NCBI GenBank assembly: GCA_016860845.1 | Contig: BOKF01000026.1 | Span: forward strand, 1 to 64,000 | From: Chloroflexota bacterium | GTDB lineage: Bacteria > Chloroflexota > Anaerolineae > 4572-78 > J111 | Length of the DNA: 64,000 nt | Direction: 5' to 3' | Part shown: piece after piece, positions 1 through 64,000 of the stretch | How positions within the stretch are numbered: position 1 is the first letter of the stretch | How the letters are laid out: each line of letters begins with the position of its first letter | Position numbers and translations under genes: made by a program | Notes under the pieces: model-generated | Told to the model about the DNA's origin: nothing | What the model saw: the letters and a program-made list of their open reading frames with translations, nothing else | Databases searched by the model: none

Positions 1-68
1 GCATCAAAACCGTTACTTGACGCTTTTGAGCTTCGATTTAACCCTGAACAATCTGTTTTGTTAATGTG

Positions 69-719
69 CTACCTGCCAGATTTTTCGTCTGGTCTATTGT
101 CTATTTTATGTTTGCGGAAAGTAAAGTACAACTGATGCTGCTCAATATACTCGCGCACCGGCTCCGCCACCTGATAGCGAATACTCCGCCCAGCCCGCAC
201 CCTGGCCCGGATATCTGAAGCCGAGACCCCGATAAGCGGCATCTCTACCCAATCAAGCCGGGTGTTAAGGCCAGGGATCACTGCCTCCAATTCGGCCAGG
301 TCAGGCCGATACTCCGGCCGGTGAGCGACAGCCAGGCGGCATAACCTCGCCAATTCGGGAGCGTGATGCCAGGTAGGCAAATCCACCAGCGAGTCTCCGC
401 CGACGATTAAAAAACATGCCTCCGCCGACAACTGGCACTGCCGCCGAATCAGCCGCACCGTATCGGTGGTATAGTGCGGGCCGGGACGCTCCAAATCAAC
501 CCGGCTCATGGCAAAACACGAATGGCCGGCAATGGCCCGTTCGACCATGGCCACCCGATGCCGGGCGGGTGTTTTGGCCAAATCCTGCTTGTGGGGCGGG
601 TCGCCCGCCGGCACAAACAGCACCTGGCTCAAGCCCAAGCCATCCAGCGCCGTCTCGGCCATCAGCAAGTGGCCCAGGTGAATGGGGTCAAACGTGCCAC
701 CCAAAATACCTAATCTCAT
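69..719 (-). CDS. nadD: Nicotinate-nucleotide adenylyltransferase
   Basis: Converts nicotinate mononucleotide and ATP to deamido-NAD in NAD synthesis, in the cytoplasm. The 216-residue product opens with the family signature GGTFDPIHLGH at residues 7-17 (nucleotidyl-transferase HxGH type) and keeps the second motif ISDIRAR-like as VSASDIRARVR near residue 170, the expected place for the ISSTxIR motif. Length is normal for NadD. It follows obgE on the same strand with a gap of about 100 bases filled by an AAATCGT-word repeat, so the two probably share a transcript, an order common in bacteria. No clear ribosome-binding site precedes the ATG. The last 20 residues are low-complexity and may come from repeat DNA. 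Confidence 0.95.
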   Translation of the reverse strand: MRLGILGGTFDPIHLGHLLMAETALDGLGLSQVLFVPAGDPPHKQDLAKTPARHRVAMVERAIAGHSCFAMSRVDLERPGPHYTTDTVRLIRRQCQLSAEACFLIVGGDSLVDLPTWHHAPELARLCRLAVAHRPEYRPDLAELEAVIPGLNTRLDWVEMPLIGVSASDIRARVRAGRSIRYQVAEPVREYIEQHQLYFTFRKHKIDNRPDEKSGR

Positions 720-724
720 GGAGT

Positions 725-804
725 AATTTACGATTTATACCGCAAGGGTATCCTTTAGGACGATTTACGATTTTGCCCGAATTCAAATCGTAAATCGTAA
801 ATCC
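725..804. repeat. AAATCGT-word inverted array
   Basis: The obgE-nadD gap holds repeated TTTACGATTT words on the left and AAATCGTAAATCGTAAATCC on the right, forming an interrupted palindrome. The same word recurs as a tandem run near 61985-62030 inside a coding sequence. Confidence 0.75.
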
Positions 805-821
805 AAAAATCTTAAATCGGC

Positions 822-2078
822 TTACCAGGCCCACTCCAGTTCCACATCGTGCAGAAACACGGTGTCGCCCGGCTCGACACCGGCGGCGCGCAGCGCGTCG
901 TGTACACCCATTTTTTCCAGGATGCGATAGGCCCGCATGACCCCCTCATCCAGGTTCCAATAGGTTTGGGCTGCCAACTGCTCGATCTTGGGACCGGTAA
1001 CGCGCCAGCCGTTAGGCAGTTTTTCAATCTCAAAGCTGTCTGCATCAGTCAGGGTAAAAACAGGCACTTCGTCCTCAAAGAGCGCCTCGCGCGGGAGTTG
1101 GTCCAACTCGGCAAAAAGCTTGGCTACCAGCGCCGGCACCCCCTGCCCCGTAACCGCCGAGATATGCAGCGCTTCCAGCCCCAATTCCCTGGCCCGCACC
1201 TGAACCGCCGGCCAATGCTCCCGGGCATCCGGCAGGTCAATTTTGTTCAAGACTACCAGTTGCGGCTTGCCGGCCAGCTTGGGACTGAACAGACGCAGTT
1301 CCTCATTAATCTGCTCAAAATCGGCCAGGGGGTCAGGGGCAGCCCCGTTGAGCAAGTGGACCAGCAGGCGGCTGCGCTCGATGTGGCGCAAAAATTGGTG
1401 CCCCAACCCCGCGCCGGCGTGCGCCCCCTCGATCAAACCGGGAATGTCGGCCATAACTAAATCACGGTGGTCCAAGATCACGACCCCCAGATTCGGCTGG
1501 AGGGTGGTGAAAGGATAGTCGGCAATTTTGGGTTGGGCTGCGCTGACCACCGACAGTAAGGTACTTTTACCCGCATTGGGCACGCCAATAATGCCGACGT
1601 CGGCAATCAGCTTGAGTTCCAGGGTCAGCCACAGCTCTGCGCCGGGCTGGCCGCGCTCGGCCATTCTAGGGGCCTGATTAATCGCGCTCTTGAACGAGGT
1701 ATTGCCCCGCCCGCCCCGGCCTCCGTGAGCGACAATGACCCGCTGCCCCGGCTCGACCAAATCGGCCAGCAGTTCCCCGGTTTCGGCGTGGCGGGCAACC
1801 GTACCCAGCGGGACGGGGATGACCATATCCTCGCCCATCGCCCCGGCCATGTTCTTGCCGCCGCCATGCTCACCACGCTCCGCCTTGAAATGGCTGCGCT
1901 TTTTAAAATGGATCAGGGTATTCAGGTGCGGGTCGGCCTCGAGGATGACATCCCCGCCCTTGCCGCCGTGTCCTCCTGCCGGCCCGCCGCGCGGCACATA
2001 TTTCTCCCGGCGGAAAGCGACCACCCCATCCCCCCCATCGCCGGCTTTTACGTAAATTTTGGCTTCATCGAAAAACAA
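822..2078 (-). CDS. obgE: GTPase Obg
   Basis: Essential ribosome-associated GTPase acting in 50S assembly and stress control. The 418-residue protein has the glycine-rich Obg fold (residues 1-158, starting [18 protein letters not shown]), a G domain with Walker [10 protein letters not shown] near 165, switch [12 protein letters not shown] near 213 and NKID near 282, and a C-terminal OCT domain (about 345-418). The start is a TTG at 2078, chosen because the family begins with exactly this N-terminus and an AGGTGAGAG stretch lies just upstream. Downstream is nadD. The OCT domain is found in Gram-positive-like and Chloroflexota Obg proteins. Confidence 0.97.
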
Positions 2079-2259
2079 TTGCTCTCACCTGACCTAAGAT
2101 TTTTTCCGGGCCGCCAAAGGCAGCGCTCACCATTTCTAAAATTATACCTTACGTCACCCGGTTAAACCAATGCCTTCCCATTTACTTTTTCGCCCTGCTG
2201 GCTAGCACAATTTCGGCCAAGGAGCCTGGTCGCCATTTCTACATCCAGCTTCGTTATTG

Positions 2260-2268
2260 TGCTATAAT
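2260..2268 (+). promoter_or_regulatory. Extended -10 promoter for the EamA transporter
   Basis: TGC-TATAAT lies about 45 bases before the ATG at 2314. No good -35 is visible at 17 bases, so the extended -10 probably carries recognition. An AAAAGGA ribosome-binding site follows. Confidence 0.6.
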
Positions 2269-2313
2269 TGGCCCTGACTTAATCTCACGGCCCTGACAAA
2301 AAGGATAAACTCA

Positions 2314-3267
2314 ATGGAAAAGAAGCTCAAGTACAATTCTTCCCTCCTTCAACCGGTTCGGCTTTTTCAAAATCTGTTTGACCAACCCTATCTTCTGTTA
2401 GTCCTGGCGACATTGTTTTGGTCGGGCAACTTTGTCCTGGGCCGGGCGGTACGGGCGGATGTGCCCCCCATCGGATTGGCCTTTTGGCGCTGGTGCGGCG
2501 GGTCCATCCTGGTGATGGGCTTTGCCTGGCCCTACCTCAAGCGCGATTGGGGACTGATCCGGCAGCATTGGAAAATAGTCCTGCTGCTGTCAATTCTGGG
2601 GGTAGCCTCGTTTAATACGCTGATTTATACCGGCCTGCAATTTACCACAGCCATCAATGCCCTGCTGATGCAGTCCGCCATGCCGGTGCTGATCGTTTTG
2701 ATGTCATATCTGTTCTTCCGCGAAATCGTCAGCGCCGTTCAGGGGGTGGGTATCCTGCTCTCGCTCGTGGGGGTGTTGGCCATTATCGGCCAGGGCCGCC
2801 TGGAAGTACTAACCTCCCTCTCGCTCAACCTCGGCGACCTGTTAGTTTTTATTGCCGTGGCCTTATATGCCGCTTATTCGGCTTTGCTGCGCCAGCGCCC
2901 GCCAATACACCCGCTCAGTTTTATCGCGGCGACCTTTATCGCCGGTGCAGTGATTTTGTTACCCTTTTACCTGTGGGAAAACGCCACAGGCCGGGTGATG
3001 TCTGTGGATGGGGTGACGCTGCTCACGGTTGGCTACGTCGCCATCTTTCCCTCCATTTTGGCCTATCTCTTCTATAATCGGGGGGTCGAATTAGCCGGAG
3101 CAAATCGAGCCGGTCTATTTGTCCACCTGATGCCTGTTTTTGGCAGCATCATGGCCATTTTGTTCCTGGGTGAACGTTTTGGCTGGTTTCATGGTGTCGG
3201 CATCTTGCTGATCCTGGGGGGCATTCTTCTGGCCACCCGCTCCCAACCGCATCCAAGAAAAGAATAA
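2314..3267 (+). CDS. EamA/DMT-family transporter
   Basis: Predicted ten-helix inner-membrane transporter of the drug/metabolite superfamily. Two EamA halves are visible: about residues 27-165, with LVLATLFWSGNFVLGRAV at the first helix, and about 175-308, ending in the typical pattern FLGERFGWFHGVGILLILGGI. The 317-residue length is normal. The N-terminal 25 residues are soluble. The ATG at 2314 has AAAAGGA upstream and follows an extended -10 promoter. It is divergent from obgE. The substrate cannot be inferred; relatives export amino acids, metabolites or drugs. Confidence 0.9.
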   Translation: MEKKLKYNSSLLQPVRLFQNLFDQPYLLLVLATLFWSGNFVLGRAVRADVPPIGLAFWRWCGGSILVMGFAWPYLKRDWGLIRQHWKIVLLLSILGVASFNTLIYTGLQFTTAINALLMQSAMPVLIVLMSYLFFREIVSAVQGVGILLSLVGVLAIIGQGRLEVLTSLSLNLGDLLVFIAVALYAAYSALLRQRPPIHPLSFIAATFIAGAVILLPFYLWENATGRVMSVDGVTLLTVGYVAIFPSILAYLFYNRGVELAGANRAGLFVHLMPVFGSIMAILFLGERFGWFHGVGILLILGGILLATRSQPHPRKE

Positions 3268-3310
3268 AAAGCGATGACCGAACACAAATATTACTAAAGG
3301 AAGGTATTTG

Positions 3311-3796
3311 ATGATCTTTCACATTCGCCCGGCCCAACTTACCGATGCTGCTGCCCTGGCCGATCTCCTGACCGGCCTCGGCTGGTTTCAGCATTACTTC
3401 GATGACGCTCCGCCAGAGGTGATTCAGGAGGGAGTCCGGCAGAAGCTGTCCCTCAATCTGGCCGACAAGAGCCACTCGATTTATGTGGCCGAGACCCCGG
3501 AAAGCCAAATTGCCGGTTATACGGCAGTTCACTGGCTGCCCTACCTCTTTATGCCCGGCCCGGAAGGCTTTGTCTCCGAATTATTTGTGCAAGAATCCGC
3601 TCGTGGGCAGGGGTTGGGGGGCCGGCTGCTGGCAGCGGTGAAGGCAGAAGCCATCGAGCGGGGCTGCTCCCGCTTATCCTTGGTTAATATGCGCAGCCGA
3701 GAATCATACCAGCGCGGTTTTTATAACAAACAGGGTTGGAACGAACGGCCCGAGGCCGCCAACTTTGTCCTGAGGCTGCCTCAGGAAGTCACTTGA
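3311..3796 (+). CDS. GNAT-family N-acetyltransferase
   Basis: Acetyl-CoA-dependent acetyltransferase of unknown substrate, 161 residues. The fold is clear: IRPAQLTDAAALADL at the N-terminus, a beta-bulge region ending ELFVQESARGQGLGGRLL near residues 92-110 (acetyl-CoA loop RGQGLG), then a C-terminal YQRGFYNKQGW motif. The ATG at 3311 is preferred to the TTG just before it because AAAGGAAGG sits 6-8 bases upstream. It is 40 bases behind the EamA gene and probably cotranscribed with it. Confidence 0.9.
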   Translation: MIFHIRPAQLTDAAALADLLTGLGWFQHYFDDAPPEVIQEGVRQKLSLNLADKSHSIYVAETPESQIAGYTAVHWLPYLFMPGPEGFVSELFVQESARGQGLGGRLLAAVKAEAIERGCSRLSLVNMRSRESYQRGFYNKQGWNERPEAANFVLRLPQEVT

Positions 3797-3804
3797 TATG
3801 TTTC

Positions 3805-3891
3805 AAGGAGTTGCTCCCGCCGGATTGTCAAATCCGGCGGCGATGGCCCGGATTTGGCAATCCAGGCCGAGCTAAATTTTGGAGCTCCTTA
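3805..3891. repeat. Palindromic element between convergent genes
   Basis: An inner hairpin GCCGGATT-GTCA-AATCCGGC (3819-3838) is nested between AAGGAG and CTCCTT ends, in the gap between the GNAT and HEAT genes. It may serve as a two-way terminator but has no T-run. Confidence 0.5.
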
Positions 3892-3915
3892 AAACCCATA
3901 TTGAGCCATAGAATA

Positions 3916-4398
3916 TTAGGTCAACGCTTCAAAAGCCACTTTGGCGGCTCGCGCTCCCTCGGTACCCGGCGAAGGTCCATGCAACGCCTGCAACACGGGC
4001 GCGACCTCCGGCGGCAGCTTCTCATTTTTGGCCAGGACTTTGAGCACGTGATCGGCCCCTTCACGGACCCGCACCGATCCCCCGTGCTCCATGAGGGCTT
4101 CGAGAAGCGGGGGCAGTCCGGCCCGTTCGGCCCGGATAAGGCCCTCGGCGGCCATCCAGCGAATGCCGGGGTCATTGTCTTCCAACGCCTTGACCAGGGC
4201 GGGCGCAGCCCTGGGATCGCCGATTTCGCTCAGAGCCTTGGCCGCCTCCCAGCGCACGTGCGTCCGTTTGTCCGGCAGTAACTCGATCAGGTGAGGCACG
4301 GTCGGCAGGCCGATTTCTATCAATTCGTCGCGGGCGCGCTTGCGCGCCAGGCCATCCTTGCCGGTTAAAGTGGTTATCAAATCACGAATTTCCGTCAT
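3916..4398 (-). CDS. HEAT-repeat domain protein
   Basis: A 160-residue cytoplasmic alpha-solenoid protein made of about four HEAT/PBS-lyase-type repeats. Units such as HVRWEAAKALSEIGDPRAAPALVKAL (split at about residues 48-73) and IRWMAAEGLIRA follow the family pattern. No catalytic residues are visible, so it most likely binds another protein. The ATG at 4398 has AGGAGAAAA upstream. It is convergent with the GNAT gene. Partner unknown. Confidence 0.85.
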   Translation of the reverse strand: MTEIRDLITTLTGKDGLARKRARDELIEIGLPTVPHLIELLPDKRTHVRWEAAKALSEIGDPRAAPALVKALEDNDPGIRWMAAEGLIRAERAGLPPLLEALMEHGGSVRVREGADHVLKVLAKNEKLPPEVAPVLQALHGPSPGTEGARAAKVAFEALT

Positions 4399-4476
4399 CG
4401 TTTTCTCCTTTCTGCTCTCCCAATCCCAAAACAGCGCCGATTATCCTTTAGAAAACCACTCCCCCCTAAGGAAATA

Positions 4477-4506
4477 GTAGACAGTAGACGGTAGACAGCA
4501 GACAGG
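4477..4506. repeat. GTAGACA-word tandem array
   Basis: Four copies of a 7-8 base word (GTAGACA, GTAGACG, GCAGACA) sit in the 228-base gap between the HEAT and LysM genes. The same word recurs near 59688-59715. Nothing else recognisable lies in the gap. Confidence 0.7.
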
Positions 4507-4626
4507 GATGATACATCCTGCAGCCTTGCTACCCTGCTACTTTTTTATAATTGGCGGCCTGCCACAGACTGTTGAACACTGCTATCTAATAACGTAGCAC
4601 CGACCCGCTAGAGTGCCAAAATACAA

Positions 4627-5997
4627 TTACGGCGTTTTGGTCAGCCAGACATTGACGCTGCCAAGAGCAAAAACTGCTCCGTCCGCCGGCCTGAGATCGT
4701 AGACCTCAACCCGGCCCGGCCCATCCTCGGCCACGCTAAACTGTACAAAACCGCCAAAGGCATTGACCTGCCCGGCTTCACCCACCACCTGGAAGACGCC
4801 CTGGCTGATCTGCTGCCCGGCGGCATCAAAAATACGATAGTTCAGATTGCTCTCATAAGGTTTGTTGCTGGTTTTACCGCGCACCTCTACCGGGCTGCTC
4901 ATGCTGGCGTAGGGCGCGGGGTCGTCAATCGTCACCGTGTAGCCGTCAGGGTCGGCCACAAGCCGCACCGCAACGCTGTCTATCGTAATAATGGTCCCAT
5001 CGGCGCTGCTCAGTTCGGCGACCTCGACCGTGCCGGGGCCATCCGCAGCAACCTGGTAAGTGGCGGGGATGGCAAAGGTAGCTGCCCCGCCCAGCCGGCC
5101 GACCACTTCAAACGGCGCCCGGCCTACCTGGTTGCCGCTGGCGTCGAGGACGCGATAAACCAGGCTGCCCCGGAAGGGATACTGGCTGGTCGCGCCGCGC
5201 AGCTCGAAGGGGAGGGTCAGAGTTGCTCCCGGCTGTGGCGAGGCAATGGTAATGACCTGCTGGGCCGCCAGCGGGTCAGTAATCTCCAGATTTTCCAGGA
5301 TGGTGCGCACAATTGTCTCGGCCTGGGAGCTTTCCGAGAAAATGCTGACCTGATAGATGACCTTTTCGGCCACCGTCGCCGCCGCTACCGAGGCTTTGCC
5401 GCCGTCGTCGCGGGTATAAATGGCCCAGGACCGGCCGCCCAGTTCGTCGGTGATGAGCTGCCCACCCAAATACTGGCTGGTCAACGACTCCAACGGTACT
5501 CCCAAACTTCGCGCCACGCCAACCAGCGGCTCATTCCCCGGCACCGTGGTAAAATTGACCAGGCTGAACAGCCCGGCGCTCCAGGCGTGGGCAAACAGGG
5601 GGTCGGTGCTCGTCACCGCCGGCCAATTCTGCGGGACCACGGCCCGCAGGCCCAACGCCTCGATTTCCACCGGCGTGAATGACAGATTGCCCGCGGTGAT
5701 AATATTCTCCCCCTGCAGACCGGGAATCCACAATTTTTGCCCGACTTCAATCAAATCGGGATTGGCAATGGCGGCAAATGTGCTATCTCCACCGGCTTTC
5801 GCGTTGGTCGCCTCGATGATTGTCGGGTAGGCCGCGGCGTTGCCAAAATATTTCTCGGCAATTTTACTGAGCCAGTCGCCGGCCTGAACGGTATATTCCT
5901 CCCCGCCAGGGGCCTGGGCATGGGTCAGGCTGGCGGTCAAGAGCATCAGCCCGCCGAGTAACACCAGTGTTTGCAGTATGGTTGATTTTTTGACCAT
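4627..5997 (-). CDS. Secreted LysM protein with two Gmad2 domains
   Basis: Probably an exported cell-wall protein of 456 residues. A signal peptide covers about residues 1-28 (KKS, a hydrophobic core, cut after THAQA). A LysM domain follows (about 34-95, YTVQAGDWLSKIAEKYFG to LWIPG), which binds peptidoglycan. A middle region (100-245) has no domain I recognise. Two tandem Gmad2 immunoglobulin-like domains end the protein (about 250-345 and 355-455), both with the PF-or-SP-RG(A/K)TS...Y opening pattern seen in spore-germination-type proteins. It is divergent from the kinase at 6117. Role beyond wall binding unknown. Confidence 0.85.
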   Translation of the reverse strand: MVKKSTILQTLVLLGGLMLLTASLTHAQAPGGEEYTVQAGDWLSKIAEKYFGNAAAYPTIIEATNAKAGGDSTFAAIANPDLIEVGQKLWIPGLQGENIITAGNLSFTPVEIEALGLRAVVPQNWPAVTSTDPLFAHAWSAGLFSLVNFTTVPGNEPLVGVARSLGVPLESLTSQYLGGQLITDELGGRSWAIYTRDDGGKASVAAATVAEKVIYQVSIFSESSQAETIVRTILENLEITDPLAAQQVITIASPQPGATLTLPFELRGATSQYPFRGSLVYRVLDASGNQVGRAPFEVVGRLGGAATFAIPATYQVAADGPGTVEVAELSSADGTIITIDSVAVRLVADPDGYTVTIDDPAPYASMSSPVEVRGKTSNKPYESNLNYRIFDAAGQQISQGVFQVVGEAGQVNAFGGFVQFSVAEDGPGRVEVYDLRPADGAVFALGSVNVWLTKTP

Positions 5998-6078
5998 AAC
6001 CCCATCTTCTTTGTTGATAAAATTTGAATATACAGAGCCATTATAGCCCGTCTTTAATTTTAAGCCATTTTGTTGGCA

Positions 6079-6107
6079 TTGTCAGCCCAGTCAGGATATG
6101 CTACAAT
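6079..6107 (+). promoter_or_regulatory. Strong sigma70-type promoter, leaderless start
   Basis: TTGTCA (6079-6084), a 17-base spacer and TACAAT (6102-6107) with an extended TGC before the -10. The expected transcription start is about 6114, three bases before the ATG at 6117, so the mRNA would be nearly leaderless. Confidence 0.75.
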
Positions 6108-6116
6108 GTAAGGGTT

Positions 6117-7298
6117 ATGGCTTATAAATCAAGCCTCGAGTCTGATGCTGATAAACTCAGGCGGCGCAACCGTGAACTGTCCATCCTCAATGCCATTGCC
6201 GAAGCCCTGAATCGCGAAGTAGATTTGGACCAATCCCTGCGGACCGCCCTGGCCCAGGTAGCCGAGTTGTTTGGCCTGCGCACCGGCTGGATTTTTTTGT
6301 TCCCCGACGAAGGCGGCGCCCCTTACCTGGCCGCAGCCCAGGAGTTACCCCCCGCCCTGGCCGAGGACTCGTGTGCTTTGATGGAGGGCGGCTGTGCCTG
6401 CCTGGAGGCCTACCGTCACGGCGGCCTCGATAACCGGGAGCGGGTGAGTGTGATTACATGCAGCCGGCTGGAAGATTTGACCAGCGGCACCGACGGCCTG
6501 CGCTACCACGCCAGCATCCCTTTGTATGCCCAGAAAAAGCGGCTGGGCGTGCTCAATGTGGCCAGCGCCGAGACACGCTGGTGGGAGCTGTCGGCGGACG
6601 ACCTGCGGCTTTTACACACAGTTGGTGATCTATTAAGCATTGCTATAGAACGGACTCGCCTTTATGCGCGCAGCACCGAATTAGGAATTATCAAAGAACG
6701 CAACCGGCTGGCCCGCGAAATCCACGATACGCTGGCTCAGGGCTTGACGGCCGTCACCCTCAAACTGGAAACCGCCGACACCCTCTTGGAAGCCGAGAGC
6801 CAGCCAGCGCGAGTGCGCCAGATTGTGCAAGAAGCCCTGGCTTTGACCCAGGCTAACCTGGAAGAAGCGCGTCGCTCAGTATTGGATTTACGGGCCGCAC
6901 CCCTGGAAGGACGTAATTTGCCCAATGCACTGGCCGCATTGGCGCAAACGTGGACAACCCAAACCCAGCGGTCAGTCAATTTTACTGCTCCAGGCGGGCT
7001 TCGGCCCTTGCCCGTGCGGCTCGAGGTGGGTCTCTACCGGATTGCCCAGGAGGCGCTGACCAACATCGCCCGGCATGCCGAAGCCAATCAGGTCAACATC
7101 GAATTGGCGGCCTCGCCCACCGAAATCCGGCTGACCATTGAGGATGACGGCCAGGGCTTTGACCCTACGGATGTGCCGCCAGGGCGTTATGGCCTTATCG
7201 GCTTAAACGAGCGGGCCAGGCTGTTAGGCGGCAGCCTGCGTCTAAAAAGCTGTCCTGGCGCCGGCACGCGAATTGAGGTTACTATCCCGTTGGGTTAA
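6117..7298 (+). CDS. GAF-domain sensor histidine kinase, NarL-partner type
   Basis: Soluble sensor kinase of 393 residues. A GAF domain spans about residues 30-180. It is followed by a HisKA_3 dimerisation domain with the H-box KERNRLAREIHDTLAQGL (about 190-207, phospho-acceptor H in EIHD) and a HATPase domain (N-box ALTNIARHA, G-box EDDGQGF, then GLIGLNERARLLGG). No membrane segment, so it should sense a cytoplasmic signal or ligand. A longer frame opens upstream at 6024, but the ATG at 6117 is preferred because a near-consensus promoter ends just before it. The cognate regulator follows at 7394, separated by two hairpins. Confidence 0.9.
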   Translation: MAYKSSLESDADKLRRRNRELSILNAIAEALNREVDLDQSLRTALAQVAELFGLRTGWIFLFPDEGGAPYLAAAQELPPALAEDSCALMEGGCACLEAYRHGGLDNRERVSVITCSRLEDLTSGTDGLRYHASIPLYAQKKRLGVLNVASAETRWWELSADDLRLLHTVGDLLSIAIERTRLYARSTELGIIKERNRLAREIHDTLAQGLTAVTLKLETADTLLEAESQPARVRQIVQEALALTQANLEEARRSVLDLRAAPLEGRNLPNALAALAQTWTTQTQRSVNFTAPGGLRPLPVRLEVGLYRIAQEALTNIARHAEANQVNIELAASPTEIRLTIEDDGQGFDPTDVPPGRYGLIGLNERARLLGGSLRLKSCPGAGTRIEVTIPLG

Positions 7299-7310
7299 CA
7301 GACCAAAAAG

Positions 7311-7359
7311 GAGTGTCAAAGCTGCGCTTTGACAGACAAAGCAGAGCTTTGTCACTCCA
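7311..7359. repeat. Two back-to-back hairpins between kinase and regulator
   Basis: Two small palindromes, CAAAGC-TGC-GCTTTG and GACAAAGC-AGA-GCTTTGTC, are themselves arranged as an outer inverted repeat bounded by GAGTG and CACTC. They lie between the kinase stop and the regulator start, where they could tune downstream expression. Confidence 0.7.
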
Positions 7360-7393
7360 AAAGAGGCAAAAAACAAGAGGGCTAAGTTTAATT

Positions 7394-8038
7394 ATGACAG
7401 ACCCCATCCGTATCTTGGTAGCCGACGATCACCCGGTGGTCCGCGATGGGCTGGTCGCCATCCTCAGCACGCAGCCGGATTTTGAGGTAGTCGGCGAAGC
7501 TGGGACCGGCCTGGAAGCAGTCGAACGCGCTGCGATCCTTCAGCCCGATGTGATGCTGCTCGACCTGGAAATGCCCGAGCTGGACGGCGTCGAAGTCCTG
7601 CGCCGGTTGAGCCAGGCCAACCCCGCGGTGCAGGTCATCGTTTTCACCGCCTTCGATACCGATGAGCGCATTCTAGGCGCGGTGCAGGCCGGAGCGCGGG
7701 GCTATTTGCTCAAAGGAGCGCCGCGTAAAGAGCTGTTTGATGCGGTGCGCGTGGTGCGAGCGGGGGGGTCGCTGTTGCAGCCCGTGGTCGCCTCCAAGTT
7801 ATTAAGGCAGGTCAGCCACCAGAACCAAGCGAGCCGGGTCGAGGCACTGACCCCCCGCGAACTGGAGGTTTTGCGCCTGCTGGCCCAGGGGCTGCAAAAC
7901 AAAGAGATTGCGGCGGAGCTGGTCATCAGCGAGCGAACGGTTAAATTTCACGTCAGCTCGATTATGGGCAAACTCGGCGCGGGCAACCGCACCGAAGCTG
8001 TGACCCTGGCCGCACAACAAGGGTTGATTGAACTGTAA
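7394..8038 (+). CDS. NarL/FixJ-family response regulator
   Basis: A 214-residue DNA-binding regulator. The receiver domain (about residues 5-120) has the acidic pair VADDH, phospho-acceptor D in MLLDLEMPELDG and the conserved K in LLKGA. A LuxR-type helix-turn-helix (about 148-210) has LTPRELEVLRLLAQGLQNKEIA and the recognition helix SERTVKFHVSSI. The ATG at 7394 is preferred; an upstream GTG at 7313 would translate the hairpin repeat. It pairs with the kinase at 6117. Target genes cannot be told. Confidence 0.92.
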   Translation: MTDPIRILVADDHPVVRDGLVAILSTQPDFEVVGEAGTGLEAVERAAILQPDVMLLDLEMPELDGVEVLRRLSQANPAVQVIVFTAFDTDERILGAVQAGARGYLLKGAPRKELFDAVRVVRAGGSLLQPVVASKLLRQVSHQNQASRVEALTPRELEVLRLLAQGLQNKEIAAELVISERTVKFHVSSIMGKLGAGNRTEAVTLAAQQGLIEL

Positions 8039-8044
8039 GGGAAG

Positions 8045-8141
8045 GACCGCCGACGGACGACGGCTGATATAATACCCTTGTGGTACCGCTGCCTGTCTAT
8101 CAAGGTATTGCCGCGGTCGTCGGTCAATGGTCAGCGGTCAG
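8045..8141. repeat. GGCGGTC/GACCGCC-word array upstream of map
   Basis: GACCGCCGACGG words (8045-8063) and CGGTC/GGTCAGC words (8111-8141) form an interrupted inverted array. The 12-mer GACCGCCGACGG recurs reversed at 38551-38562 and the word family appears again at 14621-14650. An extended -10 (TGA-TATAAT, 8065-8073) sits inside the array and may drive map. Confidence 0.6.
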
Positions 8142-8178
8142 ATAAGCTGTTAACTTTGAAAAGGATTTAGCCTACTCT

Positions 8179-8949
8179 ATGAGCATCCCTCTTAAAAATC
8201 GCCGGGCCGTTGAGCAGATGCGGGCCTCGGGGCGGCTGGTGGCGGAAACATTTGCCCTGCTGGGCGAGCAGATCAAACCAGGCATCCGCCTGCGGGAGCT
8301 GGATCGCCTGGCCGAGCACTATTTGACCCAACACAAAGCCAAGCCTTTATACAAAGGCTATCGCGGTAATCCGCCCAAGCATCCCCCTTTTCCGGGGGTC
8401 ATTTGCGCCTCCGTTAACAACGAGATTTGCCACGGCCTGCCCAACGAGCGCGTTTTGCGGGAGGGCGATATTGTAGGCATTGACATTGGCCTGAGATACA
8501 ATGATTGGTGTGGGGATGCCTGCGTCACCTACGCCGTGGGCCAGGTATCGGCTGAAGCGCGGCGGCTGCTGGATGTGGCCCAGGAATGTCTGCAGGTGGG
8601 CATTGCCGCCGCCCAACCGTTGAACTTTCTGCACGATATTGGCGCCGCCATTCAAACCTATGCCGACAGCCAGGGTGTGTCGGTGGTGCGGGAATGGGGC
8701 GGGCACGGCCTGGGCAAAACCCTGCACGAACCCCCCTCGGTATCGCATGTGCGTGAGGCTCAACGCGGTCCCCGGCTGCGGCCGGGCATGGTCTTCACCA
8801 TCGAGCCGATGATCAACGCCGGCCAGCCGGAGTGGCAGCTCCTGGACGATGGCTGGACCGTGGTCACGGTAGACGGCTCCCTCTCGGCGCAATTTGAACA
8901 CACCATTGCCATCACCGAGCACGGGCCGGAAATCCTGACCAGCTTGTAA
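8179..8949 (+). CDS. map: Methionine aminopeptidase, type I
   Basis: Removes the N-terminal methionine from nascent proteins; dinuclear metal enzyme. The 256-residue protein has the five metal ligands in order: D in GDIVGIDIG, D in WCGDACVTY, H in GGHGLGKTLHEPP, E in FTIEPM and E in QFEHTIAIT. No N-terminal zinc-finger or SH3 extension, so type Ia. The start at 8179 gives the usual N-terminus, IPLKNRRAVEQMRASGRLVA. Likely driven by the extended -10 at 8065-8073. Confidence 0.97.
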   Translation: MSIPLKNRRAVEQMRASGRLVAETFALLGEQIKPGIRLRELDRLAEHYLTQHKAKPLYKGYRGNPPKHPPFPGVICASVNNEICHGLPNERVLREGDIVGIDIGLRYNDWCGDACVTYAVGQVSAEARRLLDVAQECLQVGIAAAQPLNFLHDIGAAIQTYADSQGVSVVREWGGHGLGKTLHEPPSVSHVREAQRGPRLRPGMVFTIEPMINAGQPEWQLLDDGWTVVTVDGSLSAQFEHTIAITEHGPEILTSL

Positions 8950-8958
8950 CTAAGCTAG

Positions 8959-9018
8959 AGGTGACTGGCACTTGGTTAGCGATAAGTTTGGCTAAGAGGA
9001 TAAAAGTGCCAGTCACCT
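8959..9018. repeat. AGGTGACTGGCACTT palindromic element, copy 1
   Basis: A 15-base perfect inverted repeat (8959-8973 and 9004-9018) around a 30-base spacer, ending 19 bases before the start of the next gene. A second copy is at 10963-11016. Confidence 0.85.
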
Positions 9019-9037
9019 GAATAGTAAAGGAGAGTTT

Positions 9038-9436
9038 ATGCGCTATTTGGTGACAGCTCGGGTCAAACCTGGCCGGGCCGCAGACTTGCTTGCAGCCATC
9101 GAAACTGAGACGCTGGGCTGGGGTTCCATTGCCGGCGACGAGTATCTGCGCGACATGGCCCAGGCCCGCCTGGTCGAAGATGGCACCATCCGCTGGGTTG
9201 AAGTCTGCTTTTGCGCCACCCCCCTGGCTGAAGAGCGGCCCTATTGGGAAGAATATTTTGAGCTGGTTAAGGTTCAGAATGCCCATGAGCGCCGTCGCTG
9301 CCGCGATGTGAGTGGAACCGAGCCGTGGGCCTGCTCCGACTGCGACTGTACCGAGCGGCTCGAAGCGACAATGGCCGGCTGGGGGCAGCCTTTCCTCGCC
9401 ACTCTACGGGCATTTGTAGAGCAAGAGCCAGCCTGA
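9038..9436 (+). CDS. Small cysteine-rich protein of unknown function
   Basis: A 132-residue cytoplasmic protein, opening MRYLVTARVKPG, a ferredoxin-like-fold style beginning. Cysteines are clustered: CFC near residue 50, one in RRRCRD near 90 and WACSDCDC near 98-104. They could bind a metal or form disulfides. No signal peptide or membrane helix. AAAGGAGAG sits before the ATG. I recall similar proteins annotated as hypothetical in other bacteria, but no function. It follows a palindromic element also found before the YCII gene at 11048. Confidence 0.8.
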   Translation: MRYLVTARVKPGRAADLLAAIETETLGWGSIAGDEYLRDMAQARLVEDGTIRWVEVCFCATPLAEERPYWEEYFELVKVQNAHERRRCRDVSGTEPWACSDCDCTERLEATMAGWGQPFLATLRAFVEQEPA

Positions 9437-9544
9437 ATGTAATCAGTCACTTCCGGATATCTTTGCATCCTGATGTCTTTGCGCTAAAATTGTCTGGCTC
9501 AGTGCCAGAACGCTAATAAACACTACCTTTGCACTTTTTTAATT

Positions 9545-9626
9545 AGGACACAGATTTCGCAGATTCACACAGATTTTCTTTAAAAATTTTGCTTTATCTG
9601 CGTTTATCTGTGTAAATCTGTGTCCT
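9545..9626. repeat. AGGACACAGATTT palindromic element
   Basis: Thirteen-base perfect terminal inverted repeats (9545-9557 and 9614-9626) enclose several CACAGAT/ATCTGTG words. The gap 9437-9684 holds nothing else recognisable. Confidence 0.8.
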
Positions 9627-9684
9627 ATTCGTAGCCCGTTGTGAAAAGTGCAAACATAGTGATAAATTCTCCAGGGAGATTGAT

Positions 9685-10458
9685 GTGACTAAATTGACCC
9701 GCAAACAAATCGAAGATCACTTAAAAGTTATGGGCTACATTACACTTCAAGAACATGACTTGCAGGGCCTTGACTTAAGCGGGGCCGATCTGCGCGGGGC
9801 TAACTTGAGTGGGGCCGATTTGAGCGGCGCTAATTTAAGCAAAGCAGCTCTGGCCGATGTCTTTATGCTGGACATCAATCTGCGCGGCGCTAATCTGACC
9901 GGAGCGGACCTGACCGAAGCCGATTTCAGCGGTATGGCTGTCCTCGACGGGGCCGACTTGCGCGGGGCGATGATGGAAAGGGCTAACCTGGAGGGAGCCA
10001 GTCTGTGTGAAACCAACCTGGGAGGGGTTAATTTAAGCCAGGCTAATCTGACCAGGGCCAACCTGAGCCGGGCGACCCTGAACGGGGCCGACCTGTTGCC
10101 TGCCGCCAACCTGACTCAGGCTAATTTAGCCGAAGCTCGCCTGGATGATGCGCATCTGAGAGGGGCTACCCTGCGCGGGGCAGATTTACATAGCGCCAGC
10201 TTGAGCAAGGCCGATTTAAGCGGAGCCGATCTGCGGGGGGCCATTCTGCGGCAAGCAGATTTGAGCGGGGCCAATTTGATCGGAGCCGACCTGGGCCGGG
10301 CCGATTTGCAGGAGGCTAACCTGTGCGGGGCTAATTTGAGTCAAGTTACCCTGCGCGGGGCCGGTCTGCGCGACGCCAAATTCGACCAGCAGACCCAGTG
10401 GCCGGAGGGTCTCCTCCCGGCAATTGCCGGGGCGATTCTGGTGGACTCAAAACCGTAG
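9685..10458 (+). CDS. Pentapeptide-repeat protein
   Basis: A 257-residue protein made almost entirely of A(D/N)LxG/x pentapeptides (about residues 25-240), which fold into a right-handed quadrilateral beta-helix. The first 25 residues are a short helical cap. Some family members mimic DNA and shield gyrase, but most have no known role, and nothing here decides. The start is a GTG at 9685 with CAGGGAG upstream; an overlapping ATG at 9683 is out of frame. Uninterrupted repeats and codon use like neighbours argue for a live gene. Confidence 0.92.
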   Translation: MTKLTRKQIEDHLKVMGYITLQEHDLQGLDLSGADLRGANLSGADLSGANLSKAALADVFMLDINLRGANLTGADLTEADFSGMAVLDGADLRGAMMERANLEGASLCETNLGGVNLSQANLTRANLSRATLNGADLLPAANLTQANLAEARLDDAHLRGATLRGADLHSASLSKADLSGADLRGAILRQADLSGANLIGADLGRADLQEANLCGANLSQVTLRGAGLRDAKFDQQTQWPEGLLPAIAGAILVDSKP

Positions 10459-10557
10459 TTGGTCACAGCATTGGCTGGTGAGAGAATTTTTGGCGTTCGG
10501 CTTAAAGCGTTTATCGAAACAGGCGAGCGGAGGGGTCTCCAGAAAAGCTAAAGAGGG

Positions 10558-10953
10558 ATGGCAGTGGCAACCACAGGAAATGACAGCAAGCAGGTAGTCC
10601 AACAGTTTTGGGAAGCTATGCAGGACAACGATTTCCGCCGGGCGGGTGAGTACCTGCACGATGAATATGTGCTCGAATGGCCGCAGTCCGGGGAACGTAT
10701 CCGTGGGAGAGCGAACTTTGTGGCAGTTAATGAAAATTACCCGGCAGCAGGACGCTGGAACTTCACCATCCACCGGCTGATCGCCGAAGGGGACGATGTA
10801 GCCACAGAAACCAGTGTCACCGATGGGGCCGTTACAGGTCGCGCGATTACATTCTCGACTGTGCGCGAGGGCAAGATTGTGCGCCAGACGGAATATTGGC
10901 CTGATTCCTTTGAACCAGCAGCTTGGCGGGCGGAGTGGGTCGAGCGGATGTAG
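10558..10953 (+). CDS. SnoaL-like (NTF2 fold) protein
   Basis: About 130 residues with the SnoaL/NTF2-like cone fold: a first helix QVVQQFWEAMQDNDFRRAGEYLHDEYVLEWP, here residues 12-42, then strands containing RIRGRANF and GRAITFSTVREGKIVRQTEYW. The last motif is typical of polyketide-cyclase-like family members. Such proteins are small-ligand enzymes or stress proteins of varied function. The start could instead be the GTG at 10564, which has better spacing from GAGG. Substrate unknown. Confidence 0.85.
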   Translation: MAVATTGNDSKQVVQQFWEAMQDNDFRRAGEYLHDEYVLEWPQSGERIRGRANFVAVNENYPAAGRWNFTIHRLIAEGDDVATETSVTDGAVTGRAITFSTVREGKIVRQTEYWPDSFEPAAWRAEWVERM

Positions 10954-10962
10954 AAACCCTAA

Positions 10963-11016
10963 AGGTGACTGGCACTTGGTTGACCCATCTTGCCAGGAGA
11001 AAAGTGCCAGCCACCT
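10963..11016. repeat. AGGTGACTGGCACTT palindromic element, copy 2
   Basis: Arms 10963-10977 and 11002-11016 pair at 14 of 15 bases. The left 19 bases are identical to copy 1 at 8959. It also lies just upstream of a small gene. Confidence 0.85.
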
Positions 11017-11047
11017 GAGTTGAGAACAAGACTCAGGAGAAGAATTT

Positions 11048-11374
11048 ATGTCGGATAACACCACCTATGTTTACAGAATTCAGCCCACCCGGCTGGCCAT
11101 GCTGACCGAAGGACCAACACTCCAGGAAGCCGAGACTATTTCCCAGCACTTCAACTATTTGAAAGATTTGACTGACCAAGGGACCGCCGTATTTGTCGGC
11201 CGCACCCTGACCACCGACGAGCGCACATTCGGCATCACCGTTTTTGAGGCAGATTCTGAAGAAGCCGCCCGTGAAATTATGAATAACGATCCGGCAGTAA
11301 TCGCAGGCGTAATGCGGGCGGAATTGTTTCCATTTCGGATTGTCTTGATGGCCGATAAACGGCTTGAGTCTTGA
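11048..11374 (+). CDS. YCII-domain protein
   Basis: A 108-residue protein matching the YciI-like family, a ferredoxin-like dimer fold: FNYLKDLTDQGTAVFVGRTL followed by ITVFEADSEEAAREIMNNDPAV, here residues 35-80, is the family core. The usual active-site histidine of classical YciI is replaced in this subtype. Function unknown; relatives are proposed small enzymes or sensors. An AGGAGAAGA stretch precedes the ATG. A strong terminator follows at 11404. Confidence 0.85.
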   Translation: MSDNTTYVYRIQPTRLAMLTEGPTLQEAETISQHFNYLKDLTDQGTAVFVGRTLTTDERTFGITVFEADSEEAAREIMNNDPAVIAGVMRAELFPFRIVLMADKRLES

Positions 11375-11403
11375 CTCTCGCCTAGATGATTCCAGGCTGT
11401 ACC

Positions 11404-11434
11404 AAAGGACAGGTTGACCACCTGTCCTTTTTAT
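11404..11434 (+). terminator. Rho-independent terminator after the YCII gene
   Basis: AAAGGACAGG (11404-11413), a 7-base loop, CCTGTCCTTT (11421-11430), then TTATTT. Confidence 0.9.
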
Positions 11435-11479
11435 TTGGGTCAAATCTGCCCATTGGGTGAGGCGACAGCTTGTAGTATG

Positions 11480-11488
11480 TGTTACAAT
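11480..11488 (+). promoter_or_regulatory. Extended -10 promoter upstream of the MFS gene
   Basis: TGT-TACAAT with no good -35. It would give a leader of about 160 bases that includes the palindrome at 11561. Confidence 0.4.
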
Positions 11489-11560
11489 TCCGTAAATGAA
11501 ATAGCCTCAAACCATACCGACCTATGCGACAGCATAGATAGTTCTTTCCATCATTACTGG

Positions 11561-11624
11561 GCCGGGATTAGGAGATTGGGGGATTTTTCTTTATGTTTTT
11601 ATCCTCTAATCCCCAAATCCCGGC
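11561..11624. repeat. GCCGGGATT palindrome, with a half copy at 40321
   Basis: The left arm GCCGGGATTAGGAGATTGGG (11561-11580) pairs with CCTCTAATCCCCAAATCCCGGC at 11603-11624. An almost identical right arm lies at 40318-40340. It sits just before the MFS start. Confidence 0.75.
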
Positions 11625-11655
11625 AAAAACTCTTCCGAATATCTGGAGTCTTGTT

Positions 11656-12939
11656 ATGCACCTACCCTTGATTGACCACTACGTGACCCTAATTCGCGAC
11701 AACAAGCAGTACCGCTCGCTCTGGCTTAGCCAGGTGATTAGCCAAACCGGCGACTGGTTCAACCTGATTGCCTCGGCGGCCCTGGTGGCCCATCTGTCCG
11801 GCTCCGGGCTGGCTATTGGCGGCTTATTTCTGGCCCGCCTGCTACCCCCTTTCCTGCTCAGCCCCTTAGTCGGCGTGGTGGCCGACCGCTTTGACCGGCG
11901 CAAAATCCTCGTTGCCAGCGACCTGCTGCGGGCCATTGTCGTGCTGGCCTTTCTATTTGTCCGCTCAGCGCAAGATGTCTGGCTTCTGTATGTCTTGACC
12001 GTGCTGCAACTGAGTATCAGCGCCTTTTTTGAGCCAACCCGGGCGGCGCTCATGCCCAGCCTGGTTGCCCGTAAAGATTTGGTGACCGCCAATGCCCTGG
12101 ACGGCACCACCTGGAGCACCATGCTGGCCGTGGGAGCGGCTTTAGGCGGCCTGGCGACCGCCGTTTTTGGGATTACCACTGCTTTTTTAATTGACGCCGC
12201 CAGTTTTGTCCTTTCGGCCTGGTTTATCGGCCGGGTGCCGCCTATCTTCAGTGCTGTTGAACCAGAAATGATCAGGGAGCGCGACACCGGCTGGCAGGCA
12301 TTTGCCGGCGGTCTGCGTTACCTGCGGCGGCACCCGCCGGTGCTGGCCATCGCCCTGCTGAAAGCCTCCAAGGCGCTGGCCTTTGGCGGCATGGCCGTTG
12401 TCGAAGTCACCTTTGCCAAAGAGATCTTCCCTATCGGTGCGGATGGCTCCGGCACCCTGGGCCTGATTTACGTGGCCACCGGCCTAAGCACCGGGCTGGG
12501 GCCGCTTGTCGCCCGGCGCATTACCGGCGATCAGGCCAGAGCCATGTACTGGGCCATTTTGTTTTGCTACCTCAGCCTGATTGTCGGCTATGTCATGATT
12601 GGTTACTCGACCACTCTGTCCTTTTTGCTCCTGGCAACCTTTATCCGCACCCTGGGGTCTGGCATCAGTTGGGTCTATTCTTCAGCCCTGCTGCAGATGA
12701 CCGTCCCGGACAAGTTCCTGGGCCGGGTTTTTGCCTTCGATTTTGCCATGATGACCCTAGCTGCATCGCTTTCGACCCTCTGGGTGGGCTGGGCCAAAGA
12801 TAGTTTGGCCATGGGTCCGCAACAGATTGGCTTCCTGCTAGCCGGCGTGCCCGCCGTGATGGCTGTTGGCTGGGCAGTCTTTATGGCCTTACACTTCAAA
12901 CGCCGTCCTTTGACCCCCCAACAGAGTATTTCTTCATAA
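11656..12939 (+). CDS. MFS transporter, exporter-like
   Basis: A 427-residue, twelve-helix major-facilitator protein of the MFS_3/EntS-like type. The N-terminus has the family pattern YRSLWLSQVISQTGDWF (about residues 13-29), and the loop between helices 2 and 3 carries GVVADRFDRRKIL, here near 75-88, the MFS signature. Family members usually export siderophores, drugs or metabolites; the substrate is not evident. The ATG at 11656 has GGAG 7 bases upstream. An earlier in-frame ATG at 11593 would translate the palindrome and is rejected. Confidence 0.92.
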   Translation: MHLPLIDHYVTLIRDNKQYRSLWLSQVISQTGDWFNLIASAALVAHLSGSGLAIGGLFLARLLPPFLLSPLVGVVADRFDRRKILVASDLLRAIVVLAFLFVRSAQDVWLLYVLTVLQLSISAFFEPTRAALMPSLVARKDLVTANALDGTTWSTMLAVGAALGGLATAVFGITTAFLIDAASFVLSAWFIGRVPPIFSAVEPEMIRERDTGWQAFAGGLRYLRRHPPVLAIALLKASKALAFGGMAVVEVTFAKEIFPIGADGSGTLGLIYVATGLSTGLGPLVARRITGDQARAMYWAILFCYLSLIVGYVMIGYSTTLSFLLLATFIRTLGSGISWVYSSALLQMTVPDKFLGRVFAFDFAMMTLAASLSTLWVGWAKDSLAMGPQQIGFLLAGVPAVMAVGWAVFMALHFKRRPLTPQQSISS

Positions 12940-12967
12940 TCTTCGTCTCACTCCATCTCTCTGTACT

Positions 12968-12995
12968 AAAGAACAGGCTCTCCACCTGTTCTTTT
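12968..12995 (+). terminator. Rho-independent terminator after the MFS gene
   Basis: AAAGAACAGG, a 7-base loop, CCTGTTCTTT and a T-run. Same architecture as the terminator at 11404. Confidence 0.9.
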
Positions 12996-13073
12996 TGTTT
13001 AGCCACACTCTGGCCTCACGCCCGATGTAGCAGGTCATAACTTGGGTTATGATAAGTTCAAATTATTTAGAAC

Positions 13074-13206
13074 AGGACTTACGCAAAACATGTCATTTTG
13101 AGCGACGAAGGAGCGAAAAATCCTTGGATACGTGCTCTTGCAAGCGTACCCTCGAGGGATTCTTCACTTCGCTGCGCTTCGTTCAGAATGACACGAGTAA
13201 GTCCTA
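13074..13206. mobile_element. MITE-like element with AGGACTTAC ends
   Basis: A roughly 130-base palindrome without coding capacity. Its ends read inward AGGACTTACGCAAAACATGTCA on the left (broken here after 20: AGGACTTACGCAAAACATGT) and AGGACTTACTCGTGTCATTC on the right, continuing with TGA-CGAAG words to AATCC. Similar TGTCATTCTGA/CGAAG repeats are widespread in bacterial genomes. It lies in the 313-base gap before the SDR-VOC gene, and an open frame runs through it, which misleads start choice. Confidence 0.8.
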
Positions 13207-13252
13207 TAGAATTTTCATTATATCAGTCTGGTTATACGAAAGGATTCTCGAA

Positions 13253-14356
13253 ATGACTTCATTAACTCAACGCACCGTCCTTATCACCGGCGCTTCGCGG
13301 GGATTGGGCCTGGCTCTGGCCCGCCAATTGGCCCAGCAGGGCTGGCGGTTGATCATTGACGGCCGCAACGCCCAGGTGTTGAAAGCAGCCCAAAAAGAGT
13401 TAGCTCGCCTGACCTTTGTCACGGCGGTTAGCGGCGACGTAGCCGATCCGGCTCACCGCCGGGCGCTGGCCGTTGCCGCACGGGCAGCCGGCGGGTTGGA
13501 TGCGGTCATCAACAATGCCAGCATCCTCGGCCCCAGTCCGCAGCCGGAGCTGCTTGACTACCCGCTGGAGACGCTGGAGCAGGTCTACCGGGTCAACGTG
13601 CTGGCGCCGCTGGGCCTGCTGCAAGCAGTGCGGAGCGAATTAAAAGCGGAGGCGCGGATCATCAACATTACCAGCGATGCCGGGGTGGAAACCTATCCGG
13701 GCTGGGGCGGCTACGGCTCCAGCAAGGCTGCGCTGGAGCAGCTTTCGGCTATCCTGGCCGCCGAAAATCCGCAGTGGCGGGTCTACTGGGTTGACCCGGG
13801 CGACATGCGCACCCAGATGCAGCAGGAAGCCTTCCCCGGCGAGGATATCAGCGACCGGCCCCTGCCCGAGGAAAGCGTGCCTGGCTTGATTGAACTGCTT
13901 GAGGGGGACCGGCCCAGCGGGCGTTACCGGGCCAGGGAGATGGACGCCGCCGAACCGGCGGAAGGCGCACAAGAACTGCGGGTGGCGATGACGGTGAACA
14001 ACCTGGATGAAGCCGTCGAGTTTTACCATACCGGCCTGGGGTTGCCTAAAGTGGACCAGTGGGCTTCGCCGGAAGGACGTGGCTTTATTTTAGCCGCCGG
14101 ACGGGCCACGCTTGAACTCGTTGACCCGCCCCAGGCCGCTTTGATTGACCGGATCGAGGTGGGCCGGCGCGTGGCCGGGCCGGTCCGGCTGGCCTTTGAG
14201 GTGGCGGACGTGACTGCCGCAACCGCCGCCCTGCAAGCGGGTGGGGCCAGGCCGCTCAACGGCGCCGTGCAAACCCCGTGGGGCGATTTTAACCAGCGGC
14301 TGCAAGCGCCCGATGGCATGCAACTGACCCTATTTCAGCTTCCACACGAGGAGTAA
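13253..14356 (+). CDS. SDR oxidoreductase fused to a VOC domain
   Basis: A 367-residue two-domain protein. Residues 1-225 are a short-chain dehydrogenase/reductase: cofactor loop TGASRGLGLALA near 11-22, NNAS near 85, catalytic S in ITSDAG near 137 and YGSSK near 149. It should use NAD(P)H. Residues about 240-365 form a vicinal-oxygen-chelate (glyoxalase-like) domain starting LRVAMTVNNLDEAVEFYHTGLGL. The ATG at 13253 has GAAAGGA upstream; the frame opens earlier but only through the MITE. The QueA-like gene follows on the same strand after a repeat. Substrate unknown; the VOC half may bind it. Confidence 0.88.
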   Translation: MTSLTQRTVLITGASRGLGLALARQLAQQGWRLIIDGRNAQVLKAAQKELARLTFVTAVSGDVADPAHRRALAVAARAAGGLDAVINNASILGPSPQPELLDYPLETLEQVYRVNVLAPLGLLQAVRSELKAEARIINITSDAGVETYPGWGGYGSSKAALEQLSAILAAENPQWRVYWVDPGDMRTQMQQEAFPGEDISDRPLPEESVPGLIELLEGDRPSGRYRAREMDAAEPAEGAQELRVAMTVNNLDEAVEFYHTGLGLPKVDQWASPEGRGFILAAGRATLELVDPPQAALIDRIEVGRRVAGPVRLAFEVADVTAATAALQAGGARPLNGAVQTPWGDFNQRLQAPDGMQLTLFQLPHEE

Positions 14357-14381
14357 CCATTCGGCTGGCGATGAATTTTAG

Positions 14382-14464
14382 ATCACGAATGTCACGAATA
14401 AGCGAATAGGCCAAATTTTTGCTCAAGATATTCGTGACATTCGTCCATCAGGGTTATTCGTGAT
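14382..14464. repeat. CACGAAT-word inverted array
   Basis: ATCACGAATGTCACGAATAA on the left pairs with ATTCGTGACATTCGT and TTATTCGTGAT on the right. It fills the gap between the SDR-VOC and QueA-like genes. Confidence 0.75.
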
Positions 14465-14501
14465 TAGATTTTGAGCATTTAACGAAGGGAGGGATATCGC
14501 C

Positions 14502-15830
14502 TTGAAAGAGCAAAACGTCAAGAGCACCGCCGCGTACGCCGAGAAGACCGAGTTCTCAAAAAAAGTCTCCCCATTCTCTGCGAACCTGGCGGTCCATTCC
14601 CCATCGAAATTATTCAAGTTTGGCGGTCAGCCGTCGGCAGTCGGCGGTCTGGCCTTCTCCCTCCCGCCCGAACTCGAAGCCAGCGCCCCGGCGGAAGCTC
14701 GCGGCCTGGCGCGAGACGAGGTGCGGCTGATGGTTTCGTACCTGGCCGACAACCGGGTCACGCATACCCAATTCCGCGCCCTGCCCGATTTTCTAAATGC
14801 GGGCGACCTGCTGGTCATTAACACCAGCGGCACCCTGAACGCCGCCCTCAGCGCCACCCGCGCCGACGGCACGCCACTCCAACTGCACCTGTCCACCCAC
14901 CTGCCCGCCGACCTGTGGAGCGTCGAGGTGCGCCAGCCGGACGGGATCACCTCCCGACCCTTTCATCAAGCTGTCGCCGGTGAGACGCTGACCCTGCCCG
15001 CCGAGGCCACGGCCACCCTGCACACGCCCTACCGGCCCGAACACCGCCGCGGCGGCCCGACTCGGCTGTGGATCGCCACCCTGCACCTGCCCGAGTCGCT
15101 CTCGTCAGGAACTTACGCTCCCTCATCAACAAAAAGTTACGTAAATACCGCTGCGAATCAGCGAATGGCGAATGATAACTCTGATTCGCCATTCGCTCAT
15201 TCGCCATTCTTCTCCAAGGGCAGCCCTGGAAGTAACTTAGAGACTTACCTGGGCGAGTACGGCTTTCCCATTCGTTACTACTACATCGAGCAGCCCTGGC
15301 CGGGCGACTATTATCAAACGGTCTATGCCACCGAGCCGGGCAGCGCCGAGATGCCTTCCGCCGGGCGGGCTTTTACCCCGGAGTTGATGACCCGGCTGGT
15401 GGCGAAAGGCGTGCAGATTGCACCCTTAATTTTGCACACGGGTGTGGCCAGTTTGGAGGATCACGAGCCGCCCTACGAGGAGTTTTACCGCGTGCCGCTG
15501 GACACGGCCCGGCAGGTCAACATGGCCCGCGCCGCCGGGAAGCGGGTGATTGCGGTCGGGACGACGGTGGTGCGGGCGCTGGAAACCGTGACCGACGCCG
15601 AAGGAACCACCCACCCCGGCGAGGGCTGGACGCGATTGGTCATCACCCCGGAGCAGGGGCTGCGGGCGGTCAACGGGCTGCTGACCGGCCTGCACGAGCC
15701 GGAGGCGAGTCATTTGGCGATGCTTCAGGCATTGGCGGGGCTGGAGCATTTGGAGATCACTTATGGGGAGGCGCTGGAGCAGGGTTATTTGTGGCATGAG
15801 TTTGGGGATTTGCATTTGATGTTGCCGTAG
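14502..15830 (+). CDS. QueA-like SAM:tRNA ribosyltransferase-isomerase homologue with in-frame repeat insertions
   Basis: The core matches the QueA family (transfer of ribosyl from SAM to 7-aminomethyl-deazaguanine tRNA in queuosine synthesis): GDLLVINTSGTLNAAL near 101-116, GEYGFPIRYYYIEQPW near 251-266, YQTVYATEPGSAEMPSAGRAFT near 271, and VIAVGTTVVRALE near 345. It resembles a divergent QueA-like subgroup (FSLPPELEA...ARDEVRLMV) rather than canonical QueA, so the substrate is open. At 442 residues it is about 100 too long. Residues 1-50 and 201-246 are foreign, encoded by repeat DNA (14621-14650 and 15153-15209). The TTG start has AAGGGAGGG upstream, yet the true start may lie later. Confidence 0.82.
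   Translation: MKEQNVKSTAAYAEKTEFSKKVSPFSANLAVHSPSKLFKFGGQPSAVGGLAFSLPPELEASAPAEARGLARDEVRLMVSYLADNRVTHTQFRALPDFLNAGDLLVINTSGTLNAALSATRADGTPLQLHLSTHLPADLWSVEVRQPDGITSRPFHQAVAGETLTLPAEATATLHTPYRPEHRRGGPTRLWIATLHLPESLSSGTYAPSSTKSYVNTAANQRMANDNSDSPFAHSPFFSKGSPGSNLETYLGEYGFPIRYYYIEQPWPGDYYQTVYATEPGSAEMPSAGRAFTPELMTRLVAKGVQIAPLILHTGVASLEDHEPPYEEFYRVPLDTARQVNMARAAGKRVIAVGTTVVRALETVTDAEGTTHPGEGWTRLVITPEQGLRAVNGLLTGLHEPEASHLAMLQALAGLEHLEITYGEALEQGYLWHEFGDLHLMLP
14621..14650. repeat. GGCGGTC-word array inside the QueA-like gene
   Basis: TGGCGGTCAGCCGTCGGCAG followed by TCGGCGGTC, the same word family as 8045-8141 and 38535-38562, translated as part of the N-terminal extension. Confidence 0.6.
15153..15209. 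repeat. GCGAATG-word palindrome inside the QueA-like gene
   Basis: GCGAAT/GAATGGCGAATG words on the left and ATTCGCCATTCGCTCATTCG on the right form an inverted array. It is read in frame as most of a roughly 45-residue insertion between conserved QueA segments. Confidence 0.8.
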
Positions 15831-15840
15831 TGGTTAAGGA

Positions 15841-16593
15841 TCAGCTAGACTCAAAGGCAAAAAGCGCCCCTTGCGCAATTCGGGTTGAATAGGCGCTTTG
15901 GTCCAAAGTCAAAAATACACCGTCTACCCCGCTGGCGCTGGCCCGAAATTCCCGCGCATGTTCTTCTGACCAGAAGAATAAGGAGTTGTTTCAGTAAGCG
16001 TGGATGATGTTCGGTTCGGTAAAAGTTTCCCAATTGATCTGCGGCTCGAAGACCAGGGGTTCAGCCTCCGGCTCAGTGATGCGAAACCTCAACTCACTAT
16101 CCATGACGATTTGGAGGGGTCGGGCGCAGTGGCCGCAGACAGTATTGATGACCACAGACAAAGATTCTTGGCGTAATCGCCCTTGCACGAAGGGCGTCGC
16201 AATAGCGTCCTCAGCTCAGGCGGCGTAGACCTGTTCGCCCGTACTAAAAGTCAGGTGATGCGGCGTCGGGTCAACGGTCACCGGATAGGCCCAGGCTACG
16301 GCACCCTGGGCATTGCGGACCAGAAAAACGAGATGCCGCTCAAGCTCATCAAGGATAACCTCTACTTGGGTGAGAGGCAAGCCTAACTTTTGGGCAATGA
16401 ACTCGGGGCGGATGGGTTCGCCAAGAGCTGGGAGTTCTCTGACCACAAAATAGCGGACCCGGTGATGGGCCTCCGTCATGAAACCAAGTCTCGTTTGAAA
16501 ATATTGAGGTGCTTGAGCTAAATGTTCCTGCCATGTCCGAGATGGGACTGGAATCATTTGATGTCCTCGCCCTAACAGGATAGTTTCATTCAT
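15841..16593 (-). CDS. MerB-like alkylmercury lyase family protein, candidate selenoprotein with two in-frame UGA codons
   Basis: Read through two UGA codons, the frame gives 250 residues: 125, UGA (16218-16216), 74, UGA (15993-15991), 49, then a UGA stop at 15843-15841. Residues after both UGAs continue the alkylmercury lyase fold. MerB uses C96, D99 and C159 to break carbon-mercury bonds. Here UGA126-A-E-D129 matches C96-A-L-D99, and UGA201-x4-F-F-x-S matches C159-x4-F-F-x-S. A CGHC pair lies at 153-156. An N-terminal winged-helix-like region (about 30-110) fits the family. After each UGA comes a hairpin with a G in the first two loop bases, 26 and 19 bases on. Selenocysteine is the best reading; an ordinary pseudogene is the alternative. 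Substrate need not be mercury. Starts within the stop of the upstream gene. Confidence 0.85.
15970..16000 (-). promoter_or_regulatory. SECIS-like hairpin after the second UGA
   Basis: In the mRNA, 12 bases after the UGA at 15993-15991, TTCTTCT-GGTC-AGAAGAA forms a 7-base-pair stem with a GGUC loop, occupying about 15961-15978. GGUC is, from memory, also the loop of the E. coli fdhF element. The UGA-to-loop distance of 19 fits the bacterial 16-37 range. Confidence 0.75.
16178..16196 (-). promoter_or_regulatory. SECIS-like hairpin after the first UGA
   Basis: In the mRNA, CGCCCTT-CGTGC-AAGGGCG forms a perfect 7-base-pair stem. Its loop starts 26 bases after the UGA and has G at loop position 2, as the bacterial SECIS consensus asks. 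Confidence 0.75.
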
Positions 16594-16877
16594 GGAACTA
16601 TCTCCTCTTTGAGTTGGTGGCTGGCCTCGGCCCCGTAATTCAACCCATAAATTTCCTTCAGTTGGGCGATACGTTGGAGAGTCTGCTCACTAAAGGGCGA
16701 TTTGTTCTCAAAAGCGTGCAACACAATCCCTTCCAGCAGGTCGCCCAGAGAAAGATCCAGATACTCAGCCAGCGCCTTGAGCACTTTGACCATCCTCTTT
16801 TCCATGCGCACCCCGGTCTGGACTCGTTCAACAATCAAGGAAGTGTCGGCAGACTGATTATTTTGTTCGGTCGCCAT
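16590..16877 (-). CDS. Small helical protein, cotranscribed with the MerB-like gene
   Basis: A 95-residue soluble protein, not assigned to a named family. The core RMEKRMVKVLKALAEYLDLS, residues about 24-43, then GDLLEGIVLHAFENK, looks like a ribbon-helix-helix or related small helical DNA- or protein-binding unit, but this is only a visual impression. Its stop overlaps the start of the MerB-like gene (ATGA), so the two are translationally coupled and probably act together, as regulator or partner subunit. It ends with an ordinary UGA stop, which shows UGA is not reassigned here. AAAGGA precedes the ATG. Confidence 0.85.
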   Translation of the reverse strand: MATEQNNQSADTSLIVERVQTGVRMEKRMVKVLKALAEYLDLSLGDLLEGIVLHAFENKSPFSEQTLQRIAQLKEIYGLNYGAEASHQLKEEIVP

Positions 16878-16914
16878 CAGCTTTTCCTTTTACTAATAGA
16901 ATAGTTTTGTTATT

Positions 16915-16959
16915 TTGTTACCTATGTACCATTATAACAAATAGATAGATCTGTGTCAA
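16915..16959 (-). promoter_or_regulatory. Consensus sigma70 promoter with overlapping inverted repeat
   Basis: On the minus strand TTGACA (16959-16954), 17 bases, TATAAT (16936-16931): a perfect consensus. TTGTTA and TAACAA arms (16940-16935 and 16920-16915) straddle the -10 and start point, a likely operator. It drives the 95-residue gene and the MerB-like gene. Confidence 0.85.
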
Positions 16960-16980
16960 ACGCCATTAATTTATATTTTC

Positions 16981-17013
16981 GGAAATAAAAATGCCTCACC
17001 CGCGGCGAGGCAT
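16981..17013 (-). terminator. Rho-independent terminator of the M16 peptidase gene
   Basis: On the minus strand ATGCCTC, a short loop region, GAGGCAT, then TTTTTATTTCC. Confidence 0.85.
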
Positions 17014-17083
17014 TGATCCAGAGTCTCGGCTGTCCTCATCCCATCCCCTGGGCAAGAAAACAAGACACTATGTTTGCCCTCCT

Positions 17084-19984
17084 TTACTTAACCTCTTTCC
17101 CCTCGTTATCCACGACCATCACCTGGCCAATTTTCTCCAACTGGGGCTTGACCACCTCAGCATCGCCGACCACGACGATAATGGGCCGCTCGGAGTCAAT
17201 GTAGTTGGCGGCGGCGGCGTGAGCTTCGCTGGCGCTGGCCCCCTCGATGTTTTGCAGGTAATCTTTCAGCTCTTCGATGGGCACGCCGGTCAGGTAGCGG
17301 GTGGCCAGGGCATTGGCAAAGTCGGAGGGCTGCTCGAGGGCCAGGGCAAAGCTGCCGATGAGCTGGTTCTTGGCGTCGGTCAGTTCCTGCTCGGAAATGG
17401 GTTCGGTGCGGATGCGCTTTAGCTCTTTCAAAATTTCCTGCACGGCGTCGGCGGCGTGGTCCTGGCTGACATCGCCGACCACACGGAAGGTGCTGACGTC
17501 ATTGGGCCGGCCAAAACGGCTGTAGACGCCGTAGGTGTAGCCTTTATCCTCCCGAAGATTGGTGTAGAGGCGCGAGGAAGAACCGCCGCCCAAGACCGCG
17601 TTGACCACTTCCAGGGCGTAGCGATCCGGGTTGCGGGCATCAATTCCCCGGTTGCCCACCTGGATGGTCGCCTGTTCGGAGGTGGGCCGATCTACCAGAT
17701 AGATGACCGAGGTATCGCCCAGCTCGGCTTCGGGATAGTTGAGGAAGTCCGGGACCTCACCCTGCTCCCAATCCCCAAAAACCCGTTCGGTCTCACTTTT
17801 GGCTTCCTCGGCGGTGATGTCGCCGACGATGACCAGCAGGGCGTTATTGGGTTTGTAATAGGTCTGGTGAAATTCAATCAGGTCGTCGCGGGTCAGCCTT
17901 TTGACCGTTTCCGGGTTGGTGATGAAGCCGTAAGGATGGCCGCCGTAGGCCAGGCGGCCAAATTGACGGTTGGCCATGCTGGCCGGGTTGACCTGATCCT
18001 GCTCCAAAAAGGTCAGGGTTTGAGTTTGGTCAACCTGGAACTCCTTTTCGGGAAAGGTCGAGTTGCGGGCCATATCGCTCAGCAGGTCAAAGGCCAGGGT
18101 CGCATCGGCGGCCAGGGCGTCCACCGAAACGGAAGTCCACTCCAGGGCGGCGCTGGAACCGACCGAGCCGCCGGCCGCTTCAATCGTTTCGGCTATTTCG
18201 GCGGCGGTGCGGGTCTGGGTGCCTTTGGTCAGCAGGTCGGCCATCAGGTCGGCCACGCCCTGTTTATCCGCCGGGACAGCGGCGTTGGAACCGCCCACGT
18301 TTAGCTGCAAGCGCAGTTTGGGCACTTCGGTTTGGGGGACGAAAATAACATTGAGACCGTTTTCGAGGGTAAAACGCTCGAAGGGCGGGAAGTTGCTCTC
18401 CGTGACCGGCAGGGCGGCCGGAACGGAGGTACGGCTGATAACGCCTTCGGGCAGGCCGGCCAGAACCTCGTCGCTTAATTCAAGGTCCAGCACTTCAGAG
18501 GCCGGTTCCGGGGTGGCTTCGCTCTGGACAGGTTCCGCTGGCTCGACCAGCAGGCCGGGGGAGTCGCTCAAGATTTCCTCCCCCTCTTTGAGGGTCAGTT
18601 GGATATTCAGCGGCTTGTCGCACAGATAGGTTTGGGCGACACGTTGAATATCATCCACCGTGACGGCTTGATACCGGGCCAGTTCCTCATCAATGGTATT
18701 GGGATCGCCAAAGGTCAGGACGGCGTCTTGCAGCCACTCGGCGGTGTTCAGGGCCGACTCGCGGAATGAGGCAATCGAACCAACCAGGGCTTGTTTCTTG
18801 ACCCGTTCCAACTCTGCCTCGGTCACGCCGCCGGTCATCACTTTCTCAAACTCGTCCCGGACCAGTGGGGGTATGGCGTCGAGGCTGTCGCCGCTGTTGG
18901 GCTGGGCGATGGCGTAAAGGATGCTGGCTCCCAGGTAATCGCTCAAGCCGACATAGGCGCTGGCGGCCTTGCCCTGCTGGATGATGTTTTGCTCAAAACG
19001 GCTGCTGTTGCCCCCGGCCAGGATGTCGGTCAACAGGCTGAGAGCATAGAAATCGGGTTCGCCCCGCGGCGGGCCGACGACCGTAGCCGCCCAGCGCGGC
19101 ACTTCGACCTGTGGGTCAATCAAGGTTTCCTCAGTGCCGATGTTGCAGCCGGTGGCGCTGTCGGTGCGCAGCAGCGGAAACTCGCCGGACAAGGGATACT
19201 GCTTGAGAATGGGGGTGACTTCCGGCCCGGCGGGAATGTCGGCAAAGTAAGCCTGGACCAGGATTTTGGTCTGCTCCACATCAATATCGCCGACAATGAC
19301 CAGCGTGGCGTTGTTGGGTTTGTAATAGGTGTCATGAAAGTCTCTTAATTCGGCCAACGCCGCCGCATTCAAATCCTCGACGCTGCCGATAACCGAGCGT
19401 TCATAAGGCACGTAGCCCTGCATCGGCTGGGTAAAGAGGCGGCGGTTGGCCGCGCCGTAGGGCCGGTTGGCCACGCGCTGGTTGAACTCTTCGACGACGA
19501 CATCCCGCTGTGTTTCAAAGACATCCTGGGTTACGCCCAACGAGGCCATGCGGTCGCTCTCCATCCACAGAACGCGGGGGAGCTGGTTGGCCGGAGCGAC
19601 TTCCCAATAGGCGGTTTTGTCATTAGCGGTGTAGGCATTATGGTTGGCCCCGATGGATTCCAGCAGCAGGTCCCACTGGCCGTTAGGAATATTGTCCGAA
19701 CCTTCAAACATCATGTGCTCAAACATGTGGGCGAAGCCAGAGCGCCCGGCGGGGTCATTAGCCCCCCCCACGTGATACCAGATGTCCACCGCTACCACCG
19801 GCGCGGAGTGGTCTTCGGCCAGGATAACGCGCAGGCCGTTGGGCAGGGTGTAGTCGGTCAGGGGGAGTTCGTAATCGGCAAAGTTGAGGGGTTTGGGATC
19901 CTGGGCATGGGTGGGGAGGGGAAAGGTCAGCAACAGCAAAAATAACAGCGATAATAACCGGGGCATTTTTGAGGGCATGCGCAT
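17084..19984 (-). CDS. Secreted M16-family zinc metallopeptidase, fused two-half type
   Basis: A 966-residue exported peptidase. A signal peptide covers about residues 1-27 (ending PTHAQ). The N-terminal half (about 40-480) has the inverted zinc motif HMFEH with the downstream glutamate in VVVEEFNQR, so it is active. The C-terminal half (about 545-960) repeats the fold but lacks HxxEH, as in processing-peptidase-like pairs where the second half only shapes the chamber. Short residues 485-530 are an acidic linker. GGAGAAGAG precedes the ATG. Substrates are probably small proteins or peptides outside the membrane. Confidence 0.93.
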   Translation of the reverse strand: MRMPSKMPRLLSLLFLLLLTFPLPTHAQDPKPLNFADYELPLTDYTLPNGLRVILAEDHSAPVVAVDIWYHVGGANDPAGRSGFAHMFEHMMFEGSDNIPNGQWDLLLESIGANHNAYTANDKTAYWEVAPANQLPRVLWMESDRMASLGVTQDVFETQRDVVVEEFNQRVANRPYGAANRRLFTQPMQGYVPYERSVIGSVEDLNAAALAELRDFHDTYYKPNNATLVIVGDIDVEQTKILVQAYFADIPAGPEVTPILKQYPLSGEFPLLRTDSATGCNIGTEETLIDPQVEVPRWAATVVGPPRGEPDFYALSLLTDILAGGNSSRFEQNIIQQGKAASAYVGLSDYLGASILYAIAQPNSGDSLDAIPPLVRDEFEKVMTGGVTEAELERVKKQALVGSIASFRESALNTAEWLQDAVLTFGDPNTIDEELARYQAVTVDDIQRVAQTYLCDKPLNIQLTLKEGEEILSDSPGLLVEPAEPVQSEATPEPASEVLDLELSDEVLAGLPEGVISRTSVPAALPVTESNFPPFERFTLENGLNVIFVPQTEVPKLRLQLNVGGSNAAVPADKQGVADLMADLLTKGTQTRTAAEIAETIEAAGGSVGSSAALEWTSVSVDALAADATLAFDLLSDMARNSTFPEKEFQVDQTQTLTFLEQDQVNPASMANRQFGRLAYGGHPYGFITNPETVKRLTRDDLIEFHQTYYKPNNALLVIVGDITAEEAKSETERVFGDWEQGEVPDFLNYPEAELGDTSVIYLVDRPTSEQATIQVGNRGIDARNPDRYALEVVNAVLGGGSSSRLYTNLREDKGYTYGVYSRFGRPNDVSTFRVVGDVSQDHAADAVQEILKELKRIRTEPISEQELTDAKNQLIGSFALALEQPSDFANALATRYLTGVPIEELKDYLQNIEGASASEAHAAAANYIDSERPIIVVVGDAEVVKPQLEKIGQVMVVDNEGKEVK

Positions 19985-20006
19985 CTCTTCTCCATTTGGC
20001 GAATTT

Positions 20007-20039
20007 AAACCTGCCAGGTCTATGAAACCTGGCAGGTTT
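20007..20039. repeat. AAACCTGCCAGGT palindrome
   Basis: Thirteen-base perfect arms (20007-20019 and 20027-20039) with a 7-base loop, then GTTTTATT on the plus strand. It lies between two minus-strand genes, so it is more likely a dispersed palindrome than a terminator. Confidence 0.75.
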
Positions 20040-20087
20040 GTTTTATTAGAATACCCTTGACTATAGGAGCAAACATTTAAGAGGAGA

Positions 20088-20885
20088 TTAAAATCTTAAG
20101 AAAGATATCTTCCGCACACCCAATGAGGCAGCCATACATTCCAAAGCCGCCTTGAAGCCTTGCCGGTAGATGTCCGCTTGAGCTTTATCTTCCTCGATGG
20201 GCGAGTCCTGGGTTGACATAACTTGAGAGACCAGCCGCAGCTTATGTTCAATATCTTTGACGGACCAGAAGGCAGCCTTTGTTCTTGAACCAGCAGGCAT
20301 GGTGGGGGATAGCAAAGGAATACCAAATAGTCTAGCGGCGCAATCCAGGGCCGCTTCAAAGCCTTCATGGTAGAGAGCGGGCCGGGCGATATTTTCCAGG
20401 GCCGCAGCCGTAACCTGAATCACGGTTTGGATAGCCCACAGAATGTTTTGAACATCTTCATGAAACCAGACCCGCGAGTCAGCGGCCGGAGAGGCAGGTT
20501 GGAGGGATGGAGAATCAGAAATTGCCGGGATCAGATTTAGGCCGAAGGAGGTAGCCACACACCAGCATGCGGCTTCGCCGCCCTGGTAATAGCCCTGGTT
20601 GTCATGCTCCCTTACGGTCCCATTGGCTGAGACGACCAGCCGAGATTGAACAGTTTCCAGGAGATGTTTAATTTCCTCAGAAGTCCATATCTTTTTTGAA
20701 GGCGGTTTGACCTCGAAAAATGTTTTGACAGACTGCCAGGCAGTCTCAAAGCCGAGATTAAAACTGCGCCGATAAACGAGAGAGAGGTCACTGCCATCCG
20801 AGGAGGCCGCCGTTGTTTGGATAACGACTTGCATGGCCCATAAAACATTTTCTATATCTTCGGTTTGCCTGACTTGTAATCTCAT
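20088..20885 (-). CDS. Protein of four divergent tandem repeats, unknown function
   Basis: A 265-residue soluble protein I do not recognise. It is built of four units of about 60-70 residues. Each begins with an aromatic-DIE/DVQ helix (TEDIENVLWAMQVVIQ, SEEIKHLLETVQSRL, HEDVQNILWAIQTVIQ, VKDIEHKLRLVSQVM) and ends with a Y-x-x-GF/GG-A-A helix (YRRSFNLGFETAW, YYQGGEAACWC, YHEGFEAALDC, YRQGFKAALEC). Units 1 and 3 are closest to each other, as are the ends of 3 and 4. The ATG at 20885 has AGGAGAG upstream; the frame continues through a palindrome to 20972 but that part is rejected. It follows the SPFH gene and may be cotranscribed. Confidence 0.8.
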   Translation of the reverse strand: MRLQVRQTEDIENVLWAMQVVIQTTAASSDGSDLSLVYRRSFNLGFETAWQSVKTFFEVKPPSKKIWTSEEIKHLLETVQSRLVVSANGTVREHDNQGYYQGGEAACWCVATSFGLNLIPAISDSPSLQPASPAADSRVWFHEDVQNILWAIQTVIQVTAAALENIARPALYHEGFEAALDCAARLFGIPLLSPTMPAGSRTKAAFWSVKDIEHKLRLVSQVMSTQDSPIEEDKAQADIYRQGFKAALECMAASLGVRKISFLRF

Positions 20886-20954
20886 AAAAGCTCTCCTGCG
20901 AAGCGATTGGATCAATAAGGCAGCAACCTCAAGGTGTGTCCAAATTTTTGGTAA

Positions 20955-20983
20955 TGTAGGGCAAGTTGGCAACTTGCCCTACA
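20955..20983. repeat. TGTAGGGCAAGTT palindrome
   Basis: Thirteen-base perfect arms with a 3-base loop (GGC), between the SPFH gene and the four-repeat gene. Confidence 0.8.
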
Positions 20984-21037
20984 GAACCGCCTAAAAGCTG
21001 AGACAAACCCACAGCCTCATCACCTCTTGTCAAAAAT

Positions 21038-21829
21038 TCACCACACTTTATGCCCTGGCCCGGAACCTCCGTTTTGTTTGGCGTGCCCGTTCTGATGGGG
21101 CAGCCGGGTCAGGTCCGTCAGATGGGGAGCGAGACCAGTTTCCAGGGGAGACCCGCCAGACCATAGCGTTAGATCCCCTTCAAAGTCTTCCAGACCCGTA
21201 ACAAAGCCGGCTTGAATCGCTTTTTCAGCCAGACCGGGGATGGGAAAGCTGGCGAGGGATTGCGAAATGGCCATCAGCCGCCGCGCCTGCAAGATTGCCC
21301 GTTTGAACTTTTCAGGGGCAATAGTTTCTTTTATCAGAATTCCCCCATTCTTTAGCGGCGCCAGGCCTAAAGGGCGCATTTGGATGCTGAGCAGGCGGGT
21401 TAAATGCCACTCGATAGCCGCCATGGCCGGGCTGCTGCTCAACTCTTCGGCCTCATACCGGGAAGCCAGCCGGCGCAAAAATTGGTTGGTATAATCTTTG
21501 ACAATAATCTGTAAGAGATCATCCCCCCCTTTGACTAATTGAGCCGCCGCATTTCTAACGGCAGAGGCCGGGTTGAAATTAAACAAAACGGTCAGATGAA
21601 TTTTGAAGGGGATGTTATCTTTACTCAGCACCTCGTCAAAGGTAAAATTGCCGACGTGCAGCCCCGTTTTAACCGGCGGAAGGGCTTGCTCTACCAGGGG
21701 CCAAATCCAAAAGAAGCCCGGCTCTTTAACGTGGTGGTACCTACCCAGGCGTAGGACGGGAATAACATGGTTATCGGGGGCAAAATGAAGACCCAGCATT
21801 CGGCCTAACATAGCAAATAAATGTTTCAT
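21038..21829 (-). CDS. SPFH/band-7 domain protein
   Basis: A 263-residue protein of the stomatin/prohibitin superfamily, which forms oligomeric scaffolds on membranes. The band-7 pattern runs from about residue 20: VLRLGRYHHVKEPGFFWIWP, then VKTGLHVGNFTFDEVLSKDN and IHLTVLFNFNP near 75, and an alpha-helical stretch (about 95-210). It has only a weakly hydrophobic N-terminus instead of a clear membrane anchor. The C-terminal 35 residues are polar. The ATG at 21829 has GGAGG 7 bases upstream. It starts 140 bases after the terminator of the signalling operon. Confidence 0.88.
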   Translation of the reverse strand: MKHLFAMLGRMLGLHFAPDNHVIPVLRLGRYHHVKEPGFFWIWPLVEQALPPVKTGLHVGNFTFDEVLSKDNIPFKIHLTVLFNFNPASAVRNAAAQLVKGGDDLLQIIVKDYTNQFLRRLASRYEAEELSSSPAMAAIEWHLTRLLSIQMRPLGLAPLKNGGILIKETIAPEKFKRAILQARRLMAISQSLASFPIPGLAEKAIQAGFVTGLEDFEGDLTLWSGGSPLETGLAPHLTDLTRLPHQNGHAKQNGGSGPGHKVW

Positions 21830-21970
21830 TTTGATGCCTCCTATCAACTCATCTTAATCTTCTCTCTGTCTCTATTATAAAAGAAAAAGGAAAGCGTACA
21901 CTGACCATTCCTTAACAGTTTTAGTGGAAAATCTAACCAAATTCTCATAAATGTTAAGACGGTTCTAACA

Positions 21971-21995
21971 AAAAGAGCGCCTCGGGCGCTCTTTT
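21971..21995 (-). terminator. Terminator of the four-gene signalling operon
   Basis: GAGCGC stem with A-run and T-run on both sides (AAAAGAGCGC ... GCGCTCTTTT), so it can act in both directions. Confidence 0.85.
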
Positions 21996-22023
21996 GCGGA
22001 TGACACTTATTTTTAAAGAGTCT

Positions 22024-23997
22024 TTATTCTGAAGATGGGTCATGGTTGAGCTTGAGTTTGTAGCCCACGCCGCGGACATTGATAATGTATTTGGGCTGGC
22101 GCGGATTGGGTTCGATCCGCTCCCGCAGCCGGCTCACCAGGGCGTTGATGGTATCATCCATGGTCAGTTTGTCGTAATCTACGCCATAAACGGCCCGGCT
22201 GATCAATTGGCGGGTACAGAGCTGGTTGGCGTGGCGGTAAAGGGTCAGCATCAACTCATATTCCGTGGGGGCTAACTCCACCCGCTGGTGTTCAACCCAA
22301 ACTTCTTTGTTAGGTTCATCAATCCATAAATCCTGATGAGCAGGGATATGGCTGGGCGGGGTGGGCATGAGTTTCTGGCATAACATGGCCGCCGACAAGA
22401 CCCGGTGCAGGTAGGCAGCCAGTTCACGGCGGGTGTAACGGACGGCAGCGTCATAAGAGATCAATTGACTGACCGTACAAAACAGCAGCCCCAGCAGGTA
22501 GGTGTTCATCTCCCGGCCAATCAGGACAGAGGCCCAATAACGCACCCGGCAAATCGCCTGGAAGATTTTGGCCAGTTCCGGCTCCAAATTTTCTGCGGCT
22601 ACGGCTGCATCCAAATGCGGCAGGTCTAGCAAACGTCTCTCCAGTTCATAGCGGGCAAGCACATTAGGGATAGAAAACAGTTCAAATTTAAGCGCGGTTT
22701 CCAGGGAGACAAAATCGAACAACAGGGGACTCCGGCTGACCCGGCTAAAATCAATTAACCAGGTGCGCCCCTGGCGATCTACCAGCAGGCTGTCGTCGTT
22801 GAGTTGACCATAGGTGACGCCCATCAGAACCGGCAAGTTGACCCCGATGCGTTTTTCAGCCAGATGAACGACCGGGTTAGGATAGGAAATAGATGAACCA
22901 TCGGCCAGTTGGAGGGTTAAGCTGTTGGCAGCATAATAGATTTTGGCCAGGTTGGCGGCCAATCCTTCCTGGCAGATCACATTGAAGCGGCGTCCCAGTT
23001 CCGCGGAAGCGAACGCTCCTTCAGTCAAGGCTAACTCTTCCCGTAAAATTTGAGTGAGTGGTTTGTCACCTTCATACAGCCGTCCCTGTTCATACCAGGG
23101 GGCCAGGGTGGTGCTAAAGAGGTGATTCAGGGCAGTTGTAACCATTTCAACGGAGCTGTCCCGATAAAATTCGGCCAGGGTGGTGATGTCCTCCAAATTT
23201 CCGCCATTCAGGGCGTAGACAATTGCGGCAAAATGGACCGTCTCGACAAACTTAACTTTTACGACACCCCCTTCGCCGCTGGCTTTGGGGGTTAACGTTT
23301 CAAAAATTTTTGCTTCCTGTTGAATAAAAGCTCTTGGCCCGCAAGCAATGACAAACTGCCTTTCCAGGCCATCCGCTGAAAAGGCCGTGACCGCCAAAAT
23401 GACCTTTTGCTTCTGCCGGGTCAAAAGCCGGCTGATGGTTATCTGGCTACTGTCGTGAAATGAACGGCGAAACAGATCTTCCAACTCACCCACCCGGTCC
23501 AGGATATCCGTATTGTCCATGTAGGGGTCAATCAAGCTGATCAGGTGAACAAAGGAGAGATGTTCGGCCCAACGGATGGTAAGCCACCAATTGAGAGAGA
23601 GATACGTGGCCAAAGCTTTTTCGACAGCCTGGACCATGGTCTCCGGCCCTTCACGTTTGTCTAAAAAGTCCACCGCCGGCGGCAGCCCCTCGACCACCGG
23701 CCCTAACACCTCTCGCACCGCTTGATAGGTGGGGAAACCGGTGAGGATGATCTTGGGCACCGGGCTAAAGTCAGGGTCTTTAGCCAGGGTCAGGCCGCTC
23801 ACGTCGTGGTCGTCGTCATCGTCCACCAGCCGGATATCTAAAACAGCCAGGTGGAGGCGGGTCTCGGCCAAAAGCTGCCTGGCTTGCTCTAAGGTGTCGG
23901 CTTTCAGAACTAAGTAACCGGCGCTTTCCAAATATTCAGCGCGGGTGTCAAGAAAATCACGCTCGTTGTCTGCAAACAACACACGGCTCTGTGACAT
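22024..23997 (-). CDS. Response regulator: receiver, APH-like middle domain, OmpR-type winged helix
   Basis: A 657-residue fusion. The receiver (about residues 1-135) has acidic ADNERD, phospho-acceptor D in AVLDIRL and K in FLDKRE. The middle (about 140-530) has the pattern VTYGQLNDDSLLVD then WLIDFSRVSRSPLLFDFVSLE, like the ternary-complex-associated APH-fold domains (TCAD9 type); the kinase-like catalytic residues look degraded (GQLNDDS for GDLH.xN). The C-terminus (about 550-650) is an OmpR/PhoB winged helix: LAPTEYELMLTLYRHANQL, INALVSRLRERIEPNPRQP, IINVRGVGYKL. It is the likely DNA-binding output of the operon. The middle domain could sense a ligand or bind a partner. Confidence 0.88.
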   Translation of the reverse strand: MSQSRVLFADNERDFLDTRAEYLESAGYLVLKADTLEQARQLLAETRLHLAVLDIRLVDDDDDHDVSGLTLAKDPDFSPVPKIILTGFPTYQAVREVLGPVVEGLPPAVDFLDKREGPETMVQAVEKALATYLSLNWWLTIRWAEHLSFVHLISLIDPYMDNTDILDRVGELEDLFRRSFHDSSQITISRLLTRQKQKVILAVTAFSADGLERQFVIACGPRAFIQQEAKIFETLTPKASGEGGVVKVKFVETVHFAAIVYALNGGNLEDITTLAEFYRDSSVEMVTTALNHLFSTTLAPWYEQGRLYEGDKPLTQILREELALTEGAFASAELGRRFNVICQEGLAANLAKIYYAANSLTLQLADGSSISYPNPVVHLAEKRIGVNLPVLMGVTYGQLNDDSLLVDRQGRTWLIDFSRVSRSPLLFDFVSLETALKFELFSIPNVLARYELERRLLDLPHLDAAVAAENLEPELAKIFQAICRVRYWASVLIGREMNTYLLGLLFCTVSQLISYDAAVRYTRRELAAYLHRVLSAAMLCQKLMPTPPSHIPAHQDLWIDEPNKEVWVEHQRVELAPTEYELMLTLYRHANQLCTRQLISRAVYGVDYDKLTMDDTINALVSRLRERIEPNPRQPKYIINVRGVGYKLKLNHDPSSE

Positions 23998-24024
23998 TGT
24001 GTCCCTCCCAGATCTCTGATTACT

Positions 24025-24402
24025 TTAGGACGATGATGGAGCTTCCAACACGGCCCGGATTTCAGATTGAAGTTGTTTTTCGTCGAGAGATTTATAGATA
24101 TAATCCGCTGCACCCGCCTTGAGCATCTCGCGGGCGCGCTGCCAGGTCGGTGAGGCAGTCGCAACAATGATACGAGCCTGGGGCTGTTGTTGGTGCAGCG
24201 ATGCTACTAAAGTAACTGCATCTTCTACTACCCCCGCATCAATGATAATCACGTCACAATCTGGGTGAATACCTCTCTTTGCTACGGTCTGCTCAGACAC
24301 AATATATAATTTACCCAAAGGTGACAACGCCTGTTCCAAAACCAAAGGCCACTGACTCTCTGCTTTCTCACCAACCAATAAAAAAGTATTTTCCATGAGC
24401 AT
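24025..24402 (-). CDS. Stand-alone receiver-like protein, degenerate
   Basis: A 125-residue single receiver-fold protein: beta-1 FLLVGEKAE, beta-3 CDVIIIDAGVV with the phospho-acceptor-like D, and KS near the end (YIYKSLDE). The acidic pair normally after beta-1 is replaced by GEK, so phosphorylation is doubtful and it may be a pseudo-receiver. The ATG at 24402 is chosen because GGAGAAG lies just before it; a longer frame to 24585 overlaps the kinase gene. It sits between the giant kinase and the DNA-binding regulator and may carry a signal between them. Confidence 0.8.
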   Translation of the reverse strand: MLMENTFLLVGEKAESQWPLVLEQALSPLGKLYIVSEQTVAKRGIHPDCDVIIIDAGVVEDAVTLVASLHQQQPQARIIVATASPTWQRAREMLKAGAADYIYKSLDEKQLQSEIRAVLEAPSSS

Positions 24403-24562
24403 TCTCTTCTCCAACTTGAGGCATATCTTCTCCGGATGGGGAGCGGATAACCCTGGCGGCAATTTAACCACGTTTATCCCTGCTGGTAAGGGTGGAGATT
24501 TATGCCCAAAGCCGGCGTTCCAAAACCCCACCAGTGTTTCAACACCTTGAATATTAGCCCAG

Positions 24563-27500
24563 TCATATTTGCGATCTTTTATCATGCGTTACTCCCATAT
24601 TTTCTAAAGGTAGCCAAATAACCATCACCGTGCCGGTTGGCCCGGTGGAGCCTACCCGAAGCTGGCCGCCATAAGTCTGCACAATGGTTTGGGCCATCAA
24701 CAGCCCCATGCCTAAGCCCCTGGCGTCTTCAGGTTTCTCAATAACTTCCAGGCCAATTTTTTCTTGTATCTGCGGGGAAAGTCCAGGGCCGGTATCAGCG
24801 ATGAATATTTCTACCCCGGCATTAGCTGCTTGCGTGCCAATAACAACCTCTCGCCTTTCACGCTGAGTCACCGCATCTACAGCGTTATCTACTAAAATAT
24901 CAAAAGCCCGTCGCAACCATTCCCGGCTAATCTTAACCGTAGCCGCGCCGGATAGTTGCAGGTCAATTTTCAGCCTGGCCGTTTTGTATGGCTCATTCTG
25001 CCACAATTGTTTGGCGCGCTCACCGATCAAATCATTGATTGTGACCGATTCGACGCCTTCTTCGGCGGTGAGAGGGGGGGTGAGGGGTTTTTCCAAAATT
25101 TTGCCGGCCAGCCGTTCGATGGTGGCCAGCCGCTCGTTGAGTTTGGGATATTGGCTGGAGGGATTTATCTCCTCTAAATTTTTAGCCAGAAGTTGTACCT
25201 GCTCGCGAATAGTCAGGGCATGTTTATCAATGGCATGCCGCCAGGTACTGGTGGCCATCCCCATCCAGGCCAGGGCAGTTCTGGTACCGACGAGTCCTTT
25301 GGTCCGTTTCAACTCTTCATACGTTTTTTTCAATTCCTCATACTGGCGCGCTCTATCAATGGCTACCGCTGCCTGGCTGGCCAAAGCTTCTAAAAAGATG
25401 ATCTGGCCCCCGTTAAACTGACGCGGCTCCCGGTCGTGAACATAAAGGACGCCAATGGCTTCGTCCTGGCAGACAAGAGGCGCGCCGAGCGATGAACGGT
25501 ATCCCTGCTCGAGAAAAGCCGGGTTAAAGTCAGAAACCTGTTGAGCGTCGAAAATAGCGACAGATTTTCGTTCATCCAAAATCTTCCGAGCCAGGCCCCC
25601 CTTTGAGCGAGCCTTGATTTCATACGGGTATAATGTTCCTCCTTCGTCAATTCTAAGCCCCTGGGTAAATTTTTCTTGCGGCGCATCCCATAATAAAACA
25701 CTAACGCCAGGGGTATTGGTCAATTTCATGGCCCCGGACATGATCAAGCTCAACACTTTATCAAGCTCCAGGGCGCCTGCCAACGAAACAGCAACATGTT
25801 GTAAAGTATTAACCTCCACCAAACGTTCAGCTAGCTGTTGATAAAGCTGGGCATTGTGGATAGCATTGGCCAATTGATCGGCCATCGTTTGGAGGGTAGC
25901 AATATCTTCATTCCGCCAGTCACCCGCTTTAATGCTTTGGACATCTAACACCCCAATCACCTGTTCACGGGCAATGAGAGGAAAAGTCATTTCGGCCTGG
26001 GTCAGGCGTATGTTAGGGATGTAGTAAGCATCCTGGCTAACATCCGGGGCAAAATGAGGCTGGCCCGCCCCGGCAACATAACCGACAATTCCCTCATGAC
26101 CGACCCTGAGCTTGTGATCCGGTTTTAACATCCGCTGGTCATCTTTGGGATAAGTTGCGCGCAGGACCGCATACTCGCCCTCGTTGTCTAACAAGAAGAC
26201 AGCCGCATGGTCGCAGTCGAAACGTTCAACGATGAGACGAACTGTTTCATGCAGGAGTTTGTCAATATCTAAGATGGCCGTGGCCCCGCGAGCAACCTGG
26301 GCGGCCGCGTCCAGCAGACGAGTACGCCGCTGCGTCTGCTCAAATAAACGGGCGTTCTCGATGGCAATCGCTGCCTGAGCCGCCAGGGACTCCAGAGTAC
26401 GCTGATCTTCCTCATCGAAAGCATTGCGCTCAGAGGCTTCAACATTGATCACCCCCATAATCTCAACACCGCGTTTTATCGGGACAGCCAATTCGGACAG
26501 CGTATCAGGGTCGTACTTTATGTAGTCATTATCCCCGGTGATGTCGCCGATGAGGCGGGTCTGTCCAGTCTTCACCGCTCTCCCCATAACGCCGATAGGC
26601 TCAGCGCCGTTTAGATCAATATTGCCGATAACTTTCTGGATGCCAGAAAAATGTTCCGGTGGGTATGCGGCTACCGATTTTAAATTGTTCCCGACCGTGA
26701 TGGCCAAGTTGCTGAAACGTGAAGTGTCAATGAGGCGTCGGGACTGTTCGGCAATGACCCCGAGAATCTCTTCCGAATTCAAGGAACTGGTTACCGCCCG
26801 CCCCGCCTCATAGAGGGTCTCCAGCGCTCTGGCTCGTTTTTGGACCCGCTCGTACAATTGGGCATTGCGAATGGCTACAGCCGCCTGGTTGGCAAATAAT
26901 TCAATATTGGTTAGCTCATCCTGGGTAAAAAGATGCGGTCGCCGGTAGTTGACGAACATCACCCCAACCTTGCGGTCTCCCGTAACCAGAGGCAAACCTA
27001 TTGATGAGACGATTTTCTCCCGCTTTGCAAATGGGCTATCCGTCAAGGGGTTCGTTGTCGTGTTCTTTGCTTCATACAAATCGTCCCGGGCCAGAACATT
27101 GTAAACTACCGACTGTTTCGCCACCTTGCCTAATTCAAGAACTTTTTCCGGGTAATTCACCCCAATCATCGCCGGCGGAAAGCCAAACTCGTCCCAATCC
27201 TGGTCATAGGTGTAGAGAGTCACCACATCGCAATCGAGAACATCACGCGTTCCCTGAACAATGGAATTCAGCGTGCTCTGCAGATCCTCCAGCACCGTCA
27301 CCCCGGCTACTACGTGGGCCGCATCATGGGCCTTGCTTACCTGGTCCAATAACTTGGCATTGCGCAAGGCCAGGGCCGCGTGGTTGGCAAAGATTTGCGC
27401 CGTCTCCTGCTCTTTTTCACTGAAGTTGCGGCGATGATTGTAGTTAACATAGAGGATACCCAGCTTCTCTTCACCCACCATTAAAGCAATTCCCTGGAAA

Positions 27501-30500
27501 CTGCGTGTTCCAATCTGCTTGAGAAGTTTAGAAGTAGGCCCACCCAAAAATCCGTATTGCTGCACGTCATTAATATCGGTAACGCCAACCCAACCCCGCT
27601 CCATGACCGTAAAAGCCGTTCCTCCCTGCCGAGGTCCTACTTTCTGAAACTCTTTCCACCGCTCCATGGGAATGCCAGCAGCGACCGACCTTTCCAGGTT
27701 AAACCGATCTTGAACAGGATCATAGGACCAGATGGCCGCCGAGTCCGCCTGTAGCACCTCTCGGGCGCTGCGGGTGATTTGCTCCAGAACCTCTGGCAGT
27801 CCAGCGACTCCGGCCAGGGTCTCAGCAGCCTGGCGCATGTGGTCCAGCTCTTTTATCCGTCGAGCGCTGTCGTAAGCAATGGCCGCCTGATTAACATAAA
27901 GCCGCATGGCGTCAATCTCATCCTCTGAGAAGCGGCAGGGCTGATCATAATCAACCCACATCACCCCAATAACTTTATCCTCCAGAGAGACGGGCAAGCC
28001 TAACGCCGCGCCAATACCCCGCTCAAAGACACTCGGATTGACTCGATCTCGCTGCTGGCGGGTGTCCTCGATCACCTCGATTTGGCCGCTGCGCATGATC
28101 CGCATAGATAGTCCAGCGGATCGCACCATACTATTCAAGTCAAACCGTTTATTGATCCCGGCGGTTACTAATTCTCGAACCTCACCCACTTGGTCAATCA
28201 AGACCAAACTGGCCCCACAAGCATTTGTAGCTACATACACCTGTTCGACAATATCTTGTAACACCAATTCAGGGTCTCGCGATGAGACCAGCGCATTGCT
28301 GGCTTCGTAGAAGGAACGAATTCTTTTCCGGGCGGCCTCGGCTGCTTGAAACAATTCAGCGCCTTCAATAGCTACCACCACGGCGTCGGCAAAGAGTTGG
28401 AGAATCCATTCGTCTTCTTGGGTAAACCCCACCGTTGGCCCGGCCTGTCCATGGCGGTCTTTTTTGTTATCTGCCTTCAATAAACCAATCAACCTGTCCG
28501 GGTGTTCGCCCCTCTGTTTCAATGGAATTGCCAGTACGGAATAGCAATGTTCAGAAGGGGTATGATTGGGTTCCTCTTTCCGTATGGCAAAGTGGCCGGT
28601 GAGGCTATCTCCATGCGCATTAAACAGCCTACCTTCACTGGCAATATGGCCGGTTAGGCCGCTACCAGGACCGCTGCAAATGGCAAATGCTTTACCCTTT
28701 TCAAAGCATCCTGCTCGATGCCCGTAGCTGGCTTCGAGACTAAGGAAATCAGGACGTTTGACTAAAAAGATGGCGCAGACTTCCGCCTCCAGAATCTCGG
28801 CAGCGTACCGGGTGATAAGGTTTAGCCTTTCATCCAACGGCATAGTACCCAGGCTGCCCATCATTTCGCTGCTGGCCTGAGAAAGCCTGGCTAATCGCCT
28901 GAGTTTATCGGCATCTCTGCTCGTCAATGCGGCATTCTCCACGGCCACAGCCGCCAGATTGCCAAAATGCGCCAGCAGGTCTAAATCTTCCTGGCCAAAA
29001 GTTCTACCTTTAACCGTATCGTGAACGACCAGAACCCCCCAAATTTTATCTTCCCAGGTAATGGGTACCCCGGCCACGGCTGTAAAATTGTAAGAGTCAT
29101 ATTGTCGCAGCCGTTGCGGCCAATCTCGATAGTCAGACACCGCTTGAGGAGTTTTGGCGGCTATAACCCGCCCGACAACACCCTCTTCTACACTCAAATA
29201 TGTCCCTACAGAATCTTCAGGCAGATGTGACAGGGCAACCACCTTAACTCGCCGGCCCGACTCGTCCAGCAAGTAGAGTCCCCCTCCTTTGGCTTGCAAA
29301 AGTTCCACGGCTCGCTCTAAGATAGCCCTGACCAACTCCGGCATCTGACGACGACTGGTAATGTCAAGAGAGGTCCGGTGTAAGGTCTCCAAAGCCAAGG
29401 CTCGATGAGAGGTTTGTTGAAACAACCGCACATTCTCGATAGCAATGGCGGCCTGGTTAGCCATCAGGGAAAGAATTTGTAAGTCATCCTTGTCAAAGAC
29501 GTACCGATCCCGCTTGCTGTGTACATCCAAAGTACCGATAATGTTGCCCCCCACCTGGAGAGGTGTACTCATAATCGCCAGCCATCCTTCGTCATCTGCG
29601 GCCGGGTTATAAAAGCGGGAGTCATTCGGAATATCGTTGGCGATGATAGGTTCACCCATCTTGACCACGCGCCCGGCAATGCTACTCCCCACCACATCAC
29701 GAGTACCTTCGACAGCCTTCTGGCTCAGTCCATAAGTTCCCTTGAACGTCAAGTGCTCTTTTTCATCATCCAAAAGCAGAATACCCCCCGCATCTGCCCC
29801 TAATAACTCCGCCGCCAACCGGGAGATTAAGTTAAGCAGGTTTGGTAGGTTCAGCTCTGATTGGATTTCCTGAGTGATCTGGTAAAGGGCCAAAAGCTGC
29901 TCAGCCAGCCAATCCGAACGGTCCCTCTCCTGGGCTACATCCTTATACAGCCGCGCATTTTCAACGGCCACCGCCACCTGAGCGGCAAAAATGCGGCATT
30001 GTTCCACTTCTTCATCCGTAAAAGTACGCTGATGACCAATCCCCTCCAAGCTAAAAGAGCCTAACACCCGTCCCTTATTCACCACCGGCACAATCAAGAT
30101 AGAGTGGATGTCGAATTGGCGAAAGATATCTTGAACGGGTCCCAGTGACGGCTCATGGACTGCATCAGCCAACACAAGGGGTTCTTGAGACCGGATTAAA
30201 TCTTCCTCCGCCTGAACACCTCGTACCGGAATTTCTAAACCGAGCGTCCCCAAAGCCGGGTACTCAGCCGCTACCCGGCCCCGCGCGCGGTCCGGCTCCT
30301 CGAAAAGTACCATGCCGCTATGCTCGACCCCAAAGAGTCCAACGGCCGCCCGGCACGTCGCTTCTAGAATCTTGTCCAATTCAAGGAGGGAATTGATCGC
30401 CGTCGAAACCTCCTGGATAGCTTGAAGGTTAGAAGCTCGTTGCTCCGCCGTTCGGGTTGCTTCCCGCTCCTTATCCCTGAGACGCGTATGCTCGATGGCA

Positions 30501-31381
30501 GCCGCCGCTTGAGCCGCAAACAGAGCCAGGGGCCGTAATTCCGCTTTTGCAATCGGTCGCTGGCTGTTCTTGTTATCTATGGATAATTTGCCGATGACTT
30601 CGCCCCGCAAAATCAACGGCACACAGGCCCATTGATTCACCCCTTCTCCGGCTAGCTCCCGTTCATAAGGCAATGGCTGCCCATCCTCGCGTTCGAACAG
30701 GTGGGGACGAGGATCAGCCAGCACTATTTGCATCTGCTGGTCTGTAGCAACCGGGCGGGTATGCCCCACAAATTCTGTGCCTATGTCTACCTGCGCCGCT
30801 CCCCACATCATCTGGCGATCCTCAGATAACAGATAGAGACCCACCCGGTCAAAGCCAATAGCCTGCACGCCCCGTAGAATAACCTCCAAGACTTCCGGCA
30901 AACTCCGTCCACTCAACAGAGCGGTGTTGGTAGCCATCAACTGCTCCAATATCTGCTTTTCGCGGGCAGCACTTTTCAGGCGGCTGTGTTCAGCCCCTGT
31001 TTGGATCAACATGCCCAATTCCTCCAAATTGAGCGGCTTGGCCAGGTAGCGATAAGCGCCCGCGCGCAGGGCCTCCAGCCCTGACTTCATGCCCCAACCG
31101 GTGAAGATAATCACTTCTATCTGGGGGTAGCGAGCCTTGATTTTCGTCGTCAACGTTACCCCTGACGGCTCTGGGTCCTGGCCGGGCGTGGGGGTCAGCA
31201 AATCGTCAATCAACGCCACATCGTAGTTGCCGCGTACTCGCCCAAGCCGGTCCAGCGCCGCCTGAGCATCGGCCGCCGTATCCACCTCATAATGGTAAAC
31301 TTGGCGGAGGTGCTTGGCCAGGGGTTCACGCACACTGATTTCATCATCTACCAAAAGCAATCGTAATGCTTGTTCAGTCAC
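24563..31381 (-). CDS. Giant sensor kinase: receiver, about eleven GAF domains, histidine kinase
   Basis: A 2272-residue cytoplasmic protein, one of the largest of its type. Receiver at about residues 1-125 (LVDDE, D in ALIDD, K in LAKPLN). About eleven GAF domains follow, at roughly 150, 325, 500, 675, 850, 1055, 1225, 1390, 1565, 1735 and 1905, each ending in FA-Q-AA-AIE-A-LY-like helices that can pass signals on. The kinase (about 2065-2260) has a variant H-box WMGMATSTWRHAIDKHALTI, N-box DILVDNAVDAV, and G-boxes ADTGPGLSP and GLGMGL. No membrane helix. Start overlaps the stop of the S1 kinase gene (ATGA), so they are coupled. The linker PLTPPLTAEEG near 2110 may be repeat-derived. Confidence 0.93.
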   Translation of the reverse strand: MTEQALRLLLVDDEISVREPLAKHLRQVYHYEVDTAADAQAALDRLGRVRGNYDVALIDDLLTPTPGQDPEPSGVTLTTKIKARYPQIEVIIFTGWGMKSGLEALRAGAYRYLAKPLNLEELGMLIQTGAEHSRLKSAAREKQILEQLMATNTALLSGRSLPEVLEVILRGVQAIGFDRVGLYLLSEDRQMMWGAAQVDIGTEFVGHTRPVATDQQMQIVLADPRPHLFEREDGQPLPYERELAGEGVNQWACVPLILRGEVIGKLSIDNKNSQRPIAKAELRPLALFAAQAAAAIEHTRLRDKEREATRTAEQRASNLQAIQEVSTAINSLLELDKILEATCRAAVGLFGVEHSGMVLFEEPDRARGRVAAEYPALGTLGLEIPVRGVQAEEDLIRSQEPLVLADAVHEPSLGPVQDIFRQFDIHSILIVPVVNKGRVLGSFSLEGIGHQRTFTDEEVEQCRIFAAQVAVAVENARLYKDVAQERDRSDWLAEQLLALYQITQEIQSELNLPNLLNLISRLAAELLGADAGGILLLDDEKEHLTFKGTYGLSQKAVEGTRDVVGSSIAGRVVKMGEPIIANDIPNDSRFYNPAADDEGWLAIMSTPLQVGGNIIGTLDVHSKRDRYVFDKDDLQILSLMANQAAIAIENVRLFQQTSHRALALETLHRTSLDITSRRQMPELVRAILERAVELLQAKGGGLYLLDESGRRVKVVALSHLPEDSVGTYLSVEEGVVGRVIAAKTPQAVSDYRDWPQRLRQYDSYNFTAVAGVPITWEDKIWGVLVVHDTVKGRTFGQEDLDLLAHFGNLAAVAVENAALTSRDADKLRRLARLSQASSEMMGSLGTMPLDERLNLITRYAAEILEAEVCAIFLVKRPDFLSLEASYGHRAGCFEKGKAFAICSGPGSGLTGHIASEGRLFNAHGDSLTGHFAIRKEEPNHTPSEHCYSVLAIPLKQRGEHPDRLIGLLKADNKKDRHGQAGPTVGFTQEDEWILQLFADAVVVAIEGAELFQAAEAARKRIRSFYEASNALVSSRDPELVLQDIVEQVYVATNACGASLVLIDQVGEVRELVTAGINKRFDLNSMVRSAGLSMRIMRSGQIEVIEDTRQQRDRVNPSVFERGIGAALGLPVSLEDKVIGVMWVDYDQPCRFSEDEIDAMRLYVNQAAIAYDSARRIKELDHMRQAAETLAGVAGLPEVLEQITRSAREVLQADSAAIWSYDPVQDRFNLERSVAAGIPMERWKEFQKVGPRQGGTAFTVMERGWVGVTDINDVQQYGFLGGPTSKLLKQIGTRSFQGIALMVGEEKLGILYVNYNHRRNFSEKEQETAQIFANHAALALRNAKLLDQVSKAHDAAHVVAGVTVLEDLQSTLNSIVQGTRDVLDCDVVTLYTYDQDWDEFGFPPAMIGVNYPEKVLELGKVAKQSVVYNVLARDDLYEAKNTTTNPLTDSPFAKREKIVSSIGLPLVTGDRKVGVMFVNYRRPHLFTQDELTNIELFANQAAVAIRNAQLYERVQKRARALETLYEAGRAVTSSLNSEEILGVIAEQSRRLIDTSRFSNLAITVGNNLKSVAAYPPEHFSGIQKVIGNIDLNGAEPIGVMGRAVKTGQTRLIGDITGDNDYIKYDPDTLSELAVPIKRGVEIMGVINVEASERNAFDEEDQRTLESLAAQAAIAIENARLFEQTQRRTRLLDAAAQVARGATAILDIDKLLHETVRLIVERFDCDHAAVFLLDNEGEYAVLRATYPKDDQRMLKPDHKLRVGHEGIVGYVAGAGQPHFAPDVSQDAYYIPNIRLTQAEMTFPLIAREQVIGVLDVQSIKAGDWRNEDIATLQTMADQLANAIHNAQLYQQLAERLVEVNTLQHVAVSLAGALELDKVLSLIMSGAMKLTNTPGVSVLLWDAPQEKFTQGLRIDEGGTLYPYEIKARSKGGLARKILDERKSVAIFDAQQVSDFNPAFLEQGYRSSLGAPLVCQDEAIGVLYVHDREPRQFNGGQIIFLEALASQAAVAIDRARQYEELKKTYEELKRTKGLVGTRTALAWMGMATSTWRHAIDKHALTIREQVQLLAKNLEEINPSSQYPKLNERLATIERLAGKILEKPLTPPLTAEEGVESVTINDLIGERAKQLWQNEPYKTARLKIDLQLSGAATVKISREWLRRAFDILVDNAVDAVTQRERREVVIGTQAANAGVEIFIADTGPGLSPQIQEKIGLEVIEKPEDARGLGMGLLMAQTIVQTYGGQLRVGSTGPTGTVMVIWLPLENMGVTHDKRSQI

Positions 31382-33642
31382 CTGGCCCTCCCATAAGGTT
31401 GACCCAGCGGCAAGGCCACCACAAAGGTGGTACCGAGGAGAATGACGCTTCGGTCCACCCGGATGGTACCCCCCACCGACTCCACCAGACTGCGAGCAAT
31501 GTAAAGTCCCTGCCCTGTACCGCCCAGGCGGGTGGTAAAACCCAGTTCAAAAATTTTCTCCCAAAGCTGCCGGTGAATCCCCGGCCCCGTATCTGAAAAG
31601 CGTATTTCAAGGGGGCGCTCCCTATTTTTAACCCGGCAGCAGGTGGTAATACTCAAGCGCCTGCTGCCGCCTGGCTTTTGGGTCATATGTTGCATCGCAT
31701 TCAGCATGACATTGAGAAATGCTTGCTGCAATCTAACCGCACTGCCGGCGGTGTTCGGTAAATGCGGCTCTAATTCAGTCTCTAATCGAACTTTCTCCTT
31801 ACGCATCACCGGTTTGAGCAGGGTCACAATCTTCTGAATCACCTCGTTCAGCGACACTTCCTGGTCATCTTCGGCTCGCATCAATTGCTGGAACAGTTCA
31901 ACCGTCTGCTTTAAATCGTTAAAAGTCTCCAGGAGTCTATCGGCGGCTTGCTGGATCTCACTTAAACTGTGCGCCTGATCTTCAGATAAGTAACAGTCTG
32001 TTTGGAGATTACGAAGCTGAATCTCCAGACCTGACATTTTATTGTAAACTTCGTGACCAAAGCCGCCGGCTAATTGGCCGGTCAGAAATAGTTTATTGAG
32101 CGCGCGCGAGCGTTGTTCTATGGCCTCACGCTCAATTGTCACGGCGAAGAGGGCGCTGGCTGCCAGAGCATCCCGCAGATGATAACGATTGAACACATTC
32201 GGCTGGCGATGAAAAAGGAACAGGGCGCGATGAACGCCCCCACTCGCTTCAATGGGCACACCAATACAGGACTCGAAAGGAAGCAAATCCAGTAATTTAC
32301 GGAAGCGGTCTCTCACCTTGCCGGTCATTTGGTTTTCTAAAATCTGTTCGCCTTCTTTGATCACCTCTCGGACCGGACTGGCCCCCAGCGTGTGCATAGC
32401 TTCTACATTTAAGAGTTGGGTCTTGCCTGCTTGAGCTGTAATAGAGACCGCTTGCGAGATGGGATTAAGATTGAAAATCAATCCTACTTCTGCCGGCGTA
32501 GTCGCCTCAAGCTGCTGCAAGCCCGCGCGCAATTGCTCGGCCAGGACGGAACCGCTACGCACCGCGTTAGCCAGACGATAAAAAGACTCCGGCGCCTTGC
32601 CATCAGCAGACGCCGGAGCCATTCGCCAGGGGGGCAGATCTTCCTTCCGTTCTACTCGACTCAACAGGTGCTCGATCTCATCCAACTCCAAGGGCTTTAC
32701 AAAAACCTCAACAATGCCAATCTCTTCGATTTCGCTGCTCCGCTCTGCCAGCCATTCGGATGTACTCATTAGAACAGCATGGCCTTTGATACCTTGCTCT
32801 TTTATATGGCGGAGGAGGGTCAGGCCATCCATCTCCGGCAAATTAAGATCAATAAAGAGAAGGTTATAAACTTCCTTTTGAACTTTTTCATGGGCCTCTT
32901 CCGCATCTTTGGCATGATCCACCTCACAGCCTCGATGCCGCAGCCACTCGACCAGGGGCAAGCGGACCTCTTCGTGGTCGTCCACGACCAGAATGCGGCC
33001 AACGCCATGAAAGGTAGGGGGAGTAGTCTCCGATTCTGAGAGCAAATCTCTTTCGGGGGAGTCGCCCGGTTCCCTGTCAAGACCAGGGGACGGGTTGAGG
33101 TGCTCCATCATCTGGGATACCGCCGCCACCTGGCGCAGCCGGGCCTGGATACTCAAGCGGAGTCTCCTGGCCTGGCGATCAAGCGAGGTAATCACCGCTT
33201 CAACCGTATCACCCACCCACAGCATATCCTCAGGCTGTGACACTTCCCATGGAGCCAGGTCGCGCAGCGGAATCAGGCCATCTACACCTGGGATGACTTC
33301 GACAAAGACGCCATGCCTGCTCAGGCTCTTAACAGCGCCCTCGACGACATCCCCTGGTTGAAACTGACTGACGAACTTCTCCCAGGGGTCGGTGAGGGTA
33401 GCCCGGTGACTGAGTTCCAAGCATTGGCCGGGTTCAGCCAGTTTTAAAACTTTCCCCTCAATCTTCTGGCCCTCTTGCCACAACTCATGAGGGTCAATAT
33501 TCCCTGCCCACGTTAGCTCTCTACGGCGAATATAAGCTTGAGCGCCATCCTCCAGGCGCACAAAAACGCCATAAGAGAGCAATTTCTCGATTCTGCCGGC
33601 TACTTGCTGTCCTAACCTATACGCTTGCCCCGATTGGTTCAT
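31378..33642 (-). CDS. S1-S1-receiver-GAF-histidine kinase fusion
   Basis: A 754-residue first gene of the signalling operon. Two S1 (OB-fold) domains open it, about residues 10-80 (GQQVAGRIEKLLSYGVFVRL) and 95-170 (GDVVEGAVKSLSRHGVFVEV ... GLIPLRDL), which usually bind single-stranded RNA. A receiver follows (about 212-335: VVDDHEE, D in LFIDLNLPEMDG, K in FVKPLE), then a GAF-like domain (355-520) and a kinase with the H-box GGFGHEV near 550, N-box NVMLNAMQHM and G-boxes FSDTGPGI and GTGQGLYIA. No membrane helix. The ATG at 33642 has TAAGGA upstream. S1 fused to a two-component kinase is unusual and hints at RNA sensing. Confidence 0.92.
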   Translation of the reverse strand: MNQSGQAYRLGQQVAGRIEKLLSYGVFVRLEDGAQAYIRRRELTWAGNIDPHELWQEGQKIEGKVLKLAEPGQCLELSHRATLTDPWEKFVSQFQPGDVVEGAVKSLSRHGVFVEVIPGVDGLIPLRDLAPWEVSQPEDMLWVGDTVEAVITSLDRQARRLRLSIQARLRQVAAVSQMMEHLNPSPGLDREPGDSPERDLLSESETTPPTFHGVGRILVVDDHEEVRLPLVEWLRHRGCEVDHAKDAEEAHEKVQKEVYNLLFIDLNLPEMDGLTLLRHIKEQGIKGHAVLMSTSEWLAERSSEIEEIGIVEVFVKPLELDEIEHLLSRVERKEDLPPWRMAPASADGKAPESFYRLANAVRSGSVLAEQLRAGLQQLEATTPAEVGLIFNLNPISQAVSITAQAGKTQLLNVEAMHTLGASPVREVIKEGEQILENQMTGKVRDRFRKLLDLLPFESCIGVPIEASGGVHRALFLFHRQPNVFNRYHLRDALAASALFAVTIEREAIEQRSRALNKLFLTGQLAGGFGHEVYNKMSGLEIQLRNLQTDCYLSEDQAHSLSEIQQAADRLLETFNDLKQTVELFQQLMRAEDDQEVSLNEVIQKIVTLLKPVMRKEKVRLETELEPHLPNTAGSAVRLQQAFLNVMLNAMQHMTQKPGGSRRLSITTCCRVKNRERPLEIRFSDTGPGIHRQLWEKIFELGFTTRLGGTGQGLYIARSLVESVGGTIRVDRSVILLGTTFVVALPLGQPYGRAR

Positions 33643-33675
33643 CACATTCCTTACTCATTTATCCGTGATAATCCC

Positions 33676-33684
33676 ATTATATCA
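33676..33684 (-). promoter_or_regulatory. Extended -10 promoter of the signalling operon
   Basis: Minus-strand TGA-TATAAT about 35 bases before the ATG at 33642; the -35 is poor. Confidence 0.6.
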
Positions 33685-33798
33685 CAGCCATCATTACAGT
33701 TTCCTGGCAGTTTGCTGACAATTCACTCACAAATTGTTTCGACCCGAATCTCAGGAAGAGCCTAATCGTTGATACTCCTGGCGGAAGGTCGCAAAAAT

Positions 33799-33832
33799 TA
33801 AAAATGCCCTGACAATTCTTTCGTCAAGGCAT
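33799..33832 (-). terminator. Terminator downstream of DUF4956
   Basis: On the minus strand ATGCCTTGAC, a 9-base loop, GTCAGGGCAT, then TTTTTAATTTTT. Confidence 0.85.
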
Positions 33833-33869
33833 ATCTCTGAAAACGAGCATGGGTTATCTGCCGGTAGAC

Positions 33870-34565
33870 CTACAAATCCACCTCATTATATCCTGTTATC
33901 AAAGCCACCTTGTTGTTATCATTCAACTGGCGCAGTTCATTCATAAACGCCTGGGCGTCGGACTGCCGCTTTAGCTCGATGCCGTAGACCAGCTCGGTCA
34001 GCGTGCCAGCCTGAACTGTCTCCACAGCAATCAGGCTGAAGCGGTTGAGAAAGCGGTTAAAAACAGTATCAAACAGTGTTTCGTACCGCATGTCGCTGGG
34101 CAGCCGGATTTTGAGAATTTGCTCACGGACGTCCTTGGCAAACAAGTTGAGCGTGGACATCCCCCACAAGATAAAAGATATGACGAAGGTTGCGATCACC
34201 GCCAGCAGATAAAAGCGCGTGCCGCAGGCCATGCCGACGGCCATGGCAAAAAAGATATAGCCGACATCCCGCGTATCTTTGATGGCATTACGAAAACGGA
34301 CAATAGATAACGCCCCAACCAGGGCAAAGGCGCGGGCAATATTGGAACCAATAATCAACATGATAATGGCGACCACCATGGCCATCATTATCAGCGTATG
34401 GACGTACGACTGGGTGTAAGATACCCCTTTATAGGTAAGCTGGTAAACCTTGGCAATAACCAGCGACAGCAAAAAACTTAACACCGTCACCAAAACCACA
34501 TCGGCCACACTAAAAACATCGGTGGCGTCCTGTTGCAGGCTACCTAGAAAACTTTGGAAATCCAT
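33870..34565 (-). CDS. DUF4956 membrane protein
   Basis: A 231-residue protein with about four membrane helices (roughly residues 22-42, 55-78, 80-100 and 110-140) and a soluble C-terminus (about 145-231). The motif ALVGALSIVRFRNAIKDTRD between helices is the DUF4956 hallmark, recalled from family members. These often sit beside VTC-domain polyphosphate polymerases and CotH proteins, as here. It may help in polyphosphate synthesis or export, but that is inference from neighbourhood. Confidence 0.9.
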   Translation of the reverse strand: MDFQSFLGSLQQDATDVFSVADVVLVTVLSFLLSLVIAKVYQLTYKGVSYTQSYVHTLIMMAMVVAIIMLIIGSNIARAFALVGALSIVRFRNAIKDTRDVGYIFFAMAVGMACGTRFYLLAVIATFVISFILWGMSTLNLFAKDVREQILKIRLPSDMRYETLFDTVFNRFLNRFSLIAVETVQAGTLTELVYGIELKRQSDAQAFMNELRQLNDNNKVALITGYNEVDL

Positions 34566-34591
34566 AACTTATCTCTCTTCTCGTAATACCC

Positions 34592-34638
34592 CATCCTCTA
34601 GCCCCTCCCCCGATTCGGGGTTGGGGTTGGGGTCAGAT
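34592..34638. repeat. C-rich palindrome (CCCCTCCCC type)
   Basis: CCCCATC/CCCCTCCCCC followed by GGGGTTGGGG words in the VTC-DUF4956 gap. Related C-rich elements lie at 51547, 53409 and 62377. Confidence 0.6.
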
Positions 34639-34653
34639 TTCGATCATCAACAT

Positions 34654-35418
34654 TTAAGCAAAGATTTGCTGGCGGCTCAACTTTAATTTGGCCTGCTCCA
34701 GGGCCAGGCAGTATTTGCTGATGCGCCGAAAAGCACAGCCATGATAGTTAATCAGTTCCGTTAGCCAATAAGGGGCACGGTTGTTAACCTTGACCTCCAG
34801 CACACATTGCTGGGGCGGCAGAAAGAACTGATTTTCGGTATACCCCTGTGACAGCAGCGTCAAATCGTGCGCCCGGCACTTGAGCTGGGTGTCAAAAGTG
34901 ACGCGCAAGCCGGGGTCCTCATCGCTGCCCTCAAAGGCCAGCCGCTTGTAGCTGACCACACAGGTTGGCTGCAAGTGCAAGGTGTGGTGCAGATAGCTGA
35001 TCTCCTCAATCACCTTTTGGTCAGACTCATCCGCGCTCGCCACTACTTCCCCGGTTCCACATAAATTAACCGCCGCGCTATAAGGCAGGATAGCCCGCTT
35101 TTTTTGTAACGTTTTATTGATGCGCTGCTTAATTTCGGCAAAACAGGGCGTGTCAGGGGTTACTTGCTCCCGCCCATAGACCCGAACCCGCACCTTGCGC
35201 CGGAAGCGATGGCCTTCTATCTTGTCCCAGTAAGCCTGGTGATCTGCCGTATCATAGTACAGGCTCGTAATTAAGTAACGTCCCTGTTCATCCCCCCGCT
35301 GATCACGGCCCATATAGCGGGCCAGCTCGGTGGCCAGCACCTCGGCTTGGGCCTGATTGAGCAAATATTTAAGTTCAAAGCGATCAGAAAGTCTAATTTT
35401 CGGTGGAAGCATCATCAC
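34654..35418 (-). CDS. VTC-domain polyphosphate polymerase-like protein
   Basis: A 254-residue VTC-type tunnel-fold enzyme, expected to make polyphosphate from ATP on the cytoplasmic side. Family features in order: RFELKYLL at about 12-19, then YLITSLYYDTADHQAYWDK, the basic FRRKVRVRVYG, EIKQRINKTLQKKR with acidic and basic metal/phosphate residues, CVVSYKRLAF, and the final VLEVKVNNRAPYWL. Start ATG overlaps the stop of the CotH gene (ATGA). With DUF4956 it forms a three-gene operon. Confidence 0.92.
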   Translation of the reverse strand: MMMLPPKIRLSDRFELKYLLNQAQAEVLATELARYMGRDQRGDEQGRYLITSLYYDTADHQAYWDKIEGHRFRRKVRVRVYGREQVTPDTPCFAEIKQRINKTLQKKRAILPYSAAVNLCGTGEVVASADESDQKVIEEISYLHHTLHLQPTCVVSYKRLAFEGSDEDPGLRVTFDTQLKCRAHDLTLLSQGYTENQFFLPPQQCVLEVKVNNRAPYWLTELINYHGCAFRRISKYCLALEQAKLKLSRQQIFA

Positions 35419-38321
35419 TCGTCCAGGCCGGGCGTGCCGTTAGGGTTAGAACTGGCTCGCCAATTCTGGGGATTCTCCAGGTCGCCAGCCGCATCAACAA
35501 TCACCAGCGAGTCACCCCGGCCATCGGGGCTGAACGGCCAGCCATTTTCGTCATCGTAGTTCACGGACAATACGGCCTGCCCTGATGCATCCCGCATGGT
35601 AATTTTTTCTCCTTGATTGGACAATTTGCCCTGGTATACCCCGCCCACGACCACCCCGGGGTAGCGTTCGGAAAAGGCAGCGGCATTATGGACCAACACC
35701 AGCAGACCGCCGGGGGCCAGGGGCGGCTGGCCCGGCGGAAAGGTAAATTCAATGCCCTCGTCAAAGAACATGCCGGCCAGGTTCAATTCCCCGTCGCCGA
35801 TATTCTTTAACTCAATGAATTCGTAGTTGTTACCCTCGATGGGATTGTACATGATTTCAGTAAGCGCCACTCTGCTCTTTTGCTCGACCAGCTTAAAAGT
35901 AGTTTCATTTAAAGCGCTCCAATCGCCGGCCCATAAGCGGGCCTTGATCTGGGTTGTGCCGGTCAAGGTCAGCGGACCGGTGTAGGCTGTCGCCGTTGGT
36001 GCAACAGCCCCGGTCACCGGCTGGCGCGGGTCGGAGCCGTCGGTGGTGTAATAGATGGTTGGTGATTGACCGGTGTCCCCTCCCTCTAAAGGAAGAGTGG
36101 GAGGGGTCAAAGTAACAGCAGACCCACTTTCGATAAGACCACCTGGCTGGTTGAATACCGGCGGGTCAAGTTCAGGGTAGTAGCCTAACTGGCGTGCCTG
36201 GGCAATCAGCCTGGCGCCATTGCCCTCCATTTGTTTCAATACGGCCTCGCGAGCCTGGCGCCAATCATCCGGGGTGATCGGCGGATCGGTGCGAGCATCT
36301 CCCCAGCGGGCCGATTCGCCGGCGATGGCCGGTTCTATCTGACGAGCCAGGTTCAGCCAGCGCGCTTGCGCGTTGGCATCGGTCAATGCTCCACCGTTAA
36401 AGAGCTGTTTATAAAAGCGGTCGGCCAGCTCCATTTTGAAGTCGGGATTTTGAATGAGGGCTTCGAACAGGGGTTTCACGATATTGGTCAAACCGACGGC
36501 GTTAGTTTGACCCACATGAAGTTTGGCCCCCTCCACCCAAGTCAGCTCGCCATCCCAAATAAAAAATCTAACCTGGCCCGAAGGATTCTGCACCGCGGCG
36601 TACCAATTATTTTGCGGCCAATCGGTGTTGCCGGCATACCATTCTAAAATGAGGTAATCGCAAAATTCGGTCACATCCAGATAGTTTTTGAGCGCGGCAT
36701 ATCTGGCGGGATTAGCCAGCCCGCCCGCCTCGGCCAATTTGAGGAGTTCATTAAACCGGTCGCTGGAACCGCTAATCGCGCCGCTGTGATTAATGACATA
36801 CCAATCTTCTTTTTGGCCGCCAAAGTAAGAGGCCATGAAGGACTCGTCAGGTTTTTCGACGAGGTTGTACAAGCCCCAGTACAAACCGTTGAGGTAGAGA
36901 TGGACGAACAGCCCGTGTGAGCCAATGCCCGAGATAGCAATCTGAGAACGGCGCAGCCACTCATCCTCCAGGTAGGTGGTCAAACGCTGGTCTTGAGTAT
37001 CAGGATGACCGGCGTAGCCACGGTCCGAGCCGGCCCGCAGGATGAGCGTGTCGAAGGCCTCTACCGGCGAGTCGGCGAAAAGAGGGTAATTCAGCTTGGG
37101 CGCACCGTATTCATCTCTAAAGAAGAGCCGCAAGGAATGTTTGGGCATAAATTCCCAGCGGCCTGCTCCCCCCTGAATCCGAATCCCGGCGTTAATTTGA
37201 AATCCCGGCCCGGCTCCGCTGGGGTCAATCAATTCAACGGAGACCGGCTCTTCCCAATTTACCCCGCGTTCTCGCGGATTGGCATAGATTTTGAAACTTT
37301 CGACAGGGGTGACAAGGGATAAAGTCGGAATAGCTTTCAGACCCTCTTCAAGGGTGGGGCCGTAGCGAGAGTCGTTGACAATGTCGGGGTCCATTTCGTA
37401 ATCGGCCTGCACCGGCTCACCGCTTTTATAATTGATAAAATCAACGGTATGGGTGCCCCATGTATCGGGAAAGCCGGGCGGCTTGGCCGGTTGGGCCAGC
37501 ACGTTATCAAGGAAAATGTAGGTTTGCGTGTTGACGGGCGCAGGCAGTGAGCCGGGCTTATAGGCGACTGCCCGGACAAAGGTGGTCCGGTTGATGAGCA
37601 GCGGCTCATCATAGACCCTCCCGTGACTCTCGCCAGGGATGCTGCCGTCACTGGTGTAGCGGATGACAGCCTCAGGGGTGTCGGCGGTCAGGGCCAGGCT
37701 AAAGGGCCGGTCATAAAAGCCGTGGGCAACGCTAAAATTGACCGGAGCAGCCGTGCCGTCCCAGGCCAGGGTCGGGTCATTGGCAGCGGCGGGAGTAGGG
37801 TGAGCTAAGTAATTAAAAGTCGGGTCATCGTCAAGACGGCCATAGGATACGTCGCTGAACTGCTCAGGATAGCCGGGCGAAACCGAGTCCATCAGCTTGT
37901 CTTCCAATACATTGTATAGTCCCAGAAATTCGCCGGTCCGGTCGAGCTTGAAATTGGTGTGCAGTTCGGCTCCGGCCTGGTCTGGCTGGCGGTCTTTGCC
38001 GGAGGCAAACACGACCAGATATTGATGACTGCCCAGGCTGATATTCGGGAAGGTCCACTTTTCAAGCTGCTCGGGGTCGTCGGTCAACGACCAGCCGGAC
38101 AGATTGACCGGCTGATTGCTGCGGTTATAAATCTCGATCCAATCGGAAAAGTCACCGTCGGCGTCGGCCAGCCCGGCCCCGTTGACCGCCAGGAATTCGC
38201 TGATGATGAGATCGCTGGCCGCATCGCCGCGGGGTTTGGAAAAAATTTGGTTTGCGCCAAACAGCGCAATCACCAGCAACGCAAACCAAAAAAGAACCTT
38301 ACGCTTGCTGTTGGTACACAT
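35415..38321 (-). CDS. CotH-family protein with lamin-tail domains
   Basis: A 968-residue exported protein. A signal anchor covers about residues 4-28 (KRKVLFWFALLVIALFG). A lamin-tail domain follows (about 40-165, SEFLAVNGAG ... WIEIYN), then a chitobiase-like region (about 185-260), the CotH kinase domain (about 310-680, with GLYNLVEKPDESF, near 465, and the FFIWDGELTW metal/ATP motif near 575), a chitobiase C-terminal-like region with YYTTDGSDPR, and a second lamin-tail domain (about 815-960). CotH enzymes phosphorylate proteins. The ATG at 38321 is chosen because a promoter ends 4 bases before it; the frame opens to 38399. A repeat-like insert lies at 36077-36106. Confidence 0.9.
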   Translation of the reverse strand: MCTNSKRKVLFWFALLVIALFGANQIFSKPRGDAASDLIISEFLAVNGAGLADADGDFSDWIEIYNRSNQPVNLSGWSLTDDPEQLEKWTFPNISLGSHQYLVVFASGKDRQPDQAGAELHTNFKLDRTGEFLGLYNVLEDKLMDSVSPGYPEQFSDVSYGRLDDDPTFNYLAHPTPAAANDPTLAWDGTAAPVNFSVAHGFYDRPFSLALTADTPEAVIRYTSDGSIPGESHGRVYDEPLLINRTTFVRAVAYKPGSLPAPVNTQTYIFLDNVLAQPAKPPGFPDTWGTHTVDFINYKSGEPVQADYEMDPDIVNDSRYGPTLEEGLKAIPTLSLVTPVESFKIYANPRERGVNWEEPVSVELIDPSGAGPGFQINAGIRIQGGAGRWEFMPKHSLRLFFRDEYGAPKLNYPLFADSPVEAFDTLILRAGSDRGYAGHPDTQDQRLTTYLEDEWLRRSQIAISGIGSHGLFVHLYLNGLYWGLYNLVEKPDESFMASYFGGQKEDWYVINHSGAISGSSDRFNELLKLAEAGGLANPARYAALKNYLDVTEFCDYLILEWYAGNTDWPQNNWYAAVQNPSGQVRFFIWDGELTWVEGAKLHVGQTNAVGLTNIVKPLFEALIQNPDFKMELADRFYKQLFNGGALTDANAQARWLNLARQIEPAIAGESARWGDARTDPPITPDDWRQAREAVLKQMEGNGARLIAQARQLGYYPELDPPVFNQPGGLIESGSAVTLTPPTLPLEGGDTGQSPTIYYTTDGSDPRQPVTGAVAPTATAYTGPLTLTGTTQIKARLWAGDWSALNETTFKLVEQKSRVALTEIMYNPIEGNNYEFIELKNIGDGELNLAGMFFDEGIEFTFPPGQPPLAPGGLLVLVHNAAAFSERYPGVVVGGVYQGKLSNQGEKITMRDASGQAVLSVNYDDENGWPFSPDGRGDSLVIVDAAGDLENPQNWRASSNPNGTPGLDE
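36077..36106. repeat. C-rich palindrome inside the CotH gene
   Basis: CCCCTCCCTCT, a short loop, AGAGTGGGAGGGG, read in frame as PPTLPLEGG between the CotH domain and the YYTTDGS module. Confidence 0.65.
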
Positions 38322-38331
38322 AACAGGGCGC

Positions 38332-38360
38332 ATTATAGTTGCGAGTACCTCAGATAGCAA
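38332..38360 (-). promoter_or_regulatory. Promoter of the CotH-VTC-DUF4956 operon, near-leaderless
   Basis: Minus-strand TTGCTA (38360-38355), 17 bases, TATAAT (38337-38332). Expected start about 38325, four bases before the ATG at 38321. Confidence 0.7.
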
Positions 38361-38534
38361 GCCGTGTTCATACGCTGTCCTGATGCCGATAACCCTCACA
38401 ACAGTTTGACACCGGCCTGGGCCACTGGTAAACTGCCCAGGTCTAAGGCGCGGTTAGAAAGCTGCGCTGGCTTAATCCTCTTTTGTTCAAGAAAAAGAAC
38501 AGGGCGATGGAAGACCGGCTTCCGCTCCTCTTGC

Positions 38535-38562
38535 CGCGGTCTGCCGTCTGCCGTCGGCGGTC
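38535..38562. repeat. GCCGTCT/GGCGGTC-word array before fni
   Basis: GCCGTCTGCCGTCGGCGGTC-type words end 8 bases before the fni ATG and leave no room for a ribosome-binding site. Confidence 0.65.
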
Positions 38563-38570
38563 ATGCAACC

Positions 38571-39593
38571 ATGCACGAGCAGCGAAAATCAGACCATATC
38601 CGCATTAATCTGGAAGAAGATGTCAACTTCCGCCAACTGACCACCGGCCTGGAAAATTACCATTTTTTGCACCAGATGCTGCCGGAGATTGACCTGGCTA
38701 AAGTGGACACGTCGGTCTCGTTTTTGGGCAAAAAGCTCCGCGCGCCCCTCTTGATCTCCTCCATGACCGGCGGCACCGACCAGGCCCGCCAGATCAACCA
38801 GACCCTGGCCCAGGCCGCCGAGAAGGCCGGCATCGCCATGGGGCTAGGCTCGCAGCGGGCGGCAATTGAAGATCCAGCCCTGGCCCCGACCTTCCAGGTT
38901 CGAGCCGTAGCCCCAACTACGGTTTTACTGGCCAATCTGGGCGCAGTGCAGCTCAATTACGGCTATAATGTGGACCACTGCCGCCGGGCCGTCGAGATGA
39001 TCGAGGCCGATGCCCTGATCCTGCATTTCAACGCCTTGCAGGAAGCGGTCCAGCCGGAGGGAGATACCAATTTTAGCGGCTTGCTGGCCAAGGTAGAAGC
39101 GGTTTGCCGGGCGCTGCCCGTACCGGTCATTGCCAAAGAGGTTGGCTGGGGCTTCTCCGAGGACAGCGTGCGCCGCCTGGTCGAAGCCGGGGTAGCGGCG
39201 ATTGACGTGGCCGGCTCCGGCGGTACCAGTTGGACCCAGGTGGAGATGCACCGGGCTAACTCGGAAATCCGGCGGCGGGTGGCGGCCACCTTTGTGGATT
39301 GGGGCATTCCCACCAGCGAGGCCATCCTGGCGGCTAAACGAGTGGGCGGCTCTCTGCCGATCATTGCCAGCGGGGGCTTGCGTAACGGCCTGGACATGGC
39401 CAAGTGCATTGCCCTCGGCGCGACGCTGGCCGGTATGGCCGGTCCCTTCCTCAAGGCGGCGGTTGACTCCTTGCAGGCGGTGCTGGACGAAATCGAAATT
39501 GCCACCACAGAGCTGCGGGTGGCTATGTTTGGCATTGGGATTGACTCGATTGCCGGGCTGCAGCAGACAGATCGGTTAATCAAACGAGGCTAA
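38571..39593 (+). CDS. fni: Isopentenyl-diphosphate delta-isomerase, type 2
   Basis: FMN- and NADPH-dependent enzyme that interconverts IPP and DMAPP in isoprenoid synthesis. The 340-residue product has RKSDHI at the N-terminus, SSMTGG near 62, GLGSQR near 90, HFNALQE near 152 with QPEGD, KEVGWG near 187, [10 protein letters not shown] near 215 and ASGGLRNG near 268, all family signatures. The ATG at 38571 is chosen because homologues start there; the frame opens earlier but through repeat-like DNA. No ribosome-binding site is visible. The 3' end overlaps cofC convergently by about 18 bases. Confidence 0.95.
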
Positions 39594-40202
39594 TATATCC
39601 CCTTTGCGATTTTGCACAGTCTGCAAATCCTCCGGCAAGTCCAAATCCAAAGCCACAGTGAGAGAATGATAAATCACAGGCTCAACCCCTACTCCTCGGG
39701 CAGCCTGTTGATGGCGGTCAAAGCTCCCCGGCCCAAAGGCAAATTCCATCAAACCCGGCGGGCGCAGCAGCAGGGCGTTGGTACCGTCAAGACGCCGGCT
39801 GGGAGCAATGACAATCGCAGGCAGGCGCTGGCCCGCGGCCACGATTTCATTCAAGTCTGCCAGTTGCAGCAAGGGTAAATCTCCCGGCAAAATCAGCACG
39901 GCCTGCCCACCCCTGGCAGTCACCCAATCCGAGGCTTGCTGCAAGGCCTGGTTCAACCCCTGGCCTGCTTCCACCAGCGCCCAGGCTCCGGCCTGTTTGG
40001 CCAACTTGCGCACGGCCATGTCCCGTGATATGACCACCACCTCGCCTATTTGACTGGCCAGATGAATCGTTCGCTGCACCAGGTAACGGCTCAGGTCAAC
40101 CCGTTCAGCTACCGGTAGAACAGTCGCCAGCCGCGTTTTTGATTGGTCGAGCGGTTTGGCCGGAATAATCACAAATAAATCTTGAGGCAACCGTTTCATC
40201 AT
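39576..40202 (-). CDS. cofC: 2-phospho-L-lactate guanylyltransferase
   Basis: Activates a phospho-acid (phospholactate or phosphoenolpyruvate) with GTP for coenzyme F420 synthesis. The 208-residue protein has the nucleotidyl-transferase pattern [16 protein letters not shown] at 11-26, near VVISRD, then [10 protein letters not shown] near 103 and [11 protein letters not shown] near 139, and ends with LDLDLPEDL, all as in CofC. It suggests the organism makes F420. It starts MMKRLP; the second ATG is equally good. Convergent with fni. Confidence 0.93.
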
Positions 40203-40317
40203 TAGGCCACTTTTTTCACCGGGACAGGCTCTGCATCCTGTGGGTTAAGAATTTTGAGGATGTTATTTTAACCCGAGTTCAGAATTAGCTCGAAACTGAG
40301 GTTATTTTAAAGAATTT

Positions 40318-40340
40318 TCTCCTAATCCCCAAATCCCGGC
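40318..40340. repeat. Half copy of the GCCGGGATT palindrome
   Basis: CTCCTAATCCCCAAATCCCG and GC match the right arm at 11603-11624 with one change. It lies in the gap between cofC and the lipoprotein gene. Confidence 0.7.
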
Positions 40341-40357
40341 TCATATTGCCTGGTAAT

Positions 40358-41491
40358 TTATGGAGAGGCTTGCTCGAAAATCTCCAGCACGGGCTGACCA
40401 TCCCACTCCGAGGGGATCGGCACCCGCAGCGCAGATAGAGCCGTAGCCGCCGTATCATAAGTGATGATCTCACCCGGCAAAACCACCCCGGCGGGGACAC
40501 CCGGTCCTACCGCCAGCCAGGGAATGGTTATATCCTCCGGCGAGTCGCTACCGTGGCGGCGGCCGCTGCCACCATGATCAGAGGTGATAATGAGCAGGGT
40601 TTGGCCAAAATAGTCCTGCTCCTGCAACGCAGCCACGATTTCGCCAATCAAGCTGTCGGTCATACTTACGGCCAGTAATTGCGCCAGGGACATCCAGCCA
40701 AGGGCATGCCCGGCCGAGTCCACATCCGGCAAGTGAATAAAAAGTAGCGCGGGCATATTGGTTTGGATCAAGGGAATTACTTCATTGACTACTTGCCGGT
40801 CGGTAAAGCCGGCGTAAATGTAATTGTCCACCGAACCCGGCAGTACCAGGTGTTCCAGTTTGGGCTTGCCGACGACCATGGCCGTGCTCAGGCCGGCTTC
40901 GTGCGCCGCGCTGAACAGGGTCGGCCCTTTGATCTTGCCCAGGTCAGGATCGTTAGAATTCCAGTAGATGCCGTGCTTGGCCGGACTCATCCCGCTCAGC
41001 ATCGAGGCATGGTTCACCAGGGTGACACTGGGCAGCACCGCTTGGGCAGCCGGGCTGTAGGCTCCCTGGGTACGCAGGCCATCAAGGGTAGGCGTATCTG
41101 CCTGTTCGAGGGCGTCAGGGCGCAGGCCATCAATGCTGATGATGACGACGTGATTGATCTGGCAGGGGCAGGCAGAGTCACAGAGGCAAGAGGGAGCAGC
41201 CAAAGCTCCAGCCGGCGTCGGCAGGGTGGTTGGAACCGGGGTAGAGGTCGCAGCAACCGTGGGTTCCTGGGTTGCGACGGTGATGGTCGGTGATGGGGTT
41301 GGGTACGGCGTGGGTGAGATCTCAGCCGGCGCGGACAGGACGGTTGGAACCGGTGTAGAAATCGCGGCAGCCGTGGGTTCAGCAGTTGCAACCGTGATGA
41401 TTGGTGATGGACTTGCCGCCACCGGCGGCGGCGTGGAGGCGATGGGAGTCGGCGCGGATAATCCGACATTCCCGGTACACCCGGCCAACAA
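40358..41491 (-). CDS. Alkaline-phosphatase-superfamily lipoprotein (nucleotide pyrophosphatase type)
   Basis: A 377-residue metal-dependent hydrolase. The core (about residues 112-370) has VVIISIDGLRPDAL with the first metal Asp, the nucleophile region PSVTLVNHASMLSGMSP with T/S, HLPDVDSAGHALGW and ITSDHGG, the usual zinc ligands of nucleotide pyrophosphatase/phosphodiesterases. A Pro/Thr-rich stalk (about 10-100) links it to a lipobox LLAGC at the very N-terminus. In-frame codons upstream to 41530 encode the rest of a signal peptide (RSVFAVLLQLVLLLAGC), but no ATG, GTG or TTG starts it; see findings. Membrane-anchored, outside the cell. Confidence 0.88.
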   Translation of the reverse strand: MLAGCTGNVGLSAPTPIASTPPPVAASPSPIITVATAEPTAAAISTPVPTVLSAPAEISPTPYPTPSPTITVATQEPTVAATSTPVPTTLPTPAGALAAPSCLCDSACPCQINHVVIISIDGLRPDALEQADTPTLDGLRTQGAYSPAAQAVLPSVTLVNHASMLSGMSPAKHGIYWNSNDPDLGKIKGPTLFSAAHEAGLSTAMVVGKPKLEHLVLPGSVDNYIYAGFTDRQVVNEVIPLIQTNMPALLFIHLPDVDSAGHALGWMSLAQLLAVSMTDSLIGEIVAALQEQDYFGQTLLIITSDHGGSGRRHGSDSPEDITIPWLAVGPGVPAGVVLPGEIITYDTAATALSALRVPIPSEWDGQPVLEIFEQASP

Positions 41492-41541
41492 GAGTACAAG
41501 CTGAAGCAGTACGGCGAAAACTGAGCGGATTTTCTAGAGTC

Positions 41542-42801
41542 CTACTTCTCTACGTGAAATTGCAGTTCAATCTGGCCGCAGCGGATGATGTCGCCGCTTT
41601 TGACTCGTTTCTTCTGGTGCGGGGCCACTTTCGCACCGTTGACAAAGGTACCGTTCGTGCTGCCCAAATCTTCGATAGACCATTCGTCCCCCTGGCGAAC
41701 CAGCCGGCTATGTAGGCGGGAAACACCGGCTTGACTACCGCCATACGGGCCTAAGTCAATATCGGGCCTGGCATCTTTATAAGCGCGGCCAATCACAATT
41801 TCCCCCCGTCCCTCGGTCGAAATCTCTTTGCCGGTAGCCGGTAATTTCAACCGAATCTTGACATCTTGCAGGTTATTCAACTCCTCAGTGTCAATGATAG
41901 AGGTTTTCTCCTCGGGTTTAGGTTTCAGCCTGGCCGGCGGCGGCTGGGTGGAAAATGAGCCGCTAAGCTCGTAGCGGGCATCTAACAAGGCTCGGGAGAA
42001 TTCATCCATCGTCTGGTAGCGGTCATCAGGCTGCTGAGCCAGGGCTTTATCAAGAATAGGCACAAAAACCGGCGACGCCTCTGGATTGGCCTTGAGCAGG
42101 GGAATGGGCGGGTCGGTCAGACGGGCCATTAAGAAATCAAAAGAGGTTTGGCCCTGAAAGGGCAGTTTGCTGGTTAAAAGTTCGTACAGCACAATGCCTA
42201 AAGAATAAATATCGGCCCGGGCATCAATGACGGTGCTCTCCTGAATCTGTTCGGGAGCGGCGTAGGCCATCGTCCCCAATACCTGGCCCGGCATGGTCAA
42301 ATTGGGGGTCGCAGAATGTTGCATTTTAGCCAGACCAAAGTCGGCCAGCAAGGGCCAATCTTCCTGCGGCATCAGAATGTTGGCCGGTTTTATATCGCGA
42401 TGGATGACCCCATGTTTATGGGCAAAAGCCAGCGCCTGCGACACAGGAATAATCACCGTCAAAGCCTGCTGCCAGGTGAAAGGTTCGTTTGGCTTCATCA
42501 ACTCTTTGAGTGAACCACCAGGGACATATTCCATAACGATATAGGCCCAGCCTCCGTCACGGTCCTCACCATAGCCGTAGATGGTCAAAATGTTACGGTG
42601 GCGCAGGGCAGCAATAGCCTGGGCTTCCTGGCGAAAACGAGCCAGCATTGTCTCTTCGGCCCCAAAAATTGGCGCTACTTTGATAGCCACCCAGCGCGAC
42701 AGCTTTTCATCAAAGGCTTTGTAGATACTGGCCATGCCGCCGGTTCCAACCAGTTCCTTGAGTTCATAACCTCCAAAGGAGCGACCAATCAGGTCTTCCA
42801 T
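41542..42801 (-). CDS. Serine/threonine protein kinase with FHA domain
   Basis: A 419-residue soluble kinase. The kinase domain (about residues 10-270) has the P-loop VGTGGMASIYKAFD, K in VAIKVA, HRDIKPANIL, DFGLAK and APEQ, so it is catalytically complete. A linker (about 275-310) precedes an FHA domain (about 320-415: IVIGRA, SRLHSRLVRQ, STNGTFVNG), which binds phosphothreonine. The order kinase then FHA is less usual than a separate FHA gene. The ATG at 42801 has GAGGAAA upstream. The lipoprotein gene starts just downstream and may be cotranscribed. Confidence 0.94.
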   Translation of the reverse strand: MEDLIGRSFGGYELKELVGTGGMASIYKAFDEKLSRWVAIKVAPIFGAEETMLARFRQEAQAIAALRHRNILTIYGYGEDRDGGWAYIVMEYVPGGSLKELMKPNEPFTWQQALTVIIPVSQALAFAHKHGVIHRDIKPANILMPQEDWPLLADFGLAKMQHSATPNLTMPGQVLGTMAYAAPEQIQESTVIDARADIYSLGIVLYELLTSKLPFQGQTSFDFLMARLTDPPIPLLKANPEASPVFVPILDKALAQQPDDRYQTMDEFSRALLDARYELSGSFSTQPPPARLKPKPEEKTSIIDTEELNNLQDVKIRLKLPATGKEISTEGRGEIVIGRAYKDARPDIDLGPYGGSQAGVSRLHSRLVRQGDEWSIEDLGSTNGTFVNGAKVAPHQKKRVKSGDIIRCGQIELQFHVEK

Positions 42802-43006
42802 AACGTTTCCTCTCACAAACCTGCTAGATAGGGCTAATCGAAGGGCGATAGGTGAAACTGATAAATGAATAAAAAGCTGGAGAATGAAGCGGCCCCTTCA
42901 GACAATAACATTATAACATAGCCGGTACGCTAGTTCAAAAGGAAATCAGTACCGTCTAATGTTAAAATTTAGCGGTGGGGATGAAGGTGAATTCAAAGAT
43001 TTTTGC

Positions 43007-43705
43007 TCAAAGTCCCCGATCCGCCAAGGGCCAAGTTTTGAAGAAAAACCACTCTCCGAAGGCCACATCGGCCCGGCTGGGCGGAATACGCAGCTTGGTA
43101 ATATCGGTGCGGGAAAGGGCATAGAGACAGCCGCCGGTCGGGTCTTCGCGGGATTTGATGATCCGCCGGGCGATGTCCATAAATTCCTTACTGGGAGTCA
43201 GATCAGGGCGATAACCAAAAAAACCGTGCGACACCACCGCATATGTATCGCCATAACTGGGATGCACCAGTCGATTTTTAGCCACCCAACCGACCATATA
43301 GGCCGCCTCCTTGTCTCCCGGCGACTCACCCTGCATAATCCGGGCCAAGTCAAGCACCGATAATTTGGGAACTTGAAGGGGCAGGGGGAGGCCCGGCAGC
43401 GAGGTTGGGCGAGGCGTGTACATGCGCGTGGGGACTAAACCATCGTAGGCCAGTGTTGAAGTCGCCGTGGGGATAATTTCACGGCTTGGGGTTGGCGTCC
43501 AGGTAGGCGGCAGGACAAAACCGCGCGTGGCCGCCATCTCCACAATCAGCACCGGAGCAAGAGCTGCCGGCACAGGCCGGTGGGCCAGCAACGGCAAAAA
43601 AAGGAAGGCCATTATCCAGATAAAGACGATAAAGCCAAAAATTCCCAGAAAGAGAAAGATCTGTTCTGGCGTTAATTTTCTACGCCGTTTTGGAGAGGAA
43701 TCCAT
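43007..43705 (-). CDS. Membrane-anchored SleB-like cell-wall hydrolase
   Basis: A 232-residue protein with one N-terminal membrane helix (about 16-42), a Pro/Thr-rich spacer (about 65-110) and a C-terminal domain (about 115-232) resembling SleB/CwlJ hydrolases: LARIMQGESPGDKEAAYMVG, here near 121-140, with the likely catalytic E, then VAKNRL and DPTGGCLYAL. SleB-type enzymes cleave peptidoglycan glycan strands. Homology is visible but divergent, so activity is inferred. It begins right after the stop of the VOC gene (TGA-ATG). Confidence 0.75.
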   Translation of the reverse strand: MDSSPKRRRKLTPEQIFLFLGIFGFIVFIWIMAFLFLPLLAHRPVPAALAPVLIVEMAATRGFVLPPTWTPTPSREIIPTATSTLAYDGLVPTRMYTPRPTSLPGLPLPLQVPKLSVLDLARIMQGESPGDKEAAYMVGWVAKNRLVHPSYGDTYAVVSHGFFGYRPDLTPSKEFMDIARRIIKSREDPTGGCLYALSRTDITKLRIPPSRADVAFGEWFFFKTWPLADRGL

Positions 43706-44548
43706 TCAAGCGATCACTCCCAACTTCAGGCCATGGAGTCGGGCCGGGTCAAACCAGGCCACGGAACGCCCCAGCCAATTGGACGCAGGCGTCAACCCAA
43801 AATCACGGCGGGCAGTTTCAAGATCTGGGGCGCCAAGTAAATAGGCGCACGGAGATGGGCCAAAGCGAGCCAGCCGCTCGGCCAGCCAGTCATCCTTGGC
43901 CAGGGGCACCGCCAGAGTGACCGGCGTGCCGGCAAAGTAGGCCAATCTGGCCCCAAAAGCAGGATCCTCTTTGAACTGGGGGACGGACCAGCCATACACC
44001 CGCCGAAAAAGATCAATCGAGTCGGCCAAATTTTCTACGGCGAGGATAACCATCGCCACACCGGTCAACCGGCCCGCGATGCCGGTTGAGGGCTGCACCC
44101 GCCATTCGCGCGGGGTAATATCTCTGATGATAAAGGGGAGAGTTGCCCCGGCGGGCCGGTCGCCCAGAAAGGCCAAATCCCATTCCACCAGAACGCCATC
44201 GGGCCGGCGGCGGTGCATGTAGACCGGTCCCTTGACCGTAATCCCCAGAGCGGCCAGCCGGGCCGCTTCAGCCCCGACGTCACTGCTCTGCACGGCCCAG
44301 GCACAAGGGCCGCCATTACCGGCAATCTGCTCACCCCAGAAGATAGTTTCTTTGGCCCCTGCGCTCAAAAAGGAAATTAACTCGATGTAGGAGCCATCCT
44401 CAAAACCTAAGAGGGCCATGTGGGTGACGCCGTTGGAATGAGGGCCGCCGTACGCTGTAGGCAGCCCCACCGCCGCAAATGCCTGTTCCAGCAAGGCCAG
44501 GTCCGAGCCGGCAATGGTCACATGGTCAATTTTGAGGGTGGTTGTCAT
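43706..44548 (-). CDS. VOC/glyoxalase-like protein, two-module
   Basis: A 280-residue soluble protein of the glyoxalase-like type (Glyoxalase_3 pattern): IDHVTIAGSDLALLEQAF at residues 7-24, HMALLGFEDGSYIELISF near 43-60, and a second module with AMVILAVENLADSIDLFRRVYGW near 164. Metal ligands (H near 9, E near 56) are plausible. Substrate unknown. It is adjacent to the SleB-like gene and likely cotranscribed, without an obvious functional link. Confidence 0.85.
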   Translation of the reverse strand: MTTTLKIDHVTIAGSDLALLEQAFAAVGLPTAYGGPHSNGVTHMALLGFEDGSYIELISFLSAGAKETIFWGEQIAGNGGPCAWAVQSSDVGAEAARLAALGITVKGPVYMHRRRPDGVLVEWDLAFLGDRPAGATLPFIIRDITPREWRVQPSTGIAGRLTGVAMVILAVENLADSIDLFRRVYGWSVPQFKEDPAFGARLAYFAGTPVTLAVPLAKDDWLAERLARFGPSPCAYLLGAPDLETARRDFGLTPASNWLGRSVAWFDPARLHGLKLGVIA

Positions 44549-44578
44549 AGCTAATATTCAACTCAATTTAAAAGTATT

Positions 44579-44630
44579 GGAACTCAGAGGAACTCGAAAC
44601 TGAGTTCCTATAAGTTCCCCTCAGTTCCCA
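44579..44630. repeat. GGAACTC-word array
   Basis: GGAACTC, GGAACTC, GAGTTCC, GTTCC words in tandem and inverted order fill the gap before the cohesin-LysM gene and end at its stop codon. Confidence 0.7.
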
Positions 44631-45842
44631 TCATTTATAACACGAGCCAGAGCAAGGCGGAGGCCAGACGGAGGGCGGCCCCACCTGGGGATAGGGGTAG
44701 CGTGACGGCGGCGCAAAGGGCGGCCGGGGAATAATCAATAACCCAACCCCCTCCAGATTTGCATTCTCCGCCAATCCATTGACATAAGCCAGAACATCTA
44801 CTTTCAACTGGCACTGCCCGGCTATTCCGGCCAGGGTATCTCCCGGCTTGACGACATACACATTCGGCCCGTTACCATACGCTGTGGGCATAAACAACAC
44901 CTGCTGGGGATAGATATGCCCGGGTGGATACAGGTCGTTGGCGAGGCTAATAAAGCCAGGGTCCGTGCCATAGGTATAGGCCAGGCTTTCCAGGGTATCT
45001 CCCGGCTGCACCCGGTAACAGAAGCCCACGGTCGCTCCGGGTGGGATATGTACCTGGGGAGTGACCGGTGTAGGTGATGGCGGTGGCAGCGGCGTTGGAG
45101 TGAAGGTGGGGATGGGGGTAGGAATGGGGGTAGGAATGACCGGTGTTACTGTTCCTGATGGGGGCAAAGGCGTCAAGGTAGGAGTCGGCTGGCCAGGAAT
45201 AGGGGTATTCGTCGAGGTTGGGGTAACAATGGGTCCCGGGCCGCTGACCACAATCTGGCCCGATTGCCTGGTAACTGCGATAGGCTGGGCATCGCCAGTG
45301 GCCAGGTCGGCGCGGGTAAAAATCAGATCGCTTGTGCCTGCGGCAAGCGTTTGAAACGTAATCCGGGCCAGCAGGCCGCTGCCGCTGACCGGCTGGGTTG
45401 GGGGGATCTGCACGACAGCATACTGAAGCAGTCCCACCGTATTACTCACCACATTGCTGGCGACAAAATCGGGAGCCGGAAAGCTCCCCGGCTCAATCTG
45501 GATACCATCCTTCCCCGGATCGGCATCCTGCACCTGGAGCACGGCCGGGTTAAACTGGACTTGCACCTCGGCGCCAGCCAGGTTGGTCACATTTTCAATC
45601 CTAAGCTCAATAACCTGCGAATTGCCCACCCCAACCTGAGCGGCAGGCGGTTCAAAGCGGATCACCGCCTCGGCTTGCGCTACTGCCGCCTCTGCCGGGG
45701 GGGAAGCAGCCGGAGAAGCAGCAGCCGGGGGGGAAAATTGGTCAATATCCCCTGCGGCTTGGTCGCCGCGGGGGATGTCACAACCAAAAAGCCCTAGCGT
45801 CATAATAATGATAAGCCAAAAATAGGAGATGATCCTGTTCAC
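44631..45842 (-). CDS. Cohesin and LysM lipoprotein
   Basis: A 403-residue surface protein. A lipoprotein signal peptide ends at LFGC (about residue 21). A cohesin domain covers about 60-205 (VIELRIENVTNLAGAEVQVQ, FNPAVLQVQD, GLLARITF). A Pro/Thr-rich stretch (210-270) precedes two LysM domains (about 282-330, RVQPGDTLESLAYTYG, and 333-380, VVKPGDTLAGIAGQC). It would display cohesin from membrane and peptidoglycan to hold dockerin proteins. The start is GTG at 45842 with AGGAGG 7 bases upstream; an upstream TTG would place that site inside the gene. Confidence 0.9.
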   Translation of the reverse strand: MNRIISYFWLIIIMTLGLFGCDIPRGDQAAGDIDQFSPPAAASPAASPPAEAAVAQAEAVIRFEPPAAQVGVGNSQVIELRIENVTNLAGAEVQVQFNPAVLQVQDADPGKDGIQIEPGSFPAPDFVASNVVSNTVGLLQYAVVQIPPTQPVSGSGLLARITFQTLAAGTSDLIFTRADLATGDAQPIAVTRQSGQIVVSGPGPIVTPTSTNTPIPGQPTPTLTPLPPSGTVTPVIPTPIPTPIPTFTPTPLPPPSPTPVTPQVHIPPGATVGFCYRVQPGDTLESLAYTYGTDPGFISLANDLYPPGHIYPQQVLFMPTAYGNGPNVYVVKPGDTLAGIAGQCQLKVDVLAYVNGLAENANLEGVGLLIIPRPPFAPPSRYPYPQVGPPSVWPPPCSGSCYK

Positions 45843-45947
45843 GGGGTTACCTCCTTGCAAACAAAAACACTATGTCAACTTGACATAGTGTAGCATATAA
45901 AATAAAAAACGTAAAGCTTAAAACGTGAAACGAACTAAAAGGTTCCC

Positions 45948-47897
45948 TCACTCCCAATTAGTTACCGGGCCCCGCTGGTTATAATTACTGGCAGCGATGG
46001 TCAAATCAAAAATATCTACCTGCCCATCGGCGTTGACATCGGCGGCGGGGTCACTGCTGCGATAACGGATGGCCATAAAGGCCAGGTCCAGAATGTTGAT
46101 GACCTGATCTTCGACGACATCGCCGCCGGGGAGGGTAATGATCCCCAGTTCGCCCTTAGGCTCATCCTGTTGAGCCATTAAGTACCCGCGTTGGGCCGCT
46201 TGCAAGCACAGGTAATGCTGTTCAGTTGAAGCATTGATTACAAAACGACCCTCAATATTGGTGAGGGCCGCCGGTTCCCCGGTGACCGACGAGGAACAGG
46301 GGTCATCACTCAGATAAATACGAATTCCGCTGTGATCGGTCCGGCCTTGCAGCAGCACAATTCCCGAAATCGGCGTAACCTGCCCAATGACAACCCGGGT
46401 AACTGCGGCCAGAGCATCCAGCCGGGGTGTGACCCTGCCGTTCCGGCTGTCCGTAACCGGCGCCCCGGTCTCTTCCAGAATGGTTTCCAGGTCAGCCGGG
46501 GCCAGATTGGGATTAGCTTGCAGCAACAGGGCAGCGACAGCGGCCGCGTGCGGGGTGGACATCGAGGTGCCGGATTTAGTGGTTTCGCCGCCGCCCAAAT
46601 TGGTTGATCGGACCAGCACGCCGGGCGCCAGTAAGTCCAGTTCAGGGCTGCTGTTGCTGGAACAGGCCACCTGGCCGGCCACGATGTTTTGGTCAGTGCA
46701 TGTCGGCCAGCCCATGCTGACCAAAGGGGCATCATAAACATTACCGACGGCGACGACTCCTGAAACACAAGCGGGAGCCATGAGTATATCGGCCTGACCG
46801 CTGTTGCCGGCAGCCGCAAAAACAATGATCCCAGCCTGCCGCGCTGCCTGGACCACGGCAGCGTAGAGCATGGTGTTGGCGTCGGCCTGATCACAGACCC
46901 CGGCGTAGCCGCCGCCGCCCAGACTCAGGTTCATTACTTTGACCCCCAGTTGGGCCTGGTTCGCCACCACCCAATCCATCCCGGCCAGCACATCGGACGT
47001 AAAGCCGGTTCCGTTTGGCCCTAACACCCGCACGGCGACTAACTCGGCTGCGGCGGCAATACCCTGTGGGCTGGTCTGGCCGCGGCTGGCAATAATCCCG
47101 GCTATATGGGTGCCATGGCCATTTTCATCCTGGGCGCTGTCACTCTCCGTTCCCCGCTCGGGCAGGCAGCCGCCGGTACGGTTGAAACAGTGCTGGCTGA
47201 CCAGACTGCCGGCCAGGTCAACGTGGGCGGTATCCACACCAGTATCCAGGACGGCTACCCGTACTCCGGCTCCACTTAAGCCAAAATCTCGCCAGACAGC
47301 ATCCGCGCCAATAAAGACAGCGCCGGGAGTGACATCGGCAATCTCCACGGGCAAGTCCAGGGCAATGGCGGCAACATCAGGCTGCTGGCGGAGCGCCTCC
47401 AAACCGGCCGAAGTTACTTCACCGGCCAGAGCAGGCAGGGTTTGATAGGTCTGGGTTAACTGGAAATCCGGGGAACTTACCGTGTTCAGCAGGTTTGCCT
47501 GGCTCTGAGCGATCTGACCCGCCTGGGCCACCCCCGCCTCGACCGGATGCAAAGCCACAATTACTTTGACCGTTGGTTCAGCGGCCAGGGCGGACTCAAT
47601 GTCAGTCACATTAGTTGGGGATTGGGCCAGGGCAGGCGGTTGAATGGGTAATAAAGCCAGCATAAGCAGGATGAAAAATATCAGCCGGCCGGTTCGCTTG
47701 CCTCGACCACCCTGGCATGAACTGCCAGGGCTATTAAACAGCGCCGGGTAAACCCGACTCAGCTCGATTGATCGAGCGCAGTTTTGTAGTCCGGCGATCA
47801 ATTCGCCGGACGAGTGCCGGGAGAAAAGATTAACCCCAGGTTTCTTGGGGCCTTTGAGGAGAACATTAGCTGAAATCTTACGCTGAATACTTATCAT
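45948..47897 (-). CDS. Subtilisin-like S8 protease with dockerin
   Basis: A 649-residue secreted protease. The S8 domain (about 170-490) has the triad D in VAVLDTGVD, H in GHGTHIAGI and S in GTSMSTPHAAA. A propeptide-like region precedes it. A beta-sandwich module with LLQGRTDHSGI lies at about 500-585, then a dockerin (about 590-649) with two calcium loops around DLAFMA and DVNADGQVDIFD, ending YNQRGPVTNWE. The signal peptide lies oddly deep, at about 70-92; the first 65 residues are encoded by palindromic DNA. The start overlaps the stop of the cohesin-TPR gene. Confidence 0.9.
   Translation of the reverse strand: MISIQRKISANVLLKGPKKPGVNLFSRHSSGELIAGLQNCARSIELSRVYPALFNSPGSSCQGGRGKRTGRLIFFILLMLALLPIQPPALAQSPTNVTDIESALAAEPTVKVIVALHPVEAGVAQAGQIAQSQANLLNTVSSPDFQLTQTYQTLPALAGEVTSAGLEALRQQPDVAAIALDLPVEIADVTPGAVFIGADAVWRDFGLSGAGVRVAVLDTGVDTAHVDLAGSLVSQHCFNRTGGCLPERGTESDSAQDENGHGTHIAGIIASRGQTSPQGIAAAAELVAVRVLGPNGTGFTSDVLAGMDWVVANQAQLGVKVMNLSLGGGGYAGVCDQADANTMLYAAVVQAARQAGIIVFAAAGNSGQADILMAPACVSGVVAVGNVYDAPLVSMGWPTCTDQNIVAGQVACSSNSSPELDLLAPGVLVRSTNLGGGETTKSGTSMSTPHAAAVAALLLQANPNLAPADLETILEETGAPVTDSRNGRVTPRLDALAAVTRVVIGQVTPISGIVLLQGRTDHSGIRIYLSDDPCSSSVTGEPAALTNIEGRFVINASTEQHYLCLQAAQRGYLMAQQDEPKGELGIITLPGGDVVEDQVINILDLAFMAIRYRSSDPAADVNADGQVDIFDLTIAASNYNQRGPVTNWE
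47711..47812. repeat. Two palindromes in the N-terminal extension of the S8 protease gene
   Basis: CCCTGGCA...TGCCAGGG (about 47711-47731) and CCGGCGA-TCAAT-TCGCCGG (about 47792-47810) are read in frame upstream of the signal peptide. Confidence 0.55.
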
Positions 47898-48856
47898 TTT
47901 AAAACCCCTTTTATGGAGGTATCAAGCCGTTGCAGTTCCATCTGGGCCTGGATGTTGCCAGGCTCAAGCGCCAGCGCTCGTTGAAAACAGATACGCTTTT
48001 CTATTTCCTGCTGCGCTACTAACCCCTTGCCCAGCCAGGCCGCCGCATTGGCCGGATCGAGTTCGATGGCCTGGCTGAAGCGGTCGTAAGCCTGAGCCGG
48101 GTGGCCCTGCGCCATGGCTCGCCGGCCCTGCTCTGTCAGCAGGACGGCGGTATGCGTGGGTGAAGCGGTGACCCCGGGCACACGGCGAGCCGCAGGGAGG
48201 CTGCCGGTCACTCCTGTTCCGGCTGCTGCCTGCCGGAACAGGAGTAGAGCAGTGATCACAATCCCCAAAATCCCCGTGATGGCCCAGATCCAACTCCACG
48301 GAAACCGGGCAGCTAGTGGCTGCGGCGAAACTGGTTCCGAATCCTGCGGCCCGGCCAGCGCCAGGACGGTCGTGGCTACAGGCATAGCAGTCAATTTGGA
48401 GGAGACAAATTTGGCCTGGGCCACCTCGACTTTGAAGGGGCCGCTGCCGGTTACCTCAAAAGCGACTGTCGCCAAAACACCGGCCTGATTAATCGGCAGG
48501 GCCGGCTTGAGCAGAGTGAAGACAAAATCAATCAAGCCAGCCTGGGCGTTAGCTTCATTAAGCGCCACAAAGCGGTCGTCAAAAGCCAGCAGGGGGCCGG
48601 GGGCGATCTGCACGCCTTCCAGGCGCGGGTCTTCGTCACGCACTTTCAATTGTGTTGAATCGTAACGAAGTTGAATCTCCGCCCCATACAGGTCCGTCAC
48701 GTTTTCGAGCTGGATGGTCATAACCAGCAGCCGGTCGTCCTGGAGCGGCAAGTTGCGCAGAATTAGTTGAACGGGTTCATCAGCCTGGGCCGGCCAGGGT
48801 ATTAAAAAGGTGAATAGGATGAGCCAACCTAAAGTTATTTTATAAAAGTAAGTCAT
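47894..48856 (-). CDS. Membrane-anchored cohesin protein with TPR tail
   Basis: A 320-residue protein. Signal peptide about 1-25 (ending AQADE), a cohesin domain about 28-165 (MTIQLENVTDLYGAEIQLRY, AGVLATVAFEVTG), one membrane helix about 190-212 (WSWIWAITGILGIVITALLL) and a cytoplasmic tail with TPR-like repeats (about 240-315, QGHPAQAYDRFSQAIELDPAN). It would show cohesin outside and TPR inside. The ATG at 48856 is preferred; the frame continues upstream through a CGTGATG-word repeat. Translationally coupled to the S8 protease. Confidence 0.88.
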   Translation of the reverse strand: MTYFYKITLGWLILFTFLIPWPAQADEPVQLILRNLPLQDDRLLVMTIQLENVTDLYGAEIQLRYDSTQLKVRDEDPRLEGVQIAPGPLLAFDDRFVALNEANAQAGLIDFVFTLLKPALPINQAGVLATVAFEVTGSGPFKVEVAQAKFVSSKLTAMPVATTVLALAGPQDSEPVSPQPLAARFPWSWIWAITGILGIVITALLLFRQAAAGTGVTGSLPAARRVPGVTASPTHTAVLLTEQGRRAMAQGHPAQAYDRFSQAIELDPANAAAWLGKGLVAQQEIEKRICFQRALALEPGNIQAQMELQRLDTSIKGVLK

Positions 48857-48867
48857 CAGTGTTCGTT

Positions 48868-48924
48868 CGTGATGCGTGATACGTGATGCTTGAATTAAAC
48901 GAATACGCACCACGCACCACGCTC
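48868..48924. repeat. CGTGATG-word inverted array
   Basis: CGTGATGCGTGATACGTGAT on the left and GCACCACGCACCACGC words on the right lie between two cohesin genes. Nearly the same words recur at 57515-57583. Confidence 0.75.
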
Positions 48925-48932
48925 TACGTAAC

Positions 48933-51512
48933 CTACTGCCAATCCGTCAGTGGCCCTTGCCGCCCGTAGTTGCCGGCTGTCAACACCAAATCCAAAATGT
49001 TCACCGTGCCGTCGGCGTTCAGATCGGCCAGGGCATCGCCGGAACCGTAAACTTTGGCAATGGTAGCCAGATCGAGGATGTCAACGCGATTATCGGCGTT
49101 GAGATCACCCGCCAGCAAGGTCAGGCGCCCCAGGTTCACGGCTTGACCCGCCGCGCCCTGATTTTGGGCCAGAAACGCCTGGACGTCAGCCTGGGCGGAC
49201 AGGTAGCCGGGGAAGCTGAATTTCAGGCTATCCGCAGCAGGCACGGTAAAGGAGCCGTCCGCCTGGGTTTGGGTCTGCTGGCCGCCGGAACCGGCGACGA
49301 CGATGCCGCTGTGATGGGTGCGGCCCTGCAAGGTCAACACCCCGCCGATACCGGCGCAGTTAGGGGAAATTTCAAGCTGGCCGTTTTGGGTGGTAAAGGA
49401 GATGGGCTGCCCGGCAGTGTTGACCAGGATCACATCTTCCAGACTCAGCGGGGCGCTGCCGGCAGCAACAGGCTGCCAATTGACTCGAATCAACTCAGCG
49501 CTGCCGTTGATCGCTCCGCTCAACAAAGTGGCGGCAAAGGAAATGACCCCGGTATTCGTATCCACCGAATTTTGAGCAATGAAGCCGGTGGAGAAGATGC
49601 TGCCGGCGATCACCTGGATGCCGGCCCGGGCCGGGTCGGCGTCAATCACCTGGGCCTGGCTGGGGTTGTAGCGGAGTTCGAGTTGGACAGCCAGCATGTT
49701 AGTGGCGTTGACAACTTCGACGGCGGCAGTCCCCTGGGCGCTACAGACAGGAATGACCAGGTTGGCCGGGTTGACCCGGACGGTGGTGCCGGCCGGGGGT
49801 GTCGTCGTTGGAGTGGGGGTGGCGGTCGGGGTGGGCGTCACCGTGACCGTTGGCGGCGTGCCGGTTGGAGTAGCCGTGGGCGTGGCGGTGGAGGTGGGGG
49901 TAACAGTTACCGTCCCATTTCCTTTAACTTCAACGCTGGCGGTAGCGGAACAGGACAGGAAGCGCTGGTTGGGATCGCTGGCGGTGAAGGTGTAAGTGTA
50001 AAGGCCGGGAGCGCTTGTTTCAGTATCTTGACCATCATATTCGCCGGCCCGATCCACAAAGCCGAAACCGGTGGAAGCCAGCGCACCGACCGGCGGCGCG
50101 CTGATGGTTTTAGTGGCGGTCACCGTTGCCCCAACGAGCGGCAGTCCTTGAAAATCGGCCAATCTAACCGTGAAACTGACCGTCTCGCCAACCGTGTAGC
50201 TTTCTTTGCCAAAGATGACACTGGTAATTTGGCAGGCTTGAGGGTTACTGCAACTCTTTATCCTCTCAGAAACTTTCGTGCGCAGGTCGGGCAGCCGGTT
50301 GTAGAGATGATCTCCCGGCGAAGTCGTCCAGGTAACATCGCGTCCTCCGGCAATAACCGGAATATTGGCTAAGCCGTCATAGGCAGCCGAACTTAAAGGA
50401 TCAATCCCCTTCTGCTGCAACTTCCAGGCGATTAAGTCCTCGGCGCTTTTGAGCATCGCCTCGCCGGGCTGGGCTACACCGAGCCGGGGATCGTCGCAGT
50501 TGCCGTAGCAGCCGATAAAGCCAATCGCCATGGAGCCGCGATTGTGTGTATCATGAATGCCGATCACATCGTCGCCGCCGGCTCGGCCCTCATAAATCTT
50601 GCCCTCGGGATCAATCAGGTAGTTATAGCCCACGTCCCCCCAGCGCAAGATGTTAGCGTGATAGTTCCAGACAGAGCGGACCCAACCGGCATAACCGGAA
50701 TAGGGCTGGGGCTGGTTGGGGGTTTCGGTTTGGTGAATGATGATATGAGTTACCGGAGCATACTGGGGCGGGCGGCGAGGACTGTTCTGGCCATCGGGGC
50801 AGCCCCAGGTGGTGCGGGAGATGACTCCCGGCTTTTGAATCGGGCAAACCTGAGCGGCGGCGCTGACTTCGGCCATCTGGCCGGCGATTTCGCCATCAGT
50901 TGGACCCTGGCTGGTATCGCTGAAAACCAGGGTGACGCTTCTGAGCACCGGCCCATAGTCCAGCGAGTCGCTGTGCAGGGTGACTTTGAATTGCAGCGCC
51001 ACCTGGCCGGAGCCGGCCCAGGTGAGGTTGCCGCTGTGTAGATCATCGCGGACGGGATAGAAGGCTGCTAGGTTCTCCAGCCAATCGCTCCAGGATGCGC
51101 CGCCGTCGCTGCTCAAGCGGGTTTCCAGGCGCAGATTAGTACCTTCCGGCAGATCAGCCCCCCACAGGGGGACGATGTCGGTGGTAAAGCCCAGCGGGCT
51201 GAGGATGGTCCCGGAGGTGTAACTTCCTTCAAGCGTGTCGGGAGCCAGGGCCAGGCCGGCAGAGGTTACGGCCAACCCTTCAAGCTGGCCGTTGGCCCCA
51301 AAGTAGGCCGCATCGAGTTGGGTCTCCTGGGAGGCAATAGTGGCGCTGCCATCCACCGAACTCTGGATGGAGCCGGTAAAAGCCGGCTGTTCACCCTCCT
51401 GGCGAGGAGGATGGGCCGAGGTTTGGCTGGCCCAGGTGAAGGAGAGCAGGGCGACCAGTAAAATGAGTGAGCCGGAGATAAGTGATTTGAAGTTGAAAAC
51501 TTTTTTCATCAT
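48933..51512 (-). CDS. Peptidoglycan amidase with cohesin and dockerin
   Basis: An 859-residue secreted enzyme. Signal peptide about 1-33. A beta-rich region (about 90-200) precedes an amidase_2/PGRP domain (about 235-400): zinc ligand H in THIIIHQTE, then NYLIDPEGKIYEGRAGGD and the later H in GDHLYN. It should cut the stem peptide from muramic acid. An Ig-like domain (about 420-520), a Thr/Pro linker, a cohesin (about 575-710), a module with LQGRTHHSGI (about 718-795) and a C-terminal dockerin (about 797-859, two DLNAD loops, ending GPLTDWQ) follow. Having both cohesin and dockerin, it can bridge proteins. AAGGAG precedes ATG. Confidence 0.92.
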   Translation of the reverse strand: MMKKVFNFKSLISGSLILLVALLSFTWASQTSAHPPRQEGEQPAFTGSIQSSVDGSATIASQETQLDAAYFGANGQLEGLAVTSAGLALAPDTLEGSYTSGTILSPLGFTTDIVPLWGADLPEGTNLRLETRLSSDGGASWSDWLENLAAFYPVRDDLHSGNLTWAGSGQVALQFKVTLHSDSLDYGPVLRSVTLVFSDTSQGPTDGEIAGQMAEVSAAAQVCPIQKPGVISRTTWGCPDGQNSPRRPPQYAPVTHIIIHQTETPNQPQPYSGYAGWVRSVWNYHANILRWGDVGYNYLIDPEGKIYEGRAGGDDVIGIHDTHNRGSMAIGFIGCYGNCDDPRLGVAQPGEAMLKSAEDLIAWKLQQKGIDPLSSAAYDGLANIPVIAGGRDVTWTTSPGDHLYNRLPDLRTKVSERIKSCSNPQACQITSVIFGKESYTVGETVSFTVRLADFQGLPLVGATVTATKTISAPPVGALASTGFGFVDRAGEYDGQDTETSAPGLYTYTFTASDPNQRFLSCSATASVEVKGNGTVTVTPTSTATPTATPTGTPPTVTVTPTPTATPTPTTTPPAGTTVRVNPANLVIPVCSAQGTAAVEVVNATNMLAVQLELRYNPSQAQVIDADPARAGIQVIAGSIFSTGFIAQNSVDTNTGVISFAATLLSGAINGSAELIRVNWQPVAAGSAPLSLEDVILVNTAGQPISFTTQNGQLEISPNCAGIGGVLTLQGRTHHSGIVVAGSGGQQTQTQADGSFTVPAADSLKFSFPGYLSAQADVQAFLAQNQGAAGQAVNLGRLTLLAGDLNADNRVDILDLATIAKVYGSGDALADLNADGTVNILDLVLTAGNYGRQGPLTDWQ

Positions 51513-51546
51513 TGCGCGCTCCTTGAAGAAGTAGGGAACTGCTAAA

Positions 51547-51622
51547 ATGTGACCGAAGACCCCCTCCCTGCCCTCCCCCTCCTAGGGGGAGGGTTGGGGT
51601 GGGGGTGTGGTCGGCGGTCTTG
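51547..51622. repeat. C-rich palindrome (CCCCTCCC type)
   Basis: CCCTCCC words on the left and GGGGGAGGG, GGGGTGGGGG on the right in the gap between two dockerin genes. Confidence 0.65.
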
Positions 51623-51624
51623 AT

Positions 51625-53295
51625 TTATTTCCAGGTGGTCAGCGGGCCTTGCCGCTGGTAATTGCCGGCAACGAGAGCCAGGTCGAGAATATTGACGATG
51701 CCATCGGCGTTTAGATCGGCGGTGGAATCGGCGGATTGGTAGCGTTGGGCCAGGTAGGCCAGGTCCAGAATATTGATGGTGCTGTCGCCGTTAACGTCAC
51801 CGGCCAGGAGAGTGAAGGTCCCCAGGCCGGCAGATTGTTCTGCGGCATCCGTGGGCAGGTCAGCCCGGGCCGCGAGATAGCCGGGGAAAGTAAAGCTGAG
51901 CGGGCCTTGCGGCGCGATAGCAAACAGACCATTCGGGTAGCTTTGGGTTTGCTGACCGGCAGCGTTGGTCACAATGACACCGCCGTGGTCGGTGCGGCCT
52001 TGCAAGCTGGTGACGCCAGCGCGGCAGGGAGAGCCGACAGTGATGTTCAGCGCGGCTGCGCCAGTTTCGGTCAGAGTCCCGAGCGCGTCGGTCAGAACTG
52101 CCGTTACATTGATGGGAGTACTACCCGTTCGACCCTGCGGCTGCCAATTTATCTTAATCAAGTCCTGGCTGCCGTTAATAGGTGTACCTCCAATGGCCGC
52201 GAAAAAGATGCGGCCATTGGCTGTATCAACCCGATTTTCAGTAATAACCCAACTTGGCGGCAGCAGTGATTCCACTTGAACCGGCGGAGTGGGTCGGCCA
52301 AAAGCGTCAATCACCTGGATAAAGGATCTGTCGTAAGTAACTTCCAGCCCCACGCTACTCAGACCGGTGACCCCGGAAATAGCCAGGGTTCCGGCAATAG
52401 GTTCGATTCTGCCGCAGAGGTCAATGGGCGATGCCGGTAATTGAATCTGAAGGGTAGGTGTCGTGGGCGGAGGAGTGGTCCCGACCGTAAGGTTACGGGG
52501 TGGATCCGATTGGCAAGTTCCACCAGGTGAATTGGCCCTGGCGATAAGGGTGTAGACGCCGGTTACGGGCGGCGTATACGGAGCGGTACAGATATTGGCA
52601 GTGCCGGTGAGGGGAACGGCGACAAGCCCGTTCCCCGGCACCTGGATATCGGCAGTTACCCCGTCGGAGCAAGTGGCGTTGGTTAGCGTGGCAGTTAGAT
52701 TGACGGTGCTGCCAAGCGTGACCGGGTTTGGTTGAACGTCGAGATTGATGTTACATGGATCAACATCAGGTGGCTCAACAACCTGAACGATCGCCTCAGC
52801 CGAACACGGCAAAAAACGCGGCCCGGTAAAATCGCTGACTGAAAATTTAAGAATATACAATCCGGGATTTTCAGGCGTATAAATGCCGTCATAGGTGCCG
52901 GATTGGTCTTCGAGCGGCGGGATAGCGGCCGCCTGGACAGTCGTGGTTTCGGTGACGGTCGCATCCACATTGGCCCCGATGAGAGGTGCGCCCTGGTCAT
53001 CGGCCACCTGCACGGTGACGTTAAGGGGGACACCAACAGTAGCCGTAATGGTTGTACCCGCTGTATAGGGCTGGTCGTTAAAGAAAATGCCTGTCACCTG
53101 GCAAGCCTGGAGCGGCGGGGGTGGAGTCAGAGTGGGCGTAGCCGTCGCGGTGGGCGGGCGAGGTGGACAGGTACGGCAGTGGGCCGGGTCTACCTCACCG
53201 TCACCTGTCTGGAAAGCCAGGGTCAACACGGCCAGGACCAGAATTCCGGCAACCAGCCATTTTTGGGGATAGATTTGCAACCAGATTTTTTGCAT
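51625..53295 (-). CDS. Ig-like, cohesin and dockerin scaffold protein
   Basis: A 556-residue secreted protein. Signal peptide about 1-32, then two Ig-like domains (about 65-175 and 180-270, opening ACQVTGIFFNDQPYTAGTTI), a cohesin (about 285-415, LAISGVTGLSSVGLEVTYDRS), a module with LQGRTDHGGV (about 428-495) and a C-terminal dockerin (about 497-556, DVNGDSTINILD and DLNADGIVNILD, tail QGPLTTWK). No enzyme domain, so it is probably an adaptor. The ATG at 53295 has GGAGGAG upstream. The N-terminal half resembles the Ig region of the amidase at 48933. Confidence 0.9.
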   Translation of the reverse strand: MQKIWLQIYPQKWLVAGILVLAVLTLAFQTGDGEVDPAHCRTCPPRPPTATATPTLTPPPPLQACQVTGIFFNDQPYTAGTTITATVGVPLNVTVQVADDQGAPLIGANVDATVTETTTVQAAAIPPLEDQSGTYDGIYTPENPGLYILKFSVSDFTGPRFLPCSAEAIVQVVEPPDVDPCNINLDVQPNPVTLGSTVNLTATLTNATCSDGVTADIQVPGNGLVAVPLTGTANICTAPYTPPVTGVYTLIARANSPGGTCQSDPPRNLTVGTTPPPTTPTLQIQLPASPIDLCGRIEPIAGTLAISGVTGLSSVGLEVTYDRSFIQVIDAFGRPTPPVQVESLLPPSWVITENRVDTANGRIFFAAIGGTPINGSQDLIKINWQPQGRTGSTPINVTAVLTDALGTLTETGAAALNITVGSPCRAGVTSLQGRTDHGGVIVTNAAGQQTQSYPNGLFAIAPQGPLSFTFPGYLAARADLPTDAAEQSAGLGTFTLLAGDVNGDSTINILDLAYLAQRYQSADSTADLNADGIVNILDLALVAGNYQRQGPLTTWK

Positions 53296-53408
53296 TGAGG
53301 CTCCTCCATTGATCCAAAATGAGACGGTTGGTCTGGACTTATGCAAAATGGGGGGAACTTAAGTTCCGACGACACCCTTAAACTCTCCCCACTTCCCGTA
53401 AGTTCTTA

Positions 53409-53455
53409 TCCCCTCCCTGCCCTCCCCACGATTGGGGAAGGGCAGGAGAAGATCA
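53409..53455. repeat. C-rich palindrome (CCCCTCCC type)
   Basis: CCCCTCCCTGCCCTCCCC then GGGGAAGGGCAGGAG words between two dockerin genes. Confidence 0.6.
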
Positions 53456-53474
53456 AAACCCATTAATGCCGCTC

Positions 53475-54578
53475 TTAGAAGGGGAAAGTCCCCCCCGGAG
53501 GCACACCATTCGTCGGCCCGGAAGCGCCAAAGTTCTTGGCTACCAAAACCAGGTCAAGAATATTAATCAGGTTATCCGGGGCAGGCGGCAAGCCGACTCC
53601 CGGCGGAGGACCGGTAAAGTCTGCTGCCTGGGAGAGAGTGCTGGGGCCGGCCGGTTGGTTCAGGACACTGGCCATCAACACGATATCGAGGATATTGACT
53701 ACATTATCGTTGTTAAGATCGCCCGCCAGAAGGAAGATCGAGGATGAGTCATGCGGATCAGCAAAGGAAGCGCTGGCGTCGAGGTAGCCACGGCGGCTGA
53801 CATCAACCGTGTAGGGCGGCGGCACGCTGCTGTTATTGAAAGGACAGATACCGGCCGGACCCACGCTGCCGCCATCACATGGGTAGATGCCATTGATCTT
53901 GACATCGGTAAAGATAAATTCAGGCACCGCACCGACGATCAGCCCGGCATCTTTGCCCCCTTCCAGCCCAATCTGGAAGGTAAAGATGCTGGGCGCAATC
54001 ACCGTGATGATTGCAGCGGTATTAACCACCGCCGGGCCGGGGAAGCCGCCGTTGTCTGTAACCAGAGAAGTGGCCCCATCCAAACAGACAGTCGCCACAT
54101 CACCGACCGCCGCGTCGGGATCACTGCGCCAGACAATGTCAAGCACACTGCCGCTGCCATTGATCGTAACGGTGGGATTAAAGTAAACAAGATTGACGCT
54201 AAATGAGGCGTCACCCCCGCAAGCCAGCGCAGGACCGCCGGTCTGAACGGTAAAGAAGTAGTCAACCCCGCGCGTCCCCGGTAACAGGTCGCCCGGCCGG
54301 ACATCCTGCGGGGAGACAACCGAAGCATTATAGCCAATAGCCAGGGTCATCCCCGAAATTTCCGACGCACCTTGAACATCGAGTTTTTGCACGACCGTGC
54401 CATCCCCTCTCGAAACACTGGTCGCAGCCGGATTCCAGAGGAAAGCGGCGAAATCTACCACCTGAACGCTTACGTCGCCCTCTGGCTCTTGAGCGGCCGC
54501 GGGCAGAACCGTCACCGCCGCCAGAAGCAGTACAAGCAAGAGAAGCCACGTCGTTTTACGTAAATTTTTTTGTTTCAT
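53475..54578 (-). CDS. Cohesin and dockerin protein
   Basis: A 367-residue secreted protein. Signal peptide about 1-29 (LPAAAQ). A cohesin-like domain covers about 35-195 (VQVVDFAAFLWNPAATSVSRG; ASEISGMTLAIGYNASVVSP). A second beta region (about 198-275) has a cysteine pair (YPCDGG, GICPF). A dockerin ends it (about 280-355), with DLNNDNVVNILD and a second loop DNLINILD separated by a longer Pro-rich insert than usual. The C-terminal tail differs from the GPxTxW tails of its neighbours. GGAGG precedes the ATG. Confidence 0.87.
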   Translation of the reverse strand: MKQKNLRKTTWLLLLVLLLAAVTVLPAAAQEPEGDVSVQVVDFAAFLWNPAATSVSRGDGTVVQKLDVQGASEISGMTLAIGYNASVVSPQDVRPGDLLPGTRGVDYFFTVQTGGPALACGGDASFSVNLVYFNPTVTINGSGSVLDIVWRSDPDAAVGDVATVCLDGATSLVTDNGGFPGPAVVNTAAIITVIAPSIFTFQIGLEGGKDAGLIVGAVPEFIFTDVKINGIYPCDGGSVGPAGICPFNNSSVPPPYTVDVSRRGYLDASASFADPHDSSSIFLLAGDLNNDNVVNILDIVLMASVLNQPAGPSTLSQAADFTGPPPGVGLPPAPDNLINILDLVLVAKNFGASGPTNGVPPGGTFPF

Positions 54579-54939
54579 TAGTTAAGCCTCCATGTCACAT
54601 TGAGTTAAATTGATTGAACTGAAGCAGACCTTGTCCGGGTTTTTGGCTTGGTGGCGCGGTCACCCTCCTTTCCTCAATCAAAAATCAGTTACCTATAATC
54701 CTCCAACCTCACGGGGAGGTATTTCAGCCTAAACTAAGCGCCGCTATGGACCATACGGCCAGTTTCATCATAACCGATTGCTCGCCCTGTCTCAACGGTA
54801 GCAATGCGGAAAATTTTTCAGTGGTTTTAGGGAGGGTCCTATCCGTATTGGCACGGAGGGGGAGAGGAAAGAATTTTGAATTGTGAATGGGTAAAGATAA
54901 CCTATTGACGCCGGAAAAGAGTTGGCATAAGATGGAGTT
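54579..54939. other. Gap of 361 bases upstream of two divergent genes
   Basis: Holds the ribosome-binding site of the dockerin gene, the promoter of the regulator at 54940 and a CCTCC...GGAGG palindrome near 54700-54718. A plus-strand TATAAT (54694-54699) has no -35 and no fitting gene. No riboswitch or RNA gene was recognised. Confidence 0.6.
54905..54933 (+). promoter_or_regulatory. Sigma70-type promoter, leaderless start
   Basis: TTGACG (54905-54910), 17 bases, TAAGAT (54928-54933). The expected start falls on the ATG at 54940 itself. Confidence 0.7.
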
Positions 54940-55593
54940 ATGATCCGCGTTTTGATTGCCGAAGACCAAACCATTCTGCGCGAGGCTTATCTGCACGCTT
55001 TGCAGATCGCGCCGCATATTGCCGTGATCGCATCCGTCGCTGACGGCCAAACTGCCGTCGAGGGGGCAGAGCACTTGCAGCCCGACGTGGCCTTGTTAGA
55101 CATCCAGATGCCCAAGCTCAACGGCATCGAAGCGGCCAAACAGATTCGGGCAGCGCTGCCTCACATCGGCATTGTCCTGTTCTCGCACCACAGCCAGCGC
55201 CAGTATGCCGAAGCCTTTCTGCGGGATGGCACTGCCGGCAAAGCCTATCTCCTCAAAACCACCCTCAACGAACCGGCGGAGTTGGTCCGGGCCATCGAGG
55301 TAGTGGCCGATGGCGGGGCCATTTTAGCTCCCGAAATCCAGGATGAGCTGCTGCATCTGGCTTCGGCCCGGCCCCAGGCCCAACTCAACCAGTTGACCCG
55401 GCGAGAGCAAGAAGTCCTTGGCTTGATGGCCGAAGGCTACACCAACAGCGCCATTGCCCAGCGCCTCTCGGTCAGCGAGCGCACCGTCGAAAGCCACGTC
55501 AACAATATTTTCTCCAAGCTGAATTTGACCAGCGAAGTCACCCACAATCCGCGCGTCATGGCGGTCTTGCTGTTTTTGCAGGCAGGGCAATAG
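54940..55593 (+). CDS. NarL/FixJ-family response regulator
   Basis: A 217-residue regulator. The receiver (about 1-120) has IAEDQ, phospho-acceptor D in ALLDIQMPKLNG and K in YLLKTT. A LuxR-type helix-turn-helix (about 145-210) has LTRREQEVLGLMAEGYTNSA and SERTVESHVNNIFSKL. The transcript is probably leaderless. It faces the kinase at 55659 tail to tail, its likely partner. Placement inside the cohesin-dockerin island suggests, but does not show, that it controls it. Confidence 0.93.
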   Translation: MIRVLIAEDQTILREAYLHALQIAPHIAVIASVADGQTAVEGAEHLQPDVALLDIQMPKLNGIEAAKQIRAALPHIGIVLFSHHSQRQYAEAFLRDGTAGKAYLLKTTLNEPAELVRAIEVVADGGAILAPEIQDELLHLASARPQAQLNQLTRREQEVLGLMAEGYTNSAIAQRLSVSERTVESHVNNIFSKLNLTSEVTHNPRVMAVLLFLQAGQ

Positions 55594-55674
55594 GGAGTAG
55601 GAAGTAAGGAGTAAGAAGTAGGGGAAGAAGCAGGTTTTTTCCCCTTACTCCCTACTACCTACTCCTTACTCCTT
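55592..55674. repeat. GGAGTAA-word inverted array between convergent genes
   Basis: GGAGTAGGAAGTAAGGAGTA words (55595-55624) pair with CCTACTCCTTACTCCTTA words (55641-55674). The array touches the stop codons of both flanking genes and may act as a two-way terminator. Confidence 0.8.
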
Positions 55675-57227
55675 AAATAATGGGTAAACGCCTGCAAATG
55701 GGTTGGATTGGGGCTGGGTTGGTGGATGGGCAGGCGGGCGTAAACCGTGGTGCCCTGGCCCGGCCCGGTCTGGAAGCTGAGGCGGCCCTGCCAGGCCAGA
55801 ACCCGCTCGTGCAGCGACAACAAGCCCAAATGACCCCGCTGCCCCATCAACAATTCAGGCGCGGCCTTTAACCCAACGCCCGTATCCTGGATCGTGACGG
55901 TCACGGCGTCGTCACGCCAGCGCAGGTGGATAAAAACTTGCTCGGCCTGAGCATGTTTAATGGCATTGTCAAGCGCCTGGCGGGTGATATAATACAAGTC
56001 CCGTTCTAATTTGGGATCGTCAATTCGCGACCCGTCGAAGCCTTGGGCGGTCAGATCAATTGTACGGGGGGCCGAGGCCGGCAGCGCCAGTTTGCTCAGC
56101 GAGTCCATATAGGCTTGGAGGGCGGCAATAAGGCCCAGGTCGGCCAGCACCGCCGGGTGCAGTCCCTGGGTTATCTCGCGCAAGCGGCCATTCAAGTAGC
56201 GCGTCTCCTGGCCCAACAGCTCCAGGCAGGCTTGCAGCCGGGCCGGGTCGCTGGCCAATTGGCGCTGGCTGCTGCTCAGGGTCATGCCCATGGTCGTCAG
56301 ACGGCTCAAAATGTCGTCATGGAGTTCCACCGCCAGATTGCGGCGTTCCTCATCCTGGGCATCAATCGTCCGGCGGTAGGCCAGTTGCAGTTTGTCCAAT
56401 GTTTCGGCCAACTCGGCGATGAGACGGGCGTTCTTGACCGCCAGCGCCAGTTGCGCGGCCATCCAATCCAGCACTTGCAGTGTCTCGGGACCGCTGGATT
56501 GACCCTGCATCCCCTGGCCCAGGCCAATCAAACCCACCAGTTCATCCTGTAAACTCAACGCAGCGACGGTCTCGACGCCCAGCAGCAGCAAGCCCTGGCG
56601 CAGGGCGCTCTCCGGCAAAGCCAAAACCGGTTGGGTCCCGAGCAATGGCCCCTGCGGCAAGTCAAGCGGCAATTCAACCAAATCCTCGACAGCCAGCGTC
56701 CCTTCGACATGGGCCAAAACCAGCAGGCTGTCTTCGGCCTGGTAGAACCAGATCGCGACACTTTGGCGATGCAGCGTCGTAGCTAGAGTTGAGGCGACGA
56801 AGGGCAGCAAGGTGTCCAGGTCCGACGTTTGGCGGACAACCCGGCCATAATCCTCGACCAACTGGCGGTAGAGAAATCGTTCCGGGTAAAATCGCCGTTC
56901 CAGGAATAGTTCCAACCAGGGGTGCAGACAGGCAAAGAGACACAGGCTGACCAGTCCATAGACGAGCGCGGAACCGGCCAATTGAAATGAGAAAAGAGGC
57001 AGGAGTAAATAAAGCAGGACGACCAAAAGTGAGGTGAGCAGGAGCGTGATGATTGCGTAAAGCTGCCGGTCCTGGGGAGCGGGAAAATGGCGGAAAGGCT
57101 TCCGCCCATGTTCAGCCGGGGAAGCCTCCCATGACGAGGAGATTTGGTTCTTAAGCCGATTTGCCTGGTTCATCGGCAGGATCATTCTAAGCGTGTGAAT
57201 GACCGACTTTGATCGTTCAATCGCCAT
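55659..57227 (-). CDS. Membrane sensor histidine kinase with GAF domain
   Basis: A 522-residue kinase. Two membrane helices lie at about 58-78 and 82-102 with little outside the membrane. A GAF domain covers about 130-275, a HisKA_3 domain about 285-350 (QDEERRNLAVELHDDILSRL, acceptor H in ELHDD) and a HATPase about 395-505 (ALDNAIKHA, QDTGVGL, GHLGLLSLHERV). The last residues RSKE and the stop come from the GGAGTAA repeat. Convergent with its probable partner regulator at 54940. Signal unknown. Confidence 0.92.
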   Translation of the reverse strand: MAIERSKSVIHTLRMILPMNQANRLKNQISSSWEASPAEHGRKPFRHFPAPQDRQLYAIITLLLTSLLVVLLYLLLPLFSFQLAGSALVYGLVSLCLFACLHPWLELFLERRFYPERFLYRQLVEDYGRVVRQTSDLDTLLPFVASTLATTLHRQSVAIWFYQAEDSLLVLAHVEGTLAVEDLVELPLDLPQGPLLGTQPVLALPESALRQGLLLLGVETVAALSLQDELVGLIGLGQGMQGQSSGPETLQVLDWMAAQLALAVKNARLIAELAETLDKLQLAYRRTIDAQDEERRNLAVELHDDILSRLTTMGMTLSSSQRQLASDPARLQACLELLGQETRYLNGRLREITQGLHPAVLADLGLIAALQAYMDSLSKLALPASAPRTIDLTAQGFDGSRIDDPKLERDLYYITRQALDNAIKHAQAEQVFIHLRWRDDAVTVTIQDTGVGLKAAPELLMGQRGHLGLLSLHERVLAWQGRLSFQTGPGQGTTVYARLPIHQPSPNPTHLQAFTHYLRSKE

Positions 57228-57231
57228 ATTT

Positions 57232-57339
57232 TTTACCGCAGAGTACGCCGAGAACGCAGAGGTCTTTCTTATTTAATCTCAGCGTCCTTCCCCTGGCACT
57301 TGCCGCGCCAGGGGCAAGTGTGCGCTCTCCGTGGTAAAT
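57232..57339. repeat. TTTACCGCAGAG element
   Basis: TTTACCGCAGAGTACGC on the left and, reversed on the right, AATTTACCACGGAGAGCGC form imperfect terminal inverted repeats. An inner CCCCTGGCACTTGCCGCGCC region forms a further palindrome. No coding capacity. Confidence 0.7.
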
Positions 57340-57407
57340 TATGGCCTGTAGAAAGATAATAAGGTGGTGTTCAATCTAAGTGCAAACAAGTAAATTGTGA
57401 AGGGTTC

Positions 57408-57459
57408 GTAGTGGCGACTTCAGTCGTTTTTAGGCAAGCTTGGCGACTGAAGTCGCTAC
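57408..57459. repeat. GCGACTTCAGTCG palindrome
   Basis: Thirteen-base perfect arms (57414-57426 and 57444-57456) around a 17-base loop. Confidence 0.8.
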
Positions 57460-57514
57460 AACAATCCGTTAAGGCAGTTCCAAGATTTAAATCATCCAAT
57501 TGTTCTCACCGGCT

Positions 57515-57583
57515 TGATGCGTGATACGTGATGCGTAAGAAATCTTGCCTGGATACCATCACGCATCACGCATTACGTATCAC
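57515..57583. repeat. CGTGATG-word inverted array, second locus
   Basis: GATGCGTGATACGTGATGCG on the left and CATCACGCATCACGCATTAC on the right. With the two preceding elements it fills the 408-base gap 57228-57635, where nothing else was seen. Confidence 0.8.
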
Positions 57584-57635
57584 GGACTTTGGATAATTAT
57601 TTTCTTGGAGTTGCCTAACACTTTTTTGCTTGTAC

Positions 57636-58346
57636 TTAGCGCATCTCTTTGAAGGCGCTGGGGCGGCTGCCAGACCCTCGAACGGATTTTTCAGGAGTCT
57701 GGGGGCGGGCTTTTTTGTTGAAACTGACCAGCGCCGCCAATCCGCCCAGAACCACCACGCCCAGCCCCAACACCACGGCCCCAATGATCCACCACGGAAA
57801 GCCGCTGCTCTGGCTCCCTGCGGAGCCGCCGACTGTCAGGGGAACCAATTCGCTGGGAATGGTCTGCAAATTGACCGAGACCAGGGTAGCCTGTTCGATG
57901 CTGATGGTTGAGGGCACATCCTGCAATACTTTGAAAGTTATCCGGGCCACCGGCCCGCTGCCTTTAACCGGTGGAGCCGGGTTGAGCAGGGTCAGCGCAT
58001 AGAGGATGGTCCCCTGGCCTTGATCCACCTGATTGGCCACCACAAACCCCTGATTGACCGGCAGCAGGGCGCCCGGCTCAATCTGGATGCCCTCCTGGTC
58101 CGCTTTGCCGTCTTGAATTTCCAACACGGTCGGGTCATATTTGAGGTGAAGCTCTATGCCATACAGATCGGTCACATTTTCGGCCAGCACCTCGACCGTC
58201 AAAAGCCCGCTGGCCACCTCGACCGGTTGGAGATACACCCGCGTCCCGTTCTGGGCCAGGGCCAGGGGGGCCAAGGCAAACAGTGCCAGCAGGATGACGG
58301 ATAAGCAGACGATTTTGAATGAGAAAAATTTATTTGAACTTTTCAT
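57636..58346 (-). CDS. Membrane-anchored cohesin protein
   Basis: A 236-residue protein: signal peptide about 1-31 (ending ALAQ), a cohesin domain about 34-175 (VLAENVTDLYGIELHLKYDP; GPVARITFKV), a C-terminal membrane helix about 185-210 (WWIIGAVVLGLGVVVLGGLAAL) and a short basic tail. It would hold a single cohesin at the cell surface, like the cohesin-TPR protein at 47894 without the TPR tail. GGAGGAAAT precedes the ATG. Confidence 0.9.
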   Translation of the reverse strand: MKSSNKFFSFKIVCLSVILLALFALAPLALAQNGTRVYLQPVEVASGLLTVEVLAENVTDLYGIELHLKYDPTVLEIQDGKADQEGIQIEPGALLPVNQGFVVANQVDQGQGTILYALTLLNPAPPVKGSGPVARITFKVLQDVPSTISIEQATLVSVNLQTIPSELVPLTVGGSAGSQSSGFPWWIIGAVVLGLGVVVLGGLAALVSFNKKARPQTPEKSVRGSGSRPSAFKEMR

Positions 58347-58366
58347 CAGTTATTTCCTCCATTTTT

Positions 58367-59560
58367 TTACGGTTGGCAAAGCCAGGGATGAGCGGCCGCC
58401 GACTGCCCAAAATTAACAGCCAGCGGAATTAAATCGAGTACATTGACCGTTCCATCCACATTCAGATCAGCTACTGCACCGGGACTACTGCTGCCAATCG
58501 CCAGGCCCAGCGCCGCAGCATCGGCTACGTCAATGACGCCGTCGTCGTTGAGATCGCCGGCCAGCAGGGTGAGACCAGCCAAAGTGGTCAGCTCACTCTG
58601 ATGAGTCACGTTACAAATTGCCCTTAGAAAACCGGGGCTGCTGGCGGTCAAAGTATAAGCGCCAAAGTCAAGGTCGGCGAAGGCAAACTCGCCGCCGGGC
58701 GCAGCAACGACGGCCAGGCCCAACTCGTTGATCAGGATGTTAATATTGGTCTGGCTGCCGGAAGCGCGGCCTTCAACTTGTACCCGGCCAAGCAGAGTGC
58801 CACGCTGGGGAGCCGGTTCGACCACCGCCACAGCCAGGTGGGTCACTGCCTCCAGCGGCAGCGCTGTGCCATCCTTTTGCCCCAGGGTGGGCGCCACCAG
58901 ATCAAAGCGGGCTGAGTCAACGCCGGTGGGCGCGACAGCCTGGAACCGCCAGGTCAGCAGGGTCAGCGAACCGGGCAGGTCGGGCACATCGCCCTGGCGG
59001 CTGGCGGCTACGGCAAGCTGCCCGTTGGCGACTTCATTTTGGGCGATAAGGGGAAATTCGGGGCTGAGGATAGGCGCTGGGTCAACCGGCATAACGGCGG
59101 CGCTGTTCCAGGTTAGCCCAAATTGGTAGCCAAAAACACCGGCAGGCGAGGGGTTATCGAAGAGCACCTGGATTTCAAAGGTGTCGCCAATATTAACGGT
59201 TGAGGGGCCGGCGATGGCCAGCGTCAGGCCGAAGGGTGTCTCTGCCTGGGCCATTGTTTGGGCCTGAGTGGCTGGCACAGGCCGGAGCCAGCTCCCCAGA
59301 ATGAGCGCCAAAAAGAGCCAGATAAAAAAGACACGATTAATTTTTCTAAGCTGAGATAAGGTGGGGCTGACTGTAACAACAGCCAGAGGAGGCCAACCCA
59401 AGGTAAGGTTAGGAACAGCCAGGCGAGCAAAAAATCCCGGCTTTCCCTTCATTTGGATACGCCCAAACAGCCCGACAACTGCTGAAGCTGGGGAGAGATG
59501 ACAGGAGCGCCGCTGAAACCGGCTCAGGAGAGTCCAAAAAAGGCTCATAAGCGTAACCAT
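58367..59560 (-). CDS. Cohesin and dockerin protein with an internal beta module
   Basis: A 397-residue secreted protein. A hydrophobic export segment at about 76-100 (FFIWLFLALILGSWL, then PATQAQ) is preceded by an unusually long N-terminus, so the true start may be later, for example at residue 37 or beyond. A cohesin (about 108-245), a carboxypeptidase-regulatory-like module (about 252-330, TLLGRVQVEGRASG, FADLDFGAYTLTASSPGF) and a dockerin (about 335-392, DLNDDGVIDVAD and DLNVDGTVNVLD) follow. Lies directly behind the anchored cohesin in transcription order reversed; it is transcribed first and both may share a message. Confidence 0.85.
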   Translation of the reverse strand: MVTLMSLFWTLLSRFQRRSCHLSPASAVVGLFGRIQMKGKPGFFARLAVPNLTLGWPPLAVVTVSPTLSQLRKINRVFFIWLFLALILGSWLRPVPATQAQTMAQAETPFGLTLAIAGPSTVNIGDTFEIQVLFDNPSPAGVFGYQFGLTWNSAAVMPVDPAPILSPEFPLIAQNEVANGQLAVAASRQGDVPDLPGSLTLLTWRFQAVAPTGVDSARFDLVAPTLGQKDGTALPLEAVTHLAVAVVEPAPQRGTLLGRVQVEGRASGSQTNINILINELGLAVVAAPGGEFAFADLDFGAYTLTASSPGFLRAICNVTHQSELTTLAGLTLLAGDLNDDGVIDVADAAALGLAIGSSSPGAVADLNVDGTVNVLDLIPLAVNFGQSAAAHPWLCQP

Positions 59561-59687
59561 AACCCACTGGGTTGGTAAAGAACGGGGCGGGTGCGGGTCT
59601 CATCCCGCCGCACTCATCAATTTCTCAACAAGTCAAGCATAACATAGACGGCGAAGCGGAACAATAGAGAATGGGTACCAAGAAGGG

Positions 59688-59715
59688 TAGACGGTTGACA
59701 GCAGACGGCAGACGG
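59688..59715. repeat. GTAGACG-word array, second locus
   Basis: GTAGACGGTTGACAGCAGAC and GGCAGACGG words between the dockerin gene and the GT39 gene, similar to 4477-4506. Confidence 0.65.
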
Positions 59716-59739
59716 GGGTCAGTAATCAGAGGGCAACGG

Positions 59740-62202
59740 TCAAGGGCTAGTGCTGATTGTGATGGACGGGTTGATAATTAACTGTCCCTGGGGGTCTGGG
59801 GGACCCTCTACCATGGACAGCGGCAGGCGTTCCCCGGTCGGTTGATAATACAGGCCGATAGCCAGGCGATACTGGCCGGGTGGCAGGGAAGCAGGCGTGG
59901 GCAAGGTGTGGCGGTCGAGGATGCGCTCGCCGGGCGACCAGATGGTGGTGGGATAGGTGTTGTTGACCGGCTGGGTATCATTGCCGGCAACGACATTATC
60001 GCCGGCGTCAAGCAGATGGACAAAGACGGTGTAATCCAGCGGTGGAGTGTCCAGCGCCTGCCAGAGCAGGCTGAGCTGTACCGGCTCTCCGGCAGAGAGG
60101 GTGGGTGTGTCGAGCCTGACCCCGGAGAGTTGGATGAGATTTCCAAACGCCGCTCCTGCTTCCGCCGACAGCGGCAAAGAAGGCGGCGGTGGCAGTGGAA
60201 TCTTCAACGGGCCGATAAAGAACGTATCCGGCGAGTCGCTGCTGCCCCCGGTTAAAGGGAGGCGGCGACCGGCCGCCGGGTCGAAGAGGGCGACGGCCAG
60301 CCAGTAGCGGCCCAGTGTAAGCGGCTCGGTTTCCAACTTGACCGTCTGCTGCGCGGCAACGGTGTCGAGGCCGGGCCGCCAGAAGGTGGTCGGATAGACC
60401 CAATCATTAGGGCGGGCCGTGCCGTCGCCCACCACGTGGCGGCTGTCATCAACCAGGTGCAGAATGACTTCGTAATCATCCCGCATGGGCTGGATGGCCT
60501 GCCAGTAGAGCGTGACCGGCAGCGTGGCGGCGGTTGGATCAATCGTCGCGGGGTAAGCCGCCCCCACCAGCCGGGCCGGGCCAAAGACAGCCGCCAGCGG
60601 GCGGGCAGGCTGCTGGAGAAAGATGGCCGGGTCGGTGGGGAGAGAAGCCAGCCGGGCCACCGTTTCACCGCGCGGGGTCTGGACGGCCTGGGTCGAACCG
60701 CCGGCCAGGGCGGTCTGGATTAACTGCTGTCCTTCGGCGGTCAGCGGGGGAAGGATGGCGGCGGTATCGCCTTGCAGCCGAACCCAGACCGAATCACGCT
60801 CATTCTTTTCGGGAGAGATGATGAGGGCGGAAGAGGCGGGTGGAGCCGAAAGAACGGCCTCACGCCGGAATCTGCCGCTCAGGTAGAAGAGAAGCGGGGG
60901 GTCATTGAAGCGAGCTAAAGGCAAATAAATGGGCCGGGCATCGTCGGCATGCGCCAGCACCGCATCGCGGATGGCAACCGCGCCGTAATCGTAAATACCC
61001 TGGGTCACCGGCAGCCGGGTCCACTCGATAAAGTAGGCCGAGAAGGCGCCGGGGAGGGTGGCGAGGATGAGAAGGAGGGGGAGAGCGTAAAGCGTAAAGC
61101 GTGAGACGTGAGGCGTGAGGCGTCCCCAGGGGAGGCTTGGCACTGATGCGCGATGCGTAAAACCCAACACCTGGCCCCCGGCCCCCGACACCCAAACGAG
61201 GCCGAAGGCGACGAGGATGGCGGTAGCGGGCAGGGCGACGATCATGCGCAGGGGATGAGGCGCTTCGATGGCGATGATCGAGGGAGAGATACCGATGAGC
61301 CACCATAATGCGACCAGCCGGGAGAAGAGGCCGCGCCAGTTTTTGAGGGCAATGATCAGGCCGAGCAGCAGGAAGGGGGCCAGGAGGGGCGAGAGGCCGG
61401 GGTAGCCGGGCAGGCCGAAAATCGCGTTGGGACTGCCGGCGCAGCAGAAAAAGCCCAATACCCGCAGCAGGTTGCGGCCCAGCTCGGCCAGGATGTCGCC
61501 GGGTGTGTCAAGATAGCTCCAGACCATGACTGAGGCAGCGCGGGCGCTGAATTGGGCTGGATGAGCGGCGAAGTACCAGAGCATCGGCGCGGCGACGAGG
61601 AGGGCGGGGAGGAGGAGGAGTGTAAAGCGTAAAGCGTAAAGCGTAAAGCGTTCCCAGGGGAGGCTGCGCTCTGTTGCGTCTTGCGTGTTGTGCAGGAAAA
61701 ATTCGGGCAGCCAGGCCAGGATTAAGATCAGGGGCAGCAGGCGGGCGGCGGAGTAGGTGTGGAAGCCCAGGCCCAAGAACAGGCCGGAGAGAAGGAACCA
61801 GCGTTTTTGGTTGGTGGTCCAACCCTTAAGGAAAAACCAAAAGACCAATACCGCCAGCAGCGGCACCGTCAGCGGGCGCTGGTCGCCGCGGCTGATGCCG
61901 AGGTGCCAGGAGGAGACAGCCAGGGTCAGACCGGCGAGGGTGGCAAGCCAAAGGCGTGAAGCGTGAGGCGTGAAGCGTGTTACATGTTGCGTAAATCGTA
62001 AATCGTAAATCGTAAATCGTAAATTATAGAGGAAGGCAAAGAGGCAAACCACGTTCAGCAAACTGATGACAGCCGGTTGGAGGCGGAAGGCAAAGGGAGT
62101 CGGGCCAAACAGCCAGATGAAGGGGATGAGCAGATAAATCAACAGGGCTTCGCGGCCGCCGTTGGTGGGGAAGAAGAGGACAGGGCCGCCGCGCTGCATC
62201 AA
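59740..62202 (-). CDS. GT39-type membrane glycosyltransferase, start unclear, with in-frame repeats
   Basis: An 820-residue polytopic protein of the ArnT/PMT-like superfamily, which moves sugars from polyprenyl-phosphate carriers outside the membrane. About ten helices lie in residues 1-400; a soluble, Ig-rich C-terminus covers about 410-820. The conserved N-terminal part (FYRLADHPLGLFFDPAINGL, with the likely catalytic Asp) lies upstream of the first usable start, in frame to about 62319, after a TAG stop at 62377-62379. An AAAATCC repeat replaced the normal start. Three word arrays (near 61083, 61620 and 61961) are read in frame as RFTLYALRFT-like inserts. Acceptor unknown. Confidence 0.82.
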   Translation of the reverse strand: MMQRGGPVLFFPTNGGREALLIYLLIPFIWLFGPTPFAFRLQPAVISLLNVVCLFAFLYNLRFTIYDLRFTQHVTRFTPHASRLWLATLAGLTLAVSSWHLGISRGDQRPLTVPLLAVLVFWFFLKGWTTNQKRWFLLSGLFLGLGFHTYSAARLLPLILILAWLPEFFLHNTQDATERSLPWERFTLYALRFTLLLLPALLVAAPMLWYFAAHPAQFSARAASVMVWSYLDTPGDILAELGRNLLRVLGFFCCAGSPNAIFGLPGYPGLSPLLAPFLLLGLIIALKNWRGLFSRLVALWWLIGISPSIIAIEAPHPLRMIVALPATAILVAFGLVWVSGAGGQVLGFTHRASVPSLPWGRLTPHVSRFTLYALPLLLILATLPGAFSAYFIEWTRLPVTQGIYDYGAVAIRDAVLAHADDARPIYLPLARFNDPPLLFYLSGRFRREAVLSAPPASSALIISPEKNERDSVWVRLQGDTAAILPPLTAEGQQLIQTALAGGSTQAVQTPRGETVARLASLPTDPAIFLQQPARPLAAVFGPARLVGAAYPATIDPTAATLPVTLYWQAIQPMRDDYEVILHLVDDSRHVVGDGTARPNDWVYPTTFWRPGLDTVAAQQTVKLETEPLTLGRYWLAVALFDPAAGRRLPLTGGSSDSPDTFFIGPLKIPLPPPPSLPLSAEAGAAFGNLIQLSGVRLDTPTLSAGEPVQLSLLWQALDTPPLDYTVFVHLLDAGDNVVAGNDTQPVNNTYPTTIWSPGERILDRHTLPTPASLPPGQYRLAIGLYYQPTGERLPLSMVEGPPDPQGQLIINPSITISTSP
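61083..61150. repeat. GCGTAAA/GCGTGAG-word array inside the GT39 gene
   Basis: Words GCGTAAAGCGTAAAGCGTGA and GACGTGAGGCGTGAGGCGT, then CCCCAGGGGAGG, are translated as a loop insert. Confidence 0.75.
61620..61690. repeat. GCGTAAA-word array inside the GT39 gene
   Basis: Four tandem GTAAAGC units followed by CCCAGGGGAGG and GCGTCTTGCGTGTTG words, in frame as ERFTLYALRFTL. Confidence 0.8.
61961..62035. repeat. GCGTGAA and AAATCGT-word array inside the GT39 gene
   Basis: GCGTGAAGCGTGAGGCGTGA words then four AAATCGT units, in frame as NLRFTIYDLRFT. It links the word families of 61083 and 725. Confidence 0.8.
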
Positions 62203-62311
62203 GCGGAGGGCGTCGAGGCCGTTGATGGCCGGATCGAAAAAGAGACCCAGGGGATGGTCGGCCAGGCGGTAGAAGCGAAGGAAGAAGGCGATGAGGGTAA
62301 CGGCGACGAAG

Positions 62312-62350
62312 GCCAGCCAGATTTTGGATTTTGGATTTTGGATTTTCGAT
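62312..62350. repeat. AAAATCC tandem array at the GT39 N-terminus
   Basis: On the minus strand three to four AAAATCC units (plus strand GGATTTT) lie just upstream of the conserved N-terminus of the glycosyltransferase, where its start codon should be. Confidence 0.8.
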
Positions 62351-62376
62351 GGTGGATTGATGGTGTACTTGCCCCC

Positions 62377-62811
62377 CTAAATCCCCCCGGAGGGGGGACT
62401 TTGTTGGCTCTCCCCCCTTTGGGGGGAGTTGGAGGGGGGCAACACTCCACACTGGCGTACAATTTCATCCAGTACCCCTTCCAAGTTGCCATCAACCTCT
62501 CGATTCTGAAAACGGATAACCCGAAGTCCATGCTGCTCTAACCACTCAGTCCGCGCCTGATCGTAGCGCTGGTGAGCGAGTTCAGCATGGCTCTCTCCAT
62601 CAATCTCGATCACTAAGCGCTTTTCGTGGCAGTAAAAGTCCAGAATGAACTGATGCAAAGGGTGCTGCCGCCGGAATTTGAGTCCAAAGAATTGTTTGCC
62701 CTTGAGGCACTGCCACAATTTGGCTTCCTGAGGGGTAAGGGGCCGGCGTAACTCTTTGGCTCGAGCAATCATTTCGGGATGAGGGTATGGGTAACGTTTG
62801 GGTGGTGACAT
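62377..62811 (-). CDS. DUF559-domain nuclease-like protein
   Basis: A 144-residue protein of the DUF559 family, related to very-short-patch-repair endonucleases. Core features: ARAKELRRPLTPQEAKLWQC at about 15-34, FKFRRQHPLHQFILDFYC-like LKFRRQHPLHQFILDFYC near 44, VIEIDGESH near 66 with acidic metal ligands, and WLEQHGLRVIRFQNREV near 89. The C-terminal 22 residues after RQCG come from a C-rich palindrome. Its TAG stop is in the same frame as the glycosyltransferase codons that follow. No ribosome-binding site seen. Role unknown; often in mobile or accessory DNA. Confidence 0.88.
   Translation of the reverse strand: MSPPKRYPYPHPEMIARAKELRRPLTPQEAKLWQCLKGKQFFGLKFRRQHPLHQFILDFYCHEKRLVIEIDGESHAELAHQRYDQARTEWLEQHGLRVIRFQNREVDGNLEGVLDEIVRQCGVLPPSNSPQRGESQQSPPSGGI
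62378..62442. repeat. C/G-rich palindromes at the DUF559 3' end
   Basis: CCCCCCGGAGGGGGG and CCCCCCTTTGGGGGG hairpins in tandem supply the last codons and the stop of the DUF559 gene. Confidence 0.75.
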
Positions 62812-62865
62812 TGGTTTTTTTCAAATTGGACTACTCAAGATAAGTTGTTCCGTTAAAAACGGGAC

Positions 62866-63234
62866 CTACAGTTTGCGCCCGGCTACTTCAATCTTTATCG
62901 AGCCGTCGAAATTGATCAAATGAAAATGCTTGACCAGGGCCTTATACTCTTCATCGGAGAGGGCGGTCAGGTCAAAGTGATAGTTGCGCACCTTGCCTTT
63001 GGTCTTTATTTTCAACTCATCCCGGCGAATGAAGACCTTATCCAGCAGGACGATAATATCATCAGCTTCCCATTCTACACTAGCGCCGCGCTCGTTGGGG
63101 CTAAGAAAAGGCTCGTACCGGGCGTTTCGTTGAATGATGAAGCCATCCACCCCAAAGGCCGACGCTTCGTCACAACTCAGGGAGATGATGATGTCGTCGC
63201 CGTGTTCTAAATGGGTGAAAAGGACTCTGTCCAT
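62866..63234 (-). CDS. Protein of unknown function
   Basis: A 122-residue soluble acidic protein I do not recognise. It alternates beta-strand-like segments: GDDIIISLSCDEASAFGVDGF, here about 12-32, SVEWEADDIIVLLDKVFIRRDELKIKT (about 52-78) and YHFDLTALSDEEYKALVKHF (about 84-103). No signal peptide, cysteine cluster or catalytic motif. AGGAGGAAT precedes the ATG strongly, which supports a real gene. No link to neighbours is evident. Confidence 0.75.
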   Translation of the reverse strand: MDRVLFTHLEHGDDIIISLSCDEASAFGVDGFIIQRNARYEPFLSPNERGASVEWEADDIIVLLDKVFIRRDELKIKTKGKVRNYHFDLTALSDEEYKALVKHFHLINFDGSIKIEVAGRKL

Positions 63235-63350
63235 AGTTTATTCCTCCTCATCTGGCTGTAAAGTTTCTCCGTAGAAGCCTACTGCGCAAGTCGCCTTGCG
63301 AAACCATGACCTCAAGATCATCCCAACGGGCCATACCGCCAGGGTATTCG

Positions 63351-63986
63351 TTAGTCCGTACCCCCTTTTGAGTCTGACTCTTTGTAGTCATCCCAGCGAG
63401 ACCACTTCCAGCCCGCTGAAATAGCAGCCTGCAAATCGTAGGTTAGGTAAATCGCCCAACACGCAAACGGAACAAGTATTAAGAGCAGCAGCCAGTTCTG
63501 AACACTTTGGCTTGCTGCATATAGGGGAAGTAATAATGGAACAAGCGAAAGAAAGTAATAAATCGTTCCCGTACTACGAAGACCGCCCTTAAACCGGCGT
63601 TGTCGCTTAAAATTGTACCAGCGATGCTCCCAATTTAGACCAGGAATACGCGGCTCGATGAAGATGCGGATATATTCGCCTAATCTTTGTACAGTTTGTT
63701 GAGTTGATATAATCATAATTAGGCTGGGAATAAGAACTGCGTAAAGGGCAACAGCGCCACCGATTGATACAAGTAAGCGCGTTTCGGGTGAGGTAATATC
63801 TGATCCTAACACCGCCCCGGCTGTTACGGATAATATCACCCCAAAAGCGCCGACTGTTAGCGAAATGGTCTGTAATCGCCGTCCTTGGGCATTGAGGATT
63901 TCGCTTCTAAGGGTTCGATATTCCTCAAGCAGTCCATCTTTTTCTGCGGCGGTTGCAAAGGTATTGGTCTTGTTCGCTTCATTCAT
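63351..63986 (-). CDS. Four-helix membrane protein of unknown function
   Basis: A 211-residue protein with a soluble N-terminal helix (EEYRTLRSEILNAQGRRLQT, about 20-40), two membrane helices (about 42-62 and 70-95), a basic cytoplasmic loop (about 105-138, WEHRWYNFKRQRRFKGG) and two more helices (about 140-160 and 165-185). The layout recalls small membrane proteins with paired helix hairpins, such as SLATT-like effectors, but no motif confirms this. GGGGAG sits 7 bases before the ATG, and the gene is complete within the window. Confidence 0.7.
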   Translation of the reverse strand: MNEANKTNTFATAAEKDGLLEEYRTLRSEILNAQGRRLQTISLTVGAFGVILSVTAGAVLGSDITSPETRLLVSIGGAVALYAVLIPSLIMIISTQQTVQRLGEYIRIFIEPRIPGLNWEHRWYNFKRQRRFKGGLRSTGTIYYFLSLVPLLLPLYAASQSVQNWLLLLILVPFACWAIYLTYDLQAAISAGWKWSRWDDYKESDSKGGTD

Positions 63987-64000
63987 ATTGCAACTCCCCA

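Follow-up and report, generated by a model that had tools for sequence, protein, structure and literature searches.

The window, the whole 64,000-nt stretch of DNA that was analysed, carries on its minus strand a gene of the MerB superfamily at 15841..16593, with two in-frame TGA codons ahead of the terminal TGA. The start ATG is at 16591-16593 and the terminal TGA at 15841-15843; TGA codons 126 and 201, both predicted to encode selenocysteine (Sec), occupy 16216..16218 and 15991..15993. Translation agrees with the earlier note, which had described a minus-strand frame of 250 codons with UGA at positions 126 and 201. Under the standard reading, the gene yields 125 residues only. The spacings U126-x2-D129 and U201-x4-FF-x-S, on which that note had also relied, are both present, and in the window the residue ahead of codon 126 is Ala and the one ahead of codon 201 is Tyr.

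Upstream, on the same strand, a 95-residue gene with weak ribbon-helix-helix resemblance lies at 16590..16877, and its stop overlaps the start of the MerB-like gene by 4 bases. It matched Pfam RHH_4 with 17.7 bits, below the cut-off of 25, and has homologues in three of the 80 related loci described below; judged by sequence, it is likely a regulator. A promoter-like TTGACA-17-TATAAT, recognised by consensus match only (12 of 12 positions), is located at 16931..16959 (minus strand) and is kept in the nearest relative, locus L001. Between this site and the small upstream gene, L001 (5480-6034) has about 148 bases without a counterpart in the window, and the ends of the insert are similar and inverted, as in small mobile repeats. 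Two further frames of the window were named by eye: a 966-residue zinc-peptidase-like frame at 17084-19984, which repeats internally (77% over 79 bases, at a distance of 1467), and a 2272-residue frame at 24563-31381, which appears to combine a receiver domain with numerous repeated sensor domains and to end in a kinase-like part.

Pfam MerB (PF03243) matched residues 106-232 of the predicted protein above its cut-off (52.6 vs 27 bits), which places it in the superfamily, and the protein was assigned to the MerB fold. Together with relatives of 42-61% identity, this match bears out the previous statement that MerB homology flanks each UGA. A single-sequence search of solved structures gave no match, while a profile search found MerB, and the solved relatives named are mercury lyases. 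In the alignment of the family profile with MerB 1s6l, whose residue numbers were counted by hand, codon 126 corresponds to C96, codon 129 (16207..16209) to D99, codon 153 (16135..16137) to C117, and codon 201 to C159. Asp129 is found in 81 of 81 alignment rows, Cys153 in 80, and Cys156 in 76. The NCBIfam models of MerB proper scored far below their cut-offs (NF009710, 46.4 vs 193 bits; NF033555, 39.1 vs 200 bits), the former of which counts against an organometal lyase, and the triad Cys96/Asp99/Cys159 is represented by a Sec codon, Asp, and a Sec codon. SaoL model NF040728 gave 36.1 bits against a cut-off of 140, and there are two Sec codons and no CU in place of the SaoL motif CU with one Sec. 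Because the cut-offs of both MerB proper and SaoL were missed, the protein was filed as a MerB-superfamily member and predicted selenoprotein, and as neither of those two. It differs from MerB (PDB 1s6l, 3f0o, 3f2f) and MerB2 (5c17) by UGA at both catalytic Cys positions, by an N-terminal extension, and by its setting, in which no mer operon was seen by eye.

Genome contigs were scanned with six fetch patterns, none of which spans codon 126 or 201; FFWSEEHA, one of them, favours those residues but not particular codons. Of the 128 matches from the scan, 95 encode a relative; the 80 best of these form the set of loci used here. Codons 126 and 201 are TGA/TGA in 78 of the 80 loci and TGC/TGA in two (L021 and L071), and codon 201 is TGA in all of them. 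The two TGAs are the sole stops of the aligned stretch in 76 of the 78 TGA/TGA loci; L029 and L078 have additional stops there. The claim that the UGAs fall on exactly both catalytic Cys sites, beyond chance, is upheld by these counts, and the frame damage in relatives that had been named as a possible refutation is absent from 78 of the 80 loci, L029 and L078 being the exceptions. The closest relative, L001 (Anaerolineales H5_CFX7), has 95% protein identity and about 92% DNA identity over the MerB-like and the next gene; the range of 42-61% refers to the 32 relatives of alignment A1, from which L001 was left out as near-identical. Between the window and L001, pN was lower than pS in all three segments delimited by the TGAs (0.028 vs 0.111, 0.006 vs 0.039, and 0.009 vs 0.061), although the counts are small, with just two silent changes and one replacing change in each of the two post-TGA segments. 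Among 298 genomes of the class of L001, 17 had a match: nine full-length, all with two TGAs and partly the same genes as among the 80 loci, and eight weak or partial.

According to record titles, in which binning errors of metagenome-assembled genomes are possible, the 80 loci come from about ten phyla: Chloroflexota (25), Acidobacteriota (14), Thermodesulfobacteriota (14), Myxococcota (12; titles with 'Deltaproteobacteria' were assigned here by the tool), Pseudomonadota (2), and five more phyla with one locus each, with eight loci unplaced. On viral contigs, eight stretches matched a pattern and none encodes a relative. Catalogued proteins were taken as the best 120 of 216 and the best 120 of 313 matches, 153 in all. 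The last codon is 125 in 58 of these 153 and 200 in 34; the states at 126/201 are Trp/Trp in 51, Cys/nothing in 36, Trp/nothing in three, nothing in 58, Ser/Cys in two, and others in three. Cys/Cys was found in none of the 153, and no protein name shown among the matches listed mentions selenium. In a quick maximum-likelihood tree of 84 rows, three state changes were counted (P0033 not included): two between UGA and Cys at codon 126, and a third that concerns the Ser/Cys pair P0010/P0017. All three sit beside UGA/UGA rows, which suggests, with the root not inferred, that the double UGA is the older state in this family. P0010 and P0017, with Ser at 126 and Cys at 201, form one branch inside the double-UGA family.

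A hairpin follows each of the two UGAs and is predicted to be its SECIS element. The one behind TGA 126 (16178..16196, minus strand) was obtained in the single and the alignment fold, the latter computed from 79 rows with L021 and L071 left out, and is accompanied by codon constraint. Of its six consensus pairs, the outermost is standard in 69 of the 79 rows and the other five in every row, and one pair changes from C-G to T-A, on both sides together, in four rows. The Cys variant L021 does not have this hairpin, while its sister L018, with UGA, retains it; the other Cys variant, L071, retains the hairpin, which counts against the double-Sec explanation. Behind TGA 201, a hairpin with a GGUC loop is located at 15961..15978 (minus strand). 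Its stem of seven pairs is standard in 81 of 81 rows and changes by G-U wobble only; that no two-sided change was seen in the 81 rows is likewise a point against. The GGUC loop resembles the E. coli fdhF element. Codon constraint was computed for 63 positions with a residue common to at least 85% of rows. The ten most codon-fixed positions (134-138, 206, 207, and 209-211) all lie within the two hairpins, with values of 0.93 to 1.00, and the next most fixed codon reached 0.79. Phe206 and Phe207 are encoded by TTC in 162 of 162 cases, against 552 of 940 Phe elsewhere in the genes; the rows are related by descent, so that hairpin and codon counts are not independent. Rfam searches found nothing above the gathering score anywhere in the window, and the gene region gave two matches at chance level; bacterial SECIS elements are not known to have an Rfam family.

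Selenocysteine machinery was sought in the genomes of ten of the 80 loci (L001, L010, L012, L015, L019, L030, L036, L042, L050, and L059). SelA, SelB, and SelD exceeded their cut-offs in all ten, compared with one, two, and two of 14 control genomes, respectively, and a TGA lies inside the best SelD match in all ten, one match being partial. The Rfam tRNA-Sec model was over its cut-off in all ten genomes but also in five of the 14 controls, and because this cut-off is loose, ARAGORN calls were used instead: tRNA-Sec with anticodon tca in nine genomes and, as the best match in the tenth, tRNA-Cys. This tenth genome, of L042, in which no tRNA-Sec was found, counts against the double-Sec explanation. 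The genes selA, selB, selC, and selD, proposed earlier as a check, with a lack of Sec machinery named as a refutation, are thus all present in the genome of the nearest relative, L001, and in eight more of the ten. SelA over cut-off says little at the level of the class of L001, as it is common there (246 of 298 genomes). In the nine genomes of the class with a full-length double-TGA relative, eight had SelA at E 7.1e-156 or better; the ninth, G012, had only a weak match (1.5e-43), which also counts against. There is no tRNA gene in the window itself.

Neighbouring genes in front of the relatives were named by eye as MerR-like in six loci and MarR-like in five. The MerR-like neighbours have none to two cysteines and the MarR-like ones none, and hence no metal-binding Cys set. 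By eye, no merA, merT, or merP was recognised in the starts of the nearest frames, and the MerA model was over its cut-off in none of the ten genomes, the best flavoprotein scoring 402 vs 454 bits, so the usual Hg(II) acceptor is not seen. These three observations count against an organometal lyase. A lipoamide-dehydrogenase-like flavoprotein that scores 354 bits with the MerA model, short of the cut-off, is encoded in the nearest genome (G001:C5:178500-182500) some 140 bases away from the tRNA-Sec gene and on the strand opposite to it. An Anaerolineae-class genome (G181:C140:193500-195100; L101:1-1601) has a distant Cys-type MerB next to which a MerR-like frame and the start of a MerA-like one are found; this arrangement, named by eye, resembles an ordinary mer operon, in contrast to the double-UGA gene.

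With moderate confidence, the gene at 15841..16593 is predicted to encode a double-selenocysteine MerB-family enzyme, one likely to split carbon-metal bonds, e.g., of methylmercury. The prediction is made because the UGAs are conserved and align with the MerB active site, Cys replaces UGA 126 in two loci, the hairpins are constrained, and the Sec machinery is present; on the same grounds, the double-selenocysteine MerB-family protein proposed in the earlier note is retained, its suggested Se-Se or Se-Hg reaction centre being hypothetical. In MerB, Cys96 and Cys159 are the metal ligands and Asp99 takes part in proton transfer, as stated in the available parts of PMC4525700 and PMC8261052. Here, SelB would read each UGA as Sec, the hairpin that follows serving as the SECIS element. 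The selenolates of Sec126 and Sec201 would bind the metal of R-Hg+ or of another soft organometal, Asp129, in the part played by Asp99 in MerB, would protonate the leaving carbon, and the metal would end up between two selenium atoms. Metal release is the weak point of this mechanism. Selenium binds mercury more strongly than sulfur, and a Se-Hg-Se product of very high stability would be an obstacle to turnover, which was counted against a lyase. More tentatively, and with somewhat less than even confidence, the family may represent a branch of organometal detoxification that is widespread and independent of MerA; its Se-metal-Se centre would cleave methylmercury or a related organometal, and the metal would be passed on or locked away as a selenium complex.

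Given such product stability and the absence of any apparent MerA partner, a serious rival is a trap, in which the selenium pair on the MerB fold would bind a soft metal, be it methylmercury, Hg(II), or another, a single time, to form a complex that goes into storage, is degraded, or is made into selenide. Selenium as both ligands of the metal site and a gene standing without mer neighbours, as judged by eye, would fit such a protein, but a mere trap would not need the proton-relay Asp that is kept in every row, and it is regarded as unlikely. Less probable still is a redox selenoenzyme on the MerB fold, with a diselenide or a selenenyl-sulfide among Sec126, Sec201, and perhaps Cys153 or Cys156. 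The near-invariance of these two cysteines is in its favour, as is the view, in the part of PMC13188914 available, that most selenoproteins are redox enzymes; nevertheless, the protein retains the MerB fold along with the catalytic Asp, and the named solved relatives are mercury lyases. A divergent partner of the Sec-assisted organometallic (SAO) system, in the role of SaoL, would agree with the weak match to the SaoL model and with SaoL being, in the sources as far as available, likewise a MerB-like selenoprotein, yet it is very improbable, given a score far under the SaoL cut-off and two Sec without CU where SaoL has one Sec in CU. Finally, UGA read as Trp, a pseudogene frame, or chance was rejected as next to negligible: the 51 Trp/Trp catalogue entries are what a UGA=Trp gene call would give, but 36 of 80 genes themselves terminate in TGA, alignment with Cys is confined to the two UGA sites, UGA gives way to Cys in two loci, the identical two stops recur in 78 of 80 loci, and hairpins and Sec machinery are present.

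For the preferred double-selenocysteine enzyme, the closest published counterpart is SaoL. A 2026 review of 119 prokaryotic selenoprotein families (PMC13188914), in the part available, has one MerB entry, which is SaoL with one Sec in the motif CU, and PMC9312934, also available in part, lists the same kind of SaoL entry. SaoL is thus alike in being MerB-like and predicted to hold Sec; it differs in its single Sec, while here two Sec are 75 codons apart. Selenoproteins with two Sec per chain, such as the UxxU metal-binding protein NF041115, belong to other families and have both Sec in one short motif, according to the accessible portion of the sources, whereas here two separate catalytic positions are concerned and each UGA has its own hairpin; one two-Sec entry of PMC13188914 bears the name putative mercuric reductase. 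The main texts of PMC2398784, PMC5029168, and PMC12013277 yielded no MerB when searched by term, and no MerB-family protein with two Sec was found in literature searches, in which sources were available in part. The earlier suggestion that such an enzyme had not been described therefore stands for two Sec and fails for MerB-like selenoproteins as such, since one-Sec SaoL is already published; within the literature covered, a MerB-family protein with two predicted Sec appears new.

An enzyme with selenium at both MerB metal-binding positions would, if true, be a natural test of the contribution of selenium to organometal chemistry. It would also bear on the question, posed in the part of PMC8261052 available, of how MerB-type proteins work in MerA-less genomes, a group that in that paper comprises 906 of 1795 genomes with merB. 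Because catalogue entries end at the first or second UGA or carry Trp, surveys of methylmercury breakdown would miss or misname the family. Outside this family, a distant MerB relative of 27% identity (G196:C166:9400-11000; L100:1-1601) has Cys at the first site, within C-x2-D, and at the second a single in-frame TGA that precedes FF by four residues. This spacing is that of codon 201, with tblastn one residue off, and Sec at the second site may thus recur outside the family.
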